This document shows positions 1 through 64,000 of a stretch of 64,000 nucleotides of DNA, one piece after another. The translations under genes and the position numbers were made by a program. The notes below the pieces were generated by a model. It saw only the letters and a list, made by a program, of their open reading frames with translations, was not told the origin of the DNA and did no database searches. Each line of letters starts with the position of its first letter. Position 1 is the stretch's first letter. This DNA comes from Umbribacter vaginalis (GTDB lineage: Bacteria; Actinomycetota; Coriobacteriia; Coriobacteriales; Eggerthellaceae), in assembly GCA_001552935.1 (NCBI GenBank), contig KQ959713.1, positions 62,911 to 126,910 on the forward strand, in the 5' to 3' direction.

Positions 1-625
1 TGCGCGTACGCACTTTGGCACATACATGCGCAAGTCCATCTTTTACAGTAAGAACAGGTGTAATTTTCACCAGCCCGCCAAAGAACGCTGCTGCGTTCCC
101 AATGCGCCCACCTTTATGCAGAAACGTAAGTGAATCGGGAACAAACAAAAAGCGTGTCGACTGAATACCTGATACCACTTCCTGAGCACAGATCTCCAAA
201 CTTGCACCAGCATCACGCGCTGCAACACCGCGCAAGAGCGGCCACGATTCATCGTATGAACACGACGTAGAATCAACCAGCGCATATTTAAAGTTTGCAT
301 GGGAAGCGTTTACTTCACGCGCAGCACGCAGCGCGCCTTCATACGTTCCTGACAAGCCAGAACTGACAAACACACCCAACAACTCGTCGCCAGCTTGCGC
401 AATATCGGTAAAAATGCGCATGAATTGTTCTTGTGATGGCTGCGACGATGTGGGAATATCATGAATCATCTGGCTTATATTGCCATAAAATTCATCGATG
501 TTCATTTCATTTTCGACAAATTCCTGGCCATGATAATTAACAAATAAAGAAACCACTTGAATATCGTGTTCGCGCGCAAATTGAGCAGGCAAACCTGCAA
601 CTGAATCGGTGACGATGCGAATCAT
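1..625 (-). CDS. DegV family fatty-acid-binding protein (3' end outside window)
   Basis: About 208 N-terminal residues of a DegV protein are visible and the rest runs off the left edge. DegV proteins bind a fatty acid and in Gram-positives act as the binding subunit of fatty-acid kinase (FakB); that role is family knowledge. Seen directly are the N-terminal IRIVTDS strand, the TSSQPS motif, the SSGLSGTY lipid-site motif and the LTFLHKGGRIG motif. The ATG at 623-625 follows a good Shine-Dalgarno, CCAAAGGAG. The gene is last in a minus-strand run after pncB, 87 bp away. Which fatty acid it binds cannot be told. Confidence 0.88.
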   Translation of the reverse strand, partial: MIRIVTDSVAGLPAQFAREHDIQVVSLFVNYHGQEFVENEMNIDEFYGNISQMIHDIPTSSQPSQEQFMRIFTDIAQAGDELLGVFVSSGLSGTYEGALRAAREVNASHANFKYALVDSTSCSYDESWPLLRGVAARDAGASLEICAQEVVSGIQSTRFLFVPDSLTFLHKGGRIGNAAAFFGGLVKITPVLTVKDGLAHVCAKVRTR

Positions 626-712
626 ACAATCTCCTTTGGTTAAAGTTCATCTACTATACCAAACATCACGCTTTCATTCCACTAAAGAGCGATTTGCACA
701 CGTAACGTGCAC

Positions 713-2167
713 CTATTCGTAACCTAACAAATGAGCTACCAATGCGCTACGACTTTCAAAAATACCCTTTTCTAACCCAACAGGGTAGGTATGCGGATTT
801 AACATACGCTTCTGTGTTTCATCAAGCTGTTCAAGTGAAGCCTTCGTGCGCTGCTGAGCAGCATGCACATCACGAAGCTCGTCTGCTAAAACAATCGATC
901 CTTTACGCGCAAGAGGCTTAAGCAAGGTAGTATAGCGCATGCCATGCAAGCGCTTTCTGCGCAAATGATCGTGCGGATCAATGATAATTTCGTCTTCATT
1001 AACAGCTTTATAAATGTCAAAAATCATGTCCCCTGCAAGGCGTCCATCAGCATCAATATAACGACGCACATCAAGCACGCCCGGAATAGTAAGCTTTTGC
1101 GCACTTCCGGTAATTTTTACGTGATCGTGCCACGCTTGCTGGTTAGATGCGCGCGTTGCGCTTAATTTGTACACGCCACCCAAAGTAGGCTGATCAAACG
1201 CACACGCTAAACGGGTACCAACACCCCAACCAGCTACACATGCTCCTTCAGCGCGAATAGAACTTATTGAGTATTCATCTAAATCGTTTGAAAGAAACAC
1301 GCCTGTATCGTGTAAGCCCGCCTGGTCAAGCAGGGTTCGTGCGCGTTTTGCAAGCCACGCTAAATCGCCAGAATCAATACGAATGCCTATTAAATGTTCT
1401 CCGCGCTGTTTCATCTCTAAACCAACGATGATAGCGTTTCGTATTCCCTGTTCAACCTCATATGTATCAACAAGCAACACGCAATCATGAGGATAACTTT
1501 GTGCATATGCCCGAAATGCATCGAGCTCTGTTGGAAACGACATCACCCATGAATGAGCGTGCGTTCCCGAAACAGGAACACCATACATGCTTCCTGCGAA
1601 GACATTTGATGTTGAAGTGCAACCGCCTACAATGGCGGCTCGCGAAGCCCACAGCCCGCCAACAGGGCCCTGAGCGCGTCGCAAACCAAACTCAGCAACG
1701 GGCGTTTGCGCTGCTAAACACACACGTGCTGCCTTTGTTGCAATAAGCGTATTAAAGTTCACACAGTTCAAAAGCGCCGTTTCTACAAGCTGACAATCGA
1801 CAAGCGATCCAGTTACACGAACCAAAGGCTCATCAGGAAAAACAACGCTGCCCTCTGCAACTGCATCAATATCAAGCGTCAATTCATGTGTTTGTAAGAA
1901 GTGCAAGAAATCATCATGAAAGAGTGCTCCACCACTGTGCGATGGTATGCTCTTCAAATAATCAATATCACGTGCACTCCAGTGAAAATGCTCGATAAGC
2001 TGGGCAAGTTGCTCCATACCACACGCAATTGCGTAGCCGCCTTTAAACGGATAATCGCGAAAATACATATGGAAGCACGCTTGTGTTTCGTGAATACGAT
2101 GTTCAAAATAACCTTGCGCCATCGTAAGCTGGTACAAATCGGTCGACAATGTTTCACTGAATTCCAT
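713..2167 (-). CDS. pncB: Nicotinate phosphoribosyltransferase
   Basis: Converts nicotinate, PRPP and ATP to nicotinate mononucleotide in the Preiss-Handler NAD salvage route, in the cytoplasm. The 484-residue protein opens with the family motif TDLYQLTMAQGYFEH. It carries EFGLRRAQGP, a GTHAHSW segment containing the histidine that is phosphorylated in the family, LLVDTYEVEQGI and the phosphate-binding IRIDSGDLA. The open frame extends 52 codons further upstream, but the extension is Arg-rich and overlaps ricT; the ATG at 2165-2167 has a GGGAG Shine-Dalgarno and begins right at the conserved N-terminus, so I chose it. It lies 70 bp behind ricT. The length fits the long PncB class. Confidence 0.93.
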   Translation of the reverse strand: MEFSETLSTDLYQLTMAQGYFEHRIHETQACFHMYFRDYPFKGGYAIACGMEQLAQLIEHFHWSARDIDYLKSIPSHSGGALFHDDFLHFLQTHELTLDIDAVAEGSVVFPDEPLVRVTGSLVDCQLVETALLNCVNFNTLIATKAARVCLAAQTPVAEFGLRRAQGPVGGLWASRAAIVGGCTSTSNVFAGSMYGVPVSGTHAHSWVMSFPTELDAFRAYAQSYPHDCVLLVDTYEVEQGIRNAIIVGLEMKQRGEHLIGIRIDSGDLAWLAKRARTLLDQAGLHDTGVFLSNDLDEYSISSIRAEGACVAGWGVGTRLACAFDQPTLGGVYKLSATRASNQQAWHDHVKITGSAQKLTIPGVLDVRRYIDADGRLAGDMIFDIYKAVNEDEIIIDPHDHLRRKRLHGMRYTTLLKPLARKGSIVLADELRDVHAAQQRTKASLEQLDETQKRMLNPHTYPVGLEKGIFESRSALVAHLLGYE

Positions 2168-2237
2168 TGATGTCTCCCTTGTTGCGTGAACACATGTTTG
2201 TTCGTTACTGACTTTCCACGTGCGAAAACGGGGTGCT

Positions 2238-3656
2238 CTACAGCTCGTGCGAACGGCGGCGCGAACGGCGATGAACCGGTGCTGCTTGCTGCGTCGTGAC
2301 ATCGGCGCTGGGTGCGGGCGCATCGGTTCTCACGCGAGCGCTGCGTATACGGCGCTTACGATGCGTCGCGGAAAGCTGCTGTTCTTCCTGCGAAGCGTCA
2401 AACGTGTTTGTTTGCGCATCCTCACGTGAACGCGCATGAAAACGCGCGCTTTCGGTGCGCGGCGTGCGCGAAGAAGACGCTTGCTGTCCATCGCGGCTGC
2501 TGCCCATGTCACGGCTGCGGCGCGAACGGCGTTCCTCCTGCGTACCCCGCGCGCGACGTGCTGCGCGTTCATCCTGTTCACCACGCGCTTTACGCCCATG
2601 CGACGATGCCTCCCGAGCGCTTCCTTCACGCGTTTCGTTAGATGCCACAGCGCTCGCACGCTGGCTTGCACGCGCATCATAGGTGTCATTAAACTTCTGG
2701 CGCATTTCACGAGAATGCAAAGCTTGTGTTTCATTATCGGTAATTTTTACTGAACTTACCGTTGATACATGCCACTCATCGCCTTCTTCAGCACGACGAA
2801 TAGCCTCATTCCACTGGGCGCGTTTAATATAGCTTGGTCGCTTCTCGCCGTTTTGTGTGCGTAAATCACTCAAAGGCACTTGCACTAAGCGTCCTTCTTC
2901 AATTTTAAGCGACACCATCTCACGCAGTACGTTTATGTCATTAATATATGCTGTTCCATCAGGCGTTTCAATAGGTGCATTCATCTTTGGAGCACGAGCG
3001 TACACTTCCTTATACGCTTCAACTTCATAGCGTAAACAACACATTAAACGCCCACAGGCGCCCGTAATTTTTGGCTGATTGAGCGATAAGCCTTGATCTT
3101 TTGCCATACGAATAGAAACAGGGTTAAACTCGCCACCCAAACGCTTACAGCATAGCTCTTGCCCGCAATGGGCAAGTCCGCCTACAATACGTGCCTGATC
3201 ACGTACGCCAATTTGCACTAAATCGACACGCACATGAAAGCGCCCGTACAATTTTGGAATAAGCTCGCGAAAATCGAGGCGTTCTTCCGACTCAAAGTAA
3301 AAAATTGCTCGATCGCCATCGAATAAAAACTCAACAGCAACAGGCTTCATCTCTTTAATCGTTTCTGCTGCAAGTTTTTTGAATTCAGGAAGCGCTTTGC
3401 GAGCCTTATCGTCCAACTCAGCCGAGCGCAACACATCTTCATCGCTCGCTACACGCACGACAGGTTTAAGCGGGCTTTTAAGAGCACGTAACTGTTCCTC
3501 GCTTGGTTCGAAAACAGGCATGTGAACAGCTCCAAACTCTTCGCCGCGCACTGTTTTAACGATAACAGAATCGCCAACTTCAAGCGATAAATCACCCGCA
3601 TCAAACCATAAGGTTTTTGGGTTATATGCCAACCTAACAGGGGCTACACGAACCAT
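2238..3656 (-). CDS. ricT: PSP1-domain protein RicT (YaaT family) with Arg/Ser-rich tail
   Basis: In Bacillus, RicT (YaaT) is part of an Fe-S complex that directs RNase Y and influences development; only that family role is known here. Residues about 1-300 hold the PSP1 domain. Cysteines at about 164, 169, 170 (ELCCKRL) and 201, 206, 207 (GACGRLMCC) are the conserved cluster ligands. From about residue 320 to 472 the protein becomes low-complexity, rich in Arg, Ser, Ala and Glu, which is not part of the usual domain and suggests a disordered nucleic-acid-binding tail. The start overlaps the end of holB by 23 bp. The order tmk-holB-ricT matches the classic Firmicute neighbourhood. Confidence 0.9.
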   Translation of the reverse strand: MVRVAPVRLAYNPKTLWFDAGDLSLEVGDSVIVKTVRGEEFGAVHMPVFEPSEEQLRALKSPLKPVVRVASDEDVLRSAELDDKARKALPEFKKLAAETIKEMKPVAVEFLFDGDRAIFYFESEERLDFRELIPKLYGRFHVRVDLVQIGVRDQARIVGGLAHCGQELCCKRLGGEFNPVSIRMAKDQGLSLNQPKITGACGRLMCCLRYEVEAYKEVYARAPKMNAPIETPDGTAYINDINVLREMVSLKIEEGRLVQVPLSDLRTQNGEKRPSYIKRAQWNEAIRRAEEGDEWHVSTVSSVKITDNETQALHSREMRQKFNDTYDARASQRASAVASNETREGSAREASSHGRKARGEQDERAARRARGTQEERRSRRSRDMGSSRDGQQASSSRTPRTESARFHARSREDAQTNTFDASQEEQQLSATHRKRRIRSARVRTDAPAPSADVTTQQAAPVHRRSRRRSHEL

Positions 3657-4929
3657 AAAGGTCCTCTCTTAACTCTATAAACAGCGCTTTTAAACAAACC
3701 GATGGAATGCAGTTGCGCGTAAGGCGATAACGATACGTTTGCAAACACTCCAACATATGCACCCCTTGCTTCTCGGATATACAAGAAGCAAGCCTCTCAA
3801 TAAGCGCACGTTGATCATGTAATGTTACGGCATGTGATGTAGCAAACATACATTCAAGCACATTGGTAATAAGCGCTTCTAGCACATCGATACAAAACAA
3901 ATACCTACTTAAATTATATATGACGTTTTCCCTTTTGAGTGTTAATTCAAGCTTCTGCACTGCTTTATTGCTTAAAAATTCACGAGTTTCCTCTAAATGA
4001 TGCAAGGCATGCTGTTGTTCTTCTTGAACACACTGCTCAATTATGTCGCACAGCGACTGCGCACAACAAAGCGCTTGCCACTCGTCAGCTTGTAAAAGCG
4101 TTAAACACGCTTCAAAACACGCTAAGCGCAACTGTTGCAACAACGCAGACGCCATGAGTTGCTTACATTGAACAATGCTACCACCACACGATGCAAGATA
4201 TGACTGAATAAGCTGCGTGTTCGTCAGATCAACGTGATGTGTGTTTTCGACTATGGCACGTTGGGTGCTCGATGCAACAGCATTGGGACTGTTCATCATA
4301 GTAACACGTTGCATGTGCGTTGCAGTACCATCATTTTGGGTGTTTGCAGATGATGCGCGGGAAGTTGCGTTCGACGTTTTAGCATAATGTTCAAGATACG
4401 TACACACATCAGCAGATGGCAAAGCTGCAAAATTGCACACAACGCAACGTGACACAATAGTTTCAAGCACATTGAAGCGTTTTGATGTCGTAAGAATGAA
4501 CACAACGCGCGATGGCGCTTCTTCCAATGTTTTAAGCAGGGCATTCGCACTTGAAGCGGTAAGTTTATCGGCATCGTGAAGCACATAAACTTTATACGGC
4601 GCGCACAACGGCATAACCGCCGCATCACGGATAATTTCCTGTGCTTGATCGATAAGATACCCATTCGTACCACCAGGCCAGTATTCATGAATATCAGGAT
4701 GCATATGTCGCCGCGCTTGCAAGCAGCTATCACACGTTGTGCAACCGTTGTGCTGACACACAAGCGCACATGCAAGTGCTTGCGCTACAAGGTCACTTTG
4801 TGAACTGGGCGGTCCAACACATAACACAGCATGCGCAACGCGCGTACTTGCAAGCATAGAAACCAAGGTTTGAACAGGGACATCGTTTGCAGGAAGTTCC
4901 TGAAATACCCGTGGAATATCCGCTGTCAT
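3634..4929 (-). CDS. holB: DNA polymerase III clamp-loader subunit delta'
   Basis: Delta' is the rigid stator of the clamp loader that places the beta sliding clamp on DNA. Seen are a degenerate P-loop (VGPPSSQSD, lacking the GKT that ATP-hydrolysing DnaX subunits have, as expected for delta'), a Cys cluster (CTTCDSC) typical of the zinc module, the segment LHDADKLTASSANALLKTLEE and the SRC motif. At 431 residues it is longer than usual. Part of the excess is a polar linker at about residues 190-235, rich in Ser, Asn and Thr. The start lies 2 bp after the tmk stop and the end overlaps ricT, indicating one transcript. Confidence 0.9.
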   Translation of the reverse strand: MTADIPRVFQELPANDVPVQTLVSMLASTRVAHAVLCVGPPSSQSDLVAQALACALVCQHNGCTTCDSCLQARRHMHPDIHEYWPGGTNGYLIDQAQEIIRDAAVMPLCAPYKVYVLHDADKLTASSANALLKTLEEAPSRVVFILTTSKRFNVLETIVSRCVVCNFAALPSADVCTYLEHYAKTSNATSRASSANTQNDGTATHMQRVTMMNSPNAVASSTQRAIVENTHHVDLTNTQLIQSYLASCGGSIVQCKQLMASALLQQLRLACFEACLTLLQADEWQALCCAQSLCDIIEQCVQEEQQHALHHLEETREFLSNKAVQKLELTLKRENVIYNLSRYLFCIDVLEALITNVLECMFATSHAVTLHDQRALIERLASCISEKQGVHMLECLQTYRYRLTRNCIPSVCLKALFIELREDLYGSCSPC

Positions 4930-4931
4930 TC

Positions 4932-5774
4932 CTAACAGAGCTCCTCATGATGCAAACAAGGAAATAGCCCTGAAAGCGCTTCACAAACGCGCTTGAACGT
5001 GCACTCTTTGCTGGAGGCAGTATGCACAATCGCTATTCGCTGCGGATACTGCTGTGCAATATGATGATAGCCTGCAAGTGTTGCCTGCTGAAACTCCACC
5101 CCTTCCCGCTCCATGCGATCGTGTTCGTTATTTACCAGCTCGTTGGCAAACTTCTCATGAGGATTTCCCTCAGGAATAAGCAAAATTGTTTTGTCAGGAA
5201 CACACTCATCGCACACAAACGCATTACAGCGCTCGATAAACGCAGGATCAAGCCCTCTACCATAGCCTTGATACGCAACGCTTGAATCCATAAACCTATC
5301 GGCTAATACAACACAACCCTGTGTAAGAGCAGGACGAATAACAGTATCCACCAGCTGTGCGCGCGCCGCTAAAAACAACATTAACTCTGCTTTGGCACTT
5401 AAAGGCTCGCTGCACGTTTTCACAATTTCGCGAATGTGTGCTCCTAACTGCGTAGAGCCCGGTTCTTGCACGTATACTACCTTATAGCCATGCTGCTCAA
5501 GTGCTGCTGATATGTGCTTAATATGGGTTGATTTACCTGCTTTATCACAACCCTCAAAACTTATGAAAACTCCCTGCTTAATACCTTGGTTTGAAGCACA
5601 TGCACTCGAAGCACTGGTGTGCGAATCACTGGTGCTCAAAACACTGGCACATGACTGACAAGCAGTCGGCTGAGCGGACTGGGTACGCAGCTGATTAGCG
5701 AGCTCACTGGCATTCGGTTTCATATTCGGTTTCATATTCAATTTCGTATTCGGTTTCGTATCAAACGTGTTCAC
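4932..5774 (-). CDS. tmk: Thymidylate kinase with repeat-built N-terminal extension
   Basis: Phosphorylates dTMP to dTDP for DNA synthesis. The kinase core starts near residue 68: P-loop FEGCDKAGKST (about 73-83), EPGSTQLG, the DRF motif in LADRFMDSS, and a lid region. The start is GTG at 5772-5774, 5 bases after AGGAG; the nearby ATG is out of frame. The first ~65 residues are not part of the family fold. They begin with KPN/KLN/MKPN repeats encoded by four 12-bp DNA units and continue Ser/Ala/Cys-rich. It lies 51 bp after fumarase beta and 2 bp before holB. ThyX, which makes its substrate, sits at the head of the same gene run. Confidence 0.9.
   Translation of the reverse strand: MNTFDTKPNTKLNMKPNMKPNASELANQLRTQSAQPTACQSCASVLSTSDSHTSASSACASNQGIKQGVFISFEGCDKAGKSTHIKHISAALEQHGYKVVYVQEPGSTQLGAHIREIVKTCSEPLSAKAELMLFLAARAQLVDTVIRPALTQGCVVLADRFMDSSVAYQGYGRGLDPAFIERCNAFVCDECVPDKTILLIPEGNPHEKFANELVNNEHDRMEREGVEFQQATLAGYHHIAQQYPQRIAIVHTASSKECTFKRVCEALSGLFPCLHHEELC
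5712..5759 (+). repeat. Four tandem 12-bp units in the tmk 5' coding end
   Basis: Units ATTCGGTTTCAT (twice), ATTCAATTTCGT and ATTCGGTTTCGT follow one another with an exact 12-bp period. On the coding strand they give (T/M)KPN-type tetrapeptides at residues ~6-21 of thymidylate kinase. Loss or gain of a unit would keep the frame. Confidence 0.9.
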
Positions 5775-5825
5775 GCATGCTCCTTTGGTGCACTAGTAAC
5801 GCAACATAGCGTCCTATTCGGTGCT

Positions 5826-6377
5826 CTATTCGGCGTCCTTTCCATTGTAGGAATAAATGTCACGTCCACAGGTGTCAATACCCACAAATACAGGAAAATT
5901 TTGCACGTGAATGCGGCGCAGCGCTTCACATCCTAAGTGGTCATAAGCTACTACCTGCGCAGAGGTGATGCATTGCGCCAGATAGGCGGCAGCGCCTCCG
6001 ACCGTTACAAAATAAACTGCCTTGTTGCGCACGCACGCATCGCAAACAGCTTCGCTGCGAAGTCCCTTGCCAATGGTAGCGCGAATGCCGCAATCGTATA
6101 AGCGTGGGGCGGCAAAATCCATGCGGGAAGCTGTCGTAGGACCAATAGCGCCAAAAGGACTATCATCGCGCTCGGGTGTTGGGCCTGCATAAAAGATCGC
6201 TTCACCTGAAAGATTATACGGCAAGCGTCCTTCGTGCGCGTCAATTTCCTTTAGCAACAGCGCATGACCTGCATCGCGCAACACGTACATCACGCCGGTA
6301 AGCAAACACGCCTCACCTGCTACGAGCGAACACGCATCGGCACGCGATAAAGGAAGCGAAAGACACTTAGAGCTCAT
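5826..6377 (-). CDS. fumB: Class I fumarate hydratase, beta subunit
   Basis: The C-terminal-domain subunit of the two-subunit, [4Fe-4S] fumarase/tartrate-dehydratase family, interconverting fumarate and malate. Seen are GAIGPTTASRMD, ATIGKG, an AAYLA helix, and the C-terminal FPVFVGIDTCGRD segment. The 183-residue length fits a stand-alone beta subunit. Its start overlaps the alpha-subunit end by 11 bp, so translation is probably coupled. The malic enzyme just upstream makes malate the likely shared intermediate, although tartrate dehydratase cannot be excluded from sequence alone. The symbol is used for the split beta subunit and does not imply the E. coli FumB isozyme. Confidence 0.9.
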   Translation of the reverse strand: MSSKCLSLPLSRADACSLVAGEACLLTGVMYVLRDAGHALLLKEIDAHEGRLPYNLSGEAIFYAGPTPERDDSPFGAIGPTTASRMDFAAPRLYDCGIRATIGKGLRSEAVCDACVRNKAVYFVTVGGAAAYLAQCITSAQVVAYDHLGCEALRRIHVQNFPVFVGIDTCGRDIYSYNGKDAE

Positions 6378-7311
6378 AGCTTGCCCGCCTCATAGCACAA
6401 CAGCCCATGTTAATCGCTAGAGGAAGCGCAGCAATATGACACGGCGCCGTTTCCACACGAACACCAAGCGCAGTTGTTTTGCCACCAAGCGCCGCAGCAC
6501 CTATACCCGTAGCGTTGATAGCATCCAAAAGTTCTTGCTCAAAAGCCTGCGTTTCGGAATCGCGCGCAGGAACATCCAGCGGACGCATAAGCGCCATTTT
6601 TGCAAGATGCGCCACTTTGTCAAACGTAGCTCCAACGCCAATACCCACCAGCAAGGGCGGACATGCGTTGGCGGCTTTTTCGTGCACGCAGCGTAAAATT
6701 TCATCGATAATGCCCTGTTTACCTGCGCTGGGAGGCAACATTACAATGCGACTGGCGTTATCAGAGCCGCCGCCTTTCAGCATGATGTGAACGCGTGCGC
6801 CAGGCGCATCGCAAGCATGCATCTCGCAAAATGCGGGCGTGTTATTGCCGGTATTCGTGCGATCAAACAAGGCATTGCGCACGAGAGAACAGCGTAGCTT
6901 ATGCGTGATGTACGCACGGGCAACTTCTTCGTTTACCAGGCTAAACACATCCCCCTGCACGCACACATTGGGACCGACTTCCAAGCACACCCACACAGAA
7001 CCAGTATCTTGACACAAAGGACGTGCTTCATCAGCGGCAACGTGAGCGTTTTTCATCAGCACATCAAGCGCAAATGCGGCGCGTGACGATGCGTTTTCTT
7101 GCTGTTCACGCTGATAAGCACTCTCAAGAGCGCACACAATATCATGCGGAAGCGAGCACGCTAACGCAGGAATAGCGTCCGCAACAACATGCGCTATTCG
7201 CTCCTTGGTAATGACAAGATGTTTAGTGTACGGATTCGCTCCACTCATAGGCTGCTTATGTGCCACCGACTGCTCATTTCTTACACGCGCTGCACTTACG
7301 CTATCGCGCAT
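6367..7311 (-). CDS. fumA: Class I fumarate hydratase, alpha subunit
   Basis: The Fe-S catalytic subunit. Family motifs in order: PLCQDTGSVW (cluster cysteine), RTNTGNNTPAF, MLKGGGSDNASR and NACPPLLVGIGVGATFD (second visible cluster cysteine). The cluster makes these enzymes oxygen-sensitive, in keeping with an anaerobe. The start is uncertain: the first ATG (7309-7311) overlaps the malic-enzyme gene by 16 bp and has AAGGA directly abutting it. An internal ATG at 7246-7248 (MSGANPYTK) nearly matches where family members begin but has a weak ribosome site. The operon is topA-mae-fumA-fumB. Confidence 0.9.
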   Translation of the reverse strand: MRDSVSAARVRNEQSVAHKQPMSGANPYTKHLVITKERIAHVVADAIPALACSLPHDIVCALESAYQREQQENASSRAAFALDVLMKNAHVAADEARPLCQDTGSVWVCLEVGPNVCVQGDVFSLVNEEVARAYITHKLRCSLVRNALFDRTNTGNNTPAFCEMHACDAPGARVHIMLKGGGSDNASRIVMLPPSAGKQGIIDEILRCVHEKAANACPPLLVGIGVGATFDKVAHLAKMALMRPLDVPARDSETQAFEQELLDAINATGIGAAALGGKTTALGVRVETAPCHIAALPLAINMGCCAMRRASYEL

Positions 7312-8459
7312 TCCTTAACTGCCTGCGCAACCGCTTCTGCACAGCGCTTATCGAAGGGGTCAGGCATGATAAACGTTTCGCATAATTCCTGATCAGACAC
7401 TAAGTTTGCAAGTGCATGCGCCGCCTTTAAAAGCATCTCGTCGGTGATGCGCGCAACATGCGCTTCAAGCGCGCCCTTAAAAATTCCCGGGAACGCGATA
7501 ACGTTGTTAATTTGATTCGGGAAATCGGAACGACCTGTTGCTGCAATACGTGCGCCAGCAGCAAGAGCTTCATCAGGATAAATTTCAGGAACAGGATTAG
7601 CAATTGCAAAAATAATGGCATCGCTGTTCATGCTTTTTACCATGTCGGCACTCAGCGCACCTGCAACAGACACACCAATGAAAATATCGGCTCCCACAAG
7701 CGCATCACTGAGCGATCCTTGCTTGTCTTCCTTATTCGTATACGTAAGAAGCTGCTGCTTAATAGGTGTTAAACGCGCGCTTTTCGAGGAAACAATGCCG
7801 CGTGAATCGCATACGATAACATCCGAAATGCCGAACTGCACCAGTAGTTTTGCAATAGCAACACCCGCAGCACCTGCGCCATTAATCACAACACGGCACG
7901 CTGCAGCTTGCTTTTTAGTAATGCGCAGCGCGTTGATAATGCCACACAGCACTACAACAGCCGTTCCATGCTGGTCATCATGAAACACAGGAATATTCAA
8001 GCGCTCTTTAAGTTTTTGCTCAATTTCAAAGCAGCGCGGTGCTGAAATATCTTCCAAGTTAACACCACCAAAGGTTGGCGCTAACAACTCAACTGTATGG
8101 ACAATTTCGTCAACATCTTGCGTATCAAGGCAGATAGGGAATGCATTTACGCCACCAAATGCCTTAAAGAGTGCAGCTTTTCCCTCCATAACAGGCATTG
8201 CGGCTTCAGGTCCAATGTTGCCCAAGCCCAATACCGCACTTCCATCACTTACAACCGCAATAGTGTTTGCTTTGAGCGTGTAGTCGTAAACGCGCGCGGT
8301 GTCATGCGCGATTTCCATACACGCAGCTGCAACGCCAGGCGTGTATGCATTCGCTAAGTCGTCACGCGATTGAAGCGTCATTTTCGGTTCGGTTGAAATT
8401 TTTCCCTGCCATTGTTTGTGCAGTTCAAGTGCTTTTTTGTTACGCTCTTCAAGGTTCAT
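7296..8459 (-). CDS. NAD(P)-dependent malic enzyme
   Basis: Oxidatively decarboxylates malate to pyruvate, or runs in reverse. The 387-residue length fits the short bacterial class lacking a phosphotransacetylase domain. Seen are AYTPGVA, GLGNIGPEAAMPVMEGKA, the metal/substrate motif FHDDQHGTA and a Rossmann VINGAGAAGVAIA. It starts 2 bp after the topA stop and overlaps fumarase alpha, so it is co-transcribed with both. With fumarase it links pyruvate, malate and fumarate. Cofactor preference cannot be assigned by eye. Confidence 0.93.
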   Translation of the reverse strand: MNLEERNKKALELHKQWQGKISTEPKMTLQSRDDLANAYTPGVAAACMEIAHDTARVYDYTLKANTIAVVSDGSAVLGLGNIGPEAAMPVMEGKAALFKAFGGVNAFPICLDTQDVDEIVHTVELLAPTFGGVNLEDISAPRCFEIEQKLKERLNIPVFHDDQHGTAVVVLCGIINALRITKKQAAACRVVINGAGAAGVAIAKLLVQFGISDVIVCDSRGIVSSKSARLTPIKQQLLTYTNKEDKQGSLSDALVGADIFIGVSVAGALSADMVKSMNSDAIIFAIANPVPEIYPDEALAAGARIAATGRSDFPNQINNVIAFPGIFKGALEAHVARITDEMLLKAAHALANLVSDQELCETFIMPDPFDKRCAEAVAQAVKECAIA

Positions 8460-8461
8460 GC

Positions 8462-11059
8462 TTACTTCTTTCTGCTTGTTGTTTTTGCTACTTTACCCGC
8501 CTTAGCTGTTGTTGTTTTTGCAGTCTTGCTCGCTTTGGTTGCTGTTACTTTTCCTGCTTTTCCAGTTTTACTTGCTTGCGAGCGCGCTGACTTACGCGAG
8601 CTTGACGTGCGTTTTTTGATGCTTGCTTCCTCTGTTTCTTTACTCGGACATGAAAAATTCGGGCACAATTTCCACGGCCCGCGTGTTGTTGTAACAATCA
8701 CCAGCGGTGCGCCGCAATGCTCACACACTTCATCAGTAGCAGTAATAGCACCATATTGCGGAAGCGGATATCCCGTTTGGCAATCATCATAATTTTCACA
8801 GCGAATAAAACGCTTCAAGGTACGTGGATTGCGCTGAGCAATAAGCTTAGCGTGTTTTCCCTGCTCTTTACACACAGGACATTCGCCTACTACCACATCG
8901 GGCTCTTTATTTGATGCACACGCGGGGTCAATACACATAATGCGTGGCTTAGTGCGAAATGCCGTAACTTTTACTTGCGGCATGCCGCATGCCGGACACA
9001 GTTCGTCAACCGCTTCAATTTTGCCACTGGGTAGCGGATATGTTACATCGCAATCAGGCCAGCCCGCACATCCAATAAACATAGAACGCGTTTTTTGCGA
9101 TGCGCGAATTTGCAAATCTTTACCACATTTTGGACATTTTCCAACATACGCATAAGCAGCAACAGCATCAGCAAGTGCTTCTTTTACTTCTTCTACGTGT
9201 GGCAACAACGCTTCAAGCTGATCGGCAAGCAAGCTGCGCGAATCGCTCACCACATTTTGTTTTGTACTTGCACCGGTTGCAATCGAATTCATCTCTTCTT
9301 CAAGCTGCGATGTCATTTCAGGATGCGTGATATGAGGCGCATATTTATCGAGAGCATCACATACCGCTATCCCCAACGAACAAGGCTCAATCGGGTCGTT
9401 CACAATATATTTCACGTTATATAAACGCTCGATAATGGAATGACGCGTTGACTTTGTTCCCAAGCCAAGCTTTTCCATTTCCTGAATTAAGCGACCTTGC
9501 GAATAGCGCGCAGGAGGTTCCGTTTGCTTGTGTGTGCAGGTTGCTCCTCGAAACACAACTGTATCGCCTTCGTGAAGCGCAGGCAATTGCTCATCACGCT
9601 TAAGCCCAAAGGGATAAATTTCGCGAAATCCTGGCACACGTAACACGTCACCTTTTGCAACAAAAGACTGATCGTTTACTGTTAAGTCTACCTTAGTACC
9701 TTCAATAACCGCTGGTGAACTAAGTGTTGCTAAAAAGCGACGCGCAATTAAGTTATACAATTTATAACGCGGCGCATCAATCATCTCGGGTGTTGCTAAC
9801 GCTGTTGGATAAATAGGCGGATGATCGGTTGTTTGCTGCTTGCCGCGCGTAGCACTCAGCTTCGGCTGCTTCAACAACTGTTCACAAAATGGCGTGTAAG
9901 CTGGGTTTTTAGCTATAGCACGCACCGTATCTTTTAAATTAAGCGTTGAGGGGTATACCGTATTGTCAACACGCGGATACGAGATATAGCCATCCATGTA
10001 TAAACTTTCAGCAAGACGCATGCATCGAGCAGGAGAAATACCCTCTGCGGATGCTGCTGCCATCAAGCTTGTTGTATTAAACGGCGCAGGTGGCGCAACC
10101 GTACGCTTCTTGCGCGTGACGCAAGCAACCCGACCGTGCGTAGCGCCTTCAAGTGCCTGCATCGCAGCCTGTGCCGCCTCTAGCTGCTTAAATCGAGCAG
10201 TCGCATGAGTGGAGCTAAATGCATCAGTGCTGTTCTCTTCTCCAAATTCACCCTGAATAACCCAATAATCTTCAGGAACAAATGCCATGCGCTCACGCTC
10301 TTTTGCAACAATAAGCGCAAGCGTGGGCGTTTGCACGCGTCCTGATGAGCGCACGTTGCCATAACCAGCAAATTTTACAAGCGTCAAGTAACGCGTTAAC
10401 ACGGCGCCCCAAATAAGATCGATGTCTTGGCGCGATGCGCCTGCCGCTGCCAAATTATTATCAAGCTCTACCAAATGAGAAAACGACTCTTCAATTTCTG
10501 CTTTCGTAAATGACGAATAACGCGCCCTTTGAACAGGAACGTTAGGAGCAACATCGTAAATGCAAGAAAGCGCATCGGCTCCAATAAGCTCGCCTTCGCG
10601 ATCAAAGTCGGTTGCGATAATAACTGATGAACACTTTTTTGCAAGGTTTTTAAGCGAGCGAATAATATCTTTTTCTTTGGGAAGCTTTTCGATAGGTGCA
10701 TATACCAAATACGGTAGAGCATCCATTTTCCACGTTTTAAGATCAATACCATCAGGCATAAAAGGTTTGCGGCGCGTATTAAAAGGAGGTACTGGAAGCG
10801 TTTTAGGAAGCGTTACGCTGAGATGGTTTCCCGAAGCATCAACACCTGACCAACCTGCTTTTTTTGTATACGTAAGCTGCTCGGTAAAGTTCGGCTCTAA
10901 AATATGACCGCGCAAGCCAATAGTAACCCACTCTTCACCTTGATGCTCAAAACGATACACAGGAGTAGAAAATACTTTGTCTTTTTTTGGCGCACTGGAA
11001 CTTAATAGGCGAGCAATTTTTTCAGCAGCATCATTTTTCTCGGTTACCACAAGCTTCAT
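8462..11059 (-). CDS. topA: DNA topoisomerase I (type IA) with Lys/Ala-rich tail
   Basis: Relaxes negative supercoils. Toprim motifs are TEKNDAAEKIA at the N-terminus and DFDREGE at 151-157. The catalytic tyrosine is Y361 in YISYPRVDN, and SGRVQTPTL precedes it. The C-terminal third has several four-cysteine zinc modules (CPKCGKD, CPACGMP, CPVCKEQ, CEHCGAP). The last ~45 residues are a Lys/Ala/Thr tail with repeating AK, TAK and KAGK elements resembling histone-like tails, which probably raise DNA affinity. It heads an operon-like run into malic enzyme (2-bp gap). The start ATG at 11057-11059 has an AGGAGAGGA Shine-Dalgarno. Confidence 0.93.
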   Translation of the reverse strand: MKLVVTEKNDAAEKIARLLSSSAPKKDKVFSTPVYRFEHQGEEWVTIGLRGHILEPNFTEQLTYTKKAGWSGVDASGNHLSVTLPKTLPVPPFNTRRKPFMPDGIDLKTWKMDALPYLVYAPIEKLPKEKDIIRSLKNLAKKCSSVIIATDFDREGELIGADALSCIYDVAPNVPVQRARYSSFTKAEIEESFSHLVELDNNLAAAGASRQDIDLIWGAVLTRYLTLVKFAGYGNVRSSGRVQTPTLALIVAKERERMAFVPEDYWVIQGEFGEENSTDAFSSTHATARFKQLEAAQAAMQALEGATHGRVACVTRKKRTVAPPAPFNTTSLMAAASAEGISPARCMRLAESLYMDGYISYPRVDNTVYPSTLNLKDTVRAIAKNPAYTPFCEQLLKQPKLSATRGKQQTTDHPPIYPTALATPEMIDAPRYKLYNLIARRFLATLSSPAVIEGTKVDLTVNDQSFVAKGDVLRVPGFREIYPFGLKRDEQLPALHEGDTVVFRGATCTHKQTEPPARYSQGRLIQEMEKLGLGTKSTRHSIIERLYNVKYIVNDPIEPCSLGIAVCDALDKYAPHITHPEMTSQLEEEMNSIATGASTKQNVVSDSRSLLADQLEALLPHVEEVKEALADAVAAYAYVGKCPKCGKDLQIRASQKTRSMFIGCAGWPDCDVTYPLPSGKIEAVDELCPACGMPQVKVTAFRTKPRIMCIDPACASNKEPDVVVGECPVCKEQGKHAKLIAQRNPRTLKRFIRCENYDDCQTGYPLPQYGAITATDEVCEHCGAPLVIVTTTRGPWKLCPNFSCPSKETEEASIKKRTSSSRKSARSQASKTGKAGKVTATKASKTAKTTTAKAGKVAKTTSRKK

Positions 11060-11184
11060 GTGGGAAATCCTCTCCTTGGTGCCATGCTATCAGGCGTCAT
11101 ACAACGCATCAAGCCTCGCACAACCCGTTAGTAATACCATTATGCGCATAAAATGCGGCGTTGACTACAACACATACACCATGC

Positions 11185-11805
11185 TTAGTCTTCATAGCTT
11201 CTCTTTGCATGCGAAAAAATAAAAGGTGCAGTTGGTTCTACTAAATCGAACATCGTATTAGCAAGCTGTCGAATTTCCCATTGTGCGCATTTATCGCAGC
11301 GCAGCGAGAAGAAATTAAACAGCGAACGAATATTCATTGTTACAACAATTTTTGTTTCGGTGGCGTTAGTAAGTACAAAACGAGCATCTTCACAGGGAAT
11401 ATCAGCTTCAATCATTTCTTTATACAAATCGCTTACTTGCTGAAGGAGATGATCATAACGCTCAGAAAACACTGGATTGTTCGCAATCGATTCTGGCTTA
11501 ACAGTTGGAACTGCATCTTTAAATTTCACGTAACGCTGAGATTGTTGTGAATAGCTTGCAATACGATGACGCACTAACTCATGCGAGCATGCACGCGAAA
11601 TGCCCTCAATAGCAAACGTATAGCACACATGCTCGAGCGTTGAATAATGTTTGCGCTTCAAAATAACACTCAAAACGCGATGTATTTTTTCTTCTTCCAT
11701 GGTTTCAAGTAAATCGGCAGCCCCTACCGATGCGTAACATAAATGTGCTGCACACGCAATTGCGCGTTCGGGATTAGGCGTATGATAGAGTAATTCGACG
11801 TTCAT
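11185..11805 (-). CDS. thyX: Flavin-dependent thymidylate synthase
   Basis: Makes dTMP from dUMP using methylene-tetrahydrofolate and reduced FAD, replacing ThyA. The diagnostic ThyX pattern RHRxxSxxxxSxR is exact, with R79-H80-R81, S84, S89 and R91. The conserved ETK and NIRSLFNFFSLR segments are also present, and the 206-residue length is normal. It lies 125 bp before topA at the head of the minus-strand run that also contains tmk, the next enzyme in dTTP synthesis. No thyA is seen in the window. Confidence 0.95.
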   Translation of the reverse strand: MNVELLYHTPNPERAIACAAHLCYASVGAADLLETMEEEKIHRVLSVILKRKHYSTLEHVCYTFAIEGISRACSHELVRHRIASYSQQSQRYVKFKDAVPTVKPESIANNPVFSERYDHLLQQVSDLYKEMIEADIPCEDARFVLTNATETKIVVTMNIRSLFNFFSLRCDKCAQWEIRQLANTMFDLVEPTAPFIFSHAKRSYED

Positions 11806-12076
11806 GATGCTCCTTTGCTGTCGATAACTGTCATGCAGTACTGATGTGCATTACTGATGTATTCTAGCACCCTTCTTGTATATTTGAGTATATAAACATG
11901 AACATAAATGCGTTTTCATAAACGATACACTCATAATCATAATTGCTTTACAAACTGGGATTATAGTGGGCTACATCCAAAAAAACAGGGTGTGTATACG
12001 CACTCATGATACACTATAAATGTGTCATATTATACCTTGAGGGGAAGAACACGAAAAAGAACAAGGGGCCATACTC

Positions 12077-13195
12077 ATGAACACATCTGAAGCGCCAAAG
12101 TCTGTTTGTTCAAGCGCGCGCCATGCTGATACCAACCAACAAGCACACCATATTACCTACGATCAACTGGTAAAATACTGTAACATACTCGACGACGCAT
12201 GCATACCTCTGTTGTTAAATATCAACTGGAATGATGAATGGAAACGCATCCAAAAAACGCGTAATTCACCTGATGATAGCAGTGCATGGGATGCACGTGC
12301 AGCCAGTTTTCCTACAGCGCATGGCACGCATAGCGCCTACGCAAGCACGTTTATTGCATACTCCGACATTCAAGCGAGCGACACGGTGTTTGATATGGGT
12401 TGCGGAACAGGCGTTCTTGCGTTGCCGCTGGCACAAATGGGTGTTGATGTATTGGCGGCAGATTTTTCACGCGGTATGCTTTCTGTCATGGAGCAATCAT
12501 TGCATATGCACCATATTGCCTTTTCGCATGCACAATCAGCCCGAACGTTTATCGATTCGCATGCACAAACGACATGTGCGTTAATAACACAGGAAGCAAA
12601 CAAAGCGCATACCACCCATACAGGATCGGTACATATTATGCAACTAAGCTGGGAAGATGTGTGGAGTGATGCGGGTTTTCAGCCAAACATGGTAGACGTT
12701 GCTGTTGCGTCGCGCTCAATTGCAACAAGCGATTTAGGCAAAAGCATCCTGCGTTTGAGTATGGTGGCACGGCGCCGCGCGTGTATAACGCTTGCGCGTG
12801 AAGTGTCGCCGCGCATTGACAGGCGCTTAATGGAAATGCTGCAGCTTCCTATGGTTGTTGGACGCGATTTCTACTATGCGTTCATGATTCTAGCAGGCTA
12901 CGGATTTACTCCTGAAGTACGCTATATTCCCGCAGGTAGACACGACTATTTCGACACGCTTGATGAAGCGCACGAATTCTATGAACGCTTGGTCGTTGGC
13001 AGCTTGAAAAACTTCGTTGATGCGCAGGCGCTTGCACGTGCGATACAGCGCTTGCACGTATGGGTGGATAGCGAAATTGTTGCGAACCCACACCAATGCG
13101 AAGACACGCCGCAGGCACTGCGGACGCGTGAAAAACGCGATGTGCAATGGGCGCACATAAGTTGGGATACATCGTCTTTTCCTGCGCAGTCATAA
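12077..13195 (+). CDS. Class I SAM-dependent methyltransferase, substrate unknown
   Basis: A 372-residue cytoplasmic protein with a clear SAM-binding fold. Motif I is VFDMGCGTG at 104-112, followed by acidic motif II VLAADFS. The segment VDVAVASRSIATSDLG corresponds to the post-motif region where arylated or small-molecule methyltransferases vary. The N-terminal ~80 residues and C-terminal ~100 have no motif I recognise. It is monocistronic, with nothing obvious next to it that hints at the substrate. The start ATG follows AAGGGG with a 12-base gap, so the ribosome site is slightly distant. Confidence 0.75.
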   Translation: MNTSEAPKSVCSSARHADTNQQAHHITYDQLVKYCNILDDACIPLLLNINWNDEWKRIQKTRNSPDDSSAWDARAASFPTAHGTHSAYASTFIAYSDIQASDTVFDMGCGTGVLALPLAQMGVDVLAADFSRGMLSVMEQSLHMHHIAFSHAQSARTFIDSHAQTTCALITQEANKAHTTHTGSVHIMQLSWEDVWSDAGFQPNMVDVAVASRSIATSDLGKSILRLSMVARRRACITLAREVSPRIDRRLMEMLQLPMVVGRDFYYAFMILAGYGFTPEVRYIPAGRHDYFDTLDEAHEFYERLVVGSLKNFVDAQALARAIQRLHVWVDSEIVANPHQCEDTPQALRTREKRDVQWAHISWDTSSFPAQS

Positions 13196-13398
13196 CACGG
13201 CGAGGCACGTTACGCGCACGATGCAGCTTATCATGTGCACGTTTCGGCTTGTTATGTGCGCGTTTCGGCTTGCCTGCGCCATTTGCACGAAGCAGCACAC
13301 TCCCTGCGCATTGCACCGCTCCCCGCCTGATTCGGCTTGTCACCAGCGACAACGGCACTTAGCACCTTAAGGGATGCCGTGCATGAAAATCCACCTAC
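13196..13398. other. Non-coding spacer with degenerate repeats
   Basis: Between the methyltransferase and the rpmE terminator. It contains imperfect direct repeats of the form CTT(A/G)T(C/T)ATGTGC(A/G)CGTTTCGG near 13226-13273. No gene or tRNA is recognisable. Confidence 0.6.
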
Positions 13399-13442
13399 AA
13401 AAAAATCGGTGTAACGAGCATGTACACTCATTACACCGACTT
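13399..13442 (-). terminator. Rho-independent terminator of rpmE
   Basis: Read on the minus strand, AGTCGGTGTAATGAG pairs with CTCGTTACACCGAT across a short loop and is followed by a run of seven T. It lies about 58 bp past the rpmE stop. Confidence 0.85.
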
Positions 13443-13499
13443 ACCGTTCCAACACTGTTATGACGCTTACATCAAGAAAGTGTCAAAGAAGATAATGCG

Positions 13500-14003
13500 C
13501 TATTCAGCCTTTTCAGATGCGCTTGCATCAGCGCTTTTCTCGTCATTTTCTTCAGCAGTATTCTCGCTGGCAACTTCAGCGCCAGCAGCTTCTTTTTCAG
13601 CAGCTTCTTTTTCAGCAGCTTCTTTCGCAGCAGCTTCTGCAGCTTCCTTTGCTTCTTTTTCAGCGCGAGCAGCATATTCCTGAGCACGCTTTTCTTTTTC
13701 AGCAGCTTTTGCAGCACGCTCGGCCTTGCGCTTTTCTTCTGCAGCAAGAGCAGCTTGTGCACGCTCTGCTTTACGTTTTTCTTCACGCTCAGCAACCGAT
13801 GCACTTGCAGAACCAAATTTATTCGCAAAGCGCTGTACGCGTCCGCCCGTATCAACAAATTTTTGCTGACCAGTATAGAACGGATGGCACGCATTGCAAA
13901 TTTCAACGCGAATTTCAGGCTTGGTAGCATGCGTTTTAAATGTATTTCCACAGCTACACGTTACCGTGCATTCCACATATTCGGGATGAATTCCGGGTTT
14001 CAT
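13500..14003 (-). CDS. rpmE: Ribosomal protein L31 (zinc type) with ~95-residue Ala/Glu/Lys tail
   Basis: Residues 1-~66 are L31 of the zinc-ribbon (C+) class, with cysteines at 16, 18, 36 and 39 (TCSCGN and [11 protein letters not shown]), then [12 protein letters not shown]31 bridges the two ribosomal subunits. Normal L31 is 70-90 residues; this one continues to 167 with a highly charged, Ala/Glu/Lys-rich, probably helical tail. The tail is made from repeated [11 protein letters not shown] elements encoded by near-identical 15-bp units. The start ATG has an AAAGGAG ribosome site. An 8-bp-stem hairpin lies in its leader (14021-14041). Confidence 0.93.
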
Positions 14004-14020
14004 ATAGTCTCCTTTATCGA

Positions 14021-14041
14021 GGCTTGGTTTCCGACCAAGCC
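14021..14041 (-). promoter_or_regulatory. Leader hairpin upstream of rpmE
   Basis: GGCTTGGT and ACCAAGCC form a perfect 8-bp stem around a 5-base loop, ending 17 bases before the rpmE start codon and just before its ribosome site. There is no T run, so it is not a standard terminator. It could be an autoregulatory L31 or RNA-stability element; this is inference. Confidence 0.5.
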
Positions 14042-14175
14042 GAAGAATTGCTCGAGCAGTTTACCATACTTGTACACGCCAATCAAGCGCATGCACCACA
14101 CGTGGTCTTATTATGAACACATGTACACAATATTTGCACGCAGCATACTAAAGCACGCGGCATACTATTCGCACG

Positions 14176-16122
14176 CTAGTTATTCTGCTCTTTTTTTGCA
14201 CGTTTACGCATATGTATACTTGCCATTCCAGCACCAAGTGCTGCAAGAGCAAAACCAAATGGCGTCGTATCTGCTGTTTTCGGTAAACGTTTCTGCTCGT
14301 TATGTGCGCCGTGTCGATCATGCGGCGCCACCTCATGAGCGCCACGTGCTGTATCGGAGTTCGAATCAGGTTTATCGAGCGGACGCAGCGTATCGCGCTT
14401 GTTTACATCAGGAACGTCTTCGCTGTGAGGCATTTCAGGTGCAGGTGTAGGCGCTGGTACAGGATTAGGTTCAGGGTGTGGTGTCGGTGTGGGCACCGGT
14501 GTCGGTGCAGGAGGCGTTGGTACAGGCGGCTTAGGAGCAGGTGGCGCAGGTGTTGGAGGCTGCGGTTGTGGTTCAGGATCTTTAACAAACGTCCATGTTC
14601 CTACAAACGTAACATCGTTAGCGATATTTTCCATACGCGCCTTATCCCACCCGCTAAATTTCCACGTTCCTTTAGCTTGTGCATCTTTAATTGATGTTGT
14701 TGTAAGGCTTTGTGCTGTAATGTCAGTTGTTTCGTACGCTGTTGTTGCTTGCGGCAAAAGCGCTAACACATTTTGGGGAAGCGCCTGGTGAGCATCAGTG
14801 CCGTTAACAAATGAATAGGTAACATTAAATTTTTTTGCACCACGAATAAGAAATGATGTATCTCCAAGCACGAAACCTTTATCGCCCCACATTTGGTTAT
14901 CACCATTCTGGTTTTTATAATACAATACCGACCAAGCTTTGCCATCTTTCGTATTTACAAAGGTAAAGGTGTTCTTTGCAGTATCAACCGTGCCAACATT
15001 GGCAAGATACGCGCCATTACCATCGTTATCGTTATAAATATCAAAATATATCGGCTTAGAAGTGCCCTCGTTGTTCTTTGCAATAACATTGGTAAAGTGA
15101 TATTGCACAGGACGCGAGGTTGCCTTCTGGGGATTATCTTTATGGGGAACAAGCACTACATCAGGCAAGTGTTGCGCAACAAAAGGAGTGGCATGCTGAA
15201 TATCTTGCATGTTTTTAGGTAATATGCTCCAATACTTTTTCAAGTCAAGCTTGCTCAAGTCGCCGTTATCAACAATTTTTGTAATATTGTTCCACCCAAA
15301 AGCTTGAGAGCCAATAATTTTAAGCGTAGAGGGAAGTGTTACCGAGCTAATGTTATTTTCCCGAAAAGCAACGGCATCAATTTCGGTTACTCCCTCAGGA
15401 ATAGTAACTTCGCCGCCAATACTGTTCCACCAAAATGCAGCGTACCCGATTTTTTTCAGTGTTGAAGGAAATGTCACGCTTTTAATGAGTCCATCATATC
15501 GCTTACTCGAATTAGAAAATGCCTGTCCATCAATTTCAGTGATACCTTCGGGAATAACAAGTTTACCACCCGATTTTTTCAGTTTTTCTATACCAGATGC
15601 CAACAGACCTCCTGGAGCTGTGCCGTCAGTTGAGCGTCGATCAACAATTTTTGTGTCATCGTTTTCATCAAGGTAGAAATCAGCTTTTGTCCACGTAATC
15701 GTTTCAGATGTATCCGCAGTGCTTCCACCATTGCCAGTGTTACCACCATTGGCATTCGTTCCAGCATTGGCGCTGTTTGCTTGCGCGGCACCATTTGAAA
15801 CAGGTGTAGACGTGCTAGCACCAGTATTTCCAGCCCTACCCGCTAACGATTCTTGAGCACTACGCGTTTGTGCAGACTGTAGGGCAGAACTACTGCGATC
15901 ACGTGTTGCTGCACGAATATCTTCATACGATTTATGCTGCAATTGAGCGGGTGTTATACCTCCCCCCGCAGTATTTTTAGTATCTAATTGTGTTTGCGTT
16001 TGTAAAAGCTGCTCGCTTGTACTTACCGGTGATGGGGTAGCAAAAGCGCTCCCTGATACCATTGCCACACTTGCACACAGCGACACAGCCACTACGCTAA
16101 AGCGCGATTTAACATGACTCAT
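14176..16122 (-). CDS. LPXTG-anchored surface protein with BspA-type leucine-rich repeats and a SHIRT domain
   Basis: A sortase substrate of 648 residues. An N-terminal signal peptide (FSVVAVSLCASVAMVSGSAFA) is followed by a Ser/Asn/Gly-rich region. Three BspA/LRR_5-type repeats of the form IPEGVTEIDxxAF and FPSTLKKIGxxAF lie at about residues 195-285. A SHIRT-like domain (TYSFVNGT ... GTWKFSGWD ... FVGTWTF) sits near 430-510. A Pro-rich wall-spanning stalk, the sorting signal LPKTA, a hydrophobic segment and a positive tail complete it. The architecture suggests adhesion to host or neighbouring cells. No sortase is in the window. The AT-rich upstream region probably holds its promoter. Confidence 0.9.
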   Translation of the reverse strand: MSHVKSRFSVVAVSLCASVAMVSGSAFATPSPVSTSEQLLQTQTQLDTKNTAGGGITPAQLQHKSYEDIRAATRDRSSSALQSAQTRSAQESLAGRAGNTGASTSTPVSNGAAQANSANAGTNANGGNTGNGGSTADTSETITWTKADFYLDENDDTKIVDRRSTDGTAPGGLLASGIEKLKKSGGKLVIPEGITEIDGQAFSNSSKRYDGLIKSVTFPSTLKKIGYAAFWWNSIGGEVTIPEGVTEIDAVAFRENNISSVTLPSTLKIIGSQAFGWNNITKIVDNGDLSKLDLKKYWSILPKNMQDIQHATPFVAQHLPDVVLVPHKDNPQKATSRPVQYHFTNVIAKNNEGTSKPIYFDIYNDNDGNGAYLANVGTVDTAKNTFTFVNTKDGKAWSVLYYKNQNGDNQMWGDKGFVLGDTSFLIRGAKKFNVTYSFVNGTDAHQALPQNVLALLPQATTAYETTDITAQSLTTTSIKDAQAKGTWKFSGWDKARMENIANDVTFVGTWTFVKDPEPQPQPPTPAPPAPKPPVPTPPAPTPVPTPTPHPEPNPVPAPTPAPEMPHSEDVPDVNKRDTLRPLDKPDSNSDTARGAHEVAPHDRHGAHNEQKRLPKTADTTPFGFALAALGAGMASIHMRKRAKKEQNN

Positions 16123-16322
16123 AAATGTCCTCTCAAAAATGTAATCACATATTCTTAAATTATAAGTATTACTGTCATTGTATAAGCAATGCTTATATTC
16201 TATACACTATAAGTGTAACAAACAATAAGAAGCTCTCTCATGCTTTTATGACTCTCTTCGAGAACTTCCAAGAAAAATTTACAAGCTTTTAAATTAAAAC
16301 ACGCGGCATATGCGCCACTATC

Positions 16323-17468
16323 TTATGAAATATGCACCGCGGTATTGCGTGGAATATTCCTATAGAACCACTGCGCATCAGCAACACTTAAGCGTATACA
16401 TCCATGTGAAGCAGGTACACCAAGCTTTTCTGCTTCATGAGCAATATAGCTGCCCTCACGCGATGTAGTAGGAACTGAGTGAAAAAGATACGTCGTACCT
16501 TTAAAAGCAACCCAATAATTTGCTCCCATACGTTCGCGTGGATTATAAAAATGCAAATCACGCTCGCCTATGCGAAAGTCCCCCCGTGGCGTTGTGTTGT
16601 CCATTCCACTACTGATGACCATGGTATAAATTGCGACGTTATTTTGATAAATAACAGCACGCTGTTGTGAAAGATTCACAAGCACCTTAACGCGCGCATT
16701 CTTTTGCAAAACAGGATAAGCTCCCCCTGTTGGCAAATACCAAAACGGAGCATTAAAAAAACGTGATGCGTGTGCGGGCGGATACGCAGGAAACAGCAAC
16801 GATGAAAAAAACTGTGGCAGCAACGAAGCGCTGTTGAGTGGTTCAACAAACGATGACACGTTTGCACCATACGACAAGCTAGCAGCCAGCGGCTGAACTA
16901 CGGTCATATAGCGCAATAGTGCAAGATCGGTGTATATATCAGCACGTGTATGATTGTTGCGCGTGTGAAGAAGCGTATGCAACGGATCATTCGCACGATA
17001 CATAACACTTGGCGCTGATGCAGCTGGTAGCGAGCCATAAACAGCATCAGCACTATGCTGCGCAGTATATGCTCCCTGCTGAACACTATCCTCGTGTGTT
17101 GTATTTGGAGTATGACTGCATCGTGCAAGCAATACAACCACGCAAAGCAAAGGAGCACCACATACAGCTATCAAAAGCAATCGTTTACGCTGTTTTTGCA
17201 TTCCTCGTGGTGTATCGTGCGCTGTATAACGGGTTCGATCAAAAGAATGAATTGCACTATCAAGCACTGAATGCGGTGAATTATACTGCATTTCTCCTGG
17301 ATGACCAGCCTGTTTTTCTTTGCTGTAGCGCGCAAAAAACCGCAACAAAAACTGCACTAAGGCACGCGCATAATAAAATATCACATGCGCAAGATAGAGC
17401 AATGCATACGCTACAAGCCGCAAAAGCACTGCACTGCCATTAAGCAGTTTGATAAGAAAATCAGGCAC
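16323..17468 (-). CDS. Membrane-anchored L,D-transpeptidase (YkuD fold)
   Basis: Cross-links peptidoglycan through 3-3 bonds or attaches proteins to it. The C-terminal YkuD domain ends with HSVPTTSREG and SHGCIRLS, giving His355 and the catalytic Cys357. Two hydrophobic stretches in the N-terminal ~125 residues (LLRLVAYALLYLAHVIFYY and LLLIAVCGAPLLCVVVLLA) indicate membrane anchoring with an outward catalytic domain. The start is GTG at 17466-17468, 5 bases after AGGAG. This ribosome site and start lie inside a 21-bp tandem duplication. Confidence 0.88.
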   Translation of the reverse strand: MPDFLIKLLNGSAVLLRLVAYALLYLAHVIFYYARALVQFLLRFFARYSKEKQAGHPGEMQYNSPHSVLDSAIHSFDRTRYTAHDTPRGMQKQRKRLLLIAVCGAPLLCVVVLLARCSHTPNTTHEDSVQQGAYTAQHSADAVYGSLPAASAPSVMYRANDPLHTLLHTRNNHTRADIYTDLALLRYMTVVQPLAASLSYGANVSSFVEPLNSASLLPQFFSSLLFPAYPPAHASRFFNAPFWYLPTGGAYPVLQKNARVKVLVNLSQQRAVIYQNNVAIYTMVISSGMDNTTPRGDFRIGERDLHFYNPRERMGANYWVAFKGTTYLFHSVPTTSREGSYIAHEAEKLGVPASHGCIRLSVADAQWFYRNIPRNTAVHIS

Positions 17469-17502
17469 TCATACTCCTATTTCAGGCGCTCATACTCCTA
17501 TT
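17461..17502 (+). repeat. 21-bp tandem duplication over the L,D-transpeptidase start
   Basis: Two adjacent 21-bp copies (17461-17481 and 17482-17502) differ by one base. Each contains an AGGAG ribosome site on the minus strand. The single A/G difference makes only the inner copy carry the GTG start, so the outer copy is a duplicated, startless initiation region. Confidence 0.9.
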
Positions 17503-17607
17503 ATATGTTTTAAAACGCATGCTGTACCACTGGTTAAGCACACCACATTACGTTTTATCACGATGCATGTGCCTACAAATGGTAAGTCATACCACACCAT
17601 AATGATA

Positions 17608-20600
17608 TTACATCTGGCTGTACAACACTTTTAAGCGTTCCAGATGCTCCCAACGTTCACGTGCTGCCTGTTCACTACTGTCAAAAAGCTCTTCAGCGCG
17701 ATCGGGAAATTCGCGCGTTAACCTGCTGTAGCGCGCTTCGTTCATCAGGAAGTCTTTGTAGCCATCGCCAGGAGCTTTGCAATCAAGCGTAAACTTTTTG
17801 CCAGCAGGTGCTGCTGGATTAAACCTAAACAAATTCCAATATCCGCACTCAACAGCGCGCTTCATTTCCGCATGGCACATACTCATACCGCCCTTGATAG
17901 CATGCATTTCACACGGTGAATACGCAATAATAAGCGATGGACCTTTGTATTGTTCGGCTTCCGTAATTGCTTTTATCGTTTGAGCAGGCTTTGCACCCAT
18001 GGCAACCTGAGCAACATAAATATAGCCATAGCTCATGAAAATTTCTGCAAGGCTTTTCTTTTTGATGTCCTTACCGGCAGCAGCAAACTGTGCAACCTGG
18101 CCGATATTTGACGCTTTTGATGACTGACCTCCCGTATTGGAATACACTTCCGTGTCAAACACAAATACATTGATGTCTTCGCCTTGCGCAAGCACGTGAT
18201 CGAGACCACCAAAACCAATATCGTATGCCCAGCCATCACCGCCAAAAATCCAAACCGACTTTTTAGTAATAAACGATTTATTCTCAAGAATATAATGGCG
18301 CACGTCATTAAAGGAACGCACTGCTGTGCACGAAAGCGTTTCCACGCGTTGCTGTGCTGCCTGATCAGGATGCGTTTGGGCGACCGCCTGCACCGTGGTA
18401 TCTTGATGTGGCCGCGCATCTTCCTGCTGCGCACCCGCATCAGGCACGGATGTGTGCTCTGCCTGTGTCTCTGTATTGGTCTGTTCTGCGCAATTCGATA
18501 CACTTTTCTCAAGAACGTCAATCAATGCACGTGCACGTGTTGTACCAAGCGATTCATCATCGCGTGCATCGTAGAACTCCTGCGCAAGTTCTCTCACGTG
18601 TTCAGGCGCATCTTCGCAGGTGGTTAATGTATGTACCGCGTCAATAACACGAGCGCGCACGGCATCATGACCAAGCTTCATGCCGTAGCCATACTCGGCA
18701 TTATCTTCAAACAGCGAATTCGACCACGCAGGCCCGCGATTGTTCTCATCAACGGTAAACGGCGTGGTAGCAGCGGGGTTTCCCCATATCGACGAACAGC
18801 CCGTTGAGTTCGCAATGAACATTTTATCGCCAAAAAGCTGCGTGATAAGACGCGCGTAGGACGTTTGCGCACACCCAGCGCACGCGCCCGAATACTCCAA
18901 AAGTGGCTTGCTGAACTGGCTGTCTTTAACACTTACCCCCACCAGTTCGTCTTTTTGAGACACGTGCTGAACGCAGTAGTCGTACTCATGCTGACCTGCC
19001 ATTTCCTGCTCAGTTGGCACCATAGTAAGCGCTTGAGTAGGACACACGTCAACACACACGCCGCAACCCATGCAATCAAGCGGCGAAATAGCTAATGTAT
19101 AGTCGTAAACGCCTTTTCCCTTTCCCGATTTTATAGGAAGAAGCTCAAGATCAAGCGGCGCATTTTCCTTTTCGGCATCGTTTAAGGCAAAGGGACGCAC
19201 GCAGGCATGAGGACACGCATACGCACACGAATTGCATTGGATACACTTGCTGGTATCCCAATGAGGAACAAACGCAGCAACGCCGCGCTTTTCGTACTGT
19301 GAAGCACCTACATTAAACTTACCATCAGCAAAATCCATAAAGGCTGATACTGGCAAAAAATCGCCCTCCATACGACCAATAGGAATAGTGAGGTCACGCA
19401 CCATGCGTTCGGTGGCGGACAGCTTTCGCATCGCTTCCCCTTCAGGTGCACACGACGCTTGATACCAACTGCTGTCAATAGCAACCGCACGTGCAGCGCT
19501 TAATCCAGCATCAATAGCGGCAAAGTTCTTCTGCACAACATCGGCGCCTTTTTTCGCATACGACTTTTCTGCTGCTTGCTTCATATAACGCACGGCGTCG
19601 TCAAGAGGCATAATGCCGCTTAAAGCAAAAAATGCCGCCTGCAAAATAGTGTTTGTGCGCTTTCCCATGCCAAGGCGCTCTGCAATATCAATCGCGTTAA
19701 TAAGATACACATGAATATGATGCTCAACAATGTAGCGCTTTGAGTACACGTCAAGATTTTCTTTCAGCTCTTGAGGTGTGTAGCGTGCATTGATCAGGAA
19801 AATACCGCCTGGTTTCAAGTCTTGTACAATGCGCAAGCCTTTTGCAATGTAGGATGGATTGTGACACGCAATAAAATCAGCTTTGTTCACATAGTAACTA
19901 CTTTTGATAGGCGTATCGCTGCAGCGCAAGTGACTGATAGTAATACCGCCTGTTTTCTTGGAGTCATATTGAAAATACGCTTGTACATATTTAGATGTAT
20001 TGTCTCCAATAATCTTGATGGAGTTTTTGTTTGCGCCAACCGTACCATCGCCGCCCAAACCCCAAAACTTGCACTCAAAGGTATTTTTGGCAGCAGTATT
20101 TGGCGACGGTTTTTCGGGAAGCGACAAATGTGTTACGTCATCGACAATGCCAACGGTAAATTCGCGGCGTGGATGATCTTGGTTCAGTTCTTCAAAAATA
20201 GCAAACGCCGATGAAGGTGGTGTATCTTTTGAACCCAAACCATAGCGCCCACCTATAACATGTTTCACAAAGCGTTTCGATTCAAACAGTGCTGTTACAA
20301 CGTCTTGATACAGCGGCTCGCCAGCCGATCCCGGCTCTTTCGTGCGATCCATAACCGCAATGCGTTCAACGCTCGGCGGTAACACATCCACAAAATGCTC
20401 AACTGAAAAGGGACGATACAAGCGCACTTTCACCAAACCAACGCGCTCCCCCTGCGCATTCAAGTAATCAACCACTTCTTCAATCACATTGCAAAACGAA
20501 CCCATCGCAACAATAACGCGGGTTGCTTCGGGGTGTCCGTAGTAGTTGAACAAGCCATAATCGGTGCCAAGACGCTCGTTTACGGCGTTCATATAGTGCT

Positions 20601-21339
20601 GAACAATACCCGGAATGGCGCTGTATTGCTGATTGCACGCTTCGCGATGCTGGAAGAACACGTCGCCGTTTTCATGCGAGCCGCTCGTAAGCGGATGCTC
20701 GGGATTCAATGCACGCGCACGAAATTCATCGAGTGCTTCTGTGTCAACCATTTCAGCTAAATCGGCGTAATCCCACACATCAATTTTTTGCAACTCGTGT
20801 GACGTCCGAAAACCGTCAAAAAAGTTTAGAAACGGACTGCGCGCACTAATGGCTGCTAAGTGAGCAACCGCTGACAGATCCATAACTTCCTGCACGTTGC
20901 CTTCGGCAAGCAGCGCAAATCCTGTTTGACGACACGCCATAACATCGGAGTGATCACCAAAAATATTTAATGCATGGGTGGCAATAGTACGCGCACTTAC
21001 ATGAAACACACTTGGCATGCGCTCAGCTGCAATTTTATACATATTCGGAATCATCAACAGCAACCCCTGCGATGCGGTAAACGTAGTGCTTAGCGCGCCT
21101 GCTGAAAGCGAACCATGCAAGGCACCTGCAGCTCCACCTTCCGATTGCATTTCACACACACGAACCGTGCTCCCAAACACATTTTTACGCCCGTGAGCAG
21201 ACCATTGATCGACACAGTCAGCCATAGGACTTGATGGCGTAATAGGATAAATGGCTGCAACCTCGCTTAATGCGTACGCTACATGAGCACACGCTGTGTT
21301 ACCATCCATTGTCATACGTTTTCGTGCTGTTCTTGACAT
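17608..21339 (-). CDS. nifJ: Pyruvate:ferredoxin (flavodoxin) oxidoreductase
   Basis: Oxidises pyruvate to acetyl-CoA and CO2, reducing ferredoxin; a central enzyme of anaerobic energy metabolism. The 1243-residue single chain contains all fused PFOR domains. These include the pyruvate-binding YPITPSSPM near the start, a 2x[4Fe-4S] ferredoxin domain with CIQCNSCAYACP and CMGCGVCVDVCP, and the TPP domain with TGCSSIWGN and YSNTGGQSSKAS. The frame extends 37 codons upstream through a tandem repeat; the ATG at 21337-21339 has a GGAAGAGAG ribosome site and starts at the conserved MSRTxxKRMT. About 60 extra residues rich in Gln, Thr, Asp and Ala interrupt the TPP domain (DNA about 18340-18510). 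Confidence 0.95.
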   Translation of the reverse strand: MSRTARKRMTMDGNTACAHVAYALSEVAAIYPITPSSPMADCVDQWSAHGRKNVFGSTVRVCEMQSEGGAAGALHGSLSAGALSTTFTASQGLLLMIPNMYKIAAERMPSVFHVSARTIATHALNIFGDHSDVMACRQTGFALLAEGNVQEVMDLSAVAHLAAISARSPFLNFFDGFRTSHELQKIDVWDYADLAEMVDTEALDEFRARALNPEHPLTSGSHENGDVFFQHREACNQQYSAIPGIVQHYMNAVNERLGTDYGLFNYYGHPEATRVIVAMGSFCNVIEEVVDYLNAQGERVGLVKVRLYRPFSVEHFVDVLPPSVERIAVMDRTKEPGSAGEPLYQDVVTALFESKRFVKHVIGGRYGLGSKDTPPSSAFAIFEELNQDHPRREFTVGIVDDVTHLSLPEKPSPNTAAKNTFECKFWGLGGDGTVGANKNSIKIIGDNTSKYVQAYFQYDSKKTGGITISHLRCSDTPIKSSYYVNKADFIACHNPSYIAKGLRIVQDLKPGGIFLINARYTPQELKENLDVYSKRYIVEHHIHVYLINAIDIAERLGMGKRTNTILQAAFFALSGIMPLDDAVRYMKQAAEKSYAKKGADVVQKNFAAIDAGLSAARAVAIDSSWYQASCAPEGEAMRKLSATERMVRDLTIPIGRMEGDFLPVSAFMDFADGKFNVGASQYEKRGVAAFVPHWDTSKCIQCNSCAYACPHACVRPFALNDAEKENAPLDLELLPIKSGKGKGVYDYTLAISPLDCMGCGVCVDVCPTQALTMVPTEQEMAGQHEYDYCVQHVSQKDELVGVSVKDSQFSKPLLEYSGACAGCAQTSYARLITQLFGDKMFIANSTGCSSIWGNPAATTPFTVDENNRGPAWSNSLFEDNAEYGYGMKLGHDAVRARVIDAVHTLTTCEDAPEHVRELAQEFYDARDDESLGTTRARALIDVLEKSVSNCAEQTNTETQAEHTSVPDAGAQQEDARPHQDTTVQAVAQTHPDQAAQQRVETLSCTAVRSFNDVRHYILENKSFITKKSVWIFGGDGWAYDIGFGGLDHVLAQGEDINVFVFDTEVYSNTGGQSSKASNIGQVAQFAAAGKDIKKKSLAEIFMSYGYIYVAQVAMGAKPAQTIKAITEAEQYKGPSLIIAYSPCEMHAIKGGMSMCHAEMKRAVECGYWNLFRFNPAAPAGKKFTLDCKAPGDGYKDFLMNEARYSRLTREFPDRAEELFDSSEQAARERWEHLERLKVLYSQM

Positions 21340-21352
21340 ATTTCTCTCTTCC

Positions 21353-21394
21353 TTATCAAGGACGCATACATTCTTATCAAGGACGCATACATTC
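21353..21394 (+). repeat. Perfect 21-bp tandem repeat in the nifJ leader
   Basis: Two identical 21-bp copies (21353-21373, 21374-21394), unit TTATCAAGGACGCATACATTC on the plus strand. They sit just upstream of the nifJ ribosome site, in the untranslated leader if the chosen start is right. Confidence 0.95.
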
Positions 21395-21815
21395 TCCCAC
21401 CCTGAGAATAACGCAAACTTGCTTCTGTATACTGTACAGCATGGATGCAAAATAGTGACAATTCCTTAACCAATTACATATCCGCAGGTTAAACGCTTAC
21501 TCATAAAAGAGAAAACAAGGACGATTGTATGCCTTACGCTGTAAAACCGCCAAACACAAACACCACGTGCCATGAAGCGCGTATACAGAAGTCACTGTTA
21601 TGCGCGTGACATGCGTAAAACCGTTCACCGTCATTTTGAACCCAAGCGACAATAGTTGTATCACAGACACACAAAAACAGCTACTATTCCAGTAGATTTT
21701 ATCTTGCATCGCTTGCAGCACGTGGTAGGTATGCACCATTTGTTTGTTGGTGCGCGTATCTCATGCAAAACGTGATACAAGATTAATATACAACCTAGTT
21801 TATCAGGAGGTTTCT
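21395..21815. other. Divergent spacer between nifJ and the peptide-transporter operon
   Basis: Promoters for both directions must lie here. On the minus strand TTGTCA and TACAGT near 21434-21464 are a possible -35/-10 pair for nifJ, but with a long 19-bp spacing. No conserved gene is visible; the short open frames have no recognisable domain. Confidence 0.4.
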
Positions 21816-23411
21816 ATGCAAAAGCACGAAAACGCATCACTTTCACGTCGTGCGTTTATGGCCGGGAGTGCTGCTGCACTATCAGTTGCAGGCTTAAGCC
21901 TAAGCGGATGTGGTTCTAAATCAACAGGCGCGGACGGCGCAGGAAAAGACGGAAAAGTTGGTGGAAAATTAACAGGCGCTTGTGCCTACACCAGCACAAA
22001 CGTTAATCCTATTGGCAACAGCTCGGCGCTGATGCTTGCTGCAACATGGCATGTATTTGAAGGTTTATACGATCTTGACTTACATACGTACAAAACATAC
22101 AACGCTCTTGCTGCAGGTGAGCCTAAAAAAATCTCCGATAAAGAATACGAAGTTGCACTGCGCGAAGGTGCAGTATTCTCGGATGGAAATGCCGTTAAAG
22201 CAAGCGATGTTGTAAACGCGTTCGAGAAAAATATCAAGAATGCAACCTATGGCGCATTTTTGTCATTCATCGACAAAGTTGCTGCTAAAGATGATAAAAC
22301 TATTTCCTTTAAGTTGAAATATCCTTTTGGCGACTTACTGAAAGCACGCTTAAGTGTTGTAAAAATTTTCCCAGCTGCACTTACTGAAGACCAGCTGAAG
22401 AAAATGCCTATCGGTTCAGGCCCTTGGAAGTATAAGGCTGTAAACGGCAACGATGGCGGTACGCTGGTATTTGAACCAAACGATAAATACACAGGCGAAT
22501 TCCCTGCTGGCGCTAAGTCAATGGAATGGAATGTATTGCTCGATGAAACGTCGCGTACTACAGCGCTGCAAGAAGCATCCGTACAAGTTATGGAAAATGT
22601 TCCCGATGCTAACGCGGGACAGCTTAAAGCTGCTGGTGCAACCGTTGAATACGTTCAAGGCTTTAACCAAGCATTCTTTATGTTCAATACGCTGAAAAAG
22701 CCATTTGATGATCCACGTGTTCGTCAAGCATTTTTCTATGCTGTAAATGTTGACAAGCTCATCAAGAACCAGATGACTGGTAACGCAACAGCAGTAACAG
22801 GCTTTTTGCCGAAGAATCACAAAAATTATCATGCTGCAGCTACGCAATACACCTATGATCCTGCTAAAGCGAAGAAATTGCTTGAAGACGCGGGGGCCAC
22901 GGGTACTGCCTTTAAGCTGCTTACCAACAACAACTGGGTAAAAGGCTTAGCAGCGCAAATTAAAAATGATCTTGATGCTGTAGGCTTAAAATGCACCATT
23001 GACGAGCAAAAGATTGACTGGAGCGCACTTGCACCTTCCGATAAGGTACTCAACTACGATGTATGCCTTACACCAGGCGATCCTACCTGCTTTGGTAACG
23101 ACCCCGATTTGCTTATGACATGGTGGTATGGCGACAACGTATGGACAAAAGGCCGTACCTGTTGGGCAAAAGCTCCAAACAGCAAATTCAAGGAGCTGCA
23201 AGACCTTATGCAGAAAGCGCGTGAAGCAAAATCTGACGAACAGCAAAAAATTTGGAATCAGTGCTTCGATATTATCGCAAGCGAAGTACCACTGTATCCG
23301 CTGTTCCACCGCAAGCTTGCAACCGGTTTCCAGCCTACTATGATCAAAGACTTTGCTCCTATTGCAACAACTGGCTTGGTATTCTTAGGCGCAAAACCGC
23401 TTGAAGCATAA
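21816..23411 (+). CDS. Peptide ABC transporter substrate-binding lipoprotein (SBP_bac_5, Tat-type signal)
   Basis: Captures peptides (or a related ligand) outside the membrane for the permease encoded next. The N-terminus SRRAFMAGSAAALSVAGLSL has the twin-arginine pattern and ends in a lipobox LSGC, so it is probably a Tat-exported lipoprotein. The mature 500 residues fit family 5 binding proteins, with the FDDPRVRQAFFYAVNVDKL and ATQYTYDPAKAKKLLEDAG segments. The start ATG has a strong AGGAGG site. A terminator hairpin separates it from the permease genes, consistent with higher expression of the binding protein. The actual ligand is not known. Confidence 0.92.
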   Translation: MQKHENASLSRRAFMAGSAAALSVAGLSLSGCGSKSTGADGAGKDGKVGGKLTGACAYTSTNVNPIGNSSALMLAATWHVFEGLYDLDLHTYKTYNALAAGEPKKISDKEYEVALREGAVFSDGNAVKASDVVNAFEKNIKNATYGAFLSFIDKVAAKDDKTISFKLKYPFGDLLKARLSVVKIFPAALTEDQLKKMPIGSGPWKYKAVNGNDGGTLVFEPNDKYTGEFPAGAKSMEWNVLLDETSRTTALQEASVQVMENVPDANAGQLKAAGATVEYVQGFNQAFFMFNTLKKPFDDPRVRQAFFYAVNVDKLIKNQMTGNATAVTGFLPKNHKNYHAAATQYTYDPAKAKKLLEDAGATGTAFKLLTNNNWVKGLAAQIKNDLDAVGLKCTIDEQKIDWSALAPSDKVLNYDVCLTPGDPTCFGNDPDLLMTWWYGDNVWTKGRTCWAKAPNSKFKELQDLMQKAREAKSDEQQKIWNQCFDIIASEVPLYPLFHRKLATGFQPTMIKDFAPIATTGLVFLGAKPLEA

Positions 23412-23443
23412 GTAGCACCTTACTCGCTACGATATCGTAACTA

Positions 23444-23482
23444 GCAGAAGACAAGCATGTGCTTGTCTTCTGTTTTTGTTTT
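23444..23482 (+). terminator. Terminator/attenuator after the peptide-binding protein gene
   Basis: AGAAGACAAGC pairs with GCTTGTCTTCT around a 4-base loop and is followed by GTTTTTGTTTT. It probably lets a minority of transcripts continue into the permease genes. Confidence 0.85.
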
Positions 23483-23622
23483 GCGGTAACACTTTCCTCA
23501 TTTTTTCGCTAAAATAACGAGGGTTGGTCTAATGTACCAAACGATGCACACACCACTATCTGTGCACGCACCTATACCAGCTTATAGTGACACTGACAAC
23601 TCAAACCGAAAGGGGGGATGAC

Positions 23623-24579
23623 GTGAACACCCTATTGCGTCTTATTGGGCGACGCCTTATCGCATTGCCTATCATGATCATAGGAGTCACGATCCTCGTA
23701 TTCTTCCTTATGTCGCTTTCCCCTATTGATCAGGCTTATTCTGTTCTTGGAGAAAACGCATCGGAAGCACAAGTGCAACAATATCGTGTGGAACACGGGT
23801 TAAACGACCCCGTTGTTGTGCAATACGGGCGATTTATGGCAGGGCTTGTACATGGCGATTTAGGAACGTATGGCGCCAATAACGCACCCGTATCGTCGCG
23901 TATTGCAAGCGCCTTACCCGTGACACTTCAGCTTACGTTCGCAGGGCTTATTATTGCAGTTGTGATAGCGGTTGTACTGGGTGTTATTTCGGCGCTTCAT
24001 CGCGACAAATGGCCCGATCAAATTATACGTATCTTCTCAATTGCATGTATTGCAACTCCGTCCTTTTGGTTAGCAGTACTGCTTATTTTGTTGTTCTCAA
24101 GTAACTTGGGAATTTTACCGGCGTCAGGGCGTCTTATCCCGTTCGATCACAATCCTGCAGCGTGGCTTGCGCGCATGGCGCTGCCCTCGTTTGCGCTGGG
24201 AGTTCCCCTTGCAGGTCAGCTAACACGTGTTATCCGTACATCAATGGTTGAAGAACTCGACAAAGACTATGTGCGTACGGCACTGGGTGCTGGCATACCA
24301 AAACGTGTTGTTATTGCACGCAATGTACTGCGCAATGCGCTTATTACGCCAGTAACGGTTTTGGGAATGCGCATTGGTTACCTGATTGGTGGCGCTGTTG
24401 TCATCGAAGTAATCTTTAATTTACCAGGTATGGGAATGGCCATCGTATCGGGCATTCAATCGAACTACGTGATGCTGGTGCAAGGCGTTGTGCTGGTTGT
24501 TGCCGTTACGTTTATCATCATCAACATTATTGTGGATATGCTCTATATCCTTATCGATCCACGAATTAGGAGTGTGTAA
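23623..24579 (+). CDS. dppB: Peptide ABC transporter permease, DppB/OppB type
   Basis: A 318-residue inner-membrane permease with about six helices. It opens with LLRLIGRRLIALPIMIIGVTILVFFLM, and carries the EAA-type loop IRTSMVEELDKDYVRTALGAG and the family end IDMLYILIDPRI-like segment. The GTG start at 23623 follows GGGGGG with a 5-6-base gap; upstream codons in frame lack family similarity. It lies 2 bp before the fused permease-ATPase gene. It pairs with the permease half of that protein to form the channel. Confidence 0.92.
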   Translation: MNTLLRLIGRRLIALPIMIIGVTILVFFLMSLSPIDQAYSVLGENASEAQVQQYRVEHGLNDPVVVQYGRFMAGLVHGDLGTYGANNAPVSSRIASALPVTLQLTFAGLIIAVVIAVVLGVISALHRDKWPDQIIRIFSIACIATPSFWLAVLLILLFSSNLGILPASGRLIPFDHNPAAWLARMALPSFALGVPLAGQLTRVIRTSMVEELDKDYVRTALGAGIPKRVVIARNVLRNALITPVTVLGMRIGYLIGGAVVIEVIFNLPGMGMAIVSGIQSNYVMLVQGVVLVVAVTFIIINIIVDMLYILIDPRIRSV

Positions 24580-24581
24580 CC

Positions 24582-26597
24582 GTGGCACTTCGCGAAAACC
24601 TTACTCAAAAATTTGAATCGCAAGCAGGGCATGTACGCTTTCGTCGCTGGCGTGCTATGTCGCTCGGTTCGCGCATTTCTCTTATTGTGCTGCTCGTAGT
24701 AGTACTGATTGCGGTGTTTGCATCGGTGCTTGCACCCTACGACCCCTTGCAAATTTTTGACGCCCGCATGGCACCGAATTCATCATATCTGTTTGGTACC
24801 GACGATAAAGGCCGCGATGTGCTCTCGCGTATGATGTACGGTGCGCGCTACTCGCTTACTATCGGCCTTGGCGCAACCATTTTTGCCTTTATAGCAGGTT
24901 CGATTATTGGCGCCTTTGCTGCCGTTTCACGCAAATGGATCTCTGAAATTATCATGCGCATCCTTGATGTGATTATGTCGTTTCCTGGCATTGCGCTTGC
25001 GGCAACCTTCGTTATTGTGTTCGGCACCAGCGTGCCATCGCTTATTTTTGCAATCGGGTTTTTGTATATCCCACAGATTGCTCGCATTGTGCGCGCGAAC
25101 GTGATGAGCGAATATAACCAAGATTATGTACGTGCCGTTGTGGTATCGGGAGCTCGTGCGCCCCATATCCTCATTAAGCATGTTGTACGCAACTGCATTG
25201 CCCCTATCGTAGTATTTACCATTGTGCTGGTAGCAGACGCTATTGTGTTTGAAGCATCGCTTTCATTCATTAGCGCAGGCATTCCCGAACCTACCCCTAC
25301 CTGGGGAAACATTCTGGCTGACGCGCGCGGCGGCGTGCTGTCGGGCCGTTGGTGGCAAGCGCTGTACCCTGGTCTTGCCATTATGATTACCGTGCTGTGC
25401 TTAAATATCTTATCGGAAGGCATGACCGATGCGATGGCAGCAGCGCCAAAAGCTGATATTTCACCACGTGAAGATAATCTTTCTACAAAGCGTGAAGCCG
25501 ACAAGTTTGTTGCTGATCCGCGCCTTGCGTATAAAGCACAAGAAGAAATGCTTGAAAAGCGCCTAGCCGCACTGCGTGAAACAGAAAATATTCGTCACGA
25601 CCGCTTCCCAGCACGTACTGATGTTCCGCCTGTTCTGGAAGTAAAAGACTTATGCATCCGCTTCCCACGACATGGATCTGTTAATGTGGTCGATCACGTA
25701 AGCTTTGTAGTGCGACCGCGCCAAACCATGGGTCTTGTGGGTGAATCAGGCTGCGGCAAATCGATTACGTCACTCACGATTATGGGTTTGCTTGATCCGC
25801 GCGCCGAAATAACAGGCGAAATTATGTATAACGGCCAAAATCTTATCGGGCTTGATAACACGCACTATAATCAGCTGCGTGGACGCGAAATTGCCATGAT
25901 TTATCAGGATGCACTCTCATCGCTGAACCCCTCGATGCTTATTCGCTCACAAATGAAGCAGCTTACTAAACGTGGCGGAACGCGTAGCGCTGAAGAGCTG
26001 CTTGAACTGGTAGGACTTGATCCTAAACGCACGCTTGACTCGTATCCACACGAACTTTCCGGCGGCCAGCGCCAACGCGTTCTTATTGCAATGGCACTCA
26101 CGCGCGACCCGAAAGTTATCATTGCTGACGAGCCGACAACCGCTCTTGACGTTACGGTTCAAAAGCAAGTTATCGACTTGCTGAACAAGCTGCAAAAGGA
26201 ACTTGGTTTTGCGATGGTGTTCGTAAGCCACGATTTAGCGCTGGTGGCGGAAGTTGCAAACTCTATTACCGTTATGTATGCAGGTCAAGTTGTTGAACAA
26301 GGCCCCGTGCACGAAATTTTGTGCAATCCAATTCACGAATACACACGCGGTTTGCTTGGATCGGTTCTCTCGATTGAAGCAGGAGGTCAGCGCCTACATC
26401 AAGTGCCTGGCAGCGTACCTTCCCCGAAAGACTTCCCCGAAGGCGACCGCTTTACACCGCGCTCAAGCCATCCCGATAAAGTATCCCCTATTCCGCCGAT
26501 GCTCAAACGCATTAAAGGAACCGACCACTACTACGCTGAACTACCCGACTCCGAGCTCAAGCGCCTTGGTATTGAGCCCTATCTCAAGGAGGCTTAA
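24582..26597 (+). CDS. Fused peptide ABC permease and ATPase (DppC-DppD in one chain)
   Basis: Residues ~1-290 are a DppC permease: N-terminal cytoplasmic segment, hydrophobic helix LIVLLVVVLIAVFASVLAPYDP, the FGTDDKGRDVLSRMMYGAR motif and the loop YVRAVVVSGARAPHILIKH. After a ~50-residue charged linker, residues ~345-671 are a DppD ATPase with Walker A GESGCGKS, signature LSGGQRQR, Walker B VIIADEPTTALD, an H-loop histidine and the C-terminal oligopeptide-transport extension. These are normally two genes. The frame is open throughout with no internal stop, and no internal ribosome site stands out at the junction. Start GTG at 24582, preceded by TTAGGAG. Confidence 0.92.
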   Translation: MALRENLTQKFESQAGHVRFRRWRAMSLGSRISLIVLLVVVLIAVFASVLAPYDPLQIFDARMAPNSSYLFGTDDKGRDVLSRMMYGARYSLTIGLGATIFAFIAGSIIGAFAAVSRKWISEIIMRILDVIMSFPGIALAATFVIVFGTSVPSLIFAIGFLYIPQIARIVRANVMSEYNQDYVRAVVVSGARAPHILIKHVVRNCIAPIVVFTIVLVADAIVFEASLSFISAGIPEPTPTWGNILADARGGVLSGRWWQALYPGLAIMITVLCLNILSEGMTDAMAAAPKADISPREDNLSTKREADKFVADPRLAYKAQEEMLEKRLAALRETENIRHDRFPARTDVPPVLEVKDLCIRFPRHGSVNVVDHVSFVVRPRQTMGLVGESGCGKSITSLTIMGLLDPRAEITGEIMYNGQNLIGLDNTHYNQLRGREIAMIYQDALSSLNPSMLIRSQMKQLTKRGGTRSAEELLELVGLDPKRTLDSYPHELSGGQRQRVLIAMALTRDPKVIIADEPTTALDVTVQKQVIDLLNKLQKELGFAMVFVSHDLALVAEVANSITVMYAGQVVEQGPVHEILCNPIHEYTRGLLGSVLSIEAGGQRLHQVPGSVPSPKDFPEGDRFTPRSSHPDKVSPIPPMLKRIKGTDHYYAELPDSELKRLGIEPYLKEA

Positions 26598-26602
26598 AGC
26601 CC

Positions 26603-27427
26603 ATGGATACGAACAAAAACGCCTCAGAGCAGCAGCCGATTATCTTCCTTGACAACATTACGGTTGTGTACAAATCGCGCACGGGAACGCTGTTTAAGCC
26701 AACGATGGTGCAAGCGCTTGACGGGCTTTCACTGAAGCTTAATGCAGGTGAAACTCTCGGTATTGTAGGCGAATCGGGTTGCGGCAAATCGACAACAGCA
26801 AACGTGATGTGCGGCCTTCAAGCGCCTACCAGCGGACGCGTGTTCTTCAAGGGAACAGATGTTACAAAACGTAGCGCTGACATCCGTAAACACATTGGAC
26901 GCGTGATATCGGTGGTGTTTCAAGACCCAGCGACAGCCCTGAATGCACGCATGAGCATCAGCGAGCAATTGTGCGACCCGATGCGTGTTCATAATGTGGG
27001 CACGAAACAAGAACAGCATGCACGTGTGCGCGAGCTTATCGGCATGGTTGGCTTGCCAAGCTCGGTACTGGATGCGCTTCCAGGGCAGCTATCAGGCGGT
27101 CAGCGCCAACGCGTTGCTATTGCGCGCGCACTGTCGCTGAAACCCGATGCAATTATCGCCGATGAGCCAACCAGCGCGCTTGATGTTTCAGTACGTGCGC
27201 AAATTTTAAACTTATTGATGGATTTGAAGCGCGATTTAGGCTTGTCGATGGTGTTTATCAGCCACGATATTCAAACGGTGCACTACTTGTCTGATCGCAT
27301 TATCGTTATGAACAAGGGACGCGCTGTTGAACAAGGCACCGCACAAGAAGTGTTCGACAATCCGCGCGACAGCTATACCAAGTTGCTGCTGGGCGCTGCG
27401 CCGTCACTGTTGCATGCACAAGAATAA
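26603..27427 (+). CDS. dppF: Peptide ABC transporter ATPase, DppF/OppF type
   Basis: Second ATPase of the transporter, 274 residues. Walker A is GESGCGKST, the Q-loop is in VVFQDPATALN, the signature is LSGGQRQR and Walker B is AIIADEPTSALD, followed by FISHDIQTV. The C-terminal domain is short compared with many OppF proteins. It starts 5 bp after the fused gene stop with an AAGGAGG ribosome site and closes the operon. It should dimerise with the ATPase half of the fusion protein. Confidence 0.92.
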   Translation: MDTNKNASEQQPIIFLDNITVVYKSRTGTLFKPTMVQALDGLSLKLNAGETLGIVGESGCGKSTTANVMCGLQAPTSGRVFFKGTDVTKRSADIRKHIGRVISVVFQDPATALNARMSISEQLCDPMRVHNVGTKQEQHARVRELIGMVGLPSSVLDALPGQLSGGQRQRVAIARALSLKPDAIIADEPTSALDVSVRAQILNLLMDLKRDLGLSMVFISHDIQTVHYLSDRIIVMNKGRAVEQGTAQEVFDNPRDSYTKLLLGAAPSLLHAQE

Positions 27428-27948
27428 ACGCACACAGAAGGCACAGTAAGGACGCGGGAGATGCGAGGGCGCTGCGGATGCGTCGTCCGTTCCCGCGTTC
27501 TTGCGTTTTCGCGTTTTCGTATTTTCGCGTTCTTGCGTTCCCATTGCGAATTCTGCTGATGCGATTCCCTGGTGCGTTCCCCTTGTAAGTTATCTGATGC
27601 ATTCCCCATGTGAGTTTCTCAGATGCGTTCCCCGTTTGCGTTCTCACCATGACCCGTGTGAGTTCCCTTCATTCCCCTTTTGTGTAACACAAAATCAAGA
27701 AACGGTATTATCTATCTGCTGAAGTGTAAGTGTGCAAGAGAATAGTGTACTCCATTATTCTCATGAAAAAATAGTCTTTATTTTTATTCAAGGTTTATTA
27801 TTCTTACAATTACACCGTGTGATTAACCGTTTAGGCACTAAAGATGCATGCACCAATGCGCTACGGACGCGCCTTATCACAGCCATACACCTTACCCTTT
27901 GCGCGCACAACCACACTCCACAACGTAATACAGAGAAAGGAAGCCACC
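27428..27948. other. Long spacer with inverted repeat, degenerate GTTCCC repeats and a palindrome
   Basis: ACGCGGGA (27452-27459) pairs with TCCCGCGT (27491-27498), possibly a weak terminator for the peptide operon. From about 27495 to 27690 runs a degenerate repeat field, first GCGTTTTC-like 8-mers, then units resembling GATGCGTTCCCC(N)TGTGAGTT. A 7-bp palindrome GAGAATA/TATTCTC lies at 27738-27762 in an AT-rich stretch upstream of the next operon and may be an operator. I see no cobalamin riboswitch core. Confidence 0.5.
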
Positions 27949-29211
27949 ATGTCCGATACGCACACCCACACTACCGCGCCCCACACAGACGACGCCACAA
28001 ACGCTCAAGCAGACACTTCATCAAACACCGAGCGCGCGTACGAAGCCCTGTTTTCGCGCAATAACGTATCTGCTGCCACGCGCTCGCACGCGCTAACGCG
28101 TCGTAACTTCCTTGGCGCCACCTTAGCCGGATTAAGCGTTGTGTCACTTGGCGCTCTTGCTGGATGCGCAGGTAACAAGCCAGCACCCAGCAAAGAACCC
28201 GAAAAGAAAGCGGCCGATCCTAAGAAAACAACCTGGGAATTTACCGACCAAATTGATCAGAAAGTATCCGTGCAAATTCCTGTTGAGCGCATGGTTGTGC
28301 TGCAGCATCACTCCATCGACATCCTTGCTCAACTGGGCGCCCAGAAAAAAGTAATTGCCGTTGAAAAGAATTGGGAGAAAGACCTTGGCGGCTATATTAA
28401 GGATGTTTTCCCAGGTATTGCATCGCTTCCTAACCCGGGCTCGCTAAGCGATTGGAACGTGGAAACAATTGCGTCGCTTAAGCCCGATGTCGTAATAGCT
28501 GCCTCGCAAGCAAATCCAAAAGCGATGAAACAAATTCGCGATTTGGGAATTCCTGTGTGCGTTGTATCGCTGCGCGCCGAAGGCAAGCAGCAAGAAGCGC
28601 AAAATCCGCGCCTATCAAACGCCGATGCTGCGTACACGAACGGCTGCAAATGGGCTGTTGAAACGCTTGGTAAACTTACAGGAACCAGCGACAAGGCAAA
28701 CTTGCTATGGAAATTCTGCAAGGAAAGTCGCGATCAAGTAGAGCGCGCCATTGGCTCAATTGATGATGCAAAACGCACGAAAGTGTTCGTTGCATGCCCC
28801 GACAACAAAACCTACGGCAATGATAAATATGTAGGCTGCCAGCTGCTGCGAGCAGGCGCTATCAACGTTGCAGCGAAAGACATTCAAGGCTACAAGCCCT
28901 ACACGTTCGAAATGCTTGCAAAATGGGATCCCGACATGATTATCGTGCAAGACCGCTACAAGAGCGTCTACGATGCAATCCTGGTGTCGAAGCCGCACCA
29001 GCAGCTGAAAGCTGTCAAAAACAAAAAAGTGGTGCTGGCGCCCTACTGGACAAAGCCTTGGGGCAACCCCGATGCCGACTCTATCGCACTGGGCGAGCTG
29101 TGGCTAGCGCACATATTCTACCCGGAAAAAATCTCAAAAGACCTTGTGCTTGAGCGCGCAAAAGCGTTCTACAAAACCTTCTACGGAACCGACTTTAAAG
29201 GAACAATGTAA
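27949..29211 (+). CDS. Iron/cobalamin/heme-type ABC transporter substrate-binding lipoprotein
   Basis: A 420-residue family 8 (BtuF/FepB-like) binding protein. A hydrophilic N-terminal stretch is followed by a twin-arginine signal TRRNFLGATLAGLSVVSLGA and a lipobox LAGC, so it is probably Tat-exported and lipid-anchored. The mature part contains the family signature (PVERMVVLQHHSIDILAQLG ... DWNVETIASLKPDVVIAAS). The ATG chosen follows AAAGGAAG; the open frame begins 35 codons earlier without a ribosome site. It is the first gene of a three-gene operon. Ligand identity (ferric siderophore, heme or corrinoid) cannot be decided from sequence. Confidence 0.88.
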   Translation: MSDTHTHTTAPHTDDATNAQADTSSNTERAYEALFSRNNVSAATRSHALTRRNFLGATLAGLSVVSLGALAGCAGNKPAPSKEPEKKAADPKKTTWEFTDQIDQKVSVQIPVERMVVLQHHSIDILAQLGAQKKVIAVEKNWEKDLGGYIKDVFPGIASLPNPGSLSDWNVETIASLKPDVVIAASQANPKAMKQIRDLGIPVCVVSLRAEGKQQEAQNPRLSNADAAYTNGCKWAVETLGKLTGTSDKANLLWKFCKESRDQVERAIGSIDDAKRTKVFVACPDNKTYGNDKYVGCQLLRAGAINVAAKDIQGYKPYTFEMLAKWDPDMIIVQDRYKSVYDAILVSKPHQQLKAVKNKKVVLAPYWTKPWGNPDADSIALGELWLAHIFYPEKISKDLVLERAKAFYKTFYGTDFKGTM

Positions 29212-30378
29212 GTGACGAATAATCGCTTGACATCGAAAAACAGTGCGAAAACCAACGCGGAAGAGCCCGGCGCAGCTGTGCCGAGCTCTTCTGGCGCACC
29301 AGCGAAAACTTTTAGCGCACCAGCGAAAATTTTTCGCAGACGTAACGCCACGCCGAAGAAACCTTCTTACGAACGCAACGCCGCGCACGCGCTTGTGTTC
29401 GCCGTATTGTGCGCAGCGTTTGTGGTGGTGTTTATTTGCTCGCTTGGTTTGGGAACGTATCACATTGCACCTTTAGACGTTGTAGCGCTTATTGCAGGGC
29501 TGCCCACGAGCAATTCACTTCAAGACGCCGCAATGGCACACAGTCTTATTTGGGACGTTCGCATTCCGCGCGTGTGCGCTGCTGCTCTTATTGGCGCTGG
29601 TCTTAGTTGTGCAGGCGCCGTTTTTCAGGGACTGTTTCGCAATCCGCTTGCATCGCCGTACACGCTTGGCGTAAGCAATGGTGCAGGTTTTGGTGCGGCG
29701 CTTGCTATTGTGCTTTCTGCAAACGCGCTGGGCATTCAGCTCACATCAATAGCATGTGGTCTGGTAGCAGTGCTGCTTACGTTCCTTATTGCAGCGCAAG
29801 GAAAGAAAAGCACCGTGACGCTTATCTTGTCGGGCATGCTCATAGGCTCGCTGTTTGCGTCATTGGTGGCACTTCTGAAATTTTGCGCCGACCCCACCGA
29901 AAAGCTTCCGCAAATTGTATACTGGCTAATGGGCTCGCTATCAGGCATTACCAGCACATCGTTGCTGTCTATTCTGCCGTTTTACTGCATCTGTTTGCTG
30001 CTTATACTGCTTTCACGCTGGCGCATTAATGTGCTGTCGATGGGCGATACCACCGCTGCATCGTTTGGCATTCACGTTGCGCGCGAGCGTGGCATCATTA
30101 TTTGCGCGGCGTCGGTATTAACTGCCCTTTTAGTAAGTATAGCTGGTATTATCGGCTGGATAGGCATTGTTGTTCCGCACCTTTCGCGCATGCTTATGGG
30201 ACCGAACTTTAAGCAGCTTATTCCCACGTCATGCGTGCTGGGCGGCGCGTATCTTATCATCATCGACGATATATGTCGGTGCGCAACGGCGCTTGAAATT
30301 CCGCTGGGCGTTATAACAGGAATTGTTGGCGTGCCGCTGTTTTTGTACTTCATCAGGAAGAAGAAAGTTGACTGGTAA
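29212..30378 (+). CDS. FecCD-family ABC transporter permease
   Basis: Permease for iron-siderophore, heme or cobalamin import, 388 residues with about ten helices. Signatures are NPLASPYTLGVSNGA and GIVVPHLSRMLMG, the latter being the ATPase-contact loop. The first ~60 residues are a hydrophilic extension that includes two copies of an APAKTF/APAKIF heptad encoded by a 21-bp tandem repeat (from 29294). The GTG start directly follows the stop of the binding-protein gene. Confidence 0.9.
   Translation: MTNNRLTSKNSAKTNAEEPGAAVPSSSGAPAKTFSAPAKIFRRRNATPKKPSYERNAAHALVFAVLCAAFVVVFICSLGLGTYHIAPLDVVALIAGLPTSNSLQDAAMAHSLIWDVRIPRVCAAALIGAGLSCAGAVFQGLFRNPLASPYTLGVSNGAGFGAALAIVLSANALGIQLTSIACGLVAVLLTFLIAAQGKKSTVTLILSGMLIGSLFASLVALLKFCADPTEKLPQIVYWLMGSLSGITSTSLLSILPFYCICLLLILLSRWRINVLSMGDTTAASFGIHVARERGIIICAASVLTALLVSIAGIIGWIGIVVPHLSRMLMGPNFKQLIPTSCVLGGAYLIIIDDICRCATALEIPLGVITGIVGVPLFLYFIRKKKVDW
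29294..29335 (+). repeat. 21-bp imperfect tandem repeat in the permease 5' coding end
   Basis: GCGCACCAGCGAAAA starts at 29294 and again at 29315, an exact 21-bp period, giving (S/G)APAK(T/I)F twice near residues 28-41 of the permease. Confidence 0.85.
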
Positions 30379-30550
30379 CTGACGGATGGCGCGACGAACG
30401 AATGCCACCCCACACGAATGGCGCGACGGACGGATAGCGCGACAGACGAATGCCGCTGCGCGCGTTCTCGTTGAACGCGCCACCAGGCACGTGCTACGAA
30501 CGGTACGTGCGCACAAAGCGTGCACCGTACCTGCACATAAAGGACATGCT

Positions 30551-31333
30551 GTGAAACTAACACTGAAACATCTTGCGTATGCGTATCCAATGTCACACGC
30601 AGGCAAAAACGTGCTTCAAGACGTATCGTTTACCTACGAAACGCCTGATATTTTAAGCATTCTAGGCCCTAACGGCACCGGAAAAAGCACACTGCTCCAA
30701 TGCATCATGGGCTTTTTCAAGCCGCATACGGGAAGCATCCTTCTTGATGACAAACCGCTTCACACGTACACGCAAAAAGAAATTGCACGTCGCATTGCCT
30801 ACATTCCGCAAGATCACACGCCCGCGTTTTCGTATAGCGTGGAAGACGTGGTAAGCATGGGTCGCACGCCCTATCTTAAGGCGTGGGAAATGCCTGAATA
30901 CACCGATAAAACTATCGTGCATGAAGCGCTTGCGTGCCTGGGCATTGAGCATTTAAGCACACAGCCCTACACTGCCATTTCAGGAGGTGAGCGCCGCCTT
31001 GTGCTTATTGCGGCAGCGCTTGCACAACAGCCGCAGCTTATTGTGTTTGACGAGCCGTGCGCGAACCTCGATTTCGGAAATCAGTACAAGTTTAGCCAGC
31101 TGGTAGAACGCTTACACGCACATGGTTGCGGCGTGATTATGACCACACATTATCCTAATCAGGTGCTTGATTTGGGAGGATTATGCGCGCTGCTGCATGG
31201 AGGTGTTATCCAAAGCTTCGGGCAAGCACACGATGTAATGACTGAACAGGCACTTTGTAATATGTACGGCATAGAAATTCACCTGCGGCGCATCGATAAC
31301 AGGCTCGTTTGCATTCCGGGTAGCCTTGCATAA
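30551..31333 (+). CDS. ABC transporter ATPase (FecE/BtuD-like)
   Basis: The ATPase of the preceding binding protein and permease, 260 residues. Walker A is GPNGTGKST, the Q-loop YIPQDH, the signature ISGGERR, and Walker B LIVFDEPCANLDF, followed by a switch histidine in MTTHYPNQV. The frame is open 55 codons earlier, but that part is a translation of a degenerate GGCGCGAC repeat spacer. The GTG at 30551 with AAAGGA 6 bases before it starts exactly at the family N-terminus. Confidence 0.92.
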   Translation: MKLTLKHLAYAYPMSHAGKNVLQDVSFTYETPDILSILGPNGTGKSTLLQCIMGFFKPHTGSILLDDKPLHTYTQKEIARRIAYIPQDHTPAFSYSVEDVVSMGRTPYLKAWEMPEYTDKTIVHEALACLGIEHLSTQPYTAISGGERRLVLIAAALAQQPQLIVFDEPCANLDFGNQYKFSQLVERLHAHGCGVIMTTHYPNQVLDLGGLCALLHGGVIQSFGQAHDVMTEQALCNMYGIEIHLRRIDNRLVCIPGSLA

Positions 31334-31494
31334 CACGGGACGCATTGTGCGGCGTTGTGACCGCCAAGATATACCGAGCAGCGTTGCATAACATTTGCCG
31401 TATCGCGTATCGTTGTAGCCAACAAGGCATTCCAGGCAGCCTTGCATAAAATGCGTAATTTGGCACCTTCAGCGAAGTACGCAACAAATTTACG
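31321..31494 (+). repeat. Degenerate 58-bp tandem repeats beginning at the ABC ATPase 3' end
   Basis: AGC(C/G)TTGCATAA(C/A)A occurs at 31321, 31379 and 31437, exactly 58 bp apart. The sequence before the third copy (GGCATTCCAGGCAGCC) matches the ATPase gene end (GCATTCCGGGTAGCC). It appears that the 3' end of the gene was tandemly duplicated and has since diverged. Confidence 0.65.
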
Positions 31495-31621
31495 CTACAC
31501 TATAACGGTTCACATAACACTCACTACCAGCGCCAAGCGCTACACTGCGCCCTTGCTGTTCACGCACAAGGCTCACAAACGGTGCGGATGGTGCTCTTTA
31601 AGAGAAACGAGTTTGCTAATC

Positions 31622-33514
31622 ATGTGCGGAATTTGTGGCTTTACTGGCTCAATTAACAACGAACAATCCATACTTGAAGCGATGATGAACCGTATTATTC
31701 ACCGAGGCCCCGATGGCGCAGGTCGCTATTTCGACGCAGGCATTGCAATGGGACATCGCCGCTTGTCGATTATCGATTTAAGCGACGCGGGCAAGCAACC
31801 CATGATAAATGCCGACGGCACGCTCGTATGTACGTTTAACGGTGAAATCTATAACTACAAGGAACTAAAAGCGCAGCTTATCGAAAAGGGATACCGCTTC
31901 TCAAGCGATTGCGACACCGAAGTGTTGTTGCACGGCTACACCGAGTGGAAAGAAAAAATGCTCGATAAACTGCGCGGAATGTTCGCGTTTGCCCTATGGA
32001 ACACACAAACGCACGAACTGTTTATGGCGCGCGACATGTTTGGCATTAAACCGCTGTACTACGCACAGATAAATGGGCAGCTTGTATACGCCTCTGAAAT
32101 TAAAAGCATCCTCGAATACCCTGGTTACACGCGCGAAGTTAATCTTGAAGCGCTTGAGCAGTACCTCAGTTTTGAGTATTCAGTACTGCCTGAAACGTTC
32201 TTTAAGGGAATTTTCAAGCTTATGCCTGGTCACTACCTTACGTGGAACGCGGGCAAGCTTTCGATAACGCGCTATTTCGACCCTATGCTTATGCCATCAA
32301 AACAGCCACTTGCACATGATGAACTGGTCCAACGCATTGATGACACGCTGCAAAACTCAATCCGCTACCACATGGTAAGCGATGTGGAAGTTGCGTCCTT
32401 GCTTTCAAGTGGTGTTGACTCAAGCTATGTTGCAACGCAGTTCAACGGGAAGCGCACGTATACGGTTGGCTTTGACTACGAGCGCTACAACGAAATTCCC
32501 TATGCGCAAAAATTGGCTCACACACTGGGCATTAAAAACACGAGTAAGGTGATTTCGACAGACGAATATTGGAGCGAGCTCTCGCGCATTCAATACTATA
32601 TGGACGAGCCGCTTGCCGATGCATCGGCCTCAGCACTGTATTTTGTCGATCGCGAAGCGGCACGCGATGTGAAAGTAATTCTTTCAGGCGAAGGTTCAGA
32701 TGAACTTTTTGGCGGCTACAACATCTATCACGAGCCGTTCTCACTTGCGCGCTATCAGGCATTACCGCAAACCTTGCGCACGTGTTTAGCGGCACTTGCC
32801 AAACGCATTCCAGGGCATCCGAAAGGGAAAAACTTCGTTATTCGCGGAGCTTTGCCTGTTGAAGAGCGCTTTATTGGAAACGCGAATGTGTTTAGCGACC
32901 AGCAGAAAACGCGCGTACTGAAATACCGAACGAAGCGCCGCGCACAGCAACTTACAAAACCTTACTATGACAAGGTAAAACATCTGGCTGACACCGAGAA
33001 AATGCAATACATCGACCTCAATTTTTGGCTGGTGGGCGATATTTTGCTGAAAGCAGACAAAATGAGCATGGCACATTCGCTTGAAAGCCGTGTTCCGTTT
33101 CTTGATCGTGAAGTGTTTGAGCTTGCACGCACGTTGCCTTTGAACGAGAAAATCGCAAATGGCACTACAAAAGCGTGCTTTCGTGAAGTTGCACATCGCT
33201 ATTTAAGTGCCTTTCAAGCGCAGAAAAAGAAACTGGGGTTCCCTGTGCCTATTCGCGTGTGGCTGCGCGAAGACATCTACTACAATCGCATCAAACGCGA
33301 GTTCCAAAGCGATATTGCAGCTCAATTTTTCAATACGGATGAGCTGGTTCGCTTACTTGATGATCACAAAGCTGAGAAATTTGACTACGCGCGCCATATT
33401 TGGGTAGTGTACATGTTTCTTTTGTGGTACAAACAATACTTTGTGCCTGGTGAATGCTGTGTTTCGATAGAAGACGAGCTGAAACGCGAACGAGGACGTG
33501 CACAAAGCGCATAG
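31622..33514 (+). CDS. asnB: Asparagine synthase (glutamine-hydrolysing)
   Basis: Transfers ammonia from glutamine to aspartate with ATP. The protein begins MCGICGF, with Cys2 as the N-terminal nucleophile once Met is removed, which fixes the start at 31622 despite 60 upstream open codons. The glutaminase domain (1-~200) has RGPDGAG and FNGEIYN. The synthetase domain has the pyrophosphate loop LLSSGVDSS, LSGEGSDELFGGY and SLESRVPFLD. The 630-residue length is that of the long bacterial AsnB class. Members of this class may instead amidate other acceptors such as peptidoglycan, so asparagine is the default, not proven, product. Confidence 0.88.
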   Translation: MCGICGFTGSINNEQSILEAMMNRIIHRGPDGAGRYFDAGIAMGHRRLSIIDLSDAGKQPMINADGTLVCTFNGEIYNYKELKAQLIEKGYRFSSDCDTEVLLHGYTEWKEKMLDKLRGMFAFALWNTQTHELFMARDMFGIKPLYYAQINGQLVYASEIKSILEYPGYTREVNLEALEQYLSFEYSVLPETFFKGIFKLMPGHYLTWNAGKLSITRYFDPMLMPSKQPLAHDELVQRIDDTLQNSIRYHMVSDVEVASLLSSGVDSSYVATQFNGKRTYTVGFDYERYNEIPYAQKLAHTLGIKNTSKVISTDEYWSELSRIQYYMDEPLADASASALYFVDREAARDVKVILSGEGSDELFGGYNIYHEPFSLARYQALPQTLRTCLAALAKRIPGHPKGKNFVIRGALPVEERFIGNANVFSDQQKTRVLKYRTKRRAQQLTKPYYDKVKHLADTEKMQYIDLNFWLVGDILLKADKMSMAHSLESRVPFLDREVFELARTLPLNEKIANGTTKACFREVAHRYLSAFQAQKKKLGFPVPIRVWLREDIYYNRIKREFQSDIAAQFFNTDELVRLLDDHKAEKFDYARHIWVVYMFLLWYKQYFVPGECCVSIEDELKRERGRAQSA

Positions 33515-33531
33515 GTAAGCTGCAAAACAAC

Positions 33532-33993
33532 ATGTGTGGTGGTTATCAACTTTTAGGGCATTATTATTTGCTTGGCGATGAAAAAGTCAAAGGCCTGTCG
33601 CTTGTTGATTTATACACCGATCGTGGCACGCCGCGCCTTATTGGTAATATTGCAATCAAAAGTTCCATATGCACGCACCCCATAGTTGGATACGAAAATC
33701 ACGGGGGAAGAACGTATCTTGGTAGCGGTATTACGCCCTTGGGTGTTGTGGAATACGGGCACGGAAACGATGGCAAAAGCGGATATGAGGGCTGCTTATA
33801 TAAGCATGTTCTTGGTACGTATATTCACGGGCCACTTTTTCCAAAAAACCCTGGTGTTGCCGATTTTCTTTTGCGTACTGCCTGCGCGCGACGTGGCGTT
33901 TGTCAAACACTCGAGCCGCTCGATGACACAATAGAACTGCAAGCGAATAACGTTATGTATCAAAGACTTATGAACCACGAAATTCGCGAATAG
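33532..33993 (+). pseudogene. 5'-truncated GatD-like glutamine amidotransferase remnant
   Basis: The 153 residues correspond to the C-terminal two thirds of a CobB/CobQ-type class I amidotransferase, closest by eye to GatD, which with MurT amidates lipid II. The fragment starts precisely at the catalytic-cysteine motif (MCGGYQLLG) and keeps the catalytic-histidine region GTYIHGPLFPKNP. The roughly 90 N-terminal residues that should precede the cysteine are absent, the adjacent upstream codons belong to asnB, and no murT lies nearby. It sits beside the AT-rich acquired segment, so a deletion linked to that insertion is plausible. Most likely non-functional. Confidence 0.75.
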
Positions 33994-34218
33994 TTTGACA
34001 CATAGTCTGTCGTACTTTTAGATTTCCCTAAAAATTGCGTTAACGAGTGGAACAAGTTATGAAGTAGCCGATGTGCTACATTCTAGTGGCTCAATTTTCA
34101 ATTAATACAGTGGCTTAATTTTCAATTGACATAGACATCTGGAAAATAAGGTTCCTGAGTCTAATACGTTGATTGTTGGGTATTGTATCGAATACGCAAA
34201 CTATAGAATAGTAAATAT
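33994..34218. other. AT-rich spacer with a paired direct repeat resembling an IS end
   Basis: AGTGGCTCAATTTTCAATTAA (34085-34105) recurs as AGTGGCTTAATTTTCAATTGA (34109-34129), a 24-bp period. Read on the minus strand, TCAATTGAAAATTAAGCCACT resembles the multiple terminal repeats of IS21-family elements. No transposase fragment is visible, so this would be a solo end at most. Confidence 0.4.
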
Positions 34219-34302
34219 CCAAATACTTTACTGAAAGTCCGCCAAATACTTTAATGAAAATTAGCCAAATACTTGAATGAAAATTGGACAAATACTTGAA
34301 TT
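34219..34302 (+). repeat. Four 23-bp repeats upstream of the DUF4143 ATPase gene
   Basis: CCAAATACTT(T/G)A(A/C)TGAAA units start at 34219, 34242, 34265 and 34288, an exact 23-bp period; the last copy begins ACAAATACTTGAATT and is cut short. The array ends about 40 bp before the start codon, so it may be an operator array or contain the promoter. Confidence 0.85.
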
Positions 34303-34343
34303 GCTGATAAAGTTTACCTAACTAATAGGCATTGGAGGAGATT

Positions 34344-35615
34344 ATGAAGGAGTATTTACCCAGAATTGCTGATAAATTATTAGAAGAACGATTAGACGCA
34401 AAGGGAGCAGTTTTAATTGAAGGGCCTAAATGGTGCGGAAAGACTACAACGGCAAAACAAAAAGCTAAAAGTTTTATATCTATGGATCTTCCTGATATGA
34501 CGAAACAATATCAACAAATGGCAGAGATTTCTCCTAGTACACTACTCGAAGGAAAAACCCCAAGGCTGATAGATGAATGGCAAATAGCACCTAATATATG
34601 GAACGCTGTGCGATATGAGGTTGACAACAGAGATGAGTTTGGCCAATTTATATTAACGGGTTCGGCAGTGCCTAATGAATTTGATAACTCTATGCATACA
34701 GGCATAGGCAGAATCTCTAGGCTTTTGATGCGACCTATGAGTTTGTATGAATCAAAAGACTCAAGTGGTGAAGTTTCTATTAGAGATTTATTTGAAGATA
34801 AAAATATTTCGGCTATTAATGAAACCAGTCTTGAAAAAATAGCATTTTTAATATGTAGAGGTGGATGGCCGAAAGCAATTGGTTTAGAAGAAAAACCGTC
34901 TTTATTTCAAGCGATAGATTATTACAAATCCGTTGTTTCTACAGATATTAGTAGAGTGGATTCGATAAAAAGAGATACAGAAAAAGCAAAAAGACTGCTT
35001 AAATCTTACGCAAGGCATGTGGGTTCGCAAAGCTCACTCGAAACGATAAGGCAAGATATGTTGGTCAATCAAGAGGATACATTTAACCAAGTGACTCTTT
35101 ATTCTTATCTTGATGCGCTAAGAAAAATGTTCGTGATAGAAGACTCGCCTGCATGGAATCCAAATTTAAGATCTAAAACGTCCATACGCACAACGGATAC
35201 GAGATATTTTTCAGACCCATCCATTGCAACTGCTGCTTTAGGAATTGGACCTAAAGATTTGTTAGATGATTTAAAAACTATGGGATTTTTATTCGAAAAT
35301 TTATGTGTTCGTGACTTAAGAATTTATACGGACTATTTGGATGGAACTATTTATCACTATAGAGATAAGAATGACTTAGAATGTGATGCGGTTATTCATT
35401 TAAGAAATGGGTCTTATGGTCTAGTTGAAATTAAGCTCGGTGGAGATAAGCTGATTGAGGAAGGTGCAAAGACGTTAAAGGATTTAGCATCTAAAATAGA
35501 TACTGAAAACATGCCTAAACCTTCATTTATGGCAGTTTTATGTGCCAAGACGCCTTTTGCTTACAAAAGAAATGATGGTGTTTGCGTAATACCCATTACT
35601 ACTCTAAGACCTTAA
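34344..35615 (+). CDS. AAA-type ATPase with DUF4143 C-terminal domain, probably acquired
   Basis: A 423-residue P-loop ATPase of the AAA_14/DUF4143 family. Walker A is GPKWCGKTTT (residues ~27-36), Walker B LIDEWQ, then FILTGSAVP; a DUF4143 nuclease-like C-terminal domain contains ECDAVIHLRNGSYGLVEIK, matching the D-ExK pattern of restriction-like folds. The biological role of this common family is unsettled. Codon use is strikingly AT-rich (AAA, TTA, AGA, ATA) compared with both neighbours. It carries its own repeat array upstream and hairpin downstream. The ATG at 34344 follows GGAGGAG; the frame also has a TTG at 34332. This reads as a self-contained cassette. Confidence 0.88.
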   Translation: MKEYLPRIADKLLEERLDAKGAVLIEGPKWCGKTTTAKQKAKSFISMDLPDMTKQYQQMAEISPSTLLEGKTPRLIDEWQIAPNIWNAVRYEVDNRDEFGQFILTGSAVPNEFDNSMHTGIGRISRLLMRPMSLYESKDSSGEVSIRDLFEDKNISAINETSLEKIAFLICRGGWPKAIGLEEKPSLFQAIDYYKSVVSTDISRVDSIKRDTEKAKRLLKSYARHVGSQSSLETIRQDMLVNQEDTFNQVTLYSYLDALRKMFVIEDSPAWNPNLRSKTSIRTTDTRYFSDPSIATAALGIGPKDLLDDLKTMGFLFENLCVRDLRIYTDYLDGTIYHYRDKNDLECDAVIHLRNGSYGLVEIKLGGDKLIEEGAKTLKDLASKIDTENMPKPSFMAVLCAKTPFAYKRNDGVCVIPITTLRP

Positions 35616-35625
35616 TAGTTTTATG

Positions 35626-35680
35626 TCCACACATACGAGACGACTGATCTTAAAAGAATCAATCGTATGAAGTGGATTTT
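35626..35680 (+). terminator. Hairpin terminator of the DUF4143 gene
   Basis: TCCAC and CATACGA on the left pair with TCGTATG and GTGGA on the right, with an inner TGAT/ATCA pairing, followed by TTTTCTT. It is an imperfect stem about 11 bp past the stop. Confidence 0.65.
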
Positions 35681-35948
35681 CTTATTATAAGTGCAGTCAA
35701 CAGAGAATCCATACCATACCAATTCTTTTCATTGCCATATTTGCTATAAGCGTTTATATCAGACGAGAAATCCCGTTCGTGCAATTTGTATTGCAATATG
35801 CGAGACACTAATGTACGGTATGCGTATAAGCTGATAAAAACACGGTTCTCATTTTTTTGTGGACTGACGTCATGTTAACGCGAACAGGCGCTTGTTTTTT
35901 GCAGGTTAACGCCAGACTGACGTGAACAGGGCGTTTGCTTTTGTGCCC
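35681..35948. other. Spacer between the DUF4143 cassette and nanE
   Basis: AT-rich to about 35860 with no recognisable gene. Then GACTGACGT and GAACAGG(C/G)CG recur near 35862-35897 and 35912-35936, and GTTAACGC occurs twice, giving several possible weak hairpins past the nanE stop on the minus strand. No clear T-tailed terminator. Confidence 0.5.
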
Positions 35949-36632
35949 CTAGCTTTGCATGCCGGCGCAAAACCATGACGTAAGCGACGTTGGATGCGTA
36001 ATCGCAGTTCCCACAACCACGCTCCACGCCCCTGCTTCAAGCGCATCATTCGCATCGCGCGGCGTGTGCACGCGTCCTTCGCACACCACAGGAACGTGCG
36101 GAAACTCGGCAACTGCCTGCTTTAACAGCGGCAAATCGGGGCCATCGCCAGCGCTGCACTCAATGGCAGCGCAGCCGTGCGAAAGCGTTGTAGACACCAT
36201 GTCGCAGCCTGCATGAACGGCGCGACGCATATCATCAATCGTTGCGCAATCGGCCATAAGCAACACATCGCTTTGCGCACGAATGGCATCGATAGTTTCT
36301 TCAAACGTACGGCCATCAAGACGCTTACCATCCGTTGCATCAAGCGCAACAATGTCGGCACCACTTGCTGCACACGCAAGCGCATGGCGCACACTTGGCG
36401 TTATATACACGCCCTTGTGGCCTTCTTTCCAAAGTCCAATAACGGGAATCTCAACGCGACCTTTAATAGCAGCAATATCCGCAAGCCCTTGTGCTCGAAT
36501 AGCGCTTGCTCCTCCCAGCTCACACGCGCGCGCCATCTGCGCCATCGTTTCTGGATGACGGAGCGGTTCACCAATATACGCCTGACAACTTACAATAAGC
36601 TTGCCTTTTAGATTTTCTATCAGTGAATGCAT
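35949..36632 (-). CDS. nanE: N-acetylmannosamine-6-phosphate 2-epimerase
   Basis: Converts ManNAc-6-P to GlcNAc-6-P, the last dedicated step of sialic acid breakdown. The 227-residue TIM barrel has LIVSCQAY at the N-terminus, GHKGVYITPS, VALDATDGKRLDG, LMADCAT and CEGRVHTPRDA, all family positions including the catalytic lysine and glutamate. Third gene of the nanA-nanK-nanE run, 30 bp after nanK. The ATG is preceded by AAAGG, which lies in one copy of an 18-bp tandem duplication. Confidence 0.95.
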   Translation of the reverse strand: MHSLIENLKGKLIVSCQAYIGEPLRHPETMAQMARACELGGASAIRAQGLADIAAIKGRVEIPVIGLWKEGHKGVYITPSVRHALACAASGADIVALDATDGKRLDGRTFEETIDAIRAQSDVLLMADCATIDDMRRAVHAGCDMVSTTLSHGCAAIECSAGDGPDLPLLKQAVAEFPHVPVVCEGRVHTPRDANDALEAGAWSVVVGTAITHPTSLTSWFCAGMQS

Positions 36633-36639
36633 ATGAAGC

Positions 36640-36675
36640 CTTTCTTATACGTGCAGTCTTTCTTATACGTGCTGG
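36640..36675 (+). repeat. 18-bp tandem duplication at the nanK-nanE junction
   Basis: CTTTCTTATACGTGC occurs at 36640-36654 and 36658-36672, an exact 18-bp period. One copy carries the nanK stop codon and the other supplies the nanE ribosome site. Confidence 0.85.
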
Positions 36676-37799
36676 TCAAGCGAACACAACAGACTATCGC
36701 GCGCATACTCTGCCGCACCCAAAAGAGGTGCATTGTTTTCAAGCGATCCAAACAACAGTTTTGTGGAACGCAAAGGCGGCATTACTTGTTCGGTAAACCC
36801 CTGTTCAAGAGCTTGTTTCCACAAATCGCCTGCGCGCACAACCGACCCTGAAATCACAACAGCTTCAGGATCAAACAAGTTGCACCACGAACCAATCGCC
36901 TGGCCAAGCGCATTGCCGCAAAAACGCAACACGTCTTGCGCGTGAGGTTCACCGTGCGCAGCCCGCTTTGAAATTTCTGCGCCCATGCACGTTTCGTCGA
37001 GGGGGTCGCCAATTTGTTTTCCCTGATAGCGAGCACAAATTGCTGTGCCCGACGTAACGGACTCGGCGTGCCCTACTCCCCCGCACGAGCACACGGTTTG
37101 CGCTGCTAGATGATGCAGAGAATGGCCCAGGTGACCTGCCGCTCCGTGCGCACCTGTGACGATGTGTCCATCCACAATATACGCGCCGCCAAGACCTGTG
37201 CCAATAGCAACCATAAGCGCGCTTGAAAAACCTTGCGCGCAACCAAATCGCACTTCGCCTAACGCGTGCGCATGAACATCGCCCAGTGAAACACACGGAA
37301 TGCCATGCGTATGTTGCATACGCTGCGCAAGCTGAATACCCGTCCAACCAGGCATAAGATTGTTCGCATACGCAATGCTCCCGTCGCTTGGATTAACCAC
37401 TCCAGCGGCAGAAACGCCTATCGCGTGCGGATGCAGTTTCGTTTGCGCCATAAGCTCGCTTACTAAGCCACAAGCGCGCGTAAACACGTGTTCGCCACCG
37501 TGATGCGCTTGTGTTGGAATAGACAGATAGTTCACAACGCGTGGCGTTACATGTGGTTTTACGCGTGGAACCGCAGGTGAAACTCCCTGTTCAGAAGCCT
37601 GATCACAGCCCTGTTCAGTGTCGTAACACACAAGCGCACCGGCAATTTTCGTGCCGCCAATGTCAAGCGCCGCAACAATCCAAGAGCTGTTCGGGCTGTC
37701 TGCGCTGCCTGCGTTGCAAGCTGCAGACACATGGCAGGCATGACTCGTGCCGCTCTCGTTGCGCTTGCAGCTCTGGTTGCTTGTATCCACCTGCGTCAT
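36663..37799 (-). CDS. nanK: ROK-family N-acetylmannosamine kinase
   Basis: Phosphorylates ManNAc to ManNAc-6-P; assigned by its place between nanA and nanE. The ROK fold starts at residue ~41 with the phosphate loop ALDIGGTKIAGALV. The catalytic IGTGLGGAYIVDG and a zinc-type segment CSCGGVGHAE, close to the ROK zinc motif, follow. The first 40 residues are a polar, Cys/Ser/Asn-rich extension absent from the family. As a ROK protein alone it could also be a glucokinase, but context argues for NanK. Confidence 0.85.
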   Translation of the reverse strand: MTQVDTSNQSCKRNESGTSHACHVSAACNAGSADSPNSSWIVAALDIGGTKIAGALVCYDTEQGCDQASEQGVSPAVPRVKPHVTPRVVNYLSIPTQAHHGGEHVFTRACGLVSELMAQTKLHPHAIGVSAAGVVNPSDGSIAYANNLMPGWTGIQLAQRMQHTHGIPCVSLGDVHAHALGEVRFGCAQGFSSALMVAIGTGLGGAYIVDGHIVTGAHGAAGHLGHSLHHLAAQTVCSCGGVGHAESVTSGTAICARYQGKQIGDPLDETCMGAEISKRAAHGEPHAQDVLRFCGNALGQAIGSWCNLFDPEAVVISGSVVRAGDLWKQALEQGFTEQVMPPLRSTKLLFGSLENNAPLLGAAEYARDSLLCSLDQHV

Positions 37800-37834
37800 G
37801 CTGTACCTTCCACGCGCAATGCTTAATTTACCTG

Positions 37835-38782
37835 CTATTTTGTTTTAATCGGCGCATCTGCGTCCATAAGACCGTTTTCTTTGAGAATTGCTACAATCGT
37901 CTCGACGTCTTTGCCTTCAAGCGCCTGAACAGGCTCGCGCATCTGGTTCGTGTTGAACACGCCCATTTGCCACAGCGCTGTTTTGAACGCGCCAACGCCC
38001 GCGCCAAAACCAACCGTTGCGTTCACGCGACGCGTAATGAACATAAGACGCGCCAGCTTATCTTGAATGCGACGCACGGTTTCCCAATCGCCCGCCTGAT
38101 AGGCTTTCCACTGCGCAACATAACTGTCCGGATCTAAGTTCGCAAGGCCCGGCACTGAACCATCAGCGCCGCTTAAATACGCGCCGTCAACAACAACCTC
38201 GTGACCAGTGAATAGTTGCAGCGGGTGACCTGCGTCTTCGTTTTCAAGACACAACCAACGAAATGCCACATCGTCGCCCGAAGAATCTTTTACGCCTTGC
38301 AAAACACCATCTTGGCCCAGCTTAACAAGCATATCGGGATCAAGCTTCGTGTGAACGCACACTGGCAAATCGTACGCGAACAAAGGAAGCGACGTGTTCT
38401 CGCGAATAACACGAAAATGCTGTTCAACTTCGCGCGGACCACCAAGCGCATAGAAAGGCGCTGTTGCTACCAAGCCATCAACTCCGTAGCCTTCCGCACG
38501 TTTCGCCTGGTCAATTACGCGCAAGGTTTCCATATCGATAATGCCAGCCAGCACAGGAACACGCTTATTGACAATGGCAACCGCTTCTTGCAGCACGTGA
38601 TAGCGCTGCGCATCGGTTAAAAATGCCACTTCGCCGCTTGATCCTAGAAAGAACAAGCCGTCAACGCCAGCATTGATCATACGATTGATTGAGCGCTCGA
38701 ATGCCATAAGGTCGATTTGGCGATTTGCATCGAGAGGAATAACGACAGGTGGAATTACTCCATGAAATTTAGATTCAGACAT
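37835..38782 (-). CDS. nanA: Dihydrodipicolinate synthase-family aldolase, probable N-acetylneuraminate lyase
   Basis: A class I aldolase of 315 residues. GSSGE stands in the position of the GTTGE/GSTGE pyruvate-binding motif, AYDLPVC carries the catalytic tyrosine, and GVKDSSGD the Schiff-base lysine. The family includes DapA, NanA and several keto-acid lyases. Being first in a run with nanK and nanE makes sialic acid cleavage to pyruvate and ManNAc the best reading. Its sequence is not a textbook NanA, so substrate confidence is moderate. No sialic acid transporter or sialidase is in the window. Confidence 0.78.
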   Translation of the reverse strand: MSESKFHGVIPPVVIPLDANRQIDLMAFERSINRMINAGVDGLFFLGSSGEVAFLTDAQRYHVLQEAVAIVNKRVPVLAGIIDMETLRVIDQAKRAEGYGVDGLVATAPFYALGGPREVEQHFRVIRENTSLPLFAYDLPVCVHTKLDPDMLVKLGQDGVLQGVKDSSGDDVAFRWLCLENEDAGHPLQLFTGHEVVVDGAYLSGADGSVPGLANLDPDSYVAQWKAYQAGDWETVRRIQDKLARLMFITRRVNATVGFGAGVGAFKTALWQMGVFNTNQMREPVQALEGKDVETIVAILKENGLMDADAPIKTK

Positions 38783-39147
38783 CTTTACTTCCTTTGTTTA
38801 CCTTATTGGTTAGGTAGGTTTTGCGCCGCCGTGCGCGTGAAGGCGCGCGGACACATACGGTTTCATTACACCACAACTTTTACAACAAAGCAGTACGCAT
38901 ACCGTGCTTTCTTGGCGACTGTATACAAATAACACATCCACTGCCTGCACTGCACCGATGTTGTAAACTGCTACGATACCTGCGTGGAACGTAATATAAG
39001 CTGGTCGGAAGTGGTATAGTTCTACGTGAATTCTTTTCGGCAGTATGAGCCTGCGAGATATGAACCGCTACAAAGCGTGCCACCCACGAAATCCGCTCTC
39101 GACAAGATCTGTTCCCGACAAAGCGCGTATCCAACAAGCTACGTTCC
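38783..39147. other. Spacer holding the nan operon promoter region
   Basis: Lies between nanA (start) and mfd (end), both on the minus strand. An inverted repeat GCGCG...CGCGC near 38835-38860 and an AT-rich stretch at 38870-38890 may belong to nan regulation. CGACAAGATC/CGACAAAGCG-type short repeats occur near 39100-39120. No gene is recognisable. Confidence 0.4.
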
Positions 39148-42100
39148 CTACGCGGACGGCTCGCACAACACGCGCATGAAGGTTTCGACCGTAAACACCA
39201 GTTTATCAGCTGACATATCATCTTCCGCAGCGCCGTTGAGCGTAAAATACCGCAAAGGCAAGCGCAATTTCGACCCTACAACACGCCCGCGTGCACGGCG
39301 AATGTCTGCCATAAGCGGCGCAGGTACGCGCACAGGATCAACGATAAGCAAACCCTCGCTCACGATAACGCTTTTGATATTCGCGTCATTCGCCAGCACT
39401 TTTATGCGCGCACGCGCGAACAATGCACGCGCTTCATCAGGTATATCGGGGTGTTTGCACGCAAGCTCGTGCGACAGCTTGTCGATAAACTCAAGCGTAG
39501 GCGCGCACGCCAAGCGCCTGTACCACATTACGCGCTCGTCGATATCGGGAATATATTCCTCGCTTAAGAGCGCACTACCAGGTATATTAACGGTTACATC
39601 CATCACACCATCTGCACCAGCAGCAGTCGCGCCAATGCCCTCACCATCAGCGCCCACACCATCTGCACGCTGCCCAGCATCTTCCCCTGCTTGCTGCGCA
39701 CGCAAAGCCTCTTGCAGCATTTGCGAGAACAAATCGAAGCCAACCTGCGATAAGTTGCCGCTCTGCTCGGCACCAAGAATGCTGCCGGCACCGCGAATTT
39801 CCAAATCGCGCATCGCAATGCGCATGCCGCTTCCTAATTCTTGGAACTCTTTCAGCGCTGTTAAACGCGCAAGCGCTTCTTCAGTAAGCGGAACATGTTC
39901 GGGAAACATAAACAGCGCATATGCCTGCTCGGTTGAGCGACCAACACGGCCTTTCAACTGATAAAGCTGCGATAAGCCCAGGCGTTGCGCGTCTTCGATG
40001 ATAAGCGTGTTCGTGTGCGGATTGTCGATACCGCTTTCAATAATGGTTGTTGCAACCAACACATCAAGCTTACCTGCAGAAAACTCTTCCATAACCGCTT
40101 CAAGGCTGTCGCGATCCATTTGCCCGTGCGCCACACCGACACGCGCTTCACCTGCGGCTTCATGCACGCGCGCCAATGCTTCATCGATAGAATGCACGCG
40201 GTTTGACACATAGTACACCTGCCCGCCACGGTTCAGCTCGCGCGCAATAGCCATCGACACCATATCGGGATCGTATTCGCCCACGTGCACGTCAACGGCA
40301 CGCCTGTGGCTGGGCGGCGTTAAAATGAGGCTCATGTCGCGCACACCTGAAAGCGACATTTGCAAGGTGCGCGGAATGGGCGTTGCTGAAAGCGTAAGCA
40401 CGTCGATATACGCACGTAAATTCTTCATTTGTTCTTTATGTTGAACGCCAAAACGCTGCTCTTCATCGATGATGATAAGCCCTAAATCGTGCGGATTCAC
40501 ATCGCGCGAGAGCAGGCGGTGCGTGCCAACAAGCACTTCAATACTTCCATCCGCAAAGCCCTCAAGCGCACGTTTTTGCTGGGCTGGCGTGCGGAAACGC
40601 GACAACACTTCCACATGAACGCCAAAGGGTTCAAAGCGCTCGCGGAAATTCGTGTAATGCTGCTGCGCTAAAATTGTTGTGGGGCACAGCACCATCACCT
40701 GCTTGTTGTCTTGCGTAGCCTTAAACGCTGCACGCAGCGCAACTTCCGTTTTGCCAAAACCAACATCGCCGCAGATAAGCCTATCCATGGGGCGCGCTGC
40801 TTGCATATCGGCTTTCACATCGGCAATAGCCGACAGCTGATCGGGCGTTTCTTTATACGGGAACGCGTCTTCCATTTCTTTTTGCCACGGCGTATCGGCG
40901 CTGAACGCAAAACCCTGCACCGCTTGCCGGCGCGTATACACATCCACCAAATCGAAGGCAAGCTTGCGCGTTGCGCGACGTGCCGCATTCATCGCGCGTG
41001 ACCAATCTGACGAGTTCAGGCGCGTAAGGCGCGGCGCATTTCCCTCGGGGCCCACATAGCGCGTAACGCGATCGAGGCGCTCGACCGGCACAAAGAGCTG
41101 ATCGCCCTCGGCATACTCAAGCTGCAGATAATCGCGCATGTCACCATCGTTTTCGCGCGTCACAATACCCTTGAAGTAGGCAATGCCGTGCGAGACGTGC
41201 ACTACGTAGTCGCCCGGCTTAAACGGGAACGTAACTTTGGTAATATCGATACTTTGACGTGCGCGTTTAGCAGAATAACGCTGCGTGTCGGTAATGCTAA
41301 TAAGCGCAAGCTTGGCTTTTGGAATAATCATGCCCAGTGGCAGCGGAGAGGTAACCAGGTTCACCACACTGCTGCGAAGCGCACGTTTCGCCCTTTCTTC
41401 ACGTGCATGTTCATCTTGAACGTTAGCTGCGTTTTCGTTTTGAGCAGGGGCGGTGGTTGTTTGCGTGGGTGCGTTTTCGTTTTGAGCACCACTTGCATGC
41501 TTGTCCTGAACATTGCTGGCAGGCTTGTCTTGAACATCGCTTGCAGGCTTGTTTTGCACATCACTTGTAGGCTTGTCTTGAACATCGGCTTCATAAATGG
41601 GAAGCTCATGGTCAACAAGCGCTAATTTCATATCGGCGCGCGCTCGATAATGCGGAATTGAAAACACAATCTTTGTGCCAGCATCAAGCAAGGTGTGCAA
41701 ACGTGCGAACAGCTTTTCCGGATCGCCTGCCACATCGGGGCGCAAAATGCGCAGTTCATCGTCAAGATGCGCATGCGCACGCATAAGCGACATATACGTT
41801 GCGCGCACACCTTTCCCAAACGACACCTGCTGTGGAGTGCGCGCAAAACATGAAACAGGCAACTGACTACCTGCTACCAATGCCTGAGCAGCCTCAAACG
41901 CACGCGACGCATCGTCAAACAATGCACGCGGCTCAATAAGCGTGGTAAGACACAAGCGTGTTGCGTAATCGCCCAAGGTAGCTGGGGTATCGTAGGCAAA
42001 CGAAAGCAGCTTGTCTTCGCCGGGAACAGGAATACCACTCTCGAGCGCTTCAAGGGCGCGGCGCAGTTCCTGGTTAGTGCGAGCTGGGCGTTTAAGCGCA

Positions 42101-42825
42101 TGCATAAGCGGCGTGCGCGAAGCGGTGTTCTGCGCAAGAAAACGTACCGGGTAGATTTCAACCGACTGCAACTGATTGATTGTTTGCCCTGTTGAAGGAA
42201 CAATTTTGCGAATTTCTTCCAGCGTGTCGCCAAAAAAATCAAGCTGAACAGGATAGTCAAGCTGCCCTGGAAACACATCGATAATGCCGCCCGCTTGCGA
42301 AAAGCTACCCGGCTCATCGGCGTGAGGCGCACGCTTATACCCCATGTCAAGAAGCATTTCTAGAAAATGCTCGAGGCTGTCAAGCGTCTGATTGGACGAC
42401 AGCACAACAGGCGTTGCGCGCTTCGATTCGCAAGACGGAAGCAAACGCACCAGCGACTGTGCACTTGCAACCACGATGCAGGGAGCATTCGATGCAAGCA
42501 GATGCGCAGCTTGCAGTTGTCGCGCGCACACCGATGCAGAAGCCGCCTGGTCAGAGAAGGGATTATCGCGGCGCTGCGGGAAATGAAACACGCGCTGGGT
42601 ACCTATATACGACGCCAAGCTGCGCGTGAACGTGTACGCATTCTCTTCACCTGCAACAATAACAAGGCTTGGTTGAGGCTTGTACACAAAACGGCTTGCC
42701 ACCATAAAAGGGCGCGCTGATGAGGCAATTCCCAAACTGGCGTCGGTTTGTGCGTCAAGCTTTTCCCAGAAATGCTGAACGCAGCCCGACTTCACAAGCG
42801 AAAAAACCAGAGCATCAATGAGCAT
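39148..42825 (-). CDS. mfd: Transcription-repair coupling factor Mfd with internal octapeptide repeats
   Basis: Displaces RNA polymerase stalled at lesions and recruits UvrA. The 1225-residue protein has the UvrB-like N-terminal module ([25 protein letters not shown]), the polymerase-interacting domain ([20 protein letters not shown]), the RecG-like motor with Walker [18 protein letters not shown] and [11 protein letters not shown], and the TRCF C-terminal domain. The ATG at 42823-42825 has AAAGGAG; the 68 codons before it are a repeat spacer. Between the N-terminal module and the polymerase-binding domain lies an inserted run of DVQDKPAS-type octapeptides (DNA 41402-41592), not expected in Mfd. 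Confidence 0.94.
41402..41592 (+). repeat. 24-bp coding repeats inside mfd
   Basis: Units related to AGGCTTGTCTTGAACATCGC repeat with a 24-bp period, encoding [32 protein letters not shown] and GAQNENAP and ending in further diverged copies. Confidence 0.88.
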
Positions 42826-43013
42826 AGTTACTCCTTTTACGGCAGTGCGACAGTGCGGCAATGCGGAAACGGCTGGCAGCGCGCGGGCGACAGTGCGGCG
42901 TGGTAGCAGAACGCACGCAGGCGCTGGTGACGTGGTAGCGGTACGGACGCAGGTGCTGGCGGCGTGGGGTGTAACACGGACGACGCGCGCGTCCCTGTCA
43001 GTTTCACGACAAC
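42826..43013. other. GC-rich repeat spacer between tRNA-Sec and mfd
   Basis: Contains near-copies of GCGACAGTGCGGC (around 42847 and 42888) and of GTGCTGGCGGCGTGG-like strings. It is translated in frame with mfd if an earlier start is used, but looks non-coding. Confidence 0.5.
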
Positions 43014-43040
43014 GCAAAAAAGCCCGCATACGCTGCGGGC
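43014..43040 (-). terminator. Terminator of the tRNA-Sec gene
   Basis: On the minus strand GCCCGCA, a short loop and TGCGGGC are followed by TTTTTTG, 11 bp past the tRNA 3' end. Confidence 0.9.
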
Positions 43041-43050
43041 AAGCTGTTTA

Positions 43051-43148
43051 TGGCGGAGATGCGTGCGAATCGAACACACCCAAGACGTTCTGCGCGCCTC
43101 ACAACGGCTTTGAAGGCCGCGGGCTCCACCAGGAAACCTTCCATCTCC
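43051..43148 (-). tRNA. selC: tRNA-Sec (anticodon UCA)
   Basis: A 98-nt minus-strand tRNA. The acceptor stem GGAGATG pairs with CATCTCC, with an encoded GCCA end. The anticodon stem-loop is GCGGC-CTTCAAA-GCCGT with anticodon TCA (complement at 43111-43113), reading UGA. A long variable arm and a T-loop TTCGATT with 5-bp stem follow. Length, UCA anticodon and long variable arm are diagnostic for selenocysteine tRNA. It stands alone, far (13 kb) from selAB. Confidence 0.95.
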
Positions 43149-43155
43149 GTGTGCT

Positions 43156-43161
43156 ATGATA
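43156..43161 (-). promoter_or_regulatory. Extended -10 element of the tRNA-Sec promoter
   Basis: TGGTATCAT reads on the minus strand 7 bases before the mature tRNA 5' end, an extended -10. The -35 candidate CTTATT is 17 bp further and weak. Confidence 0.5.
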
Positions 43162-43385
43162 CCATGTTCGCACGCCGCAATAAGTAACAATACAGCCATA
43201 CACAAGATGTTTACGAAATAGGAGCACGCCATTTGTTTGGCAGATTCGGTATGAATTCCAAGCATCAAACGTCATGCTTGCGAACATGTGCTTGCATTCA
43301 ACTTTGTAACATTTCTCACAGGCGCGGCGTCTTCGTGATACAGTAGCGGAAAAGCTCCTACAAAACCGCGTAAAGGAATTCGTTC

Positions 43386-44279
43386 ATGATCGATTCGATT
43401 ATTAGCGCTGCATTGACATGTGCAGCATTTGTACCCGATATTGCACAATGCGCACCACTTACGTTCCTGATAATTTCGCTTATCGCGCGACCACTTGCTA
43501 AGCGCGCACTTCCCTTTTATGTAGCGTGCGTTGTACTGGTAGTGATAGCGAACATCCCTGGCTTGCTTAACCTTGCAGCGCCGTTTTTCCCGCGCGCAAC
43601 CATGGCAAGCATGAAAACAGCAAGCGCGTGGCTTAGCAACAACGTAGCGCTGGCAGCTCTTTTTAAGCTTACGACATCGGCATGTGTTGGTGTGTGGATT
43701 TACATCATCGTGATGTTTGTAGGCGTGTTGCCCAAAACGCCGTGGGTGAAAACAATGCTGCGCGCGCGTAGCGAGCTTTCGGTACTGGGCGGCATTATCA
43801 TCTGCGCTCACTTGCTAAAAGTGCTGGCGTTTCCGTTCTTTTTCCTGAACCCAATGTTTCGCAACGTATGGGGCGTGCCGTCAGTCTACTTCATGTTTAT
43901 TGCAACAGTACTTATTGGAATAATACTTACTGTATGTTTTCTTGTACCTTGGATTACATCATTTCGCTGCGTTCGCCGACAAATGGACCCACAAAAATGG
44001 AAGCGGATACAAAAATTAGCATATCCGTTTATATTCTTGATGCTTGCTCAGGGTATATTTTTGGGGCTTGGGCACACGTTTTACGGCTGGCCATTCACAC
44101 AAGCAGCAAGTGGCATGCGTATTTTAGGAACGCCCAGTGCCTTTTTACTTGATACAGCACGCTACGTTGCACAAACATGGATATACACGTGCCTGATGAT
44201 TGCTTATGGCATTGCGCTGTATCACAAAAAGCGAGCGCGCGCGAAAAGCGTTACCGTGCACACACGGGACGCGCAATAA
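43386..44279 (+). CDS. Multi-pass membrane protein, ferric-reductase/MsrQ-like transmembrane domain
   Basis: A 297-residue protein with about seven or eight hydrophobic helices and few loops. The segments ARSELSVLGGIIICAHLLKVL and WKRIQKLAYPFIFLMLAQG resemble the heme-b helices of the YedZ/MsrQ ferric-reductase-like domain, with a helix-borne histidine in ICAHLL and another in LGLGHTFYGW. If so it would carry electrons across the membrane, fitting the menaquinone genes next to it. No partner subunit is adjacent. The assignment rests on resemblance by eye. The start ATG follows AAAGGAATT, and the 3' end overlaps menI convergently by 29 bp. Confidence 0.6.
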   Translation: MIDSIISAALTCAAFVPDIAQCAPLTFLIISLIARPLAKRALPFYVACVVLVVIANIPGLLNLAAPFFPRATMASMKTASAWLSNNVALAALFKLTTSACVGVWIYIIVMFVGVLPKTPWVKTMLRARSELSVLGGIIICAHLLKVLAFPFFFLNPMFRNVWGVPSVYFMFIATVLIGIILTVCFLVPWITSFRCVRRQMDPQKWKRIQKLAYPFIFLMLAQGIFLGLGHTFYGWPFTQAASGMRILGTPSAFLLDTARYVAQTWIYTCLMIAYGIALYHKKRARAKSVTVHTRDAQ

Positions 44280-44622
44280 GTGTTACCTGCGAGCTTGACA
44301 CTAAAACGTCTTCGTTATAAATAACAACATCCCAACGCTGTAAGGTTTTCCCTTGATGAAGAGGAGTAGCGGTAACGATTAGTTTACCATTTTGCACTGC
44401 GTGCAGGTGTTGCGTGGTAATATTAACTCCGTTCGCAACATGCGTTGCGTCAAGCGAGCAATTTGCACCAAGAGAAGCAGCTGTTTCTGCTAGAAGAGCG
44501 CTTACTCCTCCATGCATGATGCCATACGGTTGTTTGTGAATATCGCGAACTTCCATGCTAAGCACCACGCGTGAAGGCTTTACCTCTTCTATACAAATTC
44601 CAAAATTCTCAAGCAAATTCAT
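44251..44622 (-). CDS. menI: Hotdog-fold thioesterase (PaaI type), probable DHNA-CoA thioesterase
   Basis: A 123-residue hotdog thioesterase. The catalytic-loop signature YGIMHGGVSALLAETAAS and the terminal strand SSQVTLIARP are present. The chosen ATG (44620-44622) has GCGAGG 7 bases before it and matches the family N-terminus; an earlier in-frame ATG adds 14 residues. Lying back to back with menB, it most likely hydrolyses 1,4-dihydroxy-2-naphthoyl-CoA in menaquinone synthesis. Other acyl-CoA substrates are possible for this family. Confidence 0.8.
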   Translation of the reverse strand: MNLLENFGICIEEVKPSRVVLSMEVRDIHKQPYGIMHGGVSALLAETAASLGANCSLDATHVANGVNITTQHLHAVQNGKLIVTATPLHQGKTLQRWDVVIYNEDVLVSSSQVTLIARPVCAR

Positions 44623-44769
44623 AGTATTACCTCGCTTTACGATACACGCGCGAACATTTTGCAATGAGCCTAGCGCACAATCACGGGCGCGTCGGTATGT
44701 TCGACAGTCTGTGCATCGTGCTTACCTATACGTAATTGTCAATATAGTTATAGTATAAAGGAAGCGTAG

Positions 44770-45591
44770 ATGACATCAACAACATGGACTTCGATAAAAT
44801 CGTATCAAGAAATTTTATTCGAACGAACAGGCAAAATTGCAAAAATAACCATGAATCGGCCGCATAAGCGCAACGCGTTTACGCCTTTAACGGTTGCCGA
44901 AATGATTGACGCATTCACGCACTGTCGTGACGACGCGTCAATTGGCGTGATCATCCTTGCAGGCGCAGGTGACGAAGCATTTTCTTCAGGCGGCGATCAA
45001 TCGATACGTGGCAATGGTGGCTATGTAGGTACCGACAATATTCCGCGCCTAAACGTGCTTGACCTGCAGCATCTTATTCGCATCATCCCGAAACCCGTTA
45101 TTGCTATGGTTGCAGGCTGGTCGGTTGGCGGCGGCAACATTTTGCAGCTGGTATGCGATTTAACGATTGCGGCCGATAATGCTCGCTTTGGCCAAACGGG
45201 GCCGAAAGTTGGATCGTTCGACGCAGGCTATGGATCGGGTTATTTGGCACGTGTGATAGGTCACAAACGCGCAAAAGAAGTGTGGTTTTTGGGGCATTTT
45301 TACACCGCGCAAGAAGCCTATGAAATGAACTGGATTAACAAAGTGGTTCCTCTGAAACAGCTTGAAGAGGCAACGCTTGAATGGTGTCATGAAATTCTAA
45401 AGAAATCGCCTACTGCGCTGCGTTTCATTAAAGCAGCCATGAACGCAGATACCGATGGACTGGCTGGTTTGCAGCAGTTCGCGGGCGATGCAACGATGCT
45501 GTTTTATACCACTGACGAGGGAAAAGAAGGCCGCGACGCATTTAACGAAAAGCGTGAGCCAAACTTTGGTCAGTTCCCCACATTTCCTTAA
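44770..45591 (+). CDS. menB: 1,4-dihydroxy-2-naphthoyl-CoA synthase
   Basis: Closes the second ring of menaquinone from o-succinylbenzoyl-CoA. A crotonase-fold protein of 273 residues with the oxyanion-hole segments [10 protein letters not shown] and [10 protein letters not shown], and the MenB-specific [19 protein letters not shown] stretch containing the Asp that distinguishes MenB from ordinary enoyl-CoA hydratases. The C-terminus ends in the family [15 protein letters not shown] motif. It is followed by menE 79 bp later on the same strand. The ribosome site AAAGGAAG is 5 bases from the ATG. Confidence 0.95.
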
Positions 45592-45670
45592 GATTACCTG
45601 GTGTATCTCTAAGGCGCACTCCGCGTAAACCATAGTATTATGATGCGAGATATTCAACAAGGTGATAAAA

Positions 45671-47461
45671 ATGAATAAACCCTCTTCAACGAATGGATTG
45701 CACGATGCGCGTTCGCTGCGTGGTGGCGCTGGTGCTGCTGGCGGTACTGTCGATACGAGCAGCGAACACGCAGGTGTGCAACGTGGCACTGCTGGCGATA
45801 CGGGCGGCGAACGTACGCGCTCCCAGCACAACGCCGCAAGCTGCGAAAACACTACCATGCCACGTACTGCCACATGCTCAGAGGCGCGCAGCCAGCACAA
45901 CGCCCCAAGCGACATCAACAAGCTTACTGACGCAGCTGTTCAGACAACGCTGTTCCAACAAAGCGTACCAAACTGGCTGCTGAAACAAGCGCAGCTTAAC
46001 AGCGAGCATTGCGCAATCGATGACGGACAAACACAACTTACCTTCACACAGGTGTATGAACAAGCATGCAAACGTGCTGCATATTTCAGCACGTGCACCA
46101 AGAAAAGCTCAATTGGATTGCTGTGCTCGAACTGCATCGATGGATACCTAGCTGCGCTGGGCATTCTGATGGCAGGAAAAACTATTGTGTGGCTGAACTG
46201 GCGATTGTCAACGCGCGAGCTTACCGAACAGGCAAACGATTCACAGCTTGATTGCATTTTGCTTGATGAGCGCTTAAATATGCGCCCCTTCGATAAACGC
46301 TGTATCTACTTAGATTCGTATCAAACGTGGGAACAAAACACACCCGAAAGCACCATTCCCGCGTCAGCACACGCGCCGTTTTCGCTGAGCGCTGTTGCCT
46401 CTGTTATGTACACATCAGGCACAACAGGAAAAGCGAAAAGCGTTCCGCAAACCTTTGGTAATCACTTTGCGTCCGCTGTTTCTTCGGCGCTTAATTTAGG
46501 CGTCTTACCAAGTGATGTATGGCTGTGCGCAACGCCTCTGTTCCACATTTCAGGCTTCTCGATTATCATGCGCTCGCTTATCTACGGCATGACGGTACGC
46601 CTTGTGTCGCATTTTAACGCGCAGCACATTTCTGCCATTTTGTGCGACGAAGCAATAAGCATTATGTCGGTGGTGCCGTATATGCTGCGCACACTGCTTG
46701 CGCTGGCGAAAAAAGACCAGCTTACCTATAACGCAGCCATGCGCGTGATGCTGGTGGGCGGTGGCGTTATCGATAAGGCGACGCTTGAAGAATGCACCGC
46801 GCGGAACATTCCCGTTGTGCAGTGCTACGGCATGACCGAAACCTGTTCGCAAATTGTAGCGCTTTCGGCACACGATGCCGCGCGCAAACTGGGATCGGTA
46901 GGGAAACCCCTGTTCACAACCCAACTTCGCATAGACCCTCAAACGAGTGAAATCTGCATAAAAACCCCTGCGCTTACGCCAGGATATGGAAATGTTCCAA
47001 GCGTGTTTGCAAAGCGCACCTATGATGGGTGGTATCACACAGGTGATAGCGGATATCTCGATGACGAGGGATTTTTATACCTGAAAGGCCGCCTTGACGA
47101 CATGATTATCAGCGGTGGTGAGAATATTTATCCTGCAGAAATCGAGCAGGTACTGCTTCACCATAGCGCCGTTGGATCGGTAAGTGTGGTAGGAGCTCCC
47201 TCTTCTACCTGGGGACATGTTCCTGTAGCGTTTTTCGTATTATCGGGAAGCGCGCTGAAAGAAAAGCAGAAAGCCGCAGATGAAATCCGCTTTCTTCACG
47301 AAATTGAACAGAGTGTCATTGCGTATGCACGCAAACATCTTGCGCACTATAAAGCGCCCAAACGCTGCATTATCTGCGATGCGCTGCCAAGCAATGCAAG
47401 CGGAAAAGTGCTTACCTACGTTTTGCGCAAGCGAGCACAGGAATTAACGTTCGAGCCTTAG
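45671..47461 (+). CDS. menE: o-Succinylbenzoate-CoA ligase with ~80-residue N-terminal extension
   Basis: Activates o-succinylbenzoate with ATP and CoA, the step before MenB. An ANL-family enzyme with the P-loop YTSGTTGKAKS, VQCYGMTETCS, YHTGDSGYLDDEGF, the hinge GRLDDMIISGGENIYPAEIE and the catalytic lysine motif NASGKVL. The catalytic domain starts near residue 82. The first 80 residues are Gly/Ala/Ser/Thr-rich with repeated RSQHNA elements, which no family member needs. ATG at 45671 with a nearby AAGGTGA; a GTG three codons earlier is an alternative. Confidence 0.92.
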   Translation: MNKPSSTNGLHDARSLRGGAGAAGGTVDTSSEHAGVQRGTAGDTGGERTRSQHNAASCENTTMPRTATCSEARSQHNAPSDINKLTDAAVQTTLFQQSVPNWLLKQAQLNSEHCAIDDGQTQLTFTQVYEQACKRAAYFSTCTKKSSIGLLCSNCIDGYLAALGILMAGKTIVWLNWRLSTRELTEQANDSQLDCILLDERLNMRPFDKRCIYLDSYQTWEQNTPESTIPASAHAPFSLSAVASVMYTSGTTGKAKSVPQTFGNHFASAVSSALNLGVLPSDVWLCATPLFHISGFSIIMRSLIYGMTVRLVSHFNAQHISAILCDEAISIMSVVPYMLRTLLALAKKDQLTYNAAMRVMLVGGGVIDKATLEECTARNIPVVQCYGMTETCSQIVALSAHDAARKLGSVGKPLFTTQLRIDPQTSEICIKTPALTPGYGNVPSVFAKRTYDGWYHTGDSGYLDDEGFLYLKGRLDDMIISGGENIYPAEIEQVLLHHSAVGSVSVVGAPSSTWGHVPVAFFVLSGSALKEKQKAADEIRFLHEIEQSVIAYARKHLAHYKAPKRCIICDALPSNASGKVLTYVLRKRAQELTFEP

Positions 47462-47515
47462 CACGTATGAGTGTGTATATACAACAATCAAAACTATTAA
47501 GAAAGGAAGAACCGC

Positions 47516-48880
47516 ATGAAACAAAACTCATCGTCGCTTGGCGCATGTGCCCAAACTGCCGATGAACACCAACCGACGAACCAAACGCGCGACGAACAGC
47601 AGGAACAGCAGGCGCAAACAGCACAAACAGCTCCATCTGAAAGCGCGTGCAACAATCCATCGCTTGGAGGTTTTGCACGTGCAGCAACAACAGCTGCATC
47701 TGGTGAAAGTCGTGCATTTCTTATTGGATCGTTCGTGATTCTTTATTTGGGCTACATGATTTTATTTGCTGATAGAAGCGTATTTAACATTTCGCTTGCA
47801 GCAATAGGACAAGAATTTTCCGTGTCGCCTGCTGCACTTGGTGCTGCTGGCTCGGCATTTTTCCTGGGATACACCATTATGCAAATTCCAGGAGGATGGC
47901 TTACCGACACGTTCTCAAGCAGGCGCATTATTATTGTTACGCTTATTATCTGGTCAATTCTTACGTGTCTTACCGGATGCGTATGGTCGATAGCAGCGCT
48001 GCTTGTTGTTCGTTTTCTGTTCGGTTTAGCAGAAGGTCCGTATCCCGCTGCCGCGATGACACACATTGCAAAAGTGTTCCCCGAAGAAAAACGATCGCAG
48101 CTTACATCGGCGCTTATCTCATCAAACTATGCAGGAGCTGCCGTAGCACCGTTCATCATTGTACCGATTATTGCGCTCATGGGCTGGCGAGCAGGCTTTT
48201 TCTGGCTGGGTATTTTTGGCGTCATCTTAGCGATTGTATACATCTTTTTCAAAAGCAAACACTCGCTTTCATCCGCACCCAGCAAGCGTGCACGTATTAA
48301 CTGGCGCGACATTAACCCGCGTGTTTGGACGTTTATCGTTATCGGCGTGGCGCTGAACTGCATTACGAAAGGCCTTGAAACGTGGATGCCCATTTACTTC
48401 TTAAACGAGAAGCACATCGAGCTTATTAAGCTGGCCGTGCTGGTGCCATTGCCGGTGATTGCTGGCGGAATTGCAGCACTCATCTCGGGTTTTGTAATGG
48501 TTCACGTGTTCAAAAATCACGAACGCTTGCTTATTGTTATTGCAAGCTTTTTAACGGTAGTAACGATGACAGGCTTGTACTTATCAACCGACATGGCGTG
48601 GATTATCGGCTTTCAAGTTGCAACGTACTTTGTAAAATCGCTTGCGTTTACGGGAATTTTTGCCTACGTTGCGTCGCGTTTGCCCGGGTCAAGCTACGGG
48701 TCACACATCGGCGTCATTAACTTTGGAGGTCAGCTGGGAGGCTTTGTTGGGCCGCTGTTTATTGGGTGTATTATCCAATTTACGAACTCATACACCTCGG
48801 CATTCTTTGGGCTGGTGTGCGCAGCTTTGCTAGCAGGCATTGTGTCGCTGTTCATACGTTCCAGCAAAACAAACATCTAG
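47516..48880 (+). CDS. MFS transporter, anion:cation symporter-like
   Basis: A 454-residue major facilitator with twelve predicted helices. After a ~65-residue Gln/Ala/Thr-rich cytoplasmic tail comes helix 1 with ADRSVFNISLAAIGQEF. The A-motif-like GGWLTDTFSSRRI and FGLAEGPYPAAAMTHIAKVFPEEKRSQ are typical of the ACS (organic anion/sugar acid) branch. Ligand unknown. It follows menE by 54 bp with its own AAAGGAAG site, so co-transcription with the menaquinone genes is possible; a strong terminator closes the run. Confidence 0.85.
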   Translation: MKQNSSSLGACAQTADEHQPTNQTRDEQQEQQAQTAQTAPSESACNNPSLGGFARAATTAASGESRAFLIGSFVILYLGYMILFADRSVFNISLAAIGQEFSVSPAALGAAGSAFFLGYTIMQIPGGWLTDTFSSRRIIIVTLIIWSILTCLTGCVWSIAALLVVRFLFGLAEGPYPAAAMTHIAKVFPEEKRSQLTSALISSNYAGAAVAPFIIVPIIALMGWRAGFFWLGIFGVILAIVYIFFKSKHSLSSAPSKRARINWRDINPRVWTFIVIGVALNCITKGLETWMPIYFLNEKHIELIKLAVLVPLPVIAGGIAALISGFVMVHVFKNHERLLIVIASFLTVVTMTGLYLSTDMAWIIGFQVATYFVKSLAFTGIFAYVASRLPGSSYGSHIGVINFGGQLGGFVGPLFIGCIIQFTNSYTSAFFGLVCAALLAGIVSLFIRSSKTNI

Positions 48881-48920
48881 CGCTTTTAGCAAGCTTTTAG
48901 CGCTCTTAAGCGTGAAACAC

Positions 48921-48961
48921 AAAACGATGCAGTAAGTACGTGCCTTACTGCATCGTTTTTA
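48921..48961. terminator. Bidirectional terminator between MFS and NSS genes
   Basis: AAAACGATGCAGTAAG pairs perfectly with CTTACTGCATCGTTTT around a 7-base loop, with a T run on the plus strand and an A run before it, so it can serve both directions. Confidence 0.92.
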
Positions 48962-49113
48962 TTTACTGGAACTATGTTTTTCAGGGGAGCGCGAGCGCTC
49001 GCGTGTGGTTGCGTGTGGTTGCGGGAACGAACGCAAGCGCCACGTTCCAGGCGCATTACTGCGTTCCCCACTATTACCAGCACCTAAACATATGCGCAGG
49101 TGTGGTGGCGGTA
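48962..49113. repeat. Intergenic member of a dispersed GGGAACG repeat group
   Basis: Contains a GCGCGAGCGCTCGCG palindrome, GTGTGGTTGC twice, GCGGGAACGAACGCAAGCG, and GGCGCATTACTGCGTTCCCC. Similar strings recur at 52600-52700. Confidence 0.5.
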
Positions 49114-50529
49114 CTACTTCCCTAAGCCCATGAACTGCGAAATCAGTGGAATGTATCCCATAATGAAAATAATGATCATCAGTGTAGGGATACCAAATTT
49201 GCACCATGGTTTAAGCCAACGAGGAAACTTAATACCATCGCCCAAGTCGGACTCTTTCATCAAGTTATCCCAACCCCAACCTATCTTCCAGGTGCAGAAA
49301 ATCGTCAGAATGAGTGCACCCGTCGGCAAAATATTGTTCGACACAATGAAATCTTCGATACCTTGAATATCTCCTAATACAGGCAGTGTTACGCCACTCC
49401 ATACATTAAATCCAAGCGCGCACGGAATTGACAAAATCACCAGCGCAACAGCATTGATAAGCACCGCACGGCGGCGTGGAGTATGCCAGCGATCTTCCAT
49501 CCACGTTACAAGCGTTTCAAAAACCGCAATAACGGTTGAGATAGCTGCAAAGCTCATGAACACGAAGAACAGCGCACCCCACAACGCACCAAAGGGCATC
49601 TGTCCAAACACAATAGGTAACGTTACAAATACAAGTGATGGACCTGCATCAGGGTTTACACCAAACGCAAAACAAGCTGGGAAAATAATAAGACCAGCCA
49701 GTACTGCAACAAGGGTATCAAGCCCAGTTGCGCTCAGTGCTTCTCCGTACAGCGAGCGCTGCTTGCCAATGCGCGAACCAAAAATTGCCATGCCGCCCAT
49801 GCCAACTGACAAGCTAAAGAATGCTTGACCCATAGCAGCATACAGCGCATTACCGAAGTGTCCGAACTGTTCTGAAAGCGTTACACCTGCGAACAAGTGT
49901 GAAAAGTCGGGCATAAGGTAAAAACGCAATCCGTCAGCAGCTCCTGGAAGCGTTACAGCACGTATGCAAAGCGCAATCAGAATAATAAATAAGCCTGCCA
50001 TCAGGAATTTTGATACACGCTCAACGCCTTTGCGCAAACCGATAAACGACACGATGGCGCCAATAAGCACGGTTACGACCATCCAAAATACCACTTGAAC
50101 AGGGTCGGCAGTAAGTGCAGTAAATGCAGCTTTCGACGCTGCTGGATCAACATTGGTAAATGCACCCGAGCCCAGCTTAAAGATGTATGCAAACATCCAA
50201 CCGCAGACGGTGGTGTAAAACATCAGCAAAATCATCGATCCAACATAGCACCACCACGAAAACCAGCGAAAATTTCCGCGCGATGGCAGCACGTGAAACG
50301 AGCGCGCGGTAGATACTTGCGACGCACGTCCTACAGCAAATTCCATCATCATCGTTGGAATGCCTAAAATTGCAAGAAAAATTAGGTAAATAAGAATGAA
50401 TGCAGCACCGCCGTATTGTCCAGCAATATAAGGAAAACGCCACACATTTCCCAGACCAATAGCGCATCCAGCAGCCACCAGCAAAAATCCCATACGTGAG
50501 CCAAAATGCTCGCGTGTTTTCGTATTCAT
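49114..50529 (-). CDS. Sodium:neurotransmitter symporter family transporter
   Basis: An Na+-coupled amino-acid or amine importer of the NSS/LeuT family, 471 residues with about 11-12 helices. Helix 1 carries the sodium/substrate signature GFLLVAAGCAIGLGNVWRFPY followed by GGAAFILIYL; TMMMEFAVGR follows. The ATG at 50527-50529 (MNTKTREHFGSR) matches the family start and has GGATGG upstream; the frame extends 53 codons further without similarity. The substrate is unknown; amino acids would suit an organism with glutamate dehydrogenase next door. Confidence 0.92.
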   Translation of the reverse strand: MNTKTREHFGSRMGFLLVAAGCAIGLGNVWRFPYIAGQYGGAAFILIYLIFLAILGIPTMMMEFAVGRASQVSTARSFHVLPSRGNFRWFSWWCYVGSMILLMFYTTVCGWMFAYIFKLGSGAFTNVDPAASKAAFTALTADPVQVVFWMVVTVLIGAIVSFIGLRKGVERVSKFLMAGLFIILIALCIRAVTLPGAADGLRFYLMPDFSHLFAGVTLSEQFGHFGNALYAAMGQAFFSLSVGMGGMAIFGSRIGKQRSLYGEALSATGLDTLVAVLAGLIIFPACFAFGVNPDAGPSLVFVTLPIVFGQMPFGALWGALFFVFMSFAAISTVIAVFETLVTWMEDRWHTPRRRAVLINAVALVILSIPCALGFNVWSGVTLPVLGDIQGIEDFIVSNNILPTGALILTIFCTWKIGWGWDNLMKESDLGDGIKFPRWLKPWCKFGIPTLMIIIFIMGYIPLISQFMGLGK

Positions 50530-50842
50530 AATTGTGCACCATCCATTCATAGTATAAGTGCGCTTAACGCTACCATAAAACGTACGTAAAAGCGAGAAAA
50601 CGCACTGGAGAATTATTATATTTACATTGAACGTATATGCCGCACATATCCAGCATATACGCGCGCCGAATTTTCGTAGTACGAACACCGTTTAGCCGCA
50701 GAACGCACAGGCACAAACGGAACGTATGCGCAAGCACAAGCAGGTACAAGCAGAAAGCACGAACACCATGCACAGCTTCAACGCAACACTCCCACCGCAG
50801 ACGAAACCTGCAAAGCTTCAAAACAACATACTGCGGCGCACG
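50530..50842. other. Spacer upstream of the NSS transporter
   Basis: Promoter region for the transporter is expected near 50560-50640 (AT-rich). Short GCACAAGCAGGTACAAGCAG-like repeats occur around 50730-50760. No gene is recognisable. Confidence 0.4.
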
Positions 50843-50875
50843 AAAAAACGCTTCCCAGCATCCGGAAAGCGTTTC
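50843..50875 (-). terminator. Terminator of gdhA
   Basis: On the minus strand AAACGCTTTCC and GGGAAGCGTTT form a stem, followed by TTTTTTCG, 35 bp past the gdhA stop. Confidence 0.85.
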
Positions 50876-50909
50876 AGGGTGTGAGTGTTGTGCAATAATC
50901 GCTTGCTGA

Positions 50910-52728
<1,819 letters not shown>

Positions 52729-53142
52729 TTACACAAAGGACGAAAACTCACACGCTTGATAGGTATACGGGCTTGTGGACGCATGCGCACCTGTAGAAGC
52801 ATCTGAGTTTGTAGCAACATCTGAGCTTGTTGCGGAATGCGCGTGTGATGAGGGGTGATGGTTCGTTGCGGCGTCGTGACATGAGGAAACCGTGCGCCGA
52901 AAAAGACGCATATCGCAGTGCTCAAACTGCGTTCCCAACTGCGCAAGTGCGTGGCGACGTTCCCCATTTACCTGCGAAAACAACAGCGACATACCGCATC
53001 CTGCTTGAATTGCTTCAGGAGTAGCAATAACAGCAACATCCCCAAAGCGCTCACGGCGCGAAACGTCAAGCACCCACGCGCGCACTGCCAACGCCGCGTG
53101 GGTCGAATTGAACACAAGCACGTATGTTTCCTGTTCAGACAC
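52729..53142 (-). CDS. DUF3343 putative selenium/sulfur carrier-like protein with low-complexity tail
   Basis: Residues ~5-85 match the DUF3343 family: YVLVFNSTHAALAVRAWVL, the VIATPEAIQAGCGMSLLF segment with its conserved Cys, and a later conserved region. Family members are often encoded with selenium genes; their function is inferred as a Se/S carrier. The remaining ~50 residues are His/Ser/Thr/Ala-rich (SSHAHSATSSD) and not family-like. Start GTG at 53140-53142 with AGGA 6 bases before. It follows yedF on the same strand (131 bp). Confidence 0.75.
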   Translation of the reverse strand: MSEQETYVLVFNSTHAALAVRAWVLDVSRRERFGDVAVIATPEAIQAGCGMSLLFSQVNGERRHALAQLGTQFEHCDMRLFRRTVSSCHDAATNHHPSSHAHSATSSDVATNSDASTGAHASTSPYTYQACEFSSFV

Positions 53143-53273
53143 TATTTATCCTATTCAAAAGGTATTGTTGCAAATGCGAGTTGTACTGGTACTGCATGCA
53201 CTTACCTGCACCTATCAATAGGTGCATGCGCACATAACAAACGCTTCAGCTATGACGCGCTTACCTGCACCTT

Positions 53274-53666
53274 TTACAGCGTAATTACTTTGTCTGCGTG
53301 ACGCAAGTGCTCCATAATAGCTGGCATCGTCGACTTTTCGCCCACATGAAGCGCCTCGCCAAGCTCGTAATAATTCAAGCACGTGCCACACGACAACACA
53401 GGCGTACCGTTATCAGCCATGACCTGTAACCAACGCGCTGCTTCCTCATTCTCGCTACCAGCAACCAGTTTTACACCCGAGTTCATAAGCAGCACATAGC
53501 GCGGCAATTCACCCGATTCAGCAATGGTGTGAAGCGCCATTGCTATCAACGTTTTTCCCAGCTCTTCTGCGCCTTCTCCCAAATGATCTTTACTTAAAAA
53601 CAGCACATAATTGCAATCCGCTGTCTGTGCTGCTTCATTATGATGAGAACATCCACACGTGCTCAT
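53274..53666 (-). CDS. yedF: YedF-like selenium-metabolism protein (DsrE fold)
   Basis: A 130-residue protein with the DsrE/YedF-type fold. It begins MSTCGCSHH, then YVLFLSKDHLGEGAEELGKTLI, VLLMNSGVKL and the conserved PVLSCGTCLNYYEL with its reactive cysteine pair. The selenium-metabolism YedF family usually has an N-terminal TusA-like domain too; here only the DsrE-like part remains, with a Cys-rich start. The ATG at 53664-53666 has GGGAGG. Its place near DUF3343 and selABD supports a role in selenium handling. Confidence 0.82.
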   Translation of the reverse strand: MSTCGCSHHNEAAQTADCNYVLFLSKDHLGEGAEELGKTLIAMALHTIAESGELPRYVLLMNSGVKLVAGSENEEAARWLQVMADNGTPVLSCGTCLNYYELGEALHVGEKSTMPAIMEHLRHADKVITL

Positions 53667-53787
53667 AAAAACCTCCCATGTCGTTTCTACAATGCTACGT
53701 TGCACTGTATTCCTACAAGGTAACCTTGCACCGTAAAAGGCATCTTGTCAAGCAAAGGCCGCGTTTTACAGCGGTCGGTTATAATGC

Positions 53788-55467
53788 CTATCTTTTCGCG
53801 CTGGCGCGTTTCTTTTTGCGCACGCCTACAAACGCAGCAAGCGAAAGCGTCATCATTGAAATGAACGCAAACACTGAAGACTCGTCGCCTGTTTTTGGCA
53901 TTGCGTGCATCGGTCTGCAAGACTGGCACGTACGATCAGAAGCATCTTGTAACACTGCAGGTTGTGGCAGAGATACTGGAGTAGAAAGCGCTGAGGAAGG
54001 TGTTACCGCTTTAGGGTGTTCAGGCACGTTCTGGGGCTTTGGTGTTGCAGGCGCATCGATCGCGCGAGGCACTAAAGGCACCGCAGTCGTATTATTTTGC
54101 TTCGACGTTGGAGGAAACAAGGAAGGCAACGGCGATGTCGAGGAAGAATCGGCATCATACACGGCATATACCGTCGTATCTTGATCCACGATACTTGCGC
54201 CCGTAAACACTGCGCCCGTTCCATCTTTTTTCGTGCTCCACTCTTTAAACGTGTAACCCAATTTCGTTGGATGCTCCGGCATTGATTGATCCTTTAATGT
54301 ATCCGTATCAATTGCCTTGCCTGTTTCCACTTTCACGTTTGCTAGTTCTGCGTCATCGCTGTTCTTGAATGTTACCGTAGCGCGAATTTGTTTCCACTGA
54401 GCAGTAAACACCGTATTGAGCTTCAAGGCTAATGTATCTCCGGGTTTGTGAACACCTCCAGTGGCGTCGTGCCAATGTAAGAATTGGAAATCGGTGCGCG
54501 AGGGTGCATCCAAAAGCGTAATGATGCTATTCTGTCGAACAGAGAGGTCTTTCTCGGTTTTGGCATCGCTAAATTCGCCGCCGTTAGCGTTAAACCTAGC
54601 TTGTGCATTCCACTGCGCGCGCAGCAAAAATATACCATCATACAAGGGGTCGATAGCCTCGTCGTTAAAGCGTATCCAATCACGGCTGTAATCTGAAAAG
54701 GGAGATTGTGGCCCCCAATAGTAACGCATACCAACACGGCCGCTTTTTCTGTACGATTCCGTATCAGGCAGTTCTGTAAACCATCCACCAAACACAAGGT
54801 TTGCCTTCGTTGGATCTGTCGGAAAATCAACCGTATTATCCCTTTTTACTATATTTGTTATTGAGTCCGACTTACCGTCAATTTTTCCTCCCTGTAAGTC
54901 AAATTTCACTTTCATTTGTGCTAACGAAATGCGGATAGGCGTGCTGCTATCAACGACCGCTTGAAATTGAGCATAATTTTTAATTGGCTTAGGATAGGTA
55001 TAATCAGATTCCCACGAAAGATTGTATCCATCGGGAATCTGTGAATCGTCAACTATAATTGTTACTTTTTCGCCGTTGGCAAAATTGCCAACCGTACGTT
55101 CACAATGAAGGTTCAGATTTTTTTGGACCTCATATGTATTCCCTTGCGCATCTATAACCGTTATTGGAAGGTTTTTCCACATAGCTTCCATTGCAGGGCT
55201 CAGCTGGCCAAGCGCTCCTGGTGTTGTGTGGCCTTTTCCTATTGCAGCTAGATAGTTAAAAGAAATGCGAAGCGGTTTCTTTTCTACCGCTTTAGGCGCT
55301 GTTGGAGATGTTGTTGCAGTCATATCTTTTGGTGCGGGTGTAGCTACTGTTAGCTCTGCGGACTTCACTTCGCCAGCCTGAGCTGGCAGTGGCACCATAC
55401 ACAAACTAGAGCTAACCATCAGTACCATCGTAAGTTGACCAACATGTTTCAAACTACTCGTCTTCAT
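53788..55467 (-). CDS. LPXTG-anchored surface protein with Listeria-Bacteroides (InlB B-type) repeats
   Basis: A 559-residue secreted protein. The signal peptide is VGQLTMVLMVSSSLCMVPLPAQA; a Pro/Ala-rich segment follows. Three InlB-B/Flg_new-type repeats have the pattern VxFDLQGG ... FGGWFTE, ARFNANGGEF ... FLHWHDATG and ATVTFKNSD ... FKEWSTKKDGTG. A Pro-rich stalk leads to the sorting signal MPKTGDE, a hydrophobic helix and KKKR. The ATG at 55465-55467 has AGAGGAATT. No leucine-rich repeats are present. A 15-unit CTGT tract 144 bp upstream could alter its expression. Confidence 0.9.
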   Translation of the reverse strand: MKTSSLKHVGQLTMVLMVSSSLCMVPLPAQAGEVKSAELTVATPAPKDMTATTSPTAPKAVEKKPLRISFNYLAAIGKGHTTPGALGQLSPAMEAMWKNLPITVIDAQGNTYEVQKNLNLHCERTVGNFANGEKVTIIVDDSQIPDGYNLSWESDYTYPKPIKNYAQFQAVVDSSTPIRISLAQMKVKFDLQGGKIDGKSDSITNIVKRDNTVDFPTDPTKANLVFGGWFTELPDTESYRKSGRVGMRYYWGPQSPFSDYSRDWIRFNDEAIDPLYDGIFLLRAQWNAQARFNANGGEFSDAKTEKDLSVRQNSIITLLDAPSRTDFQFLHWHDATGGVHKPGDTLALKLNTVFTAQWKQIRATVTFKNSDDAELANVKVETGKAIDTDTLKDQSMPEHPTKLGYTFKEWSTKKDGTGAVFTGASIVDQDTTVYAVYDADSSSTSPLPSLFPPTSKQNNTTAVPLVPRAIDAPATPKPQNVPEHPKAVTPSSALSTPVSLPQPAVLQDASDRTCQSCRPMHAMPKTGDESSVFAFISMMTLSLAAFVGVRKKKRASAKR

Positions 55468-55610
55468 AATTCCTCTCGAATCATATTGCATATAGTTTGT
55501 GCAGTAAAAATTGACACATCGTTATAACAAACAACAGGCGGTTATATACCTATGCATCCGGCATAAACGTTATAAAAGGATACGAGTAGATAAGGTGAAT
55601 GCGATTTACT

Positions 55611-55670
<60 letters not shown>

Positions 55671-56004
55671 AAATATTATATTTTTCATATACATATGGTG
55701 TCAACTTTTTTACAAAATGAATGGAGTAATTATATCAAAGCTGCAGCAAAAACGACTCATTTTATAAGATAGTTACAATATTGCTATATTTTATTCAAAA
55801 ACTATGTTCCTTTCTATAACCGGGAACTCATTCCCCGGCCCGAACATATTCCTCGCCAGCAGTACCGCCAGCTTCGCTACGAGCAGTGGCACAACGTTCC
55901 CCAGCTCGGACACGTTCCCAACCACGCACCACAACGCGCCAGCGGGCATGCTCCCGCGCAGCATTGTTGCAATACCGTACATCGCGGAAAATGCGAATAA
56001 GCGC

Positions 56005-56010
56005 TATAAT
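56005..56010 (+). promoter_or_regulatory. Candidate -10 element of selA
   Basis: A perfect TATAAT 29 bp before the selA start codon. No good -35 is seen at the right distance, so this is a weak promoter call. Confidence 0.4.
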
Positions 56011-56039
56011 TTACACAATGATCTACGAGAAAGGCAGCT

Positions 56040-57491
56040 ATGCCAACACCAGAACAACAAGCATTATTGCGTCAATTACCGCAGATTGAAGAACTGCTTC
56101 ACCATGAAGCTCTTGCTGGGCTTACAACACTGTATCCACGCACCGTTGTGGCTGACCAAAGCCGAGAAGTGTTAGACTCATTGCGCAGTGACATTCTTTC
56201 AAGCACGCTTTCTAGCGTCAATCTCAACGATATTGTTACGCGCGTACTGAAGCGCTTTGTTGCGCTCGAGCGCCCATCGCTGTGTCATGTTGTTAATGCA
56301 TCAGGCGTTATTGTACACACGAACCTAGGGCGAAGCGTTCTTGCGCCATCGGCTATAGAAGCGGTCAACGATGTTATAAAAGGTTATTCTACCTTGGAAT
56401 ATAGCACACAAACTATGCAGCGAGGTAGCCGTCACGACCATTATGAAAAGCTGGTATGTAACATTACAGGCGCGCAAGCTGCCATTGCTGTCAACAATAA
56501 TGCGGCGGCCGTTATGATGGTTCTGCGCGAGTTTTGTGAGGGGCGCGAGGCCATTATTTCGCGCGGTGAACTGGTAGAAATTGGAGGCTCGTTTCGCGTG
56601 CCTGATATTATGCAGCTTTCAGGCGCACACATGGTTGAAGTAGGAACAACCAACAAAACGCACATCTTCGATTATCAGCGCGCACTGTCACAAAACACAG
56701 GTTTGCTGGTTAAAGTTCATCCGTCGAATTTCCGCATGACGGGTTTTACGGAGGAGGTGCAGCTAAAAGAGCTGCGCGAACTTGCCGATACGTTTCTCCA
56801 ACAAACGGGCGGTACGCACAGTGCGCCTTTGGTGTATGAAGATTTGGGATCGGGTGCGCTGGTTGATATTTCCGCATGCGGTATTAAGGAAACAACGGTA
56901 AGCGAATGTCTCCAGCAGGGCGCAGATTTGGTGTCGTTCTCGTGCGATAAGCTGCTGGGTGGCCCGCAAGCAGGCATTATCGTGGGCAACAAGGAACTGA
57001 TTGACCGTTTGAAGAAAAATCCGCTGGCACGTGCGCTTCGCCTTGACAAAATGACAATTGCAGCACTTGAGGCAACACTGCGCCTGTATTTAGACGAAAA
57101 CGATGCTCGCGCGCTTATTCCAACACTGCACATGCTCTCAGAGCCACTGGCTGATATTGATCAACAGGCACAAGAGCTGTGCACGTATCTTAAAAACTCA
57201 CTGAATAGCAGCTGGGTGAACGTAAGCGTGGAAGATGAAATTTCGCGTGCAGGGGGCGGTGCGCTGCCGATGTGTGATATTCCTACTAAAGTAGTAGCTA
57301 TTGAATTCCTGCAAGGAAGTGCACTAAAGTGCGATCGCTTCTTAAATCAGAACAGTACGCCACCGATAATTGCTCGCTTAAAAAATGAACACCTGCTATT
57401 CGATGTGCGCACCTTGCTTGGAATGGTCGATTTTGAATGTATTTCTCAGGCATTACGCAACTACTTTGAGCAGCTGAACGGCCGCAAATAA
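56040..57491 (+). CDS. selA: L-seryl-tRNA(Sec) selenium transferase
   Basis: Pyridoxal-phosphate enzyme that converts seryl-tRNA(Sec) to selenocysteinyl-tRNA(Sec) with selenophosphate. The 483 residues include the N-terminal tRNA-binding domain, NASGVIVHTNLGRSVL, the YSTLEYSTQTMQRGSRHDHYE segment and the PLP lysine K304 in SFSCDKLLGGPQAGI. The ATG at 56040 has GAAAGG. It starts a selA-selB-selD run, with 303 bp before selB. Confidence 0.96.
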   Translation: MPTPEQQALLRQLPQIEELLHHEALAGLTTLYPRTVVADQSREVLDSLRSDILSSTLSSVNLNDIVTRVLKRFVALERPSLCHVVNASGVIVHTNLGRSVLAPSAIEAVNDVIKGYSTLEYSTQTMQRGSRHDHYEKLVCNITGAQAAIAVNNNAAAVMMVLREFCEGREAIISRGELVEIGGSFRVPDIMQLSGAHMVEVGTTNKTHIFDYQRALSQNTGLLVKVHPSNFRMTGFTEEVQLKELRELADTFLQQTGGTHSAPLVYEDLGSGALVDISACGIKETTVSECLQQGADLVSFSCDKLLGGPQAGIIVGNKELIDRLKKNPLARALRLDKMTIAALEATLRLYLDENDARALIPTLHMLSEPLADIDQQAQELCTYLKNSLNSSWVNVSVEDEISRAGGGALPMCDIPTKVVAIEFLQGSALKCDRFLNQNSTPPIIARLKNEHLLFDVRTLLGMVDFECISQALRNYFEQLNGRK

Positions 57492-57794
57492 CGTAAAGAA
57501 TGTTACAAACAGGCGCGTTATGAGTGGTGCTGAAGCATTGCAGATAAGCTGGCGATCAGGAATAACAACCGCCGCTGGTGCCTAGGAACAATTTTCGCTC
57601 ATGCGTAGGAAGAACAACGAACTTGTAGGACGGAACTAGCGAGTAGGCATGGCAACGAACTGGTAGGACGGTACTGCTGCAACGAAATACTGCAAAACGC
57701 AATAGTGCTGATCAACAGTACTATTGCACCACAAGGCAGCACAGCTGCACCACAATACACCTACGATGTCAGGCATAAAGGTAAAGGAACTCAT
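57492..57794. other. Spacer between selA and selB
   Basis: Contains an imperfect direct repeat CAACGAACT(T/G)GTAGGACGG(A/T)ACT at 57615-57637 and 57653-57675. Otherwise nothing recognisable; the selB frame stays open for 30 codons of it. Confidence 0.5.
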
Positions 57795-59714
57795 ATGGCT
57801 CTTCAACATATTATCCTTGGCACAGCAGGCCATATTGATCATGGCAAATCGACCCTTGTCAAAGCGCTTACCGGCACCGATCCCGACCGTCTTCAAGAAG
57901 AAAAAGCGCGCGGCATAACTATCGAGCTTGGCTTTGCACAGTTGCCTCTTGGCAGCAACCTTGTGTGCGGCATTGTTGATGTTCCTGGTCACGAGCGTTT
58001 TGTGCGACAAATGATTGCAGGAGCAACGGGGATTGATTTAGCGCTACTTTGTATTGCCGCAGATGACGGCATTATGCCGCAAACGCGTGAGCATCTTGCT
58101 GTTCTTGAAATGCTTGGGGTTCAACATATGGTTGTTGCGCTTACGAAGTGTGACTCGTTCGATGATGAATGGATTTCCCTGCTCACCGACGACATTCGCG
58201 CATTTCTTGCCGATACTTCCTATGCGCAGGCAGCTATTATTCCCACATCGGCACGCACGGGCCGCGGCATTCCCGAGCTTAAAGAGTCCCTGCTACAGGC
58301 AGCAAAACAATGCAAGTCACTTCATACAAACGATATTATGCGCATGCCAGTTGATCGTGTGTTTACTATCAAAGGGGCTGGTACCGTTGTTACGGGAACG
58401 CTCTGGAGCGGTACCGTTCGCAAAGATGATGATCTTGAAATTCACCCATCGGGCGCGCTTGTACGCGTGAGAGGCGTGCAAAGCCACGACACAAACTGCG
58501 AGTTAGCGCATGAATCGTCACGTGTTGCACTGAATTTAGCAGGTATTACAACATCGGATATTCGCCCTGGCTGTGTGCTTACATCGCCGAACAGCATTAC
58601 CGATACCGATCGCTTTGATGCGTTCATCACGAACTGCGCACCGCTCAAAAAACGCCCGCTTAAAACGGGAACGCGCCTGCGCATTGCTCATGGTACTAAA
58701 GAAGTGTTCGGGCGCGTGTTGCTAATGAACAAGCAGGAAAGCCTTGAAAGTAACCAGCGCACGTTTGCGCAAATTCGCCTTGAAGAATCGCTTACGATAT
58801 GCGAAAACGACCGTTTTATCTTGCGAACGCAATCGCCTGTGTGCGTGCTGGGCGGCGGCATTGTGTTGCGCGCGCACCCAAAACGCCGCACCACTCTTGA
58901 CGCGCTAGAAGAATCGCAGCTGAACGCGCTGCTTAAAGGCGACTACGCTACCGCGTTTTCCTGCGCACTTGAACGCGCAACGGCGCCGTTTACGCTTGCA
59001 GATTTCCAACATTTATCGGGGCTTCCTTTGAAGGAATGTGCACAACGTTTGCAGGAAGCGTGCAGCACTAATCTGGTGGTTGCACTCGGTGCATTTTATG
59101 CGCCTCGCGCGCTTCAAACGCGGTTGTCCTCAAGCCTTGAACAAACGGTGCTCAGCTACCATCAGGCGCATCCCGACAAGCGAGGTATGCCAAAACAAGA
59201 GTTATTCTCTCATATTGCGTCCAAGTTTCATCCGCCCCTGCCTGTGGAATGCTGTGAAGCGCTGCTAAACTTTCAGCTGACAAAGGGCGCGCTTGAACTT
59301 GACAACGCTCTCGTTGCACATAAAAAGGCCGCAGGTGGAGCACGTAAAAACGACGAAACATTGAAAGATACGCTGCTTACTGCACTTCGTGATGCAGGAA
59401 GTGCCCCTCCCCTTCTACCTGCACTTTTTAAGCAAGCAGACATTCACAATACCTCGCTTGCATACCGCATTATTGGTGCGCTTGCAGCAGAGGGTTCCGT
59501 GGTACGTATTCAACCCGACCTTGCATTTGAAAAACGTGCCTATGAACAGCTGAAAGATGCCGTCGTGCTCTATTTACAAGCGAACACACGCGCGCAGGCT
59601 GCCGACCTAAAAAACGCTATGGGTGTCTCGCGCAAATATGCTATTCCACTGTTGGAATACTTTGACAGTAAACACATCACAAAACGAGCAGGTGATTTTC
59701 GTGAACTTGCCTAA
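57795..59714 (+). CDS. selB: Selenocysteine-specific elongation factor SelB
   Basis: Delivers Sec-tRNA to UGA codons by binding the SECIS hairpin. The 639-residue protein begins with GTPase motifs GTAGHIDHGKST, DVPGHERFVRQ and TKCD. EF-Tu-like domains follow, and the C-terminal part consists of winged-helix domains that bind SECIS RNA (ending GVSRKYAIPLLEYFD). The ATG at 57795 with AAAGGAACT starts exactly at the family N-terminus; 30 upstream codons are spacer. The end overlaps the proposed selD start by 14 bp. Confidence 0.96.
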   Translation: MALQHIILGTAGHIDHGKSTLVKALTGTDPDRLQEEKARGITIELGFAQLPLGSNLVCGIVDVPGHERFVRQMIAGATGIDLALLCIAADDGIMPQTREHLAVLEMLGVQHMVVALTKCDSFDDEWISLLTDDIRAFLADTSYAQAAIIPTSARTGRGIPELKESLLQAAKQCKSLHTNDIMRMPVDRVFTIKGAGTVVTGTLWSGTVRKDDDLEIHPSGALVRVRGVQSHDTNCELAHESSRVALNLAGITTSDIRPGCVLTSPNSITDTDRFDAFITNCAPLKKRPLKTGTRLRIAHGTKEVFGRVLLMNKQESLESNQRTFAQIRLEESLTICENDRFILRTQSPVCVLGGGIVLRAHPKRRTTLDALEESQLNALLKGDYATAFSCALERATAPFTLADFQHLSGLPLKECAQRLQEACSTNLVVALGAFYAPRALQTRLSSSLEQTVLSYHQAHPDKRGMPKQELFSHIASKFHPPLPVECCEALLNFQLTKGALELDNALVAHKKAAGGARKNDETLKDTLLTALRDAGSAPPLLPALFKQADIHNTSLAYRIIGALAAEGSVVRIQPDLAFEKRAYEQLKDAVVLYLQANTRAQAADLKNAMGVSRKYAIPLLEYFDSKHITKRAGDFRELA

Positions 59715-60972
59715 CAATGAGTACATGACGCGCACAAAGCATGAAGAAGCCAGCGAAGCAGCGCGTGCACAAGAAGAAAAGGGCCTTGCAAACAGCGCAG
59801 ATGCTGTGAAGGAAACGGCTCAAGGAGCGAATCTAGCGGCGGCTCAAGGGGCGGTGTCAAACGCAGTTCCATCCGCAGCACCAGACGCAAACCAAGGAAC
59901 CGCAGAAACACGTTCTGCATGTGAAACGGTAAAACTCACGCGCCTTACTTCAAAAGGCGGTTGAGCAGCAAAATGGGGTCCGGGCGACCTTGCCACTATT
60001 CTTAATACGCTAAAACCGCAGGCAGCAAGCGAGCTTATGCTTGGTTTCGAAACAAGCGACGATGCTGCTGTCTACAAACTTAACAACGAACAAGCGGCCA
60101 TTCTGACGCTTGATTTTCTAACGCCGATTGTTGATGATCCGTACCAATTTGGACGCATTGCCGCAGCTAATGCACTATCGGATGTATTTGCAATGGGTGC
60201 TACACCGCTTTGTGCGCTTAATATTGTTGCACTTTCTCCATCGCTTGGAAATAATGTTGCCAGCGCTATCTTGCAAGGTGGGCTGGATGCTGTTAACGAA
60301 GCAGGAGCGGTGCTGGTGGGTGGGCATTCCATCGATGACACTGAGCCAAAATACGGACTTGCGGTGCTTGGAATTGCACACCCATCGCGGATAATTCGCA
60401 ACGCAGGCGCACAGCCGAGTGACGCACTGTATCTTACAAAGCCCCTTGGAACAGGTATTTTGGGGCAGGCATTCCGAAAGGGCCACATCGATCAGGCGGC
60501 ATTTGAGCCGGCAATTCAATCGATGATGCAGCTTAACGCCGCCGGTTCGCGCGCGATGCAAGCAGCACACGCACATGCAGGAACCGATGTAACGGGCTTT
60601 GCACTTGCAGGTCATTTGCATGAAATGCTGCAGGCAAGCAAGGTGGGCGCACGTCTTAATTGGGATGCCATTCCTTTGTTGCCGCGCGTGTGGGACTTGT
60701 GTTGCAAGGGCATTTTGCCTGGCAGATGCGCCACAGTGATCGACTTTTCACGAAACTTTATCGATTCAGGTACACTTGATACCCAAACACTGCAGCGGCG
60801 TTTGGGCGTGCTGTGCGATCCACAAACCTCAGGCGGCTTGCTGGTAGCAGTTGACGAGCACAATGCTGCGCGCTTTGAAGCAGCATTTTGTGCAGAAACA
60901 GGCGTTGTACCTGCGCGCATAGGCACGTGTATAGAAGATGAAACGTGTTCGATTCACTTTGCAGACGCCTAA
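59701..60972 (+). CDS. selD: Selenophosphate synthase, a selenoprotein (UGA at 59962 read as Sec)
   Basis: Makes selenophosphate from selenide and ATP. The reading frame crosses TGA at 59962-59964, with clear SelD sequence on both sides: LTSKGG-U-AAKWGPGDL, then TLDFLTPIVDDPYQFGRIAAANALSD, DVTGFALAGHLHEML and DPQTSGGLLV. The Sec (U88 from the GTG start) takes the place of the catalytic Cys17 of E. coli SelD, and K91 keeps the spacing of Lys20. The first ~75 residues are a low-complexity Ala/Glu/Gln extension. The start is uncertain: GTG 59701 (after GCAGGTG) or ATG 59725. A short SECIS-like hairpin follows the UGA. Confidence 0.93.
59965..59993 (+). promoter_or_regulatory. Candidate bacterial SECIS element in selD
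   Basis: GGGTC (59976-59980) pairs with GACCT (59986-59990) around a CGGGC loop; a lower GCA/TGC stem with a 5' bulge extends it. The apical loop lies 17-21 nt after the UGA and has G among its first two bases, meeting the published general features of bacterial SECIS hairpins. Confidence 0.65.
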
Positions 60973-61213
60973 CATTACTGAGCAACAAACAGAATTTCAG
61001 CGCCATAGAGCATTGCAAGCAACATTACCGCATCGTACATTGAAGTAGGAACACAACAAAACAGGAATGCAATGAAGTAGGAATGCAACAACACAGAAAC
61101 ACAATGCATTAGCAGCGCTACAAGCAAGCAAAACTTCAATCGAACAAGCTGCAAGGCAAAAACGTGCACCAAACTGCGCGTAGCTATACAGAGAGAAACA
61201 AGGGGTGGGTACT

Positions 61214-61870
61214 GTGCCACGTGAAGCGCTAGCGAAAAAACGAGAGCGGGCAATAGAGATTGCCAATCGTATGAACGCGCACTACGGCATGGCAGAGTGC
61301 GCCTTGCATTGGTGGAAAGACCCCTTCAAGCTTACGATTGCAGTGTCGTTATCTGCACAAACAACCGACAAAAGCGTGAACGAGGTTACCCCTACTTTGT
61401 GGAAGCACTATCCAAATGCCTACGAACTGGCAGCAGCGCGCCTAAGCGACGTCGAGCGCATTCTGAAAAGCATCGGTTTGTATCGCAACAAATCTAAAAA
61501 TTGCATTGCATGTGCGCAAATGATTGTGTCTGATTTCAACGGTGAGGTTCCGCACACGATGGATGAGCTCACCAAATTGCCTGGTGTTGGGCGTAAAACC
61601 GCCAACATTGTGCTGAACGAAGCTTTTGGAATTGTAGAAGGTATTGCCGTAGACACGCACGTATTTCGTATTGCGCATAAATTACAGCTAGCACGCAGTG
61701 ATGCGCCACTCAAAACCGAACAAGAGCTATTGAAACTGTATCCGCAATCGTATTGGAAGCCTATCAATCACCAATGGGTGTTATTTGGGCGAGAAACCTG
61801 CATTGCACGCCATCCTCGCTGTTCAGAGTGCTTTTTAAGCGACCTATGCCCTTCGGCTCACGTAGAATAA
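61214..61870 (+). CDS. nth: Endonuclease III
   Basis: DNA glycosylase/AP lyase for oxidised pyrimidines. The helix-hairpin-helix ELTKLPGVGRKTANIVL carries the catalytic Lys, and AVDTHVFR the catalytic Asp. A C-terminal [4Fe-4S] loop is spaced C-X6-C-X2-C-X5-C (CIARHPRCSECFLSDLC). The 218-residue length is normal. Starts are GTG candidates: 61214 with AGGGGTGGG ahead is preferred over 61205, which would fall inside the ribosome site. Confidence 0.95.
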   Translation: MPREALAKKRERAIEIANRMNAHYGMAECALHWWKDPFKLTIAVSLSAQTTDKSVNEVTPTLWKHYPNAYELAAARLSDVERILKSIGLYRNKSKNCIACAQMIVSDFNGEVPHTMDELTKLPGVGRKTANIVLNEAFGIVEGIAVDTHVFRIAHKLQLARSDAPLKTEQELLKLYPQSYWKPINHQWVLFGRETCIARHPRCSECFLSDLCPSAHVE

Positions 61871-61908
61871 ATCGCGCCACACCACCATATACACGCCACC
61901 ATATATAA

Positions 61909-61937
61909 AAGCACCCTCTCTTTTCAGAAAGGGTGCC
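61909..61937. terminator. Convergent hairpin between nth and ahpC
   Basis: GCACCCT pairs with AGGGTGC around a 12-base, partly pairing loop. On the minus strand it is followed by TTTTATAT, so it more likely terminates ahpC; it may also serve nth. Confidence 0.7.
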
Positions 61938-62070
61938 TAATTTGTAATTCTGTTCTATCTGGACTGTTCGCGCCAACAAGCATCAAAGGAGCTTAATAAA
62001 GGTACGTGACAGCTTTACCGCTATGCAGCGTTCCTGCTTTGCAGCTGTGCAATGTTGCACGTTTTGTGGC

Positions 62071-62634
62071 TTACAGCTTACCAACAAGGTCGATGCCAGG
62101 GTGCAAAACTTCAGCGCCAGGAACCCATTTTGCAGGACATACTGAGTCACCATGCTTAGCTACAAACTGGCATGCTTGAACTTTACGGAGCAATTCAACG
62201 GCATTACGTCCAATAGAACCCTGGTTAATTTCGTACGCAACAATCTTACCCTGAGGATCAACAATGAAGCTTCCACGCTCAGCAACGCCATCAGCCTCAA
62301 TAAGTACATCGAACATCTTTGAAAGAACATGCGTTGGATCAGCAAGCATAGGATATTGCAATTTGCTAATGTTCTCAGAAGCGTCATGCCATGCTTTGTG
62401 AACGAAATGAGTATCGGTGCTTACGGAATAAATCTCGCAATCTGCCTGCTTGAACTGGTCGTATAGAGCGCTTAAATCTTCAAGCTCAGTTGGGCACACG
62501 AATGTGAAATCAGCAGGATAGAAGAAAAATACCGACCATTTTCCTAATACGTCTTGCTTTGAAACAGTTTTAAAACCGTCATTGTGAAATGCCTGAACGG
62601 TAAAATCTTCAATTTCTTTACCAATAAGTGACAT
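62071..62634 (-). CDS. ahpC: Alkyl hydroperoxide reductase subunit C (typical 2-Cys peroxiredoxin)
   Basis: Reduces hydrogen and organic peroxides. The peroxidatic Cys47 is in FFYPADFTFVCPTE and the resolving Cys166 in DSVCPAKW; the 187-residue length matches the AhpC class. Both cysteines are ordinary Cys codons, not UGA. No ahpF reductase is adjacent. The ATG has GGAAGG ahead and a good promoter at 62696-62723. Long untranslated gap beyond. Confidence 0.96.
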   Translation of the reverse strand: MSLIGKEIEDFTVQAFHNDGFKTVSKQDVLGKWSVFFFYPADFTFVCPTELEDLSALYDQFKQADCEIYSVSTDTHFVHKAWHDASENISKLQYPMLADPTHVLSKMFDVLIEADGVAERGSFIVDPQGKIVAYEINQGSIGRNAVELLRKVQACQFVAKHGDSVCPAKWVPGAEVLHPGIDLVGKL

Positions 62635-62695
62635 AGTTACGTTCCTTCCTTACGAGTGTATACATTTAATTGCATACCCTTTAATTGATAGCTAT

Positions 62696-62723
62696 ATAAT
62701 AGCCCAGTTTAAGCAAAGGTCAA
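62696..62723 (-). promoter_or_regulatory. Sigma-A-type promoter of ahpC
   Basis: On the minus strand TTGACC (62718-62723) and TATTAT (62696-62701) are separated by 16 bp, about 60 bp before the ahpC start codon. Confidence 0.65.
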
Positions 62724-63010
62724 GGCAAAAACGTACAAGTTTCTATTCTGTAATAATGTTACTACGGGAAACAAAATATTATATTATGAACATTCTTACT
62801 TCTCGTAAGTATAGTGCTTATCGGAAGCGCTGCTGGATTAACAAACAGAATTCTACGGAAGCGCTCAAATAATAATCAAAAGAGTGCTTAACGTGCCTAA
62901 AGCACGAGTTTTAACGTGTAAGTAAGATACCAATAGGCTGCATAATAAGCGGTTTGTTTTCTACAAGGAACAGCCCGCTTAGAACCGCCTAAACAAGACC
63001 ACGCTCCAGT
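62724..63010. other. Unassigned spacer with inverted repeats
   Basis: Holds GGAAGCGCT twice (62823 and 62854), a CGTGC/GCACG mini-hairpin followed by TTTT (62892-62912), and GCGGTT/AACCGC arms about 25 nt apart near 62950-62990. It could contain a small RNA, but I do not recognise a known class (no RNase P, SRP, tmRNA or 6S signature). Confidence 0.35.
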
Positions 63011-63052
63011 AAGAAAAACCCACCCTGCACTATAACAGGGTGGGTTTCTTGT
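63011..63052 (-). terminator. Terminator of the rpoA-rplQ operon
   Basis: AAACCCACCCTG pairs with CAGGGTGGGTTT around a 7-base loop, followed on the minus strand by TTTTTCTT; 130 bp past the rplQ stop. Confidence 0.92.
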
Positions 63053-63179
63053 TTATGAACACTATGCTTGCACATGCATTAAAGTAGCTAACACGAAGTA
63101 CCATACTCAAAACAGCTTACATGCAGATTGCGTAAAGTACTACGTTCGTAATACGTGCTTGCTGCTTGGCTTTCGCAGT

Positions 63180-63827
63180 TTACTTGTCTGCTTTCTTCTC
63201 TGCACTATCGGCAGATTTTTTTGAAGCAGGCTTTTCGTCAGCTGCTTTTGCTTCTGTTGCTGAAGCACTCTGTTCGCTTGCTTGCGCAGCATTTTCACTG
63301 GTAGCAGCCTCAGTTTCAGCATCTTTGCTTGCTTCAGCTGCAGCAGTGCTTTCCGTTACCGTTTTAGCAATTTCACTTGCGCCTTTAACGTCTGCTTCAG
63401 CCGCTTTGCGCGTAGCTTTACGCGGTGTAGCCTTCTTTGCAGCACCTTTTTCCTGCTTGTGAACAGGCTCGGTAACAAGCTCAATGATAACCATAGGAGC
63501 GTTATCGCCTTTGCGGTTACCCAGCTTCATGATGCGCGTATATCCACCATTACGATCGGAAAACAAGCCCTGTGCAACTTTTTCAAATACTTCGCGCACA
63601 AGCTCTTTATCGCCGCCCAAACGAGCAATAGCCAAACGGCGAGAATGCAAATCGCCTTTCTTTGCCCACGTAATAATGCGATCAACATCGGGGCGAATTT
63701 CCTTCGCACGCGACTCAATAGTCTTAATACGATCGTTTGCAAGCAAGGCACCAACGAGGCTGCGTTTCATCGCACGTGTATGGCTCGAGTCGGTACCGAG
63801 CTTACGGCCTTTGTAGTTGTGTCTCAT
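63180..63827 (-). CDS. rplQ: Ribosomal protein L17 with ~90-residue Ala/Glu/Lys tail
   Basis: Residues 1-~120 are L17: MRHNYKGRKLGTDSSHTRAMKRSL, RIKTIESRAKEIRP, RRLAIARLGGDKELVREVFEKVA and GGYTRIMKLGNRKGDNAPMVIIEL. The protein then continues to 215 with an Ala/Glu/Ser/Lys-rich, charge-balanced tail, similar in character to that on L31 in this window. L17 lies near the exit tunnel of the large subunit. It is 13 bp after rpoA, the conserved end of the alpha operon. Confidence 0.95.
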   Translation of the reverse strand: MRHNYKGRKLGTDSSHTRAMKRSLVGALLANDRIKTIESRAKEIRPDVDRIITWAKKGDLHSRRLAIARLGGDKELVREVFEKVAQGLFSDRNGGYTRIMKLGNRKGDNAPMVIIELVTEPVHKQEKGAAKKATPRKATRKAAEADVKGASEIAKTVTESTAAAEASKDAETEAATSENAAQASEQSASATEAKAADEKPASKKSADSAEKKADK

Positions 63828-63840
63828 GATCTCTGTCTCC

Positions 63841-64000
63841 CTACAATTTCAGATTCAAGCCCATCGAAATAAGCTTATCGCGTACTTCTTCAATAGACTT
63901 TGCACCAAAGTTTCTGATATTAAGTAAATCGTTCTCAGAAAAGTTAACAAGCTGACGTACTGAAGAAATACCAGCACGTTTTAAGCAGTTAAACGAACGT
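63841..64000 (-). CDS. rpoA: RNA polymerase alpha subunit, C-terminal end (5' part outside window)
   Basis: The last ~52 residues are visible: [39 protein letters not shown] and the ending MGLNLKL. This is the alpha C-terminal domain that contacts UP elements and activators. The order rpoA-rplQ is the standard end of the ribosomal alpha operon. Confidence 0.96.

Follow-up and report, generated by a model that had tools for sequence, protein, structure and literature searches.

The window analysed here, a 64,000-nt stretch of Umbribacter vaginalis DNA (GCA_001552935.1, contig KQ959713.1, positions 62,911-126,910 of the forward strand), contains an ATPase gene preceded by a tandem array of 23-bp units and followed by a hairpin (Table 1). 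The 423-aa protein matched two Pfam models above their curated cut-offs (DUF4143, E = 2.2e-32, 112.4 bits against 28.1; AAA_14, E = 6.3e-14, 52.5 bits against 27), in agreement with a sequence-only reading of the locus that had named a DUF4143 ATPase, and its residues 1-420 matched the PADLOC PDC-S01 HMM (E = 4e-59). That reading had also described codon use unlike that of the neighbouring genes, and the gene was indeed the most deviant in codon use among the 35 long ORFs of the window, with a GC content of 0.36 (GC3 0.27) against a long-ORF mean of 0.49. At E 0.001 the protein matched only itself in its own genome, where three other DUF4143 genes fell elsewhere in the family. A second DUF4143 gene of this genome (L019, at G000:C39:55943) was accompanied by an array of its own, with a period of 32 and a different sequence.

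Table 1. Features of the cassette locus, in window coordinates, with the basis of each assignment.
Feature	Position	Strand	Basis
Putative operator array, period 23	34219..34301	+	TRF, repeat search, conserved upstream of relatives
Array units	34219-34241, 34242-34264, 34265-34287, partial 34288-34301	+	TRF
Candidate promoter: -35 TGGACA 34285-34290, 17 nt, -10 TAAAGT 34308-34313	34285..34313	+	Consensus scan
Ribosome-binding site GGAGGAG	34334..34340	+	Read off sequence
AAA_14-DUF4143 gene (PADLOC PDC-S01), 423 aa	34344..35615	+	ORF, Pfam, PADLOC HMM
AAA/STAND-like ATPase core, residues 21-136	34404..34751	+	Pfam, model, residue counts
Winged helix-turn-helix, residues 212-289, putative array reader	34977..35210	+	AlphaFold secondary structure, weak covariation
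PD-(D/E)XK nuclease-fold domain, residues 310-417; E318, D348, E362, K364	35271..35594	+	Model, conservation
Hairpin, local, outside the transferred unit	35625..35677	+	MFE, terminator scan, relatives

TRF assigned the array a period of 23 with 3.6 copies, 88% matches and 0 indels, that is, three complete units followed by a truncated one, and a separate repeat search confirmed the unit spacing (23, 23). Of the four 23-bp repeats first claimed, the period stood and a full fourth unit did not; the distance of about 40 bp given from the array to the gene proved to be 42 nt, measured to the ATG. The upstream period score of the cassette, z = 8.5, lay above that of every one of 415 shuffles of family upstream regions (maximum 4.96). 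No further unit with three or fewer mismatches was found elsewhere in the genome, so that we saw no wider regulon, and a trans-regulon in this genome was rejected as a candidate. A search for decoy arrays in viruses, using an exact 21-nt unit, returned 0 stretches in viral_contigs, and searches of phages and plasmids for the unit gave only weak, chance-like matches.

Other repeats were noted in the window. An exact 14-nt repeat, GAATTGCTGATAAA, occurred at 34298-34311, at the candidate promoter, and again at 34363-34376, within the beginning of the coding sequence. Just upstream of the cassette, at 34085-34132, lay two 24-nt direct repeats (AGTGGCTYAATTTTCAATT...), for which the genome had one more site (C22:45051), next to a related unit. 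These resemble insertion-sequence ends; an IS21 origin was considered and rejected, and the IS21 element of L234 gave no meaningful match. Elsewhere, four 24-bp repeats at 41492-41587, inside reading frame 39148-43029, encoded a VQDKPAS-like peptide repeat, and TCTG was repeated 15 times at 55610-55670, a possible slippage tract. The hairpin, which had been described as the gene's own, was real but weak (MFE -16.3, z -2.2, equalled in 5 of 200 shuffles), was not called by a terminator scan and was absent downstream of close relatives; it was therefore rejected as a part of the cassette.

The full-length AlphaFold model (14 sequences; pLDDT 84.8, pTM 0.87) placed the ATPase first, the winged helix second and the nuclease domain last, with the wing at residues 271-284 poorly modelled (pLDDT <50). 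The ATPase core carried a Walker A motif, GPKWCGKT, and a Walker B motif, LIDE; among 156 DUF4143 members, K33 was present in 154, D77 in 156 and E78 in 155. In VIA-align comparisons, residues 1-300 matched 2qen (Z 15.0, rmsd 4.6, 261 aligned), 2fna (Z 13.7, rmsd 4.2, 256 aligned), RPP1 (Z 12.1) and CED-4 (Z 11.8). Judged by its Walker A and B motifs, the winged helix that follows them and these fold matches, the modelled ATPase is STAND-like. When modelled separately, the C-terminal domain (pLDDT 83.9) matched McrC (Z 10.1, rmsd 3.4, 122 aligned), Can2, Card1 and NucC (Z 8.6 to 6.6) and also restriction enzymes by VIA; Foldseek alone returned no match to this domain at E <0.001. A D-ExK-like C-terminal pattern had been picked out from the letters, and its D348, E362 and K364 are present and conserved on a modelled nuclease fold: among 87 period-23 members, E318 was kept in 86, D348 in 85, E362 in 84 and K364 in 83. 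In period-33 and period-40 members, E362 was replaced by Q in 8 of 21. By fold and by the conserved E, D and E-x-K, the C-terminus is probably a PD-(D/E)XK nuclease.

We scanned the upstream regions of 83 intact relatives (at least 250 bits, 38-100% identity, from bacteria and archaea) without bias over periods 15-45. The best period was 23 in 70 of the 83 and 24 in 5; 57 relatives scored z ≥ 6 and 69 scored z ≥ 5, and downstream of relatives z ≥ 6 was reached in 3 of 81. Among 194 control promoters, cleaned of arrays viewed from opposite-strand ORFs, two reached z ≥ 6, both with period 23 in locus L123, near another family gene (Fisher p about 4e-36 for enrichment). By eye, at least two tandem units were seen in 10 of 11 relatives; the eleventh, L005, had one unit, but its upstream sequence was only 88 nt long. 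The array was weak or absent in L005, L056, L059, L067 and L072, as well as in some others with z < 5. Period 23 was found in all nine plasmid- or phage-record members examined (z 6.4-9.1), at identities down to 29.8%, and in distant members the spacing and position were kept while the unit sequences were almost unrelated. The sequence-only reading had tied a repeat operator to the gene, had suggested looking for the 23-bp unit upstream of other DUF4143 genes and had named absence of the repeats upstream of orthologues as the counter-case. Arrays were present there, mostly at period 23, and it is the operator role that remains putative.

Over 156 DUF4143 genes, the period was 23 or its double in 87, 31-35 in 15, 38-42 in 6 and another value in 7, and 41 had none. 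On the protein tree, over 108 labelled genes, the period class changed 4 times, compared with at least 16 times in 300 label shuffles. Thus, array period follows protein clade, with periods of 32-34 or 39-42 in other DUF4143 clades. One exception on the tree, L090_m_274, lies near an opposite-facing array at a contig end. Proteins from the period-33 and period-40 clades also matched PADLOC PDC-S01. In L140 a period-33 array (z 10.2) lay just downstream of the gene, at about 2770, with no family gene found directly behind it, and is possibly an orphan array. No array was found in a deep DUF4143 group (L013, L014, L015, L025 and L093), nor, at z 5, in the Thermus thermophilus members L197 and L198. 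In the available part of PMC4406477, TT_P0211 RNA rises with plasmid, only when Argonaute is present; by locus tag, TT_P0211 could be tied to neither L197 nor L198. DUF234 ATPases from archaeal genomes served as a further control, with 24 genes scored after 6 of 30 loci without a complete ORF were dropped. None had an array of period >15 at z ≥ 5, and DUF234 was rejected as a carrier of arrays, as z 5 was reached by only 2 of the 24 and, in both, at period 15, the lower limit of the scan. Among the paper titles listed in our literature searches, we found no report of arrays beside DUF4143 or PDC-S01 genes.

Units were analysed in 68 arrays, with a stricter set of 52 for covariation. They had a skeleton of G-C-C-A-A-A-like bases at positions 5-10 and A-A-T-G-A-A-like bases at positions 17-22, while the core between them (positions 11-16) was almost unconstrained, and carried 8.1 bits of information versus at most 4.9 in permuted units (68 arrays). 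Unit similarity dropped as protein distance grew (r 0.36; core Mantel test, 0 of 500 permutations). Beyond this trend, bases 5-10 covaried best with residues 262-281, in the wing (P(max) 0.009 with 68 arrays, 0.06 with 52), and bases 17-22 covaried equally strongly with residues 19-38, near Walker A; covariation between the hypervariable core and the winged helix was not significant (P(max) 0.12). Given the wing signal, the equal signal at residues 19-38 and the weak core, the winged helix is a plausible, though unproven, reader of the array. Palindromic units were rejected (4.69/8 versus 4.65 shuffled, 68 units), and non-palindromic units are as expected of head-to-tail protomers. The units of same-genome paralogues differed no more than protein distance predicts (45 pairs versus 2233 others). 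We therefore saw no active push to orthogonality, and orthogonality of such paralogues beyond protein distance was unsupported.

The nanA-ROK-nanE neighbours were present in all three congeners and the cassette gene in none, the sole DUF4143 gene found there being a distant one in G847. A syntenic gene with matching codon use in close relatives, the case that had been set against foreign origin, was thus not encountered. As asnB did not lie beside nanA-ROK-nanE in the congeners, the exact empty site was unreadable, and the proposed search for it recovered the operon without the gene but not the junction itself. The nearest named relatives, 88% and 87% identical, belonged to Peptoniphilaceae (a MAG and Ezakiella coagulans); two further relatives were 88% identical, and more occurred in records labelled Fenollaria, Dialister, Bacteroidales, Sphaerochaeta, Acholeplasmataceae and a methanogenic archaeon.

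In three close pairs, all of them lying in unrelated surroundings, only the array and the gene were alike: G398/G332 (89.6% over 1446 nt), L062/L064 (95.6% over 1490 nt) and L234/L235 (89.5% over 1391 nt), the last of which matches a Collinsella plasmid with a larger replicon. These homology blocks started about 111-235 nt before the ATG and stopped 8-14 nt past the stop codon. The pair L080/L185 had the whole locus in common, as under ordinary descent. These comparisons support the array and gene as a transferable unit of foreign origin, consistent with the mobile single gene first proposed. For the proposed small autonomous element, transferability is thus supported, whereas autonomy stays conjectural: of the hallmarks of a transposon or IS, no transposase lay in the block common to close pairs, no terminal inverted repeats were seen in the boundary sequences read and no target duplication was seen, and no mechanism of movement was found.

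Repeats flanked the gene at some loci. Array units stood on both sides of it in L004; in L010 it lay between 139-nt direct repeats (83%; 2809-2940 and 4294-4429) that include array units; related GC-rich direct repeats without a long reading frame flanked the cassette in L062 (1060-1284 and 2746-2894); and a related GC-rich repeat, likewise without a long reading frame, followed it in L064 (2853-3077, reverse-complement coordinates). The flanking repeats of L004, L010 and L062, together with the three pairs and the near-constant end of their blocks just past the stop codon, would suit an array that is a recombination or insertion site, at which the cassette moves with the participation of the nuclease and regulation is secondary. 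We consider this unlikely, since a second, downstream array was rare (the 3 of 81 above, one of which then precedes another family gene), neither a transposase nor inverted ends nor a target duplication was seen, the left end varied over the range given, L080/L185 were alike throughout, and the position of the array relative to the ATG and its promoter overlap suit regulation better.

The -35 element of the candidate promoter spans the start of the last array unit. The consensus scan of the region gave 4 promoter-like matches, with 6.9 expected by shuffles, so the candidate is weak alone. Close relatives showed the same arrangement of -35 and -10 relative to the array by eye, and TATAAT-likeness outside the unit peaked 26 nt from the start of the last unit in 38 bacterial members, of which only 7 had their best -10 at the predicted offset; archaeal members showed no peak of -10-likeness at the matching offset. 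Consensus matches thus hint, weakly, that the array coincides with the promoter.

We favour, with a probability of roughly 0.6, the reading of a transferable, defence-type nuclease whose winged helix acts on a self-specific operator array, so that the protein represses its own gene. A foreign single-gene cassette of the DUF4143/PDC-S01 family would have been acquired by horizontal transfer; its winged helix would bind the 23-bp units, with one protomer on each of the head-to-tail copies, and the bound protein would cover the -35 region and keep the gene nearly off. A change in nucleotide state or an infection signal may then free the array and raise expression, and the nuclease would act. We infer the self-binding, the repression, the trigger, the nuclease target and the defence role, for which the PADLOC PDC-S01 label makes the cassette a candidate.

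An array that binds a host-encoded regulator, or that is an intrinsic promoter element and not the protein's own site, would fit the A-rich stretches of the skeleton, and self-binding is something we infer. It is nevertheless quite unlikely: distant units are nearly unrelated, even inside one genome, the genome holds no other copy of the unit, and the array travels with the gene among bacteria and archaea, which together argue against a common host factor. A tandem array placed immediately before a nuclease gene is also reminiscent of type III toxin-antitoxin systems, in which toxI repeat RNA inhibits ToxN. That the array is transcribed into a comparable RNA inhibiting the nuclease seems very improbable, as the best promoter candidate lies at the array end and would leave most of the array untranscribed (a further upstream promoter is possible), and the units, which are non-palindromic, have only a loose skeleton in common and vary elsewhere. 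Chance or drift, by which functionless AT-rich repeats would arise in a low-GC promoter, is already refuted by the control promoters (p about 4e-36) and by the 24 archaeal-genome DUF234 genes, none with z ≥ 5 at a period >15.

Returning to self-repression on a self-specific array, its extension to the whole family is doubtful: DUF4143/PDC-S01 genes might be prokaryote-wide self-addressed nuclease elements, each with its own hypervariable array of clade-set period as off-switch, self-mark and left end of the mobile unit. If so, the functions of sensor, repressor and effector would be united in one ATPase-winged-helix-nuclease polypeptide, with array occupancy as the signal that it senses. What is new here is the array system beside PDC-S01 genes, the family itself being known. 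In the available text of PMC12988326, PDC-S01 is the fourth most common predicted defence across prokaryotes and an ATPase fused to PD-(D/E)XK, and validation of most PDC candidates is pending. PDC-S01 genes rank with the most frequent predicted defence genes in bacteria and archaea but lack a mechanism. An array beside nearly every member of the best-sampled clade gives each protein a candidate DNA target, so that binding, regulation and trigger become testable, and the family, with its array period fixed by clade and its array sequence almost free, supplies a large natural collection of protein-DNA specificity pairs.

Among known systems, the archaeal STAND-type ATPases 2qen and 2fna and the NLR/CED-4 proteins resemble the cassette protein in combining an ATPase with a winged helix. 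DUF234 proteins, which we take to be relatives of this STAND-like ATPase type, differ from the cassette family in having no comparable arrays (24 genes). McrC, Can2/Card1 and NucC have the fold predicted for the C-terminal domain, but in the cassette protein that domain forms one polypeptide with a winged helix and a STAND-like ATPase. ToxIN (type III) is similar in its tandem repeats upstream of a nuclease gene, whereas the cassette array begins upstream of the promoter candidate and runs into it; the toxin of ToxIN also has another fold than the cassette nuclease. The PADLOC PDC-S01 HMM covers the cassette protein at full length, and the part of PMC12988326 available makes no mention of upstream arrays. 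The proposed regulation resembles that by RptR, which, as described in the accessible part of PMC12255303, represses the promoter of a restriction-modification island cooperatively via promoter-overlapping direct repeats. The direct repeats of the cassette are firm, their promoter overlap is drawn from consensus matches, and the defence role and the repression are putative. The RptR repeats in that text are 9-bp with one conserved palindrome, whereas the units here are asymmetric, of period 23 and hypervariable, and RptR is a separate small regulator, whereas the cassette effector would itself act as the regulator.

Follow-up and report, generated by a model that had tools for sequence, protein, structure and literature searches.

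Among bacterial selenoproteins, SelD and FdhA have the widest distribution (PMC1794560). In a prokaryote reference set, selenocysteine (Sec) forms make up about 19% of the SelD genes, and Sec always occupies the position that it has here (PMC4561486); an earlier sequence-only reading of the locus described here had granted that the principle of a Sec-containing SelD was known, and both reports bear this out. Proteins of this kind have been described since the 1990s. In bacterial Sec-SelD, as at the present locus, Sec is found at the N-terminal catalytic position, the UGA is immediately followed by a hairpin, and the full SelA/SelB/SelC apparatus is present. The rules for such bacterial hairpins (bSECIS) concern the stem, the loop, the position of a G, the distance from the UGA, and the folding energy, for which the limit is -7.5 kcal/mol (PMC13188914).

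The gene considered here, selD (selenide, water dikinase), lies on the forward strand at 59701-60972 of the window, that is, the whole stretch of 64,000 nucleotides of Umbribacter vaginalis that was analysed. It starts with GTG at 59701, six bases downstream of a ribosome-binding-like AGGTG (59690-59694), and its product has 423 residues when the UGA is read as Sec. The sole stop in the frame is the TGA at 59962-59964, and the remainder is intact. The joined protein matches the SelD profile TIGR00476 with 370.3 bits (cut-off 125) over residues 78-388, which correspond to positions 1-310 of the 311 in the profile; since this match runs across the UGA, the earlier view that SelD sequence continues on both sides of the TGA is confirmed. 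In the alignment with Escherichia coli SelD (PDB 3u0o), the in-frame TGA (Sec88) falls in the column of Cys17 and Lys91 (codon 59971-59973, forward strand) in that of Lys20. The three-residue spacing to the Lys is therefore correct, and the UGA indeed stands at the catalytic column, as had been claimed. A mechanical ORF caller divides the gene into 59623-59964 and 60037-60972, which is the splitting that had been foreseen for automated callers. In the assembly, a 1.70-Mb draft of 50 contigs and 92% completeness, a SelD profile search found no second full selD, because the other two matches are partial and weak, at 40 and 24 bits where the cut-off is 125; a second copy within an assembly gap keeps a small probability. 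The phage records searched gave no match.

The machinery for Sec insertion is present in the same window. selA (Sec synthase; 56040-57491, forward strand; TIGR00474, 535 bits) and selB (Sec-specific elongation factor; 57795-59714, forward strand, start chosen by inspection; TIGR00475, 370 bits) score above their NCBIfam cut-offs and lie directly upstream of selD. selC, which encodes tRNA-Sec with a UCA anticodon (43051-43148, reverse strand), is located about 13 kb from selA and was recognised by ARAGORN and by Rfam (RF01852, 62.8 bits), so that the earlier assignment of tRNA-Sec, SelA, and SelB to this window is upheld by all these matches. The genome also contains three formate dehydrogenase-type genes (L133, L134, and L138) with an in-frame UGA in the FdhA motif (CARVUHAPTVAGL, CARTUHGPTVIGL, and QARVUHSSTVAGL), and a codon ending in U precedes the UGA in all three. 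A 2-selenouridine synthase was not found in the genome, the sole match being weak and 33 residues long. Between selA and selB, a gap of about 300 bases (57492-57794) holds no recognised RNA or gene, and an Rfam search around it returned no known control element; in three congeners, the two genes are almost contiguous. Farther upstream, between gdhA and selA, the reverse strand encodes an LPXTG-type cell-wall anchor protein with List_Bact_rpt similarity (53788-55491), for which no match was obtained in the congener stretches searched. An L31-Coriobacteria leader matches at 14009-14041 of the window, which makes Coriobacteriia the most likely class, with Eggerthellaceae as the probable family.

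The UGA is widely shared by relatives. One TGA is found within the selD match in all four genomes of the genus, the source genome included, and a strong SelD match occurs in 73 of 138 genomes of the family, nearly always with one TGA inside. With the residue at the catalytic column left unconstrained in the search, Cys stands there in one of the family loci read (G273, locus L008) and U in all the others; elsewhere in the order, Cys-SelD with the loop AGCGAK is common. SelB and SelD are both present in 70 of the 138 family genomes and both absent from 62, with 6 discordant cases. The lineage had been put forward as part of the novelty of this gene, a claim which is unsupported, as Sec-SelD is usual in the family and common across the class. 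Two draft genomes of different genera carry a second SelD-like gene directly after the Sec-selD (L107 of G416, 2048-3097; L105 of G400, 406-1389, minus strand), and its catalytic column is Ser (GGSASK) or Ala (NGAAAK). These genes resemble SPS1 of animals, the copies with neither Sec nor Cys; no further copies were seen in a class sample which left out G416 and G400.

The candidate bSECIS element is an apical hairpin at 59975-59991 (forward strand), in which the arms GGGGUC (59975-59980) and GACCUU (59986-59991) enclose the loop CGGGC. The distance from the UGA to the loop is 16 nt (59965-59980; rule, 16-37 nt), the stem has 6 bp and the loop 5 nt (rules, upper stem 4-16 bp and apical loop 3-9 nt), and a G is present in the first two loop positions, as the rules ask. 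As to the energy, the hairpin alone reaches -5.4 kcal/mol, short of the published limit, and the -8.7 kcal/mol of the 49-nt stretch belongs to another fold, the minimum-energy structure being different from the hairpin (-8.7 versus -6.2 kcal/mol). When four stretches around the UGA were folded from this sequence alone, none stood out (z 0.72, 0.05, 1.81, and 0.09), and the local stem probability of the window's own sequence is 0.0085.

Comparison among relatives gives a different picture. Codon usage was tested on 92 distinct Sec loci collected by motif, 70 of the family (the window included) and 22 of the rest of the class. Of the 74 Sec genes with Gly at codon +5 after the UGA, 70 write it GGT. 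By comparison, GGT accounts for 9% of the Gly codons in those genes (p 1.7e-63) and is used by 4 of 24 Cys homologues (p 2.7e-13). Because the sequences are related, these p-values overstate the number of independent events, but the comparison inside one set of genes is a strong control. When codon +5 is Ser, it is AGT in 10 of 10 genes. Enrichment is also seen for CCG at +6 and CTC at +9, and the third base of each lies in the loop or stem, so that synonymous constraint is found at codons +5, +6, and +9. The consensus of the 74 sequences with GAC at +8 gives a 6-bp stem with a 5-nt loop, and the stem probability averages 0.45 with GGT but about 0.05 once any synonymous codon takes its place. 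Six relatives with the motif APGAL are devoid of the usual pairs, and in them the stem re-forms after a shift of a few bases, with codons +5 and +7 contributing their third bases to an A-U, G-C, or C-G pair. Even the distant selD genes of Neomarinimicrobia keep the arms GGUC and GACC. The reality of the hairpin is thus supported by comparison and not by the folding of its own sequence alone. The SECIS-like hairpin proposed by the sequence-only reading is present and upheld by the family, though single-sequence folding adds nothing to it. The comparison thus yields a clear data set for Coriobacteriia, in which synonymous selection maintains the selD hairpin and a changed protein sequence shifts it by a few bases, a natural experiment on the requirements of SelB. 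Two further codon preferences were observed in Coriobacteriia. At +12, the rare Ile codon ATA is used in 41 of 62 Ile-bearing selD genes against a background of 7% (p 1e-28), the window having ATT, and at -1, the codon immediately before the UGA, 87 of 92 Sec-selD genes have GGT, for which the background is 9%. Misfolding avoidance as the cause of either preference was tested by SECIS stem folding and was unsupported.

Isolated stops are a frequent type of error in draft assemblies, and together with the poor folding of the hairpin in its own sequence this could suggest that the UGA results from a sequencing error or from early decay, the gene being broken or truly a Cys gene. However, three congeners and about 70 family loci have their UGA at this very column, so that it is neither error nor decay; the synonymous selection on the hairpin throughout the family and the otherwise intact frame also argue against this explanation, which the congeners have largely refuted already and which is vanishingly improbable. 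The proposal that SelD is a selenoprotein in its own right has good support from the catalytic column, the full Sec machinery, these family loci, the conserved SECIS, and the failure to find another selD in the assembly. Read from these sequence comparisons, the gene is almost certainly an ordinary bacterial Sec-type selenophosphate synthetase, in which Sec would be inserted via a SelB-bound hairpin.

The start of the gene requires separate consideration. The first 76 residues or so (59701-59928, forward strand) form an Ala/Glu/Gln-rich extension, and the GTG start overlaps the stop of selB by 14 bases. In the open frames of the congeners, the candidate starts lie about 17 residues before U and the tail is absent, which could mean that the true start is also downstream here, with the tail left untranslated. 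Otherwise, the tail could be the scar of a gene lost between selB and selD, since the order in three congeners is selA, selB, FAD-binding flavoprotein, selD, nth, and the flavoprotein gene is missing between selB and selD in the source genome. (This gene of the congener sel clusters is of the FAD_binding_2 type; L224-L226.) The codon composition stands against an untranslated tail: the in-frame codon score is +23, compared with -25 and -36 in the other forward frames, and shuffles of the tail score -29 +/- 10, with 0 of 2000 reaching +23. The ribosome-binding-like sequence before GTG 59701 is another point against it. On balance, a downstream start or a scar is fairly unlikely, even if a scar that is now translated would be compatible with the data. 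The simplest history would be a local deletion by which selD came to lie beside selB and gained new coding sequence at its upstream end. The extension is of low complexity, and searches yielded neither a domain match nor a function. Hence, of the novelty earlier attributed to a tail of about 75 residues, what stands is its coding composition and its restriction to the source genome among the four of the genus, while no function was found for it.

By analogy with the family, synthesis and activity of this SelD may be pictured as follows. SelB carrying Sec-tRNA-Sec would bind the short hairpin 16 nt past the UGA and bring Sec to position 88. This residue lies in the flexible N-terminal catalytic loop and would participate in converting selenide and ATP to selenophosphate. 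Selenophosphate would then be used by SelA to form Sec-tRNA-Sec, and translation of selD would probably be coupled to that of selB through the 14-base overlap. With a catalytic Sec, SelD could be synthesised only where its own product is available, a circular dependence which is real if Sec is inserted. As a logical consequence of Sec at the catalytic site, this dependence might act as a selenium-sensing switch, with collapse below a threshold and self-sustained synthesis above it; the idea had been raised by Guimaraes et al. in 1996, whose title, as cited in PMC8659212, asks whether an autoregulatory mechanism exists. Nevertheless, all organisms with Sec-SelD share this wiring, Cys-SelD occurs in many relatives within the class, and nothing in the window bears on sensing, so that a switch is very unlikely. 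That Sec-SelD, its translation directly after selB, and the added tail make up a bistable circuit for selenium sensing in this lineage is highly improbable. Given the three formate dehydrogenases with UGA in the genome, the self-dependence of SelD is better regarded as part of the normal Sec economy.

The Sec-SelD described here is therefore the ordinary form in its family, and the finding is sound and ordinary. Its value lies in the correct recovery of a gene whose catalytic codon makes standard ORF calling break it. The density of Sec-SelD in the family, the moving hairpin, and the tail are what is added, and the picture of selenium biology is unchanged. SelD proteins fused at the N-terminus to NADH dehydrogenase-like or NifS sequences (PMC4561486) likewise carry their extension at this end, but the fused parts are recognisable domains and the partner is almost always Cys-SelD, in contrast to the low-complexity extension without a domain match seen here. 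With respect to bacterial Sec-SelD in general, the present gene differs in this extra segment of about 76 residues and in the weakness of its individual hairpin. E. coli SelD (3u0o) belongs to the same family and has the same catalytic Lys, but Cys17 takes the place of Sec and the loop is AGCGCK. The solved SelD of Aquifex aeolicus (2yye/2zod) has Cys at the Sec position of the solved chain and is without the long tail, whereas its loop SGCAAKVGPGDL is close to GGUAAKWGPGDL of the present protein, and the match extends over residues 76-392.
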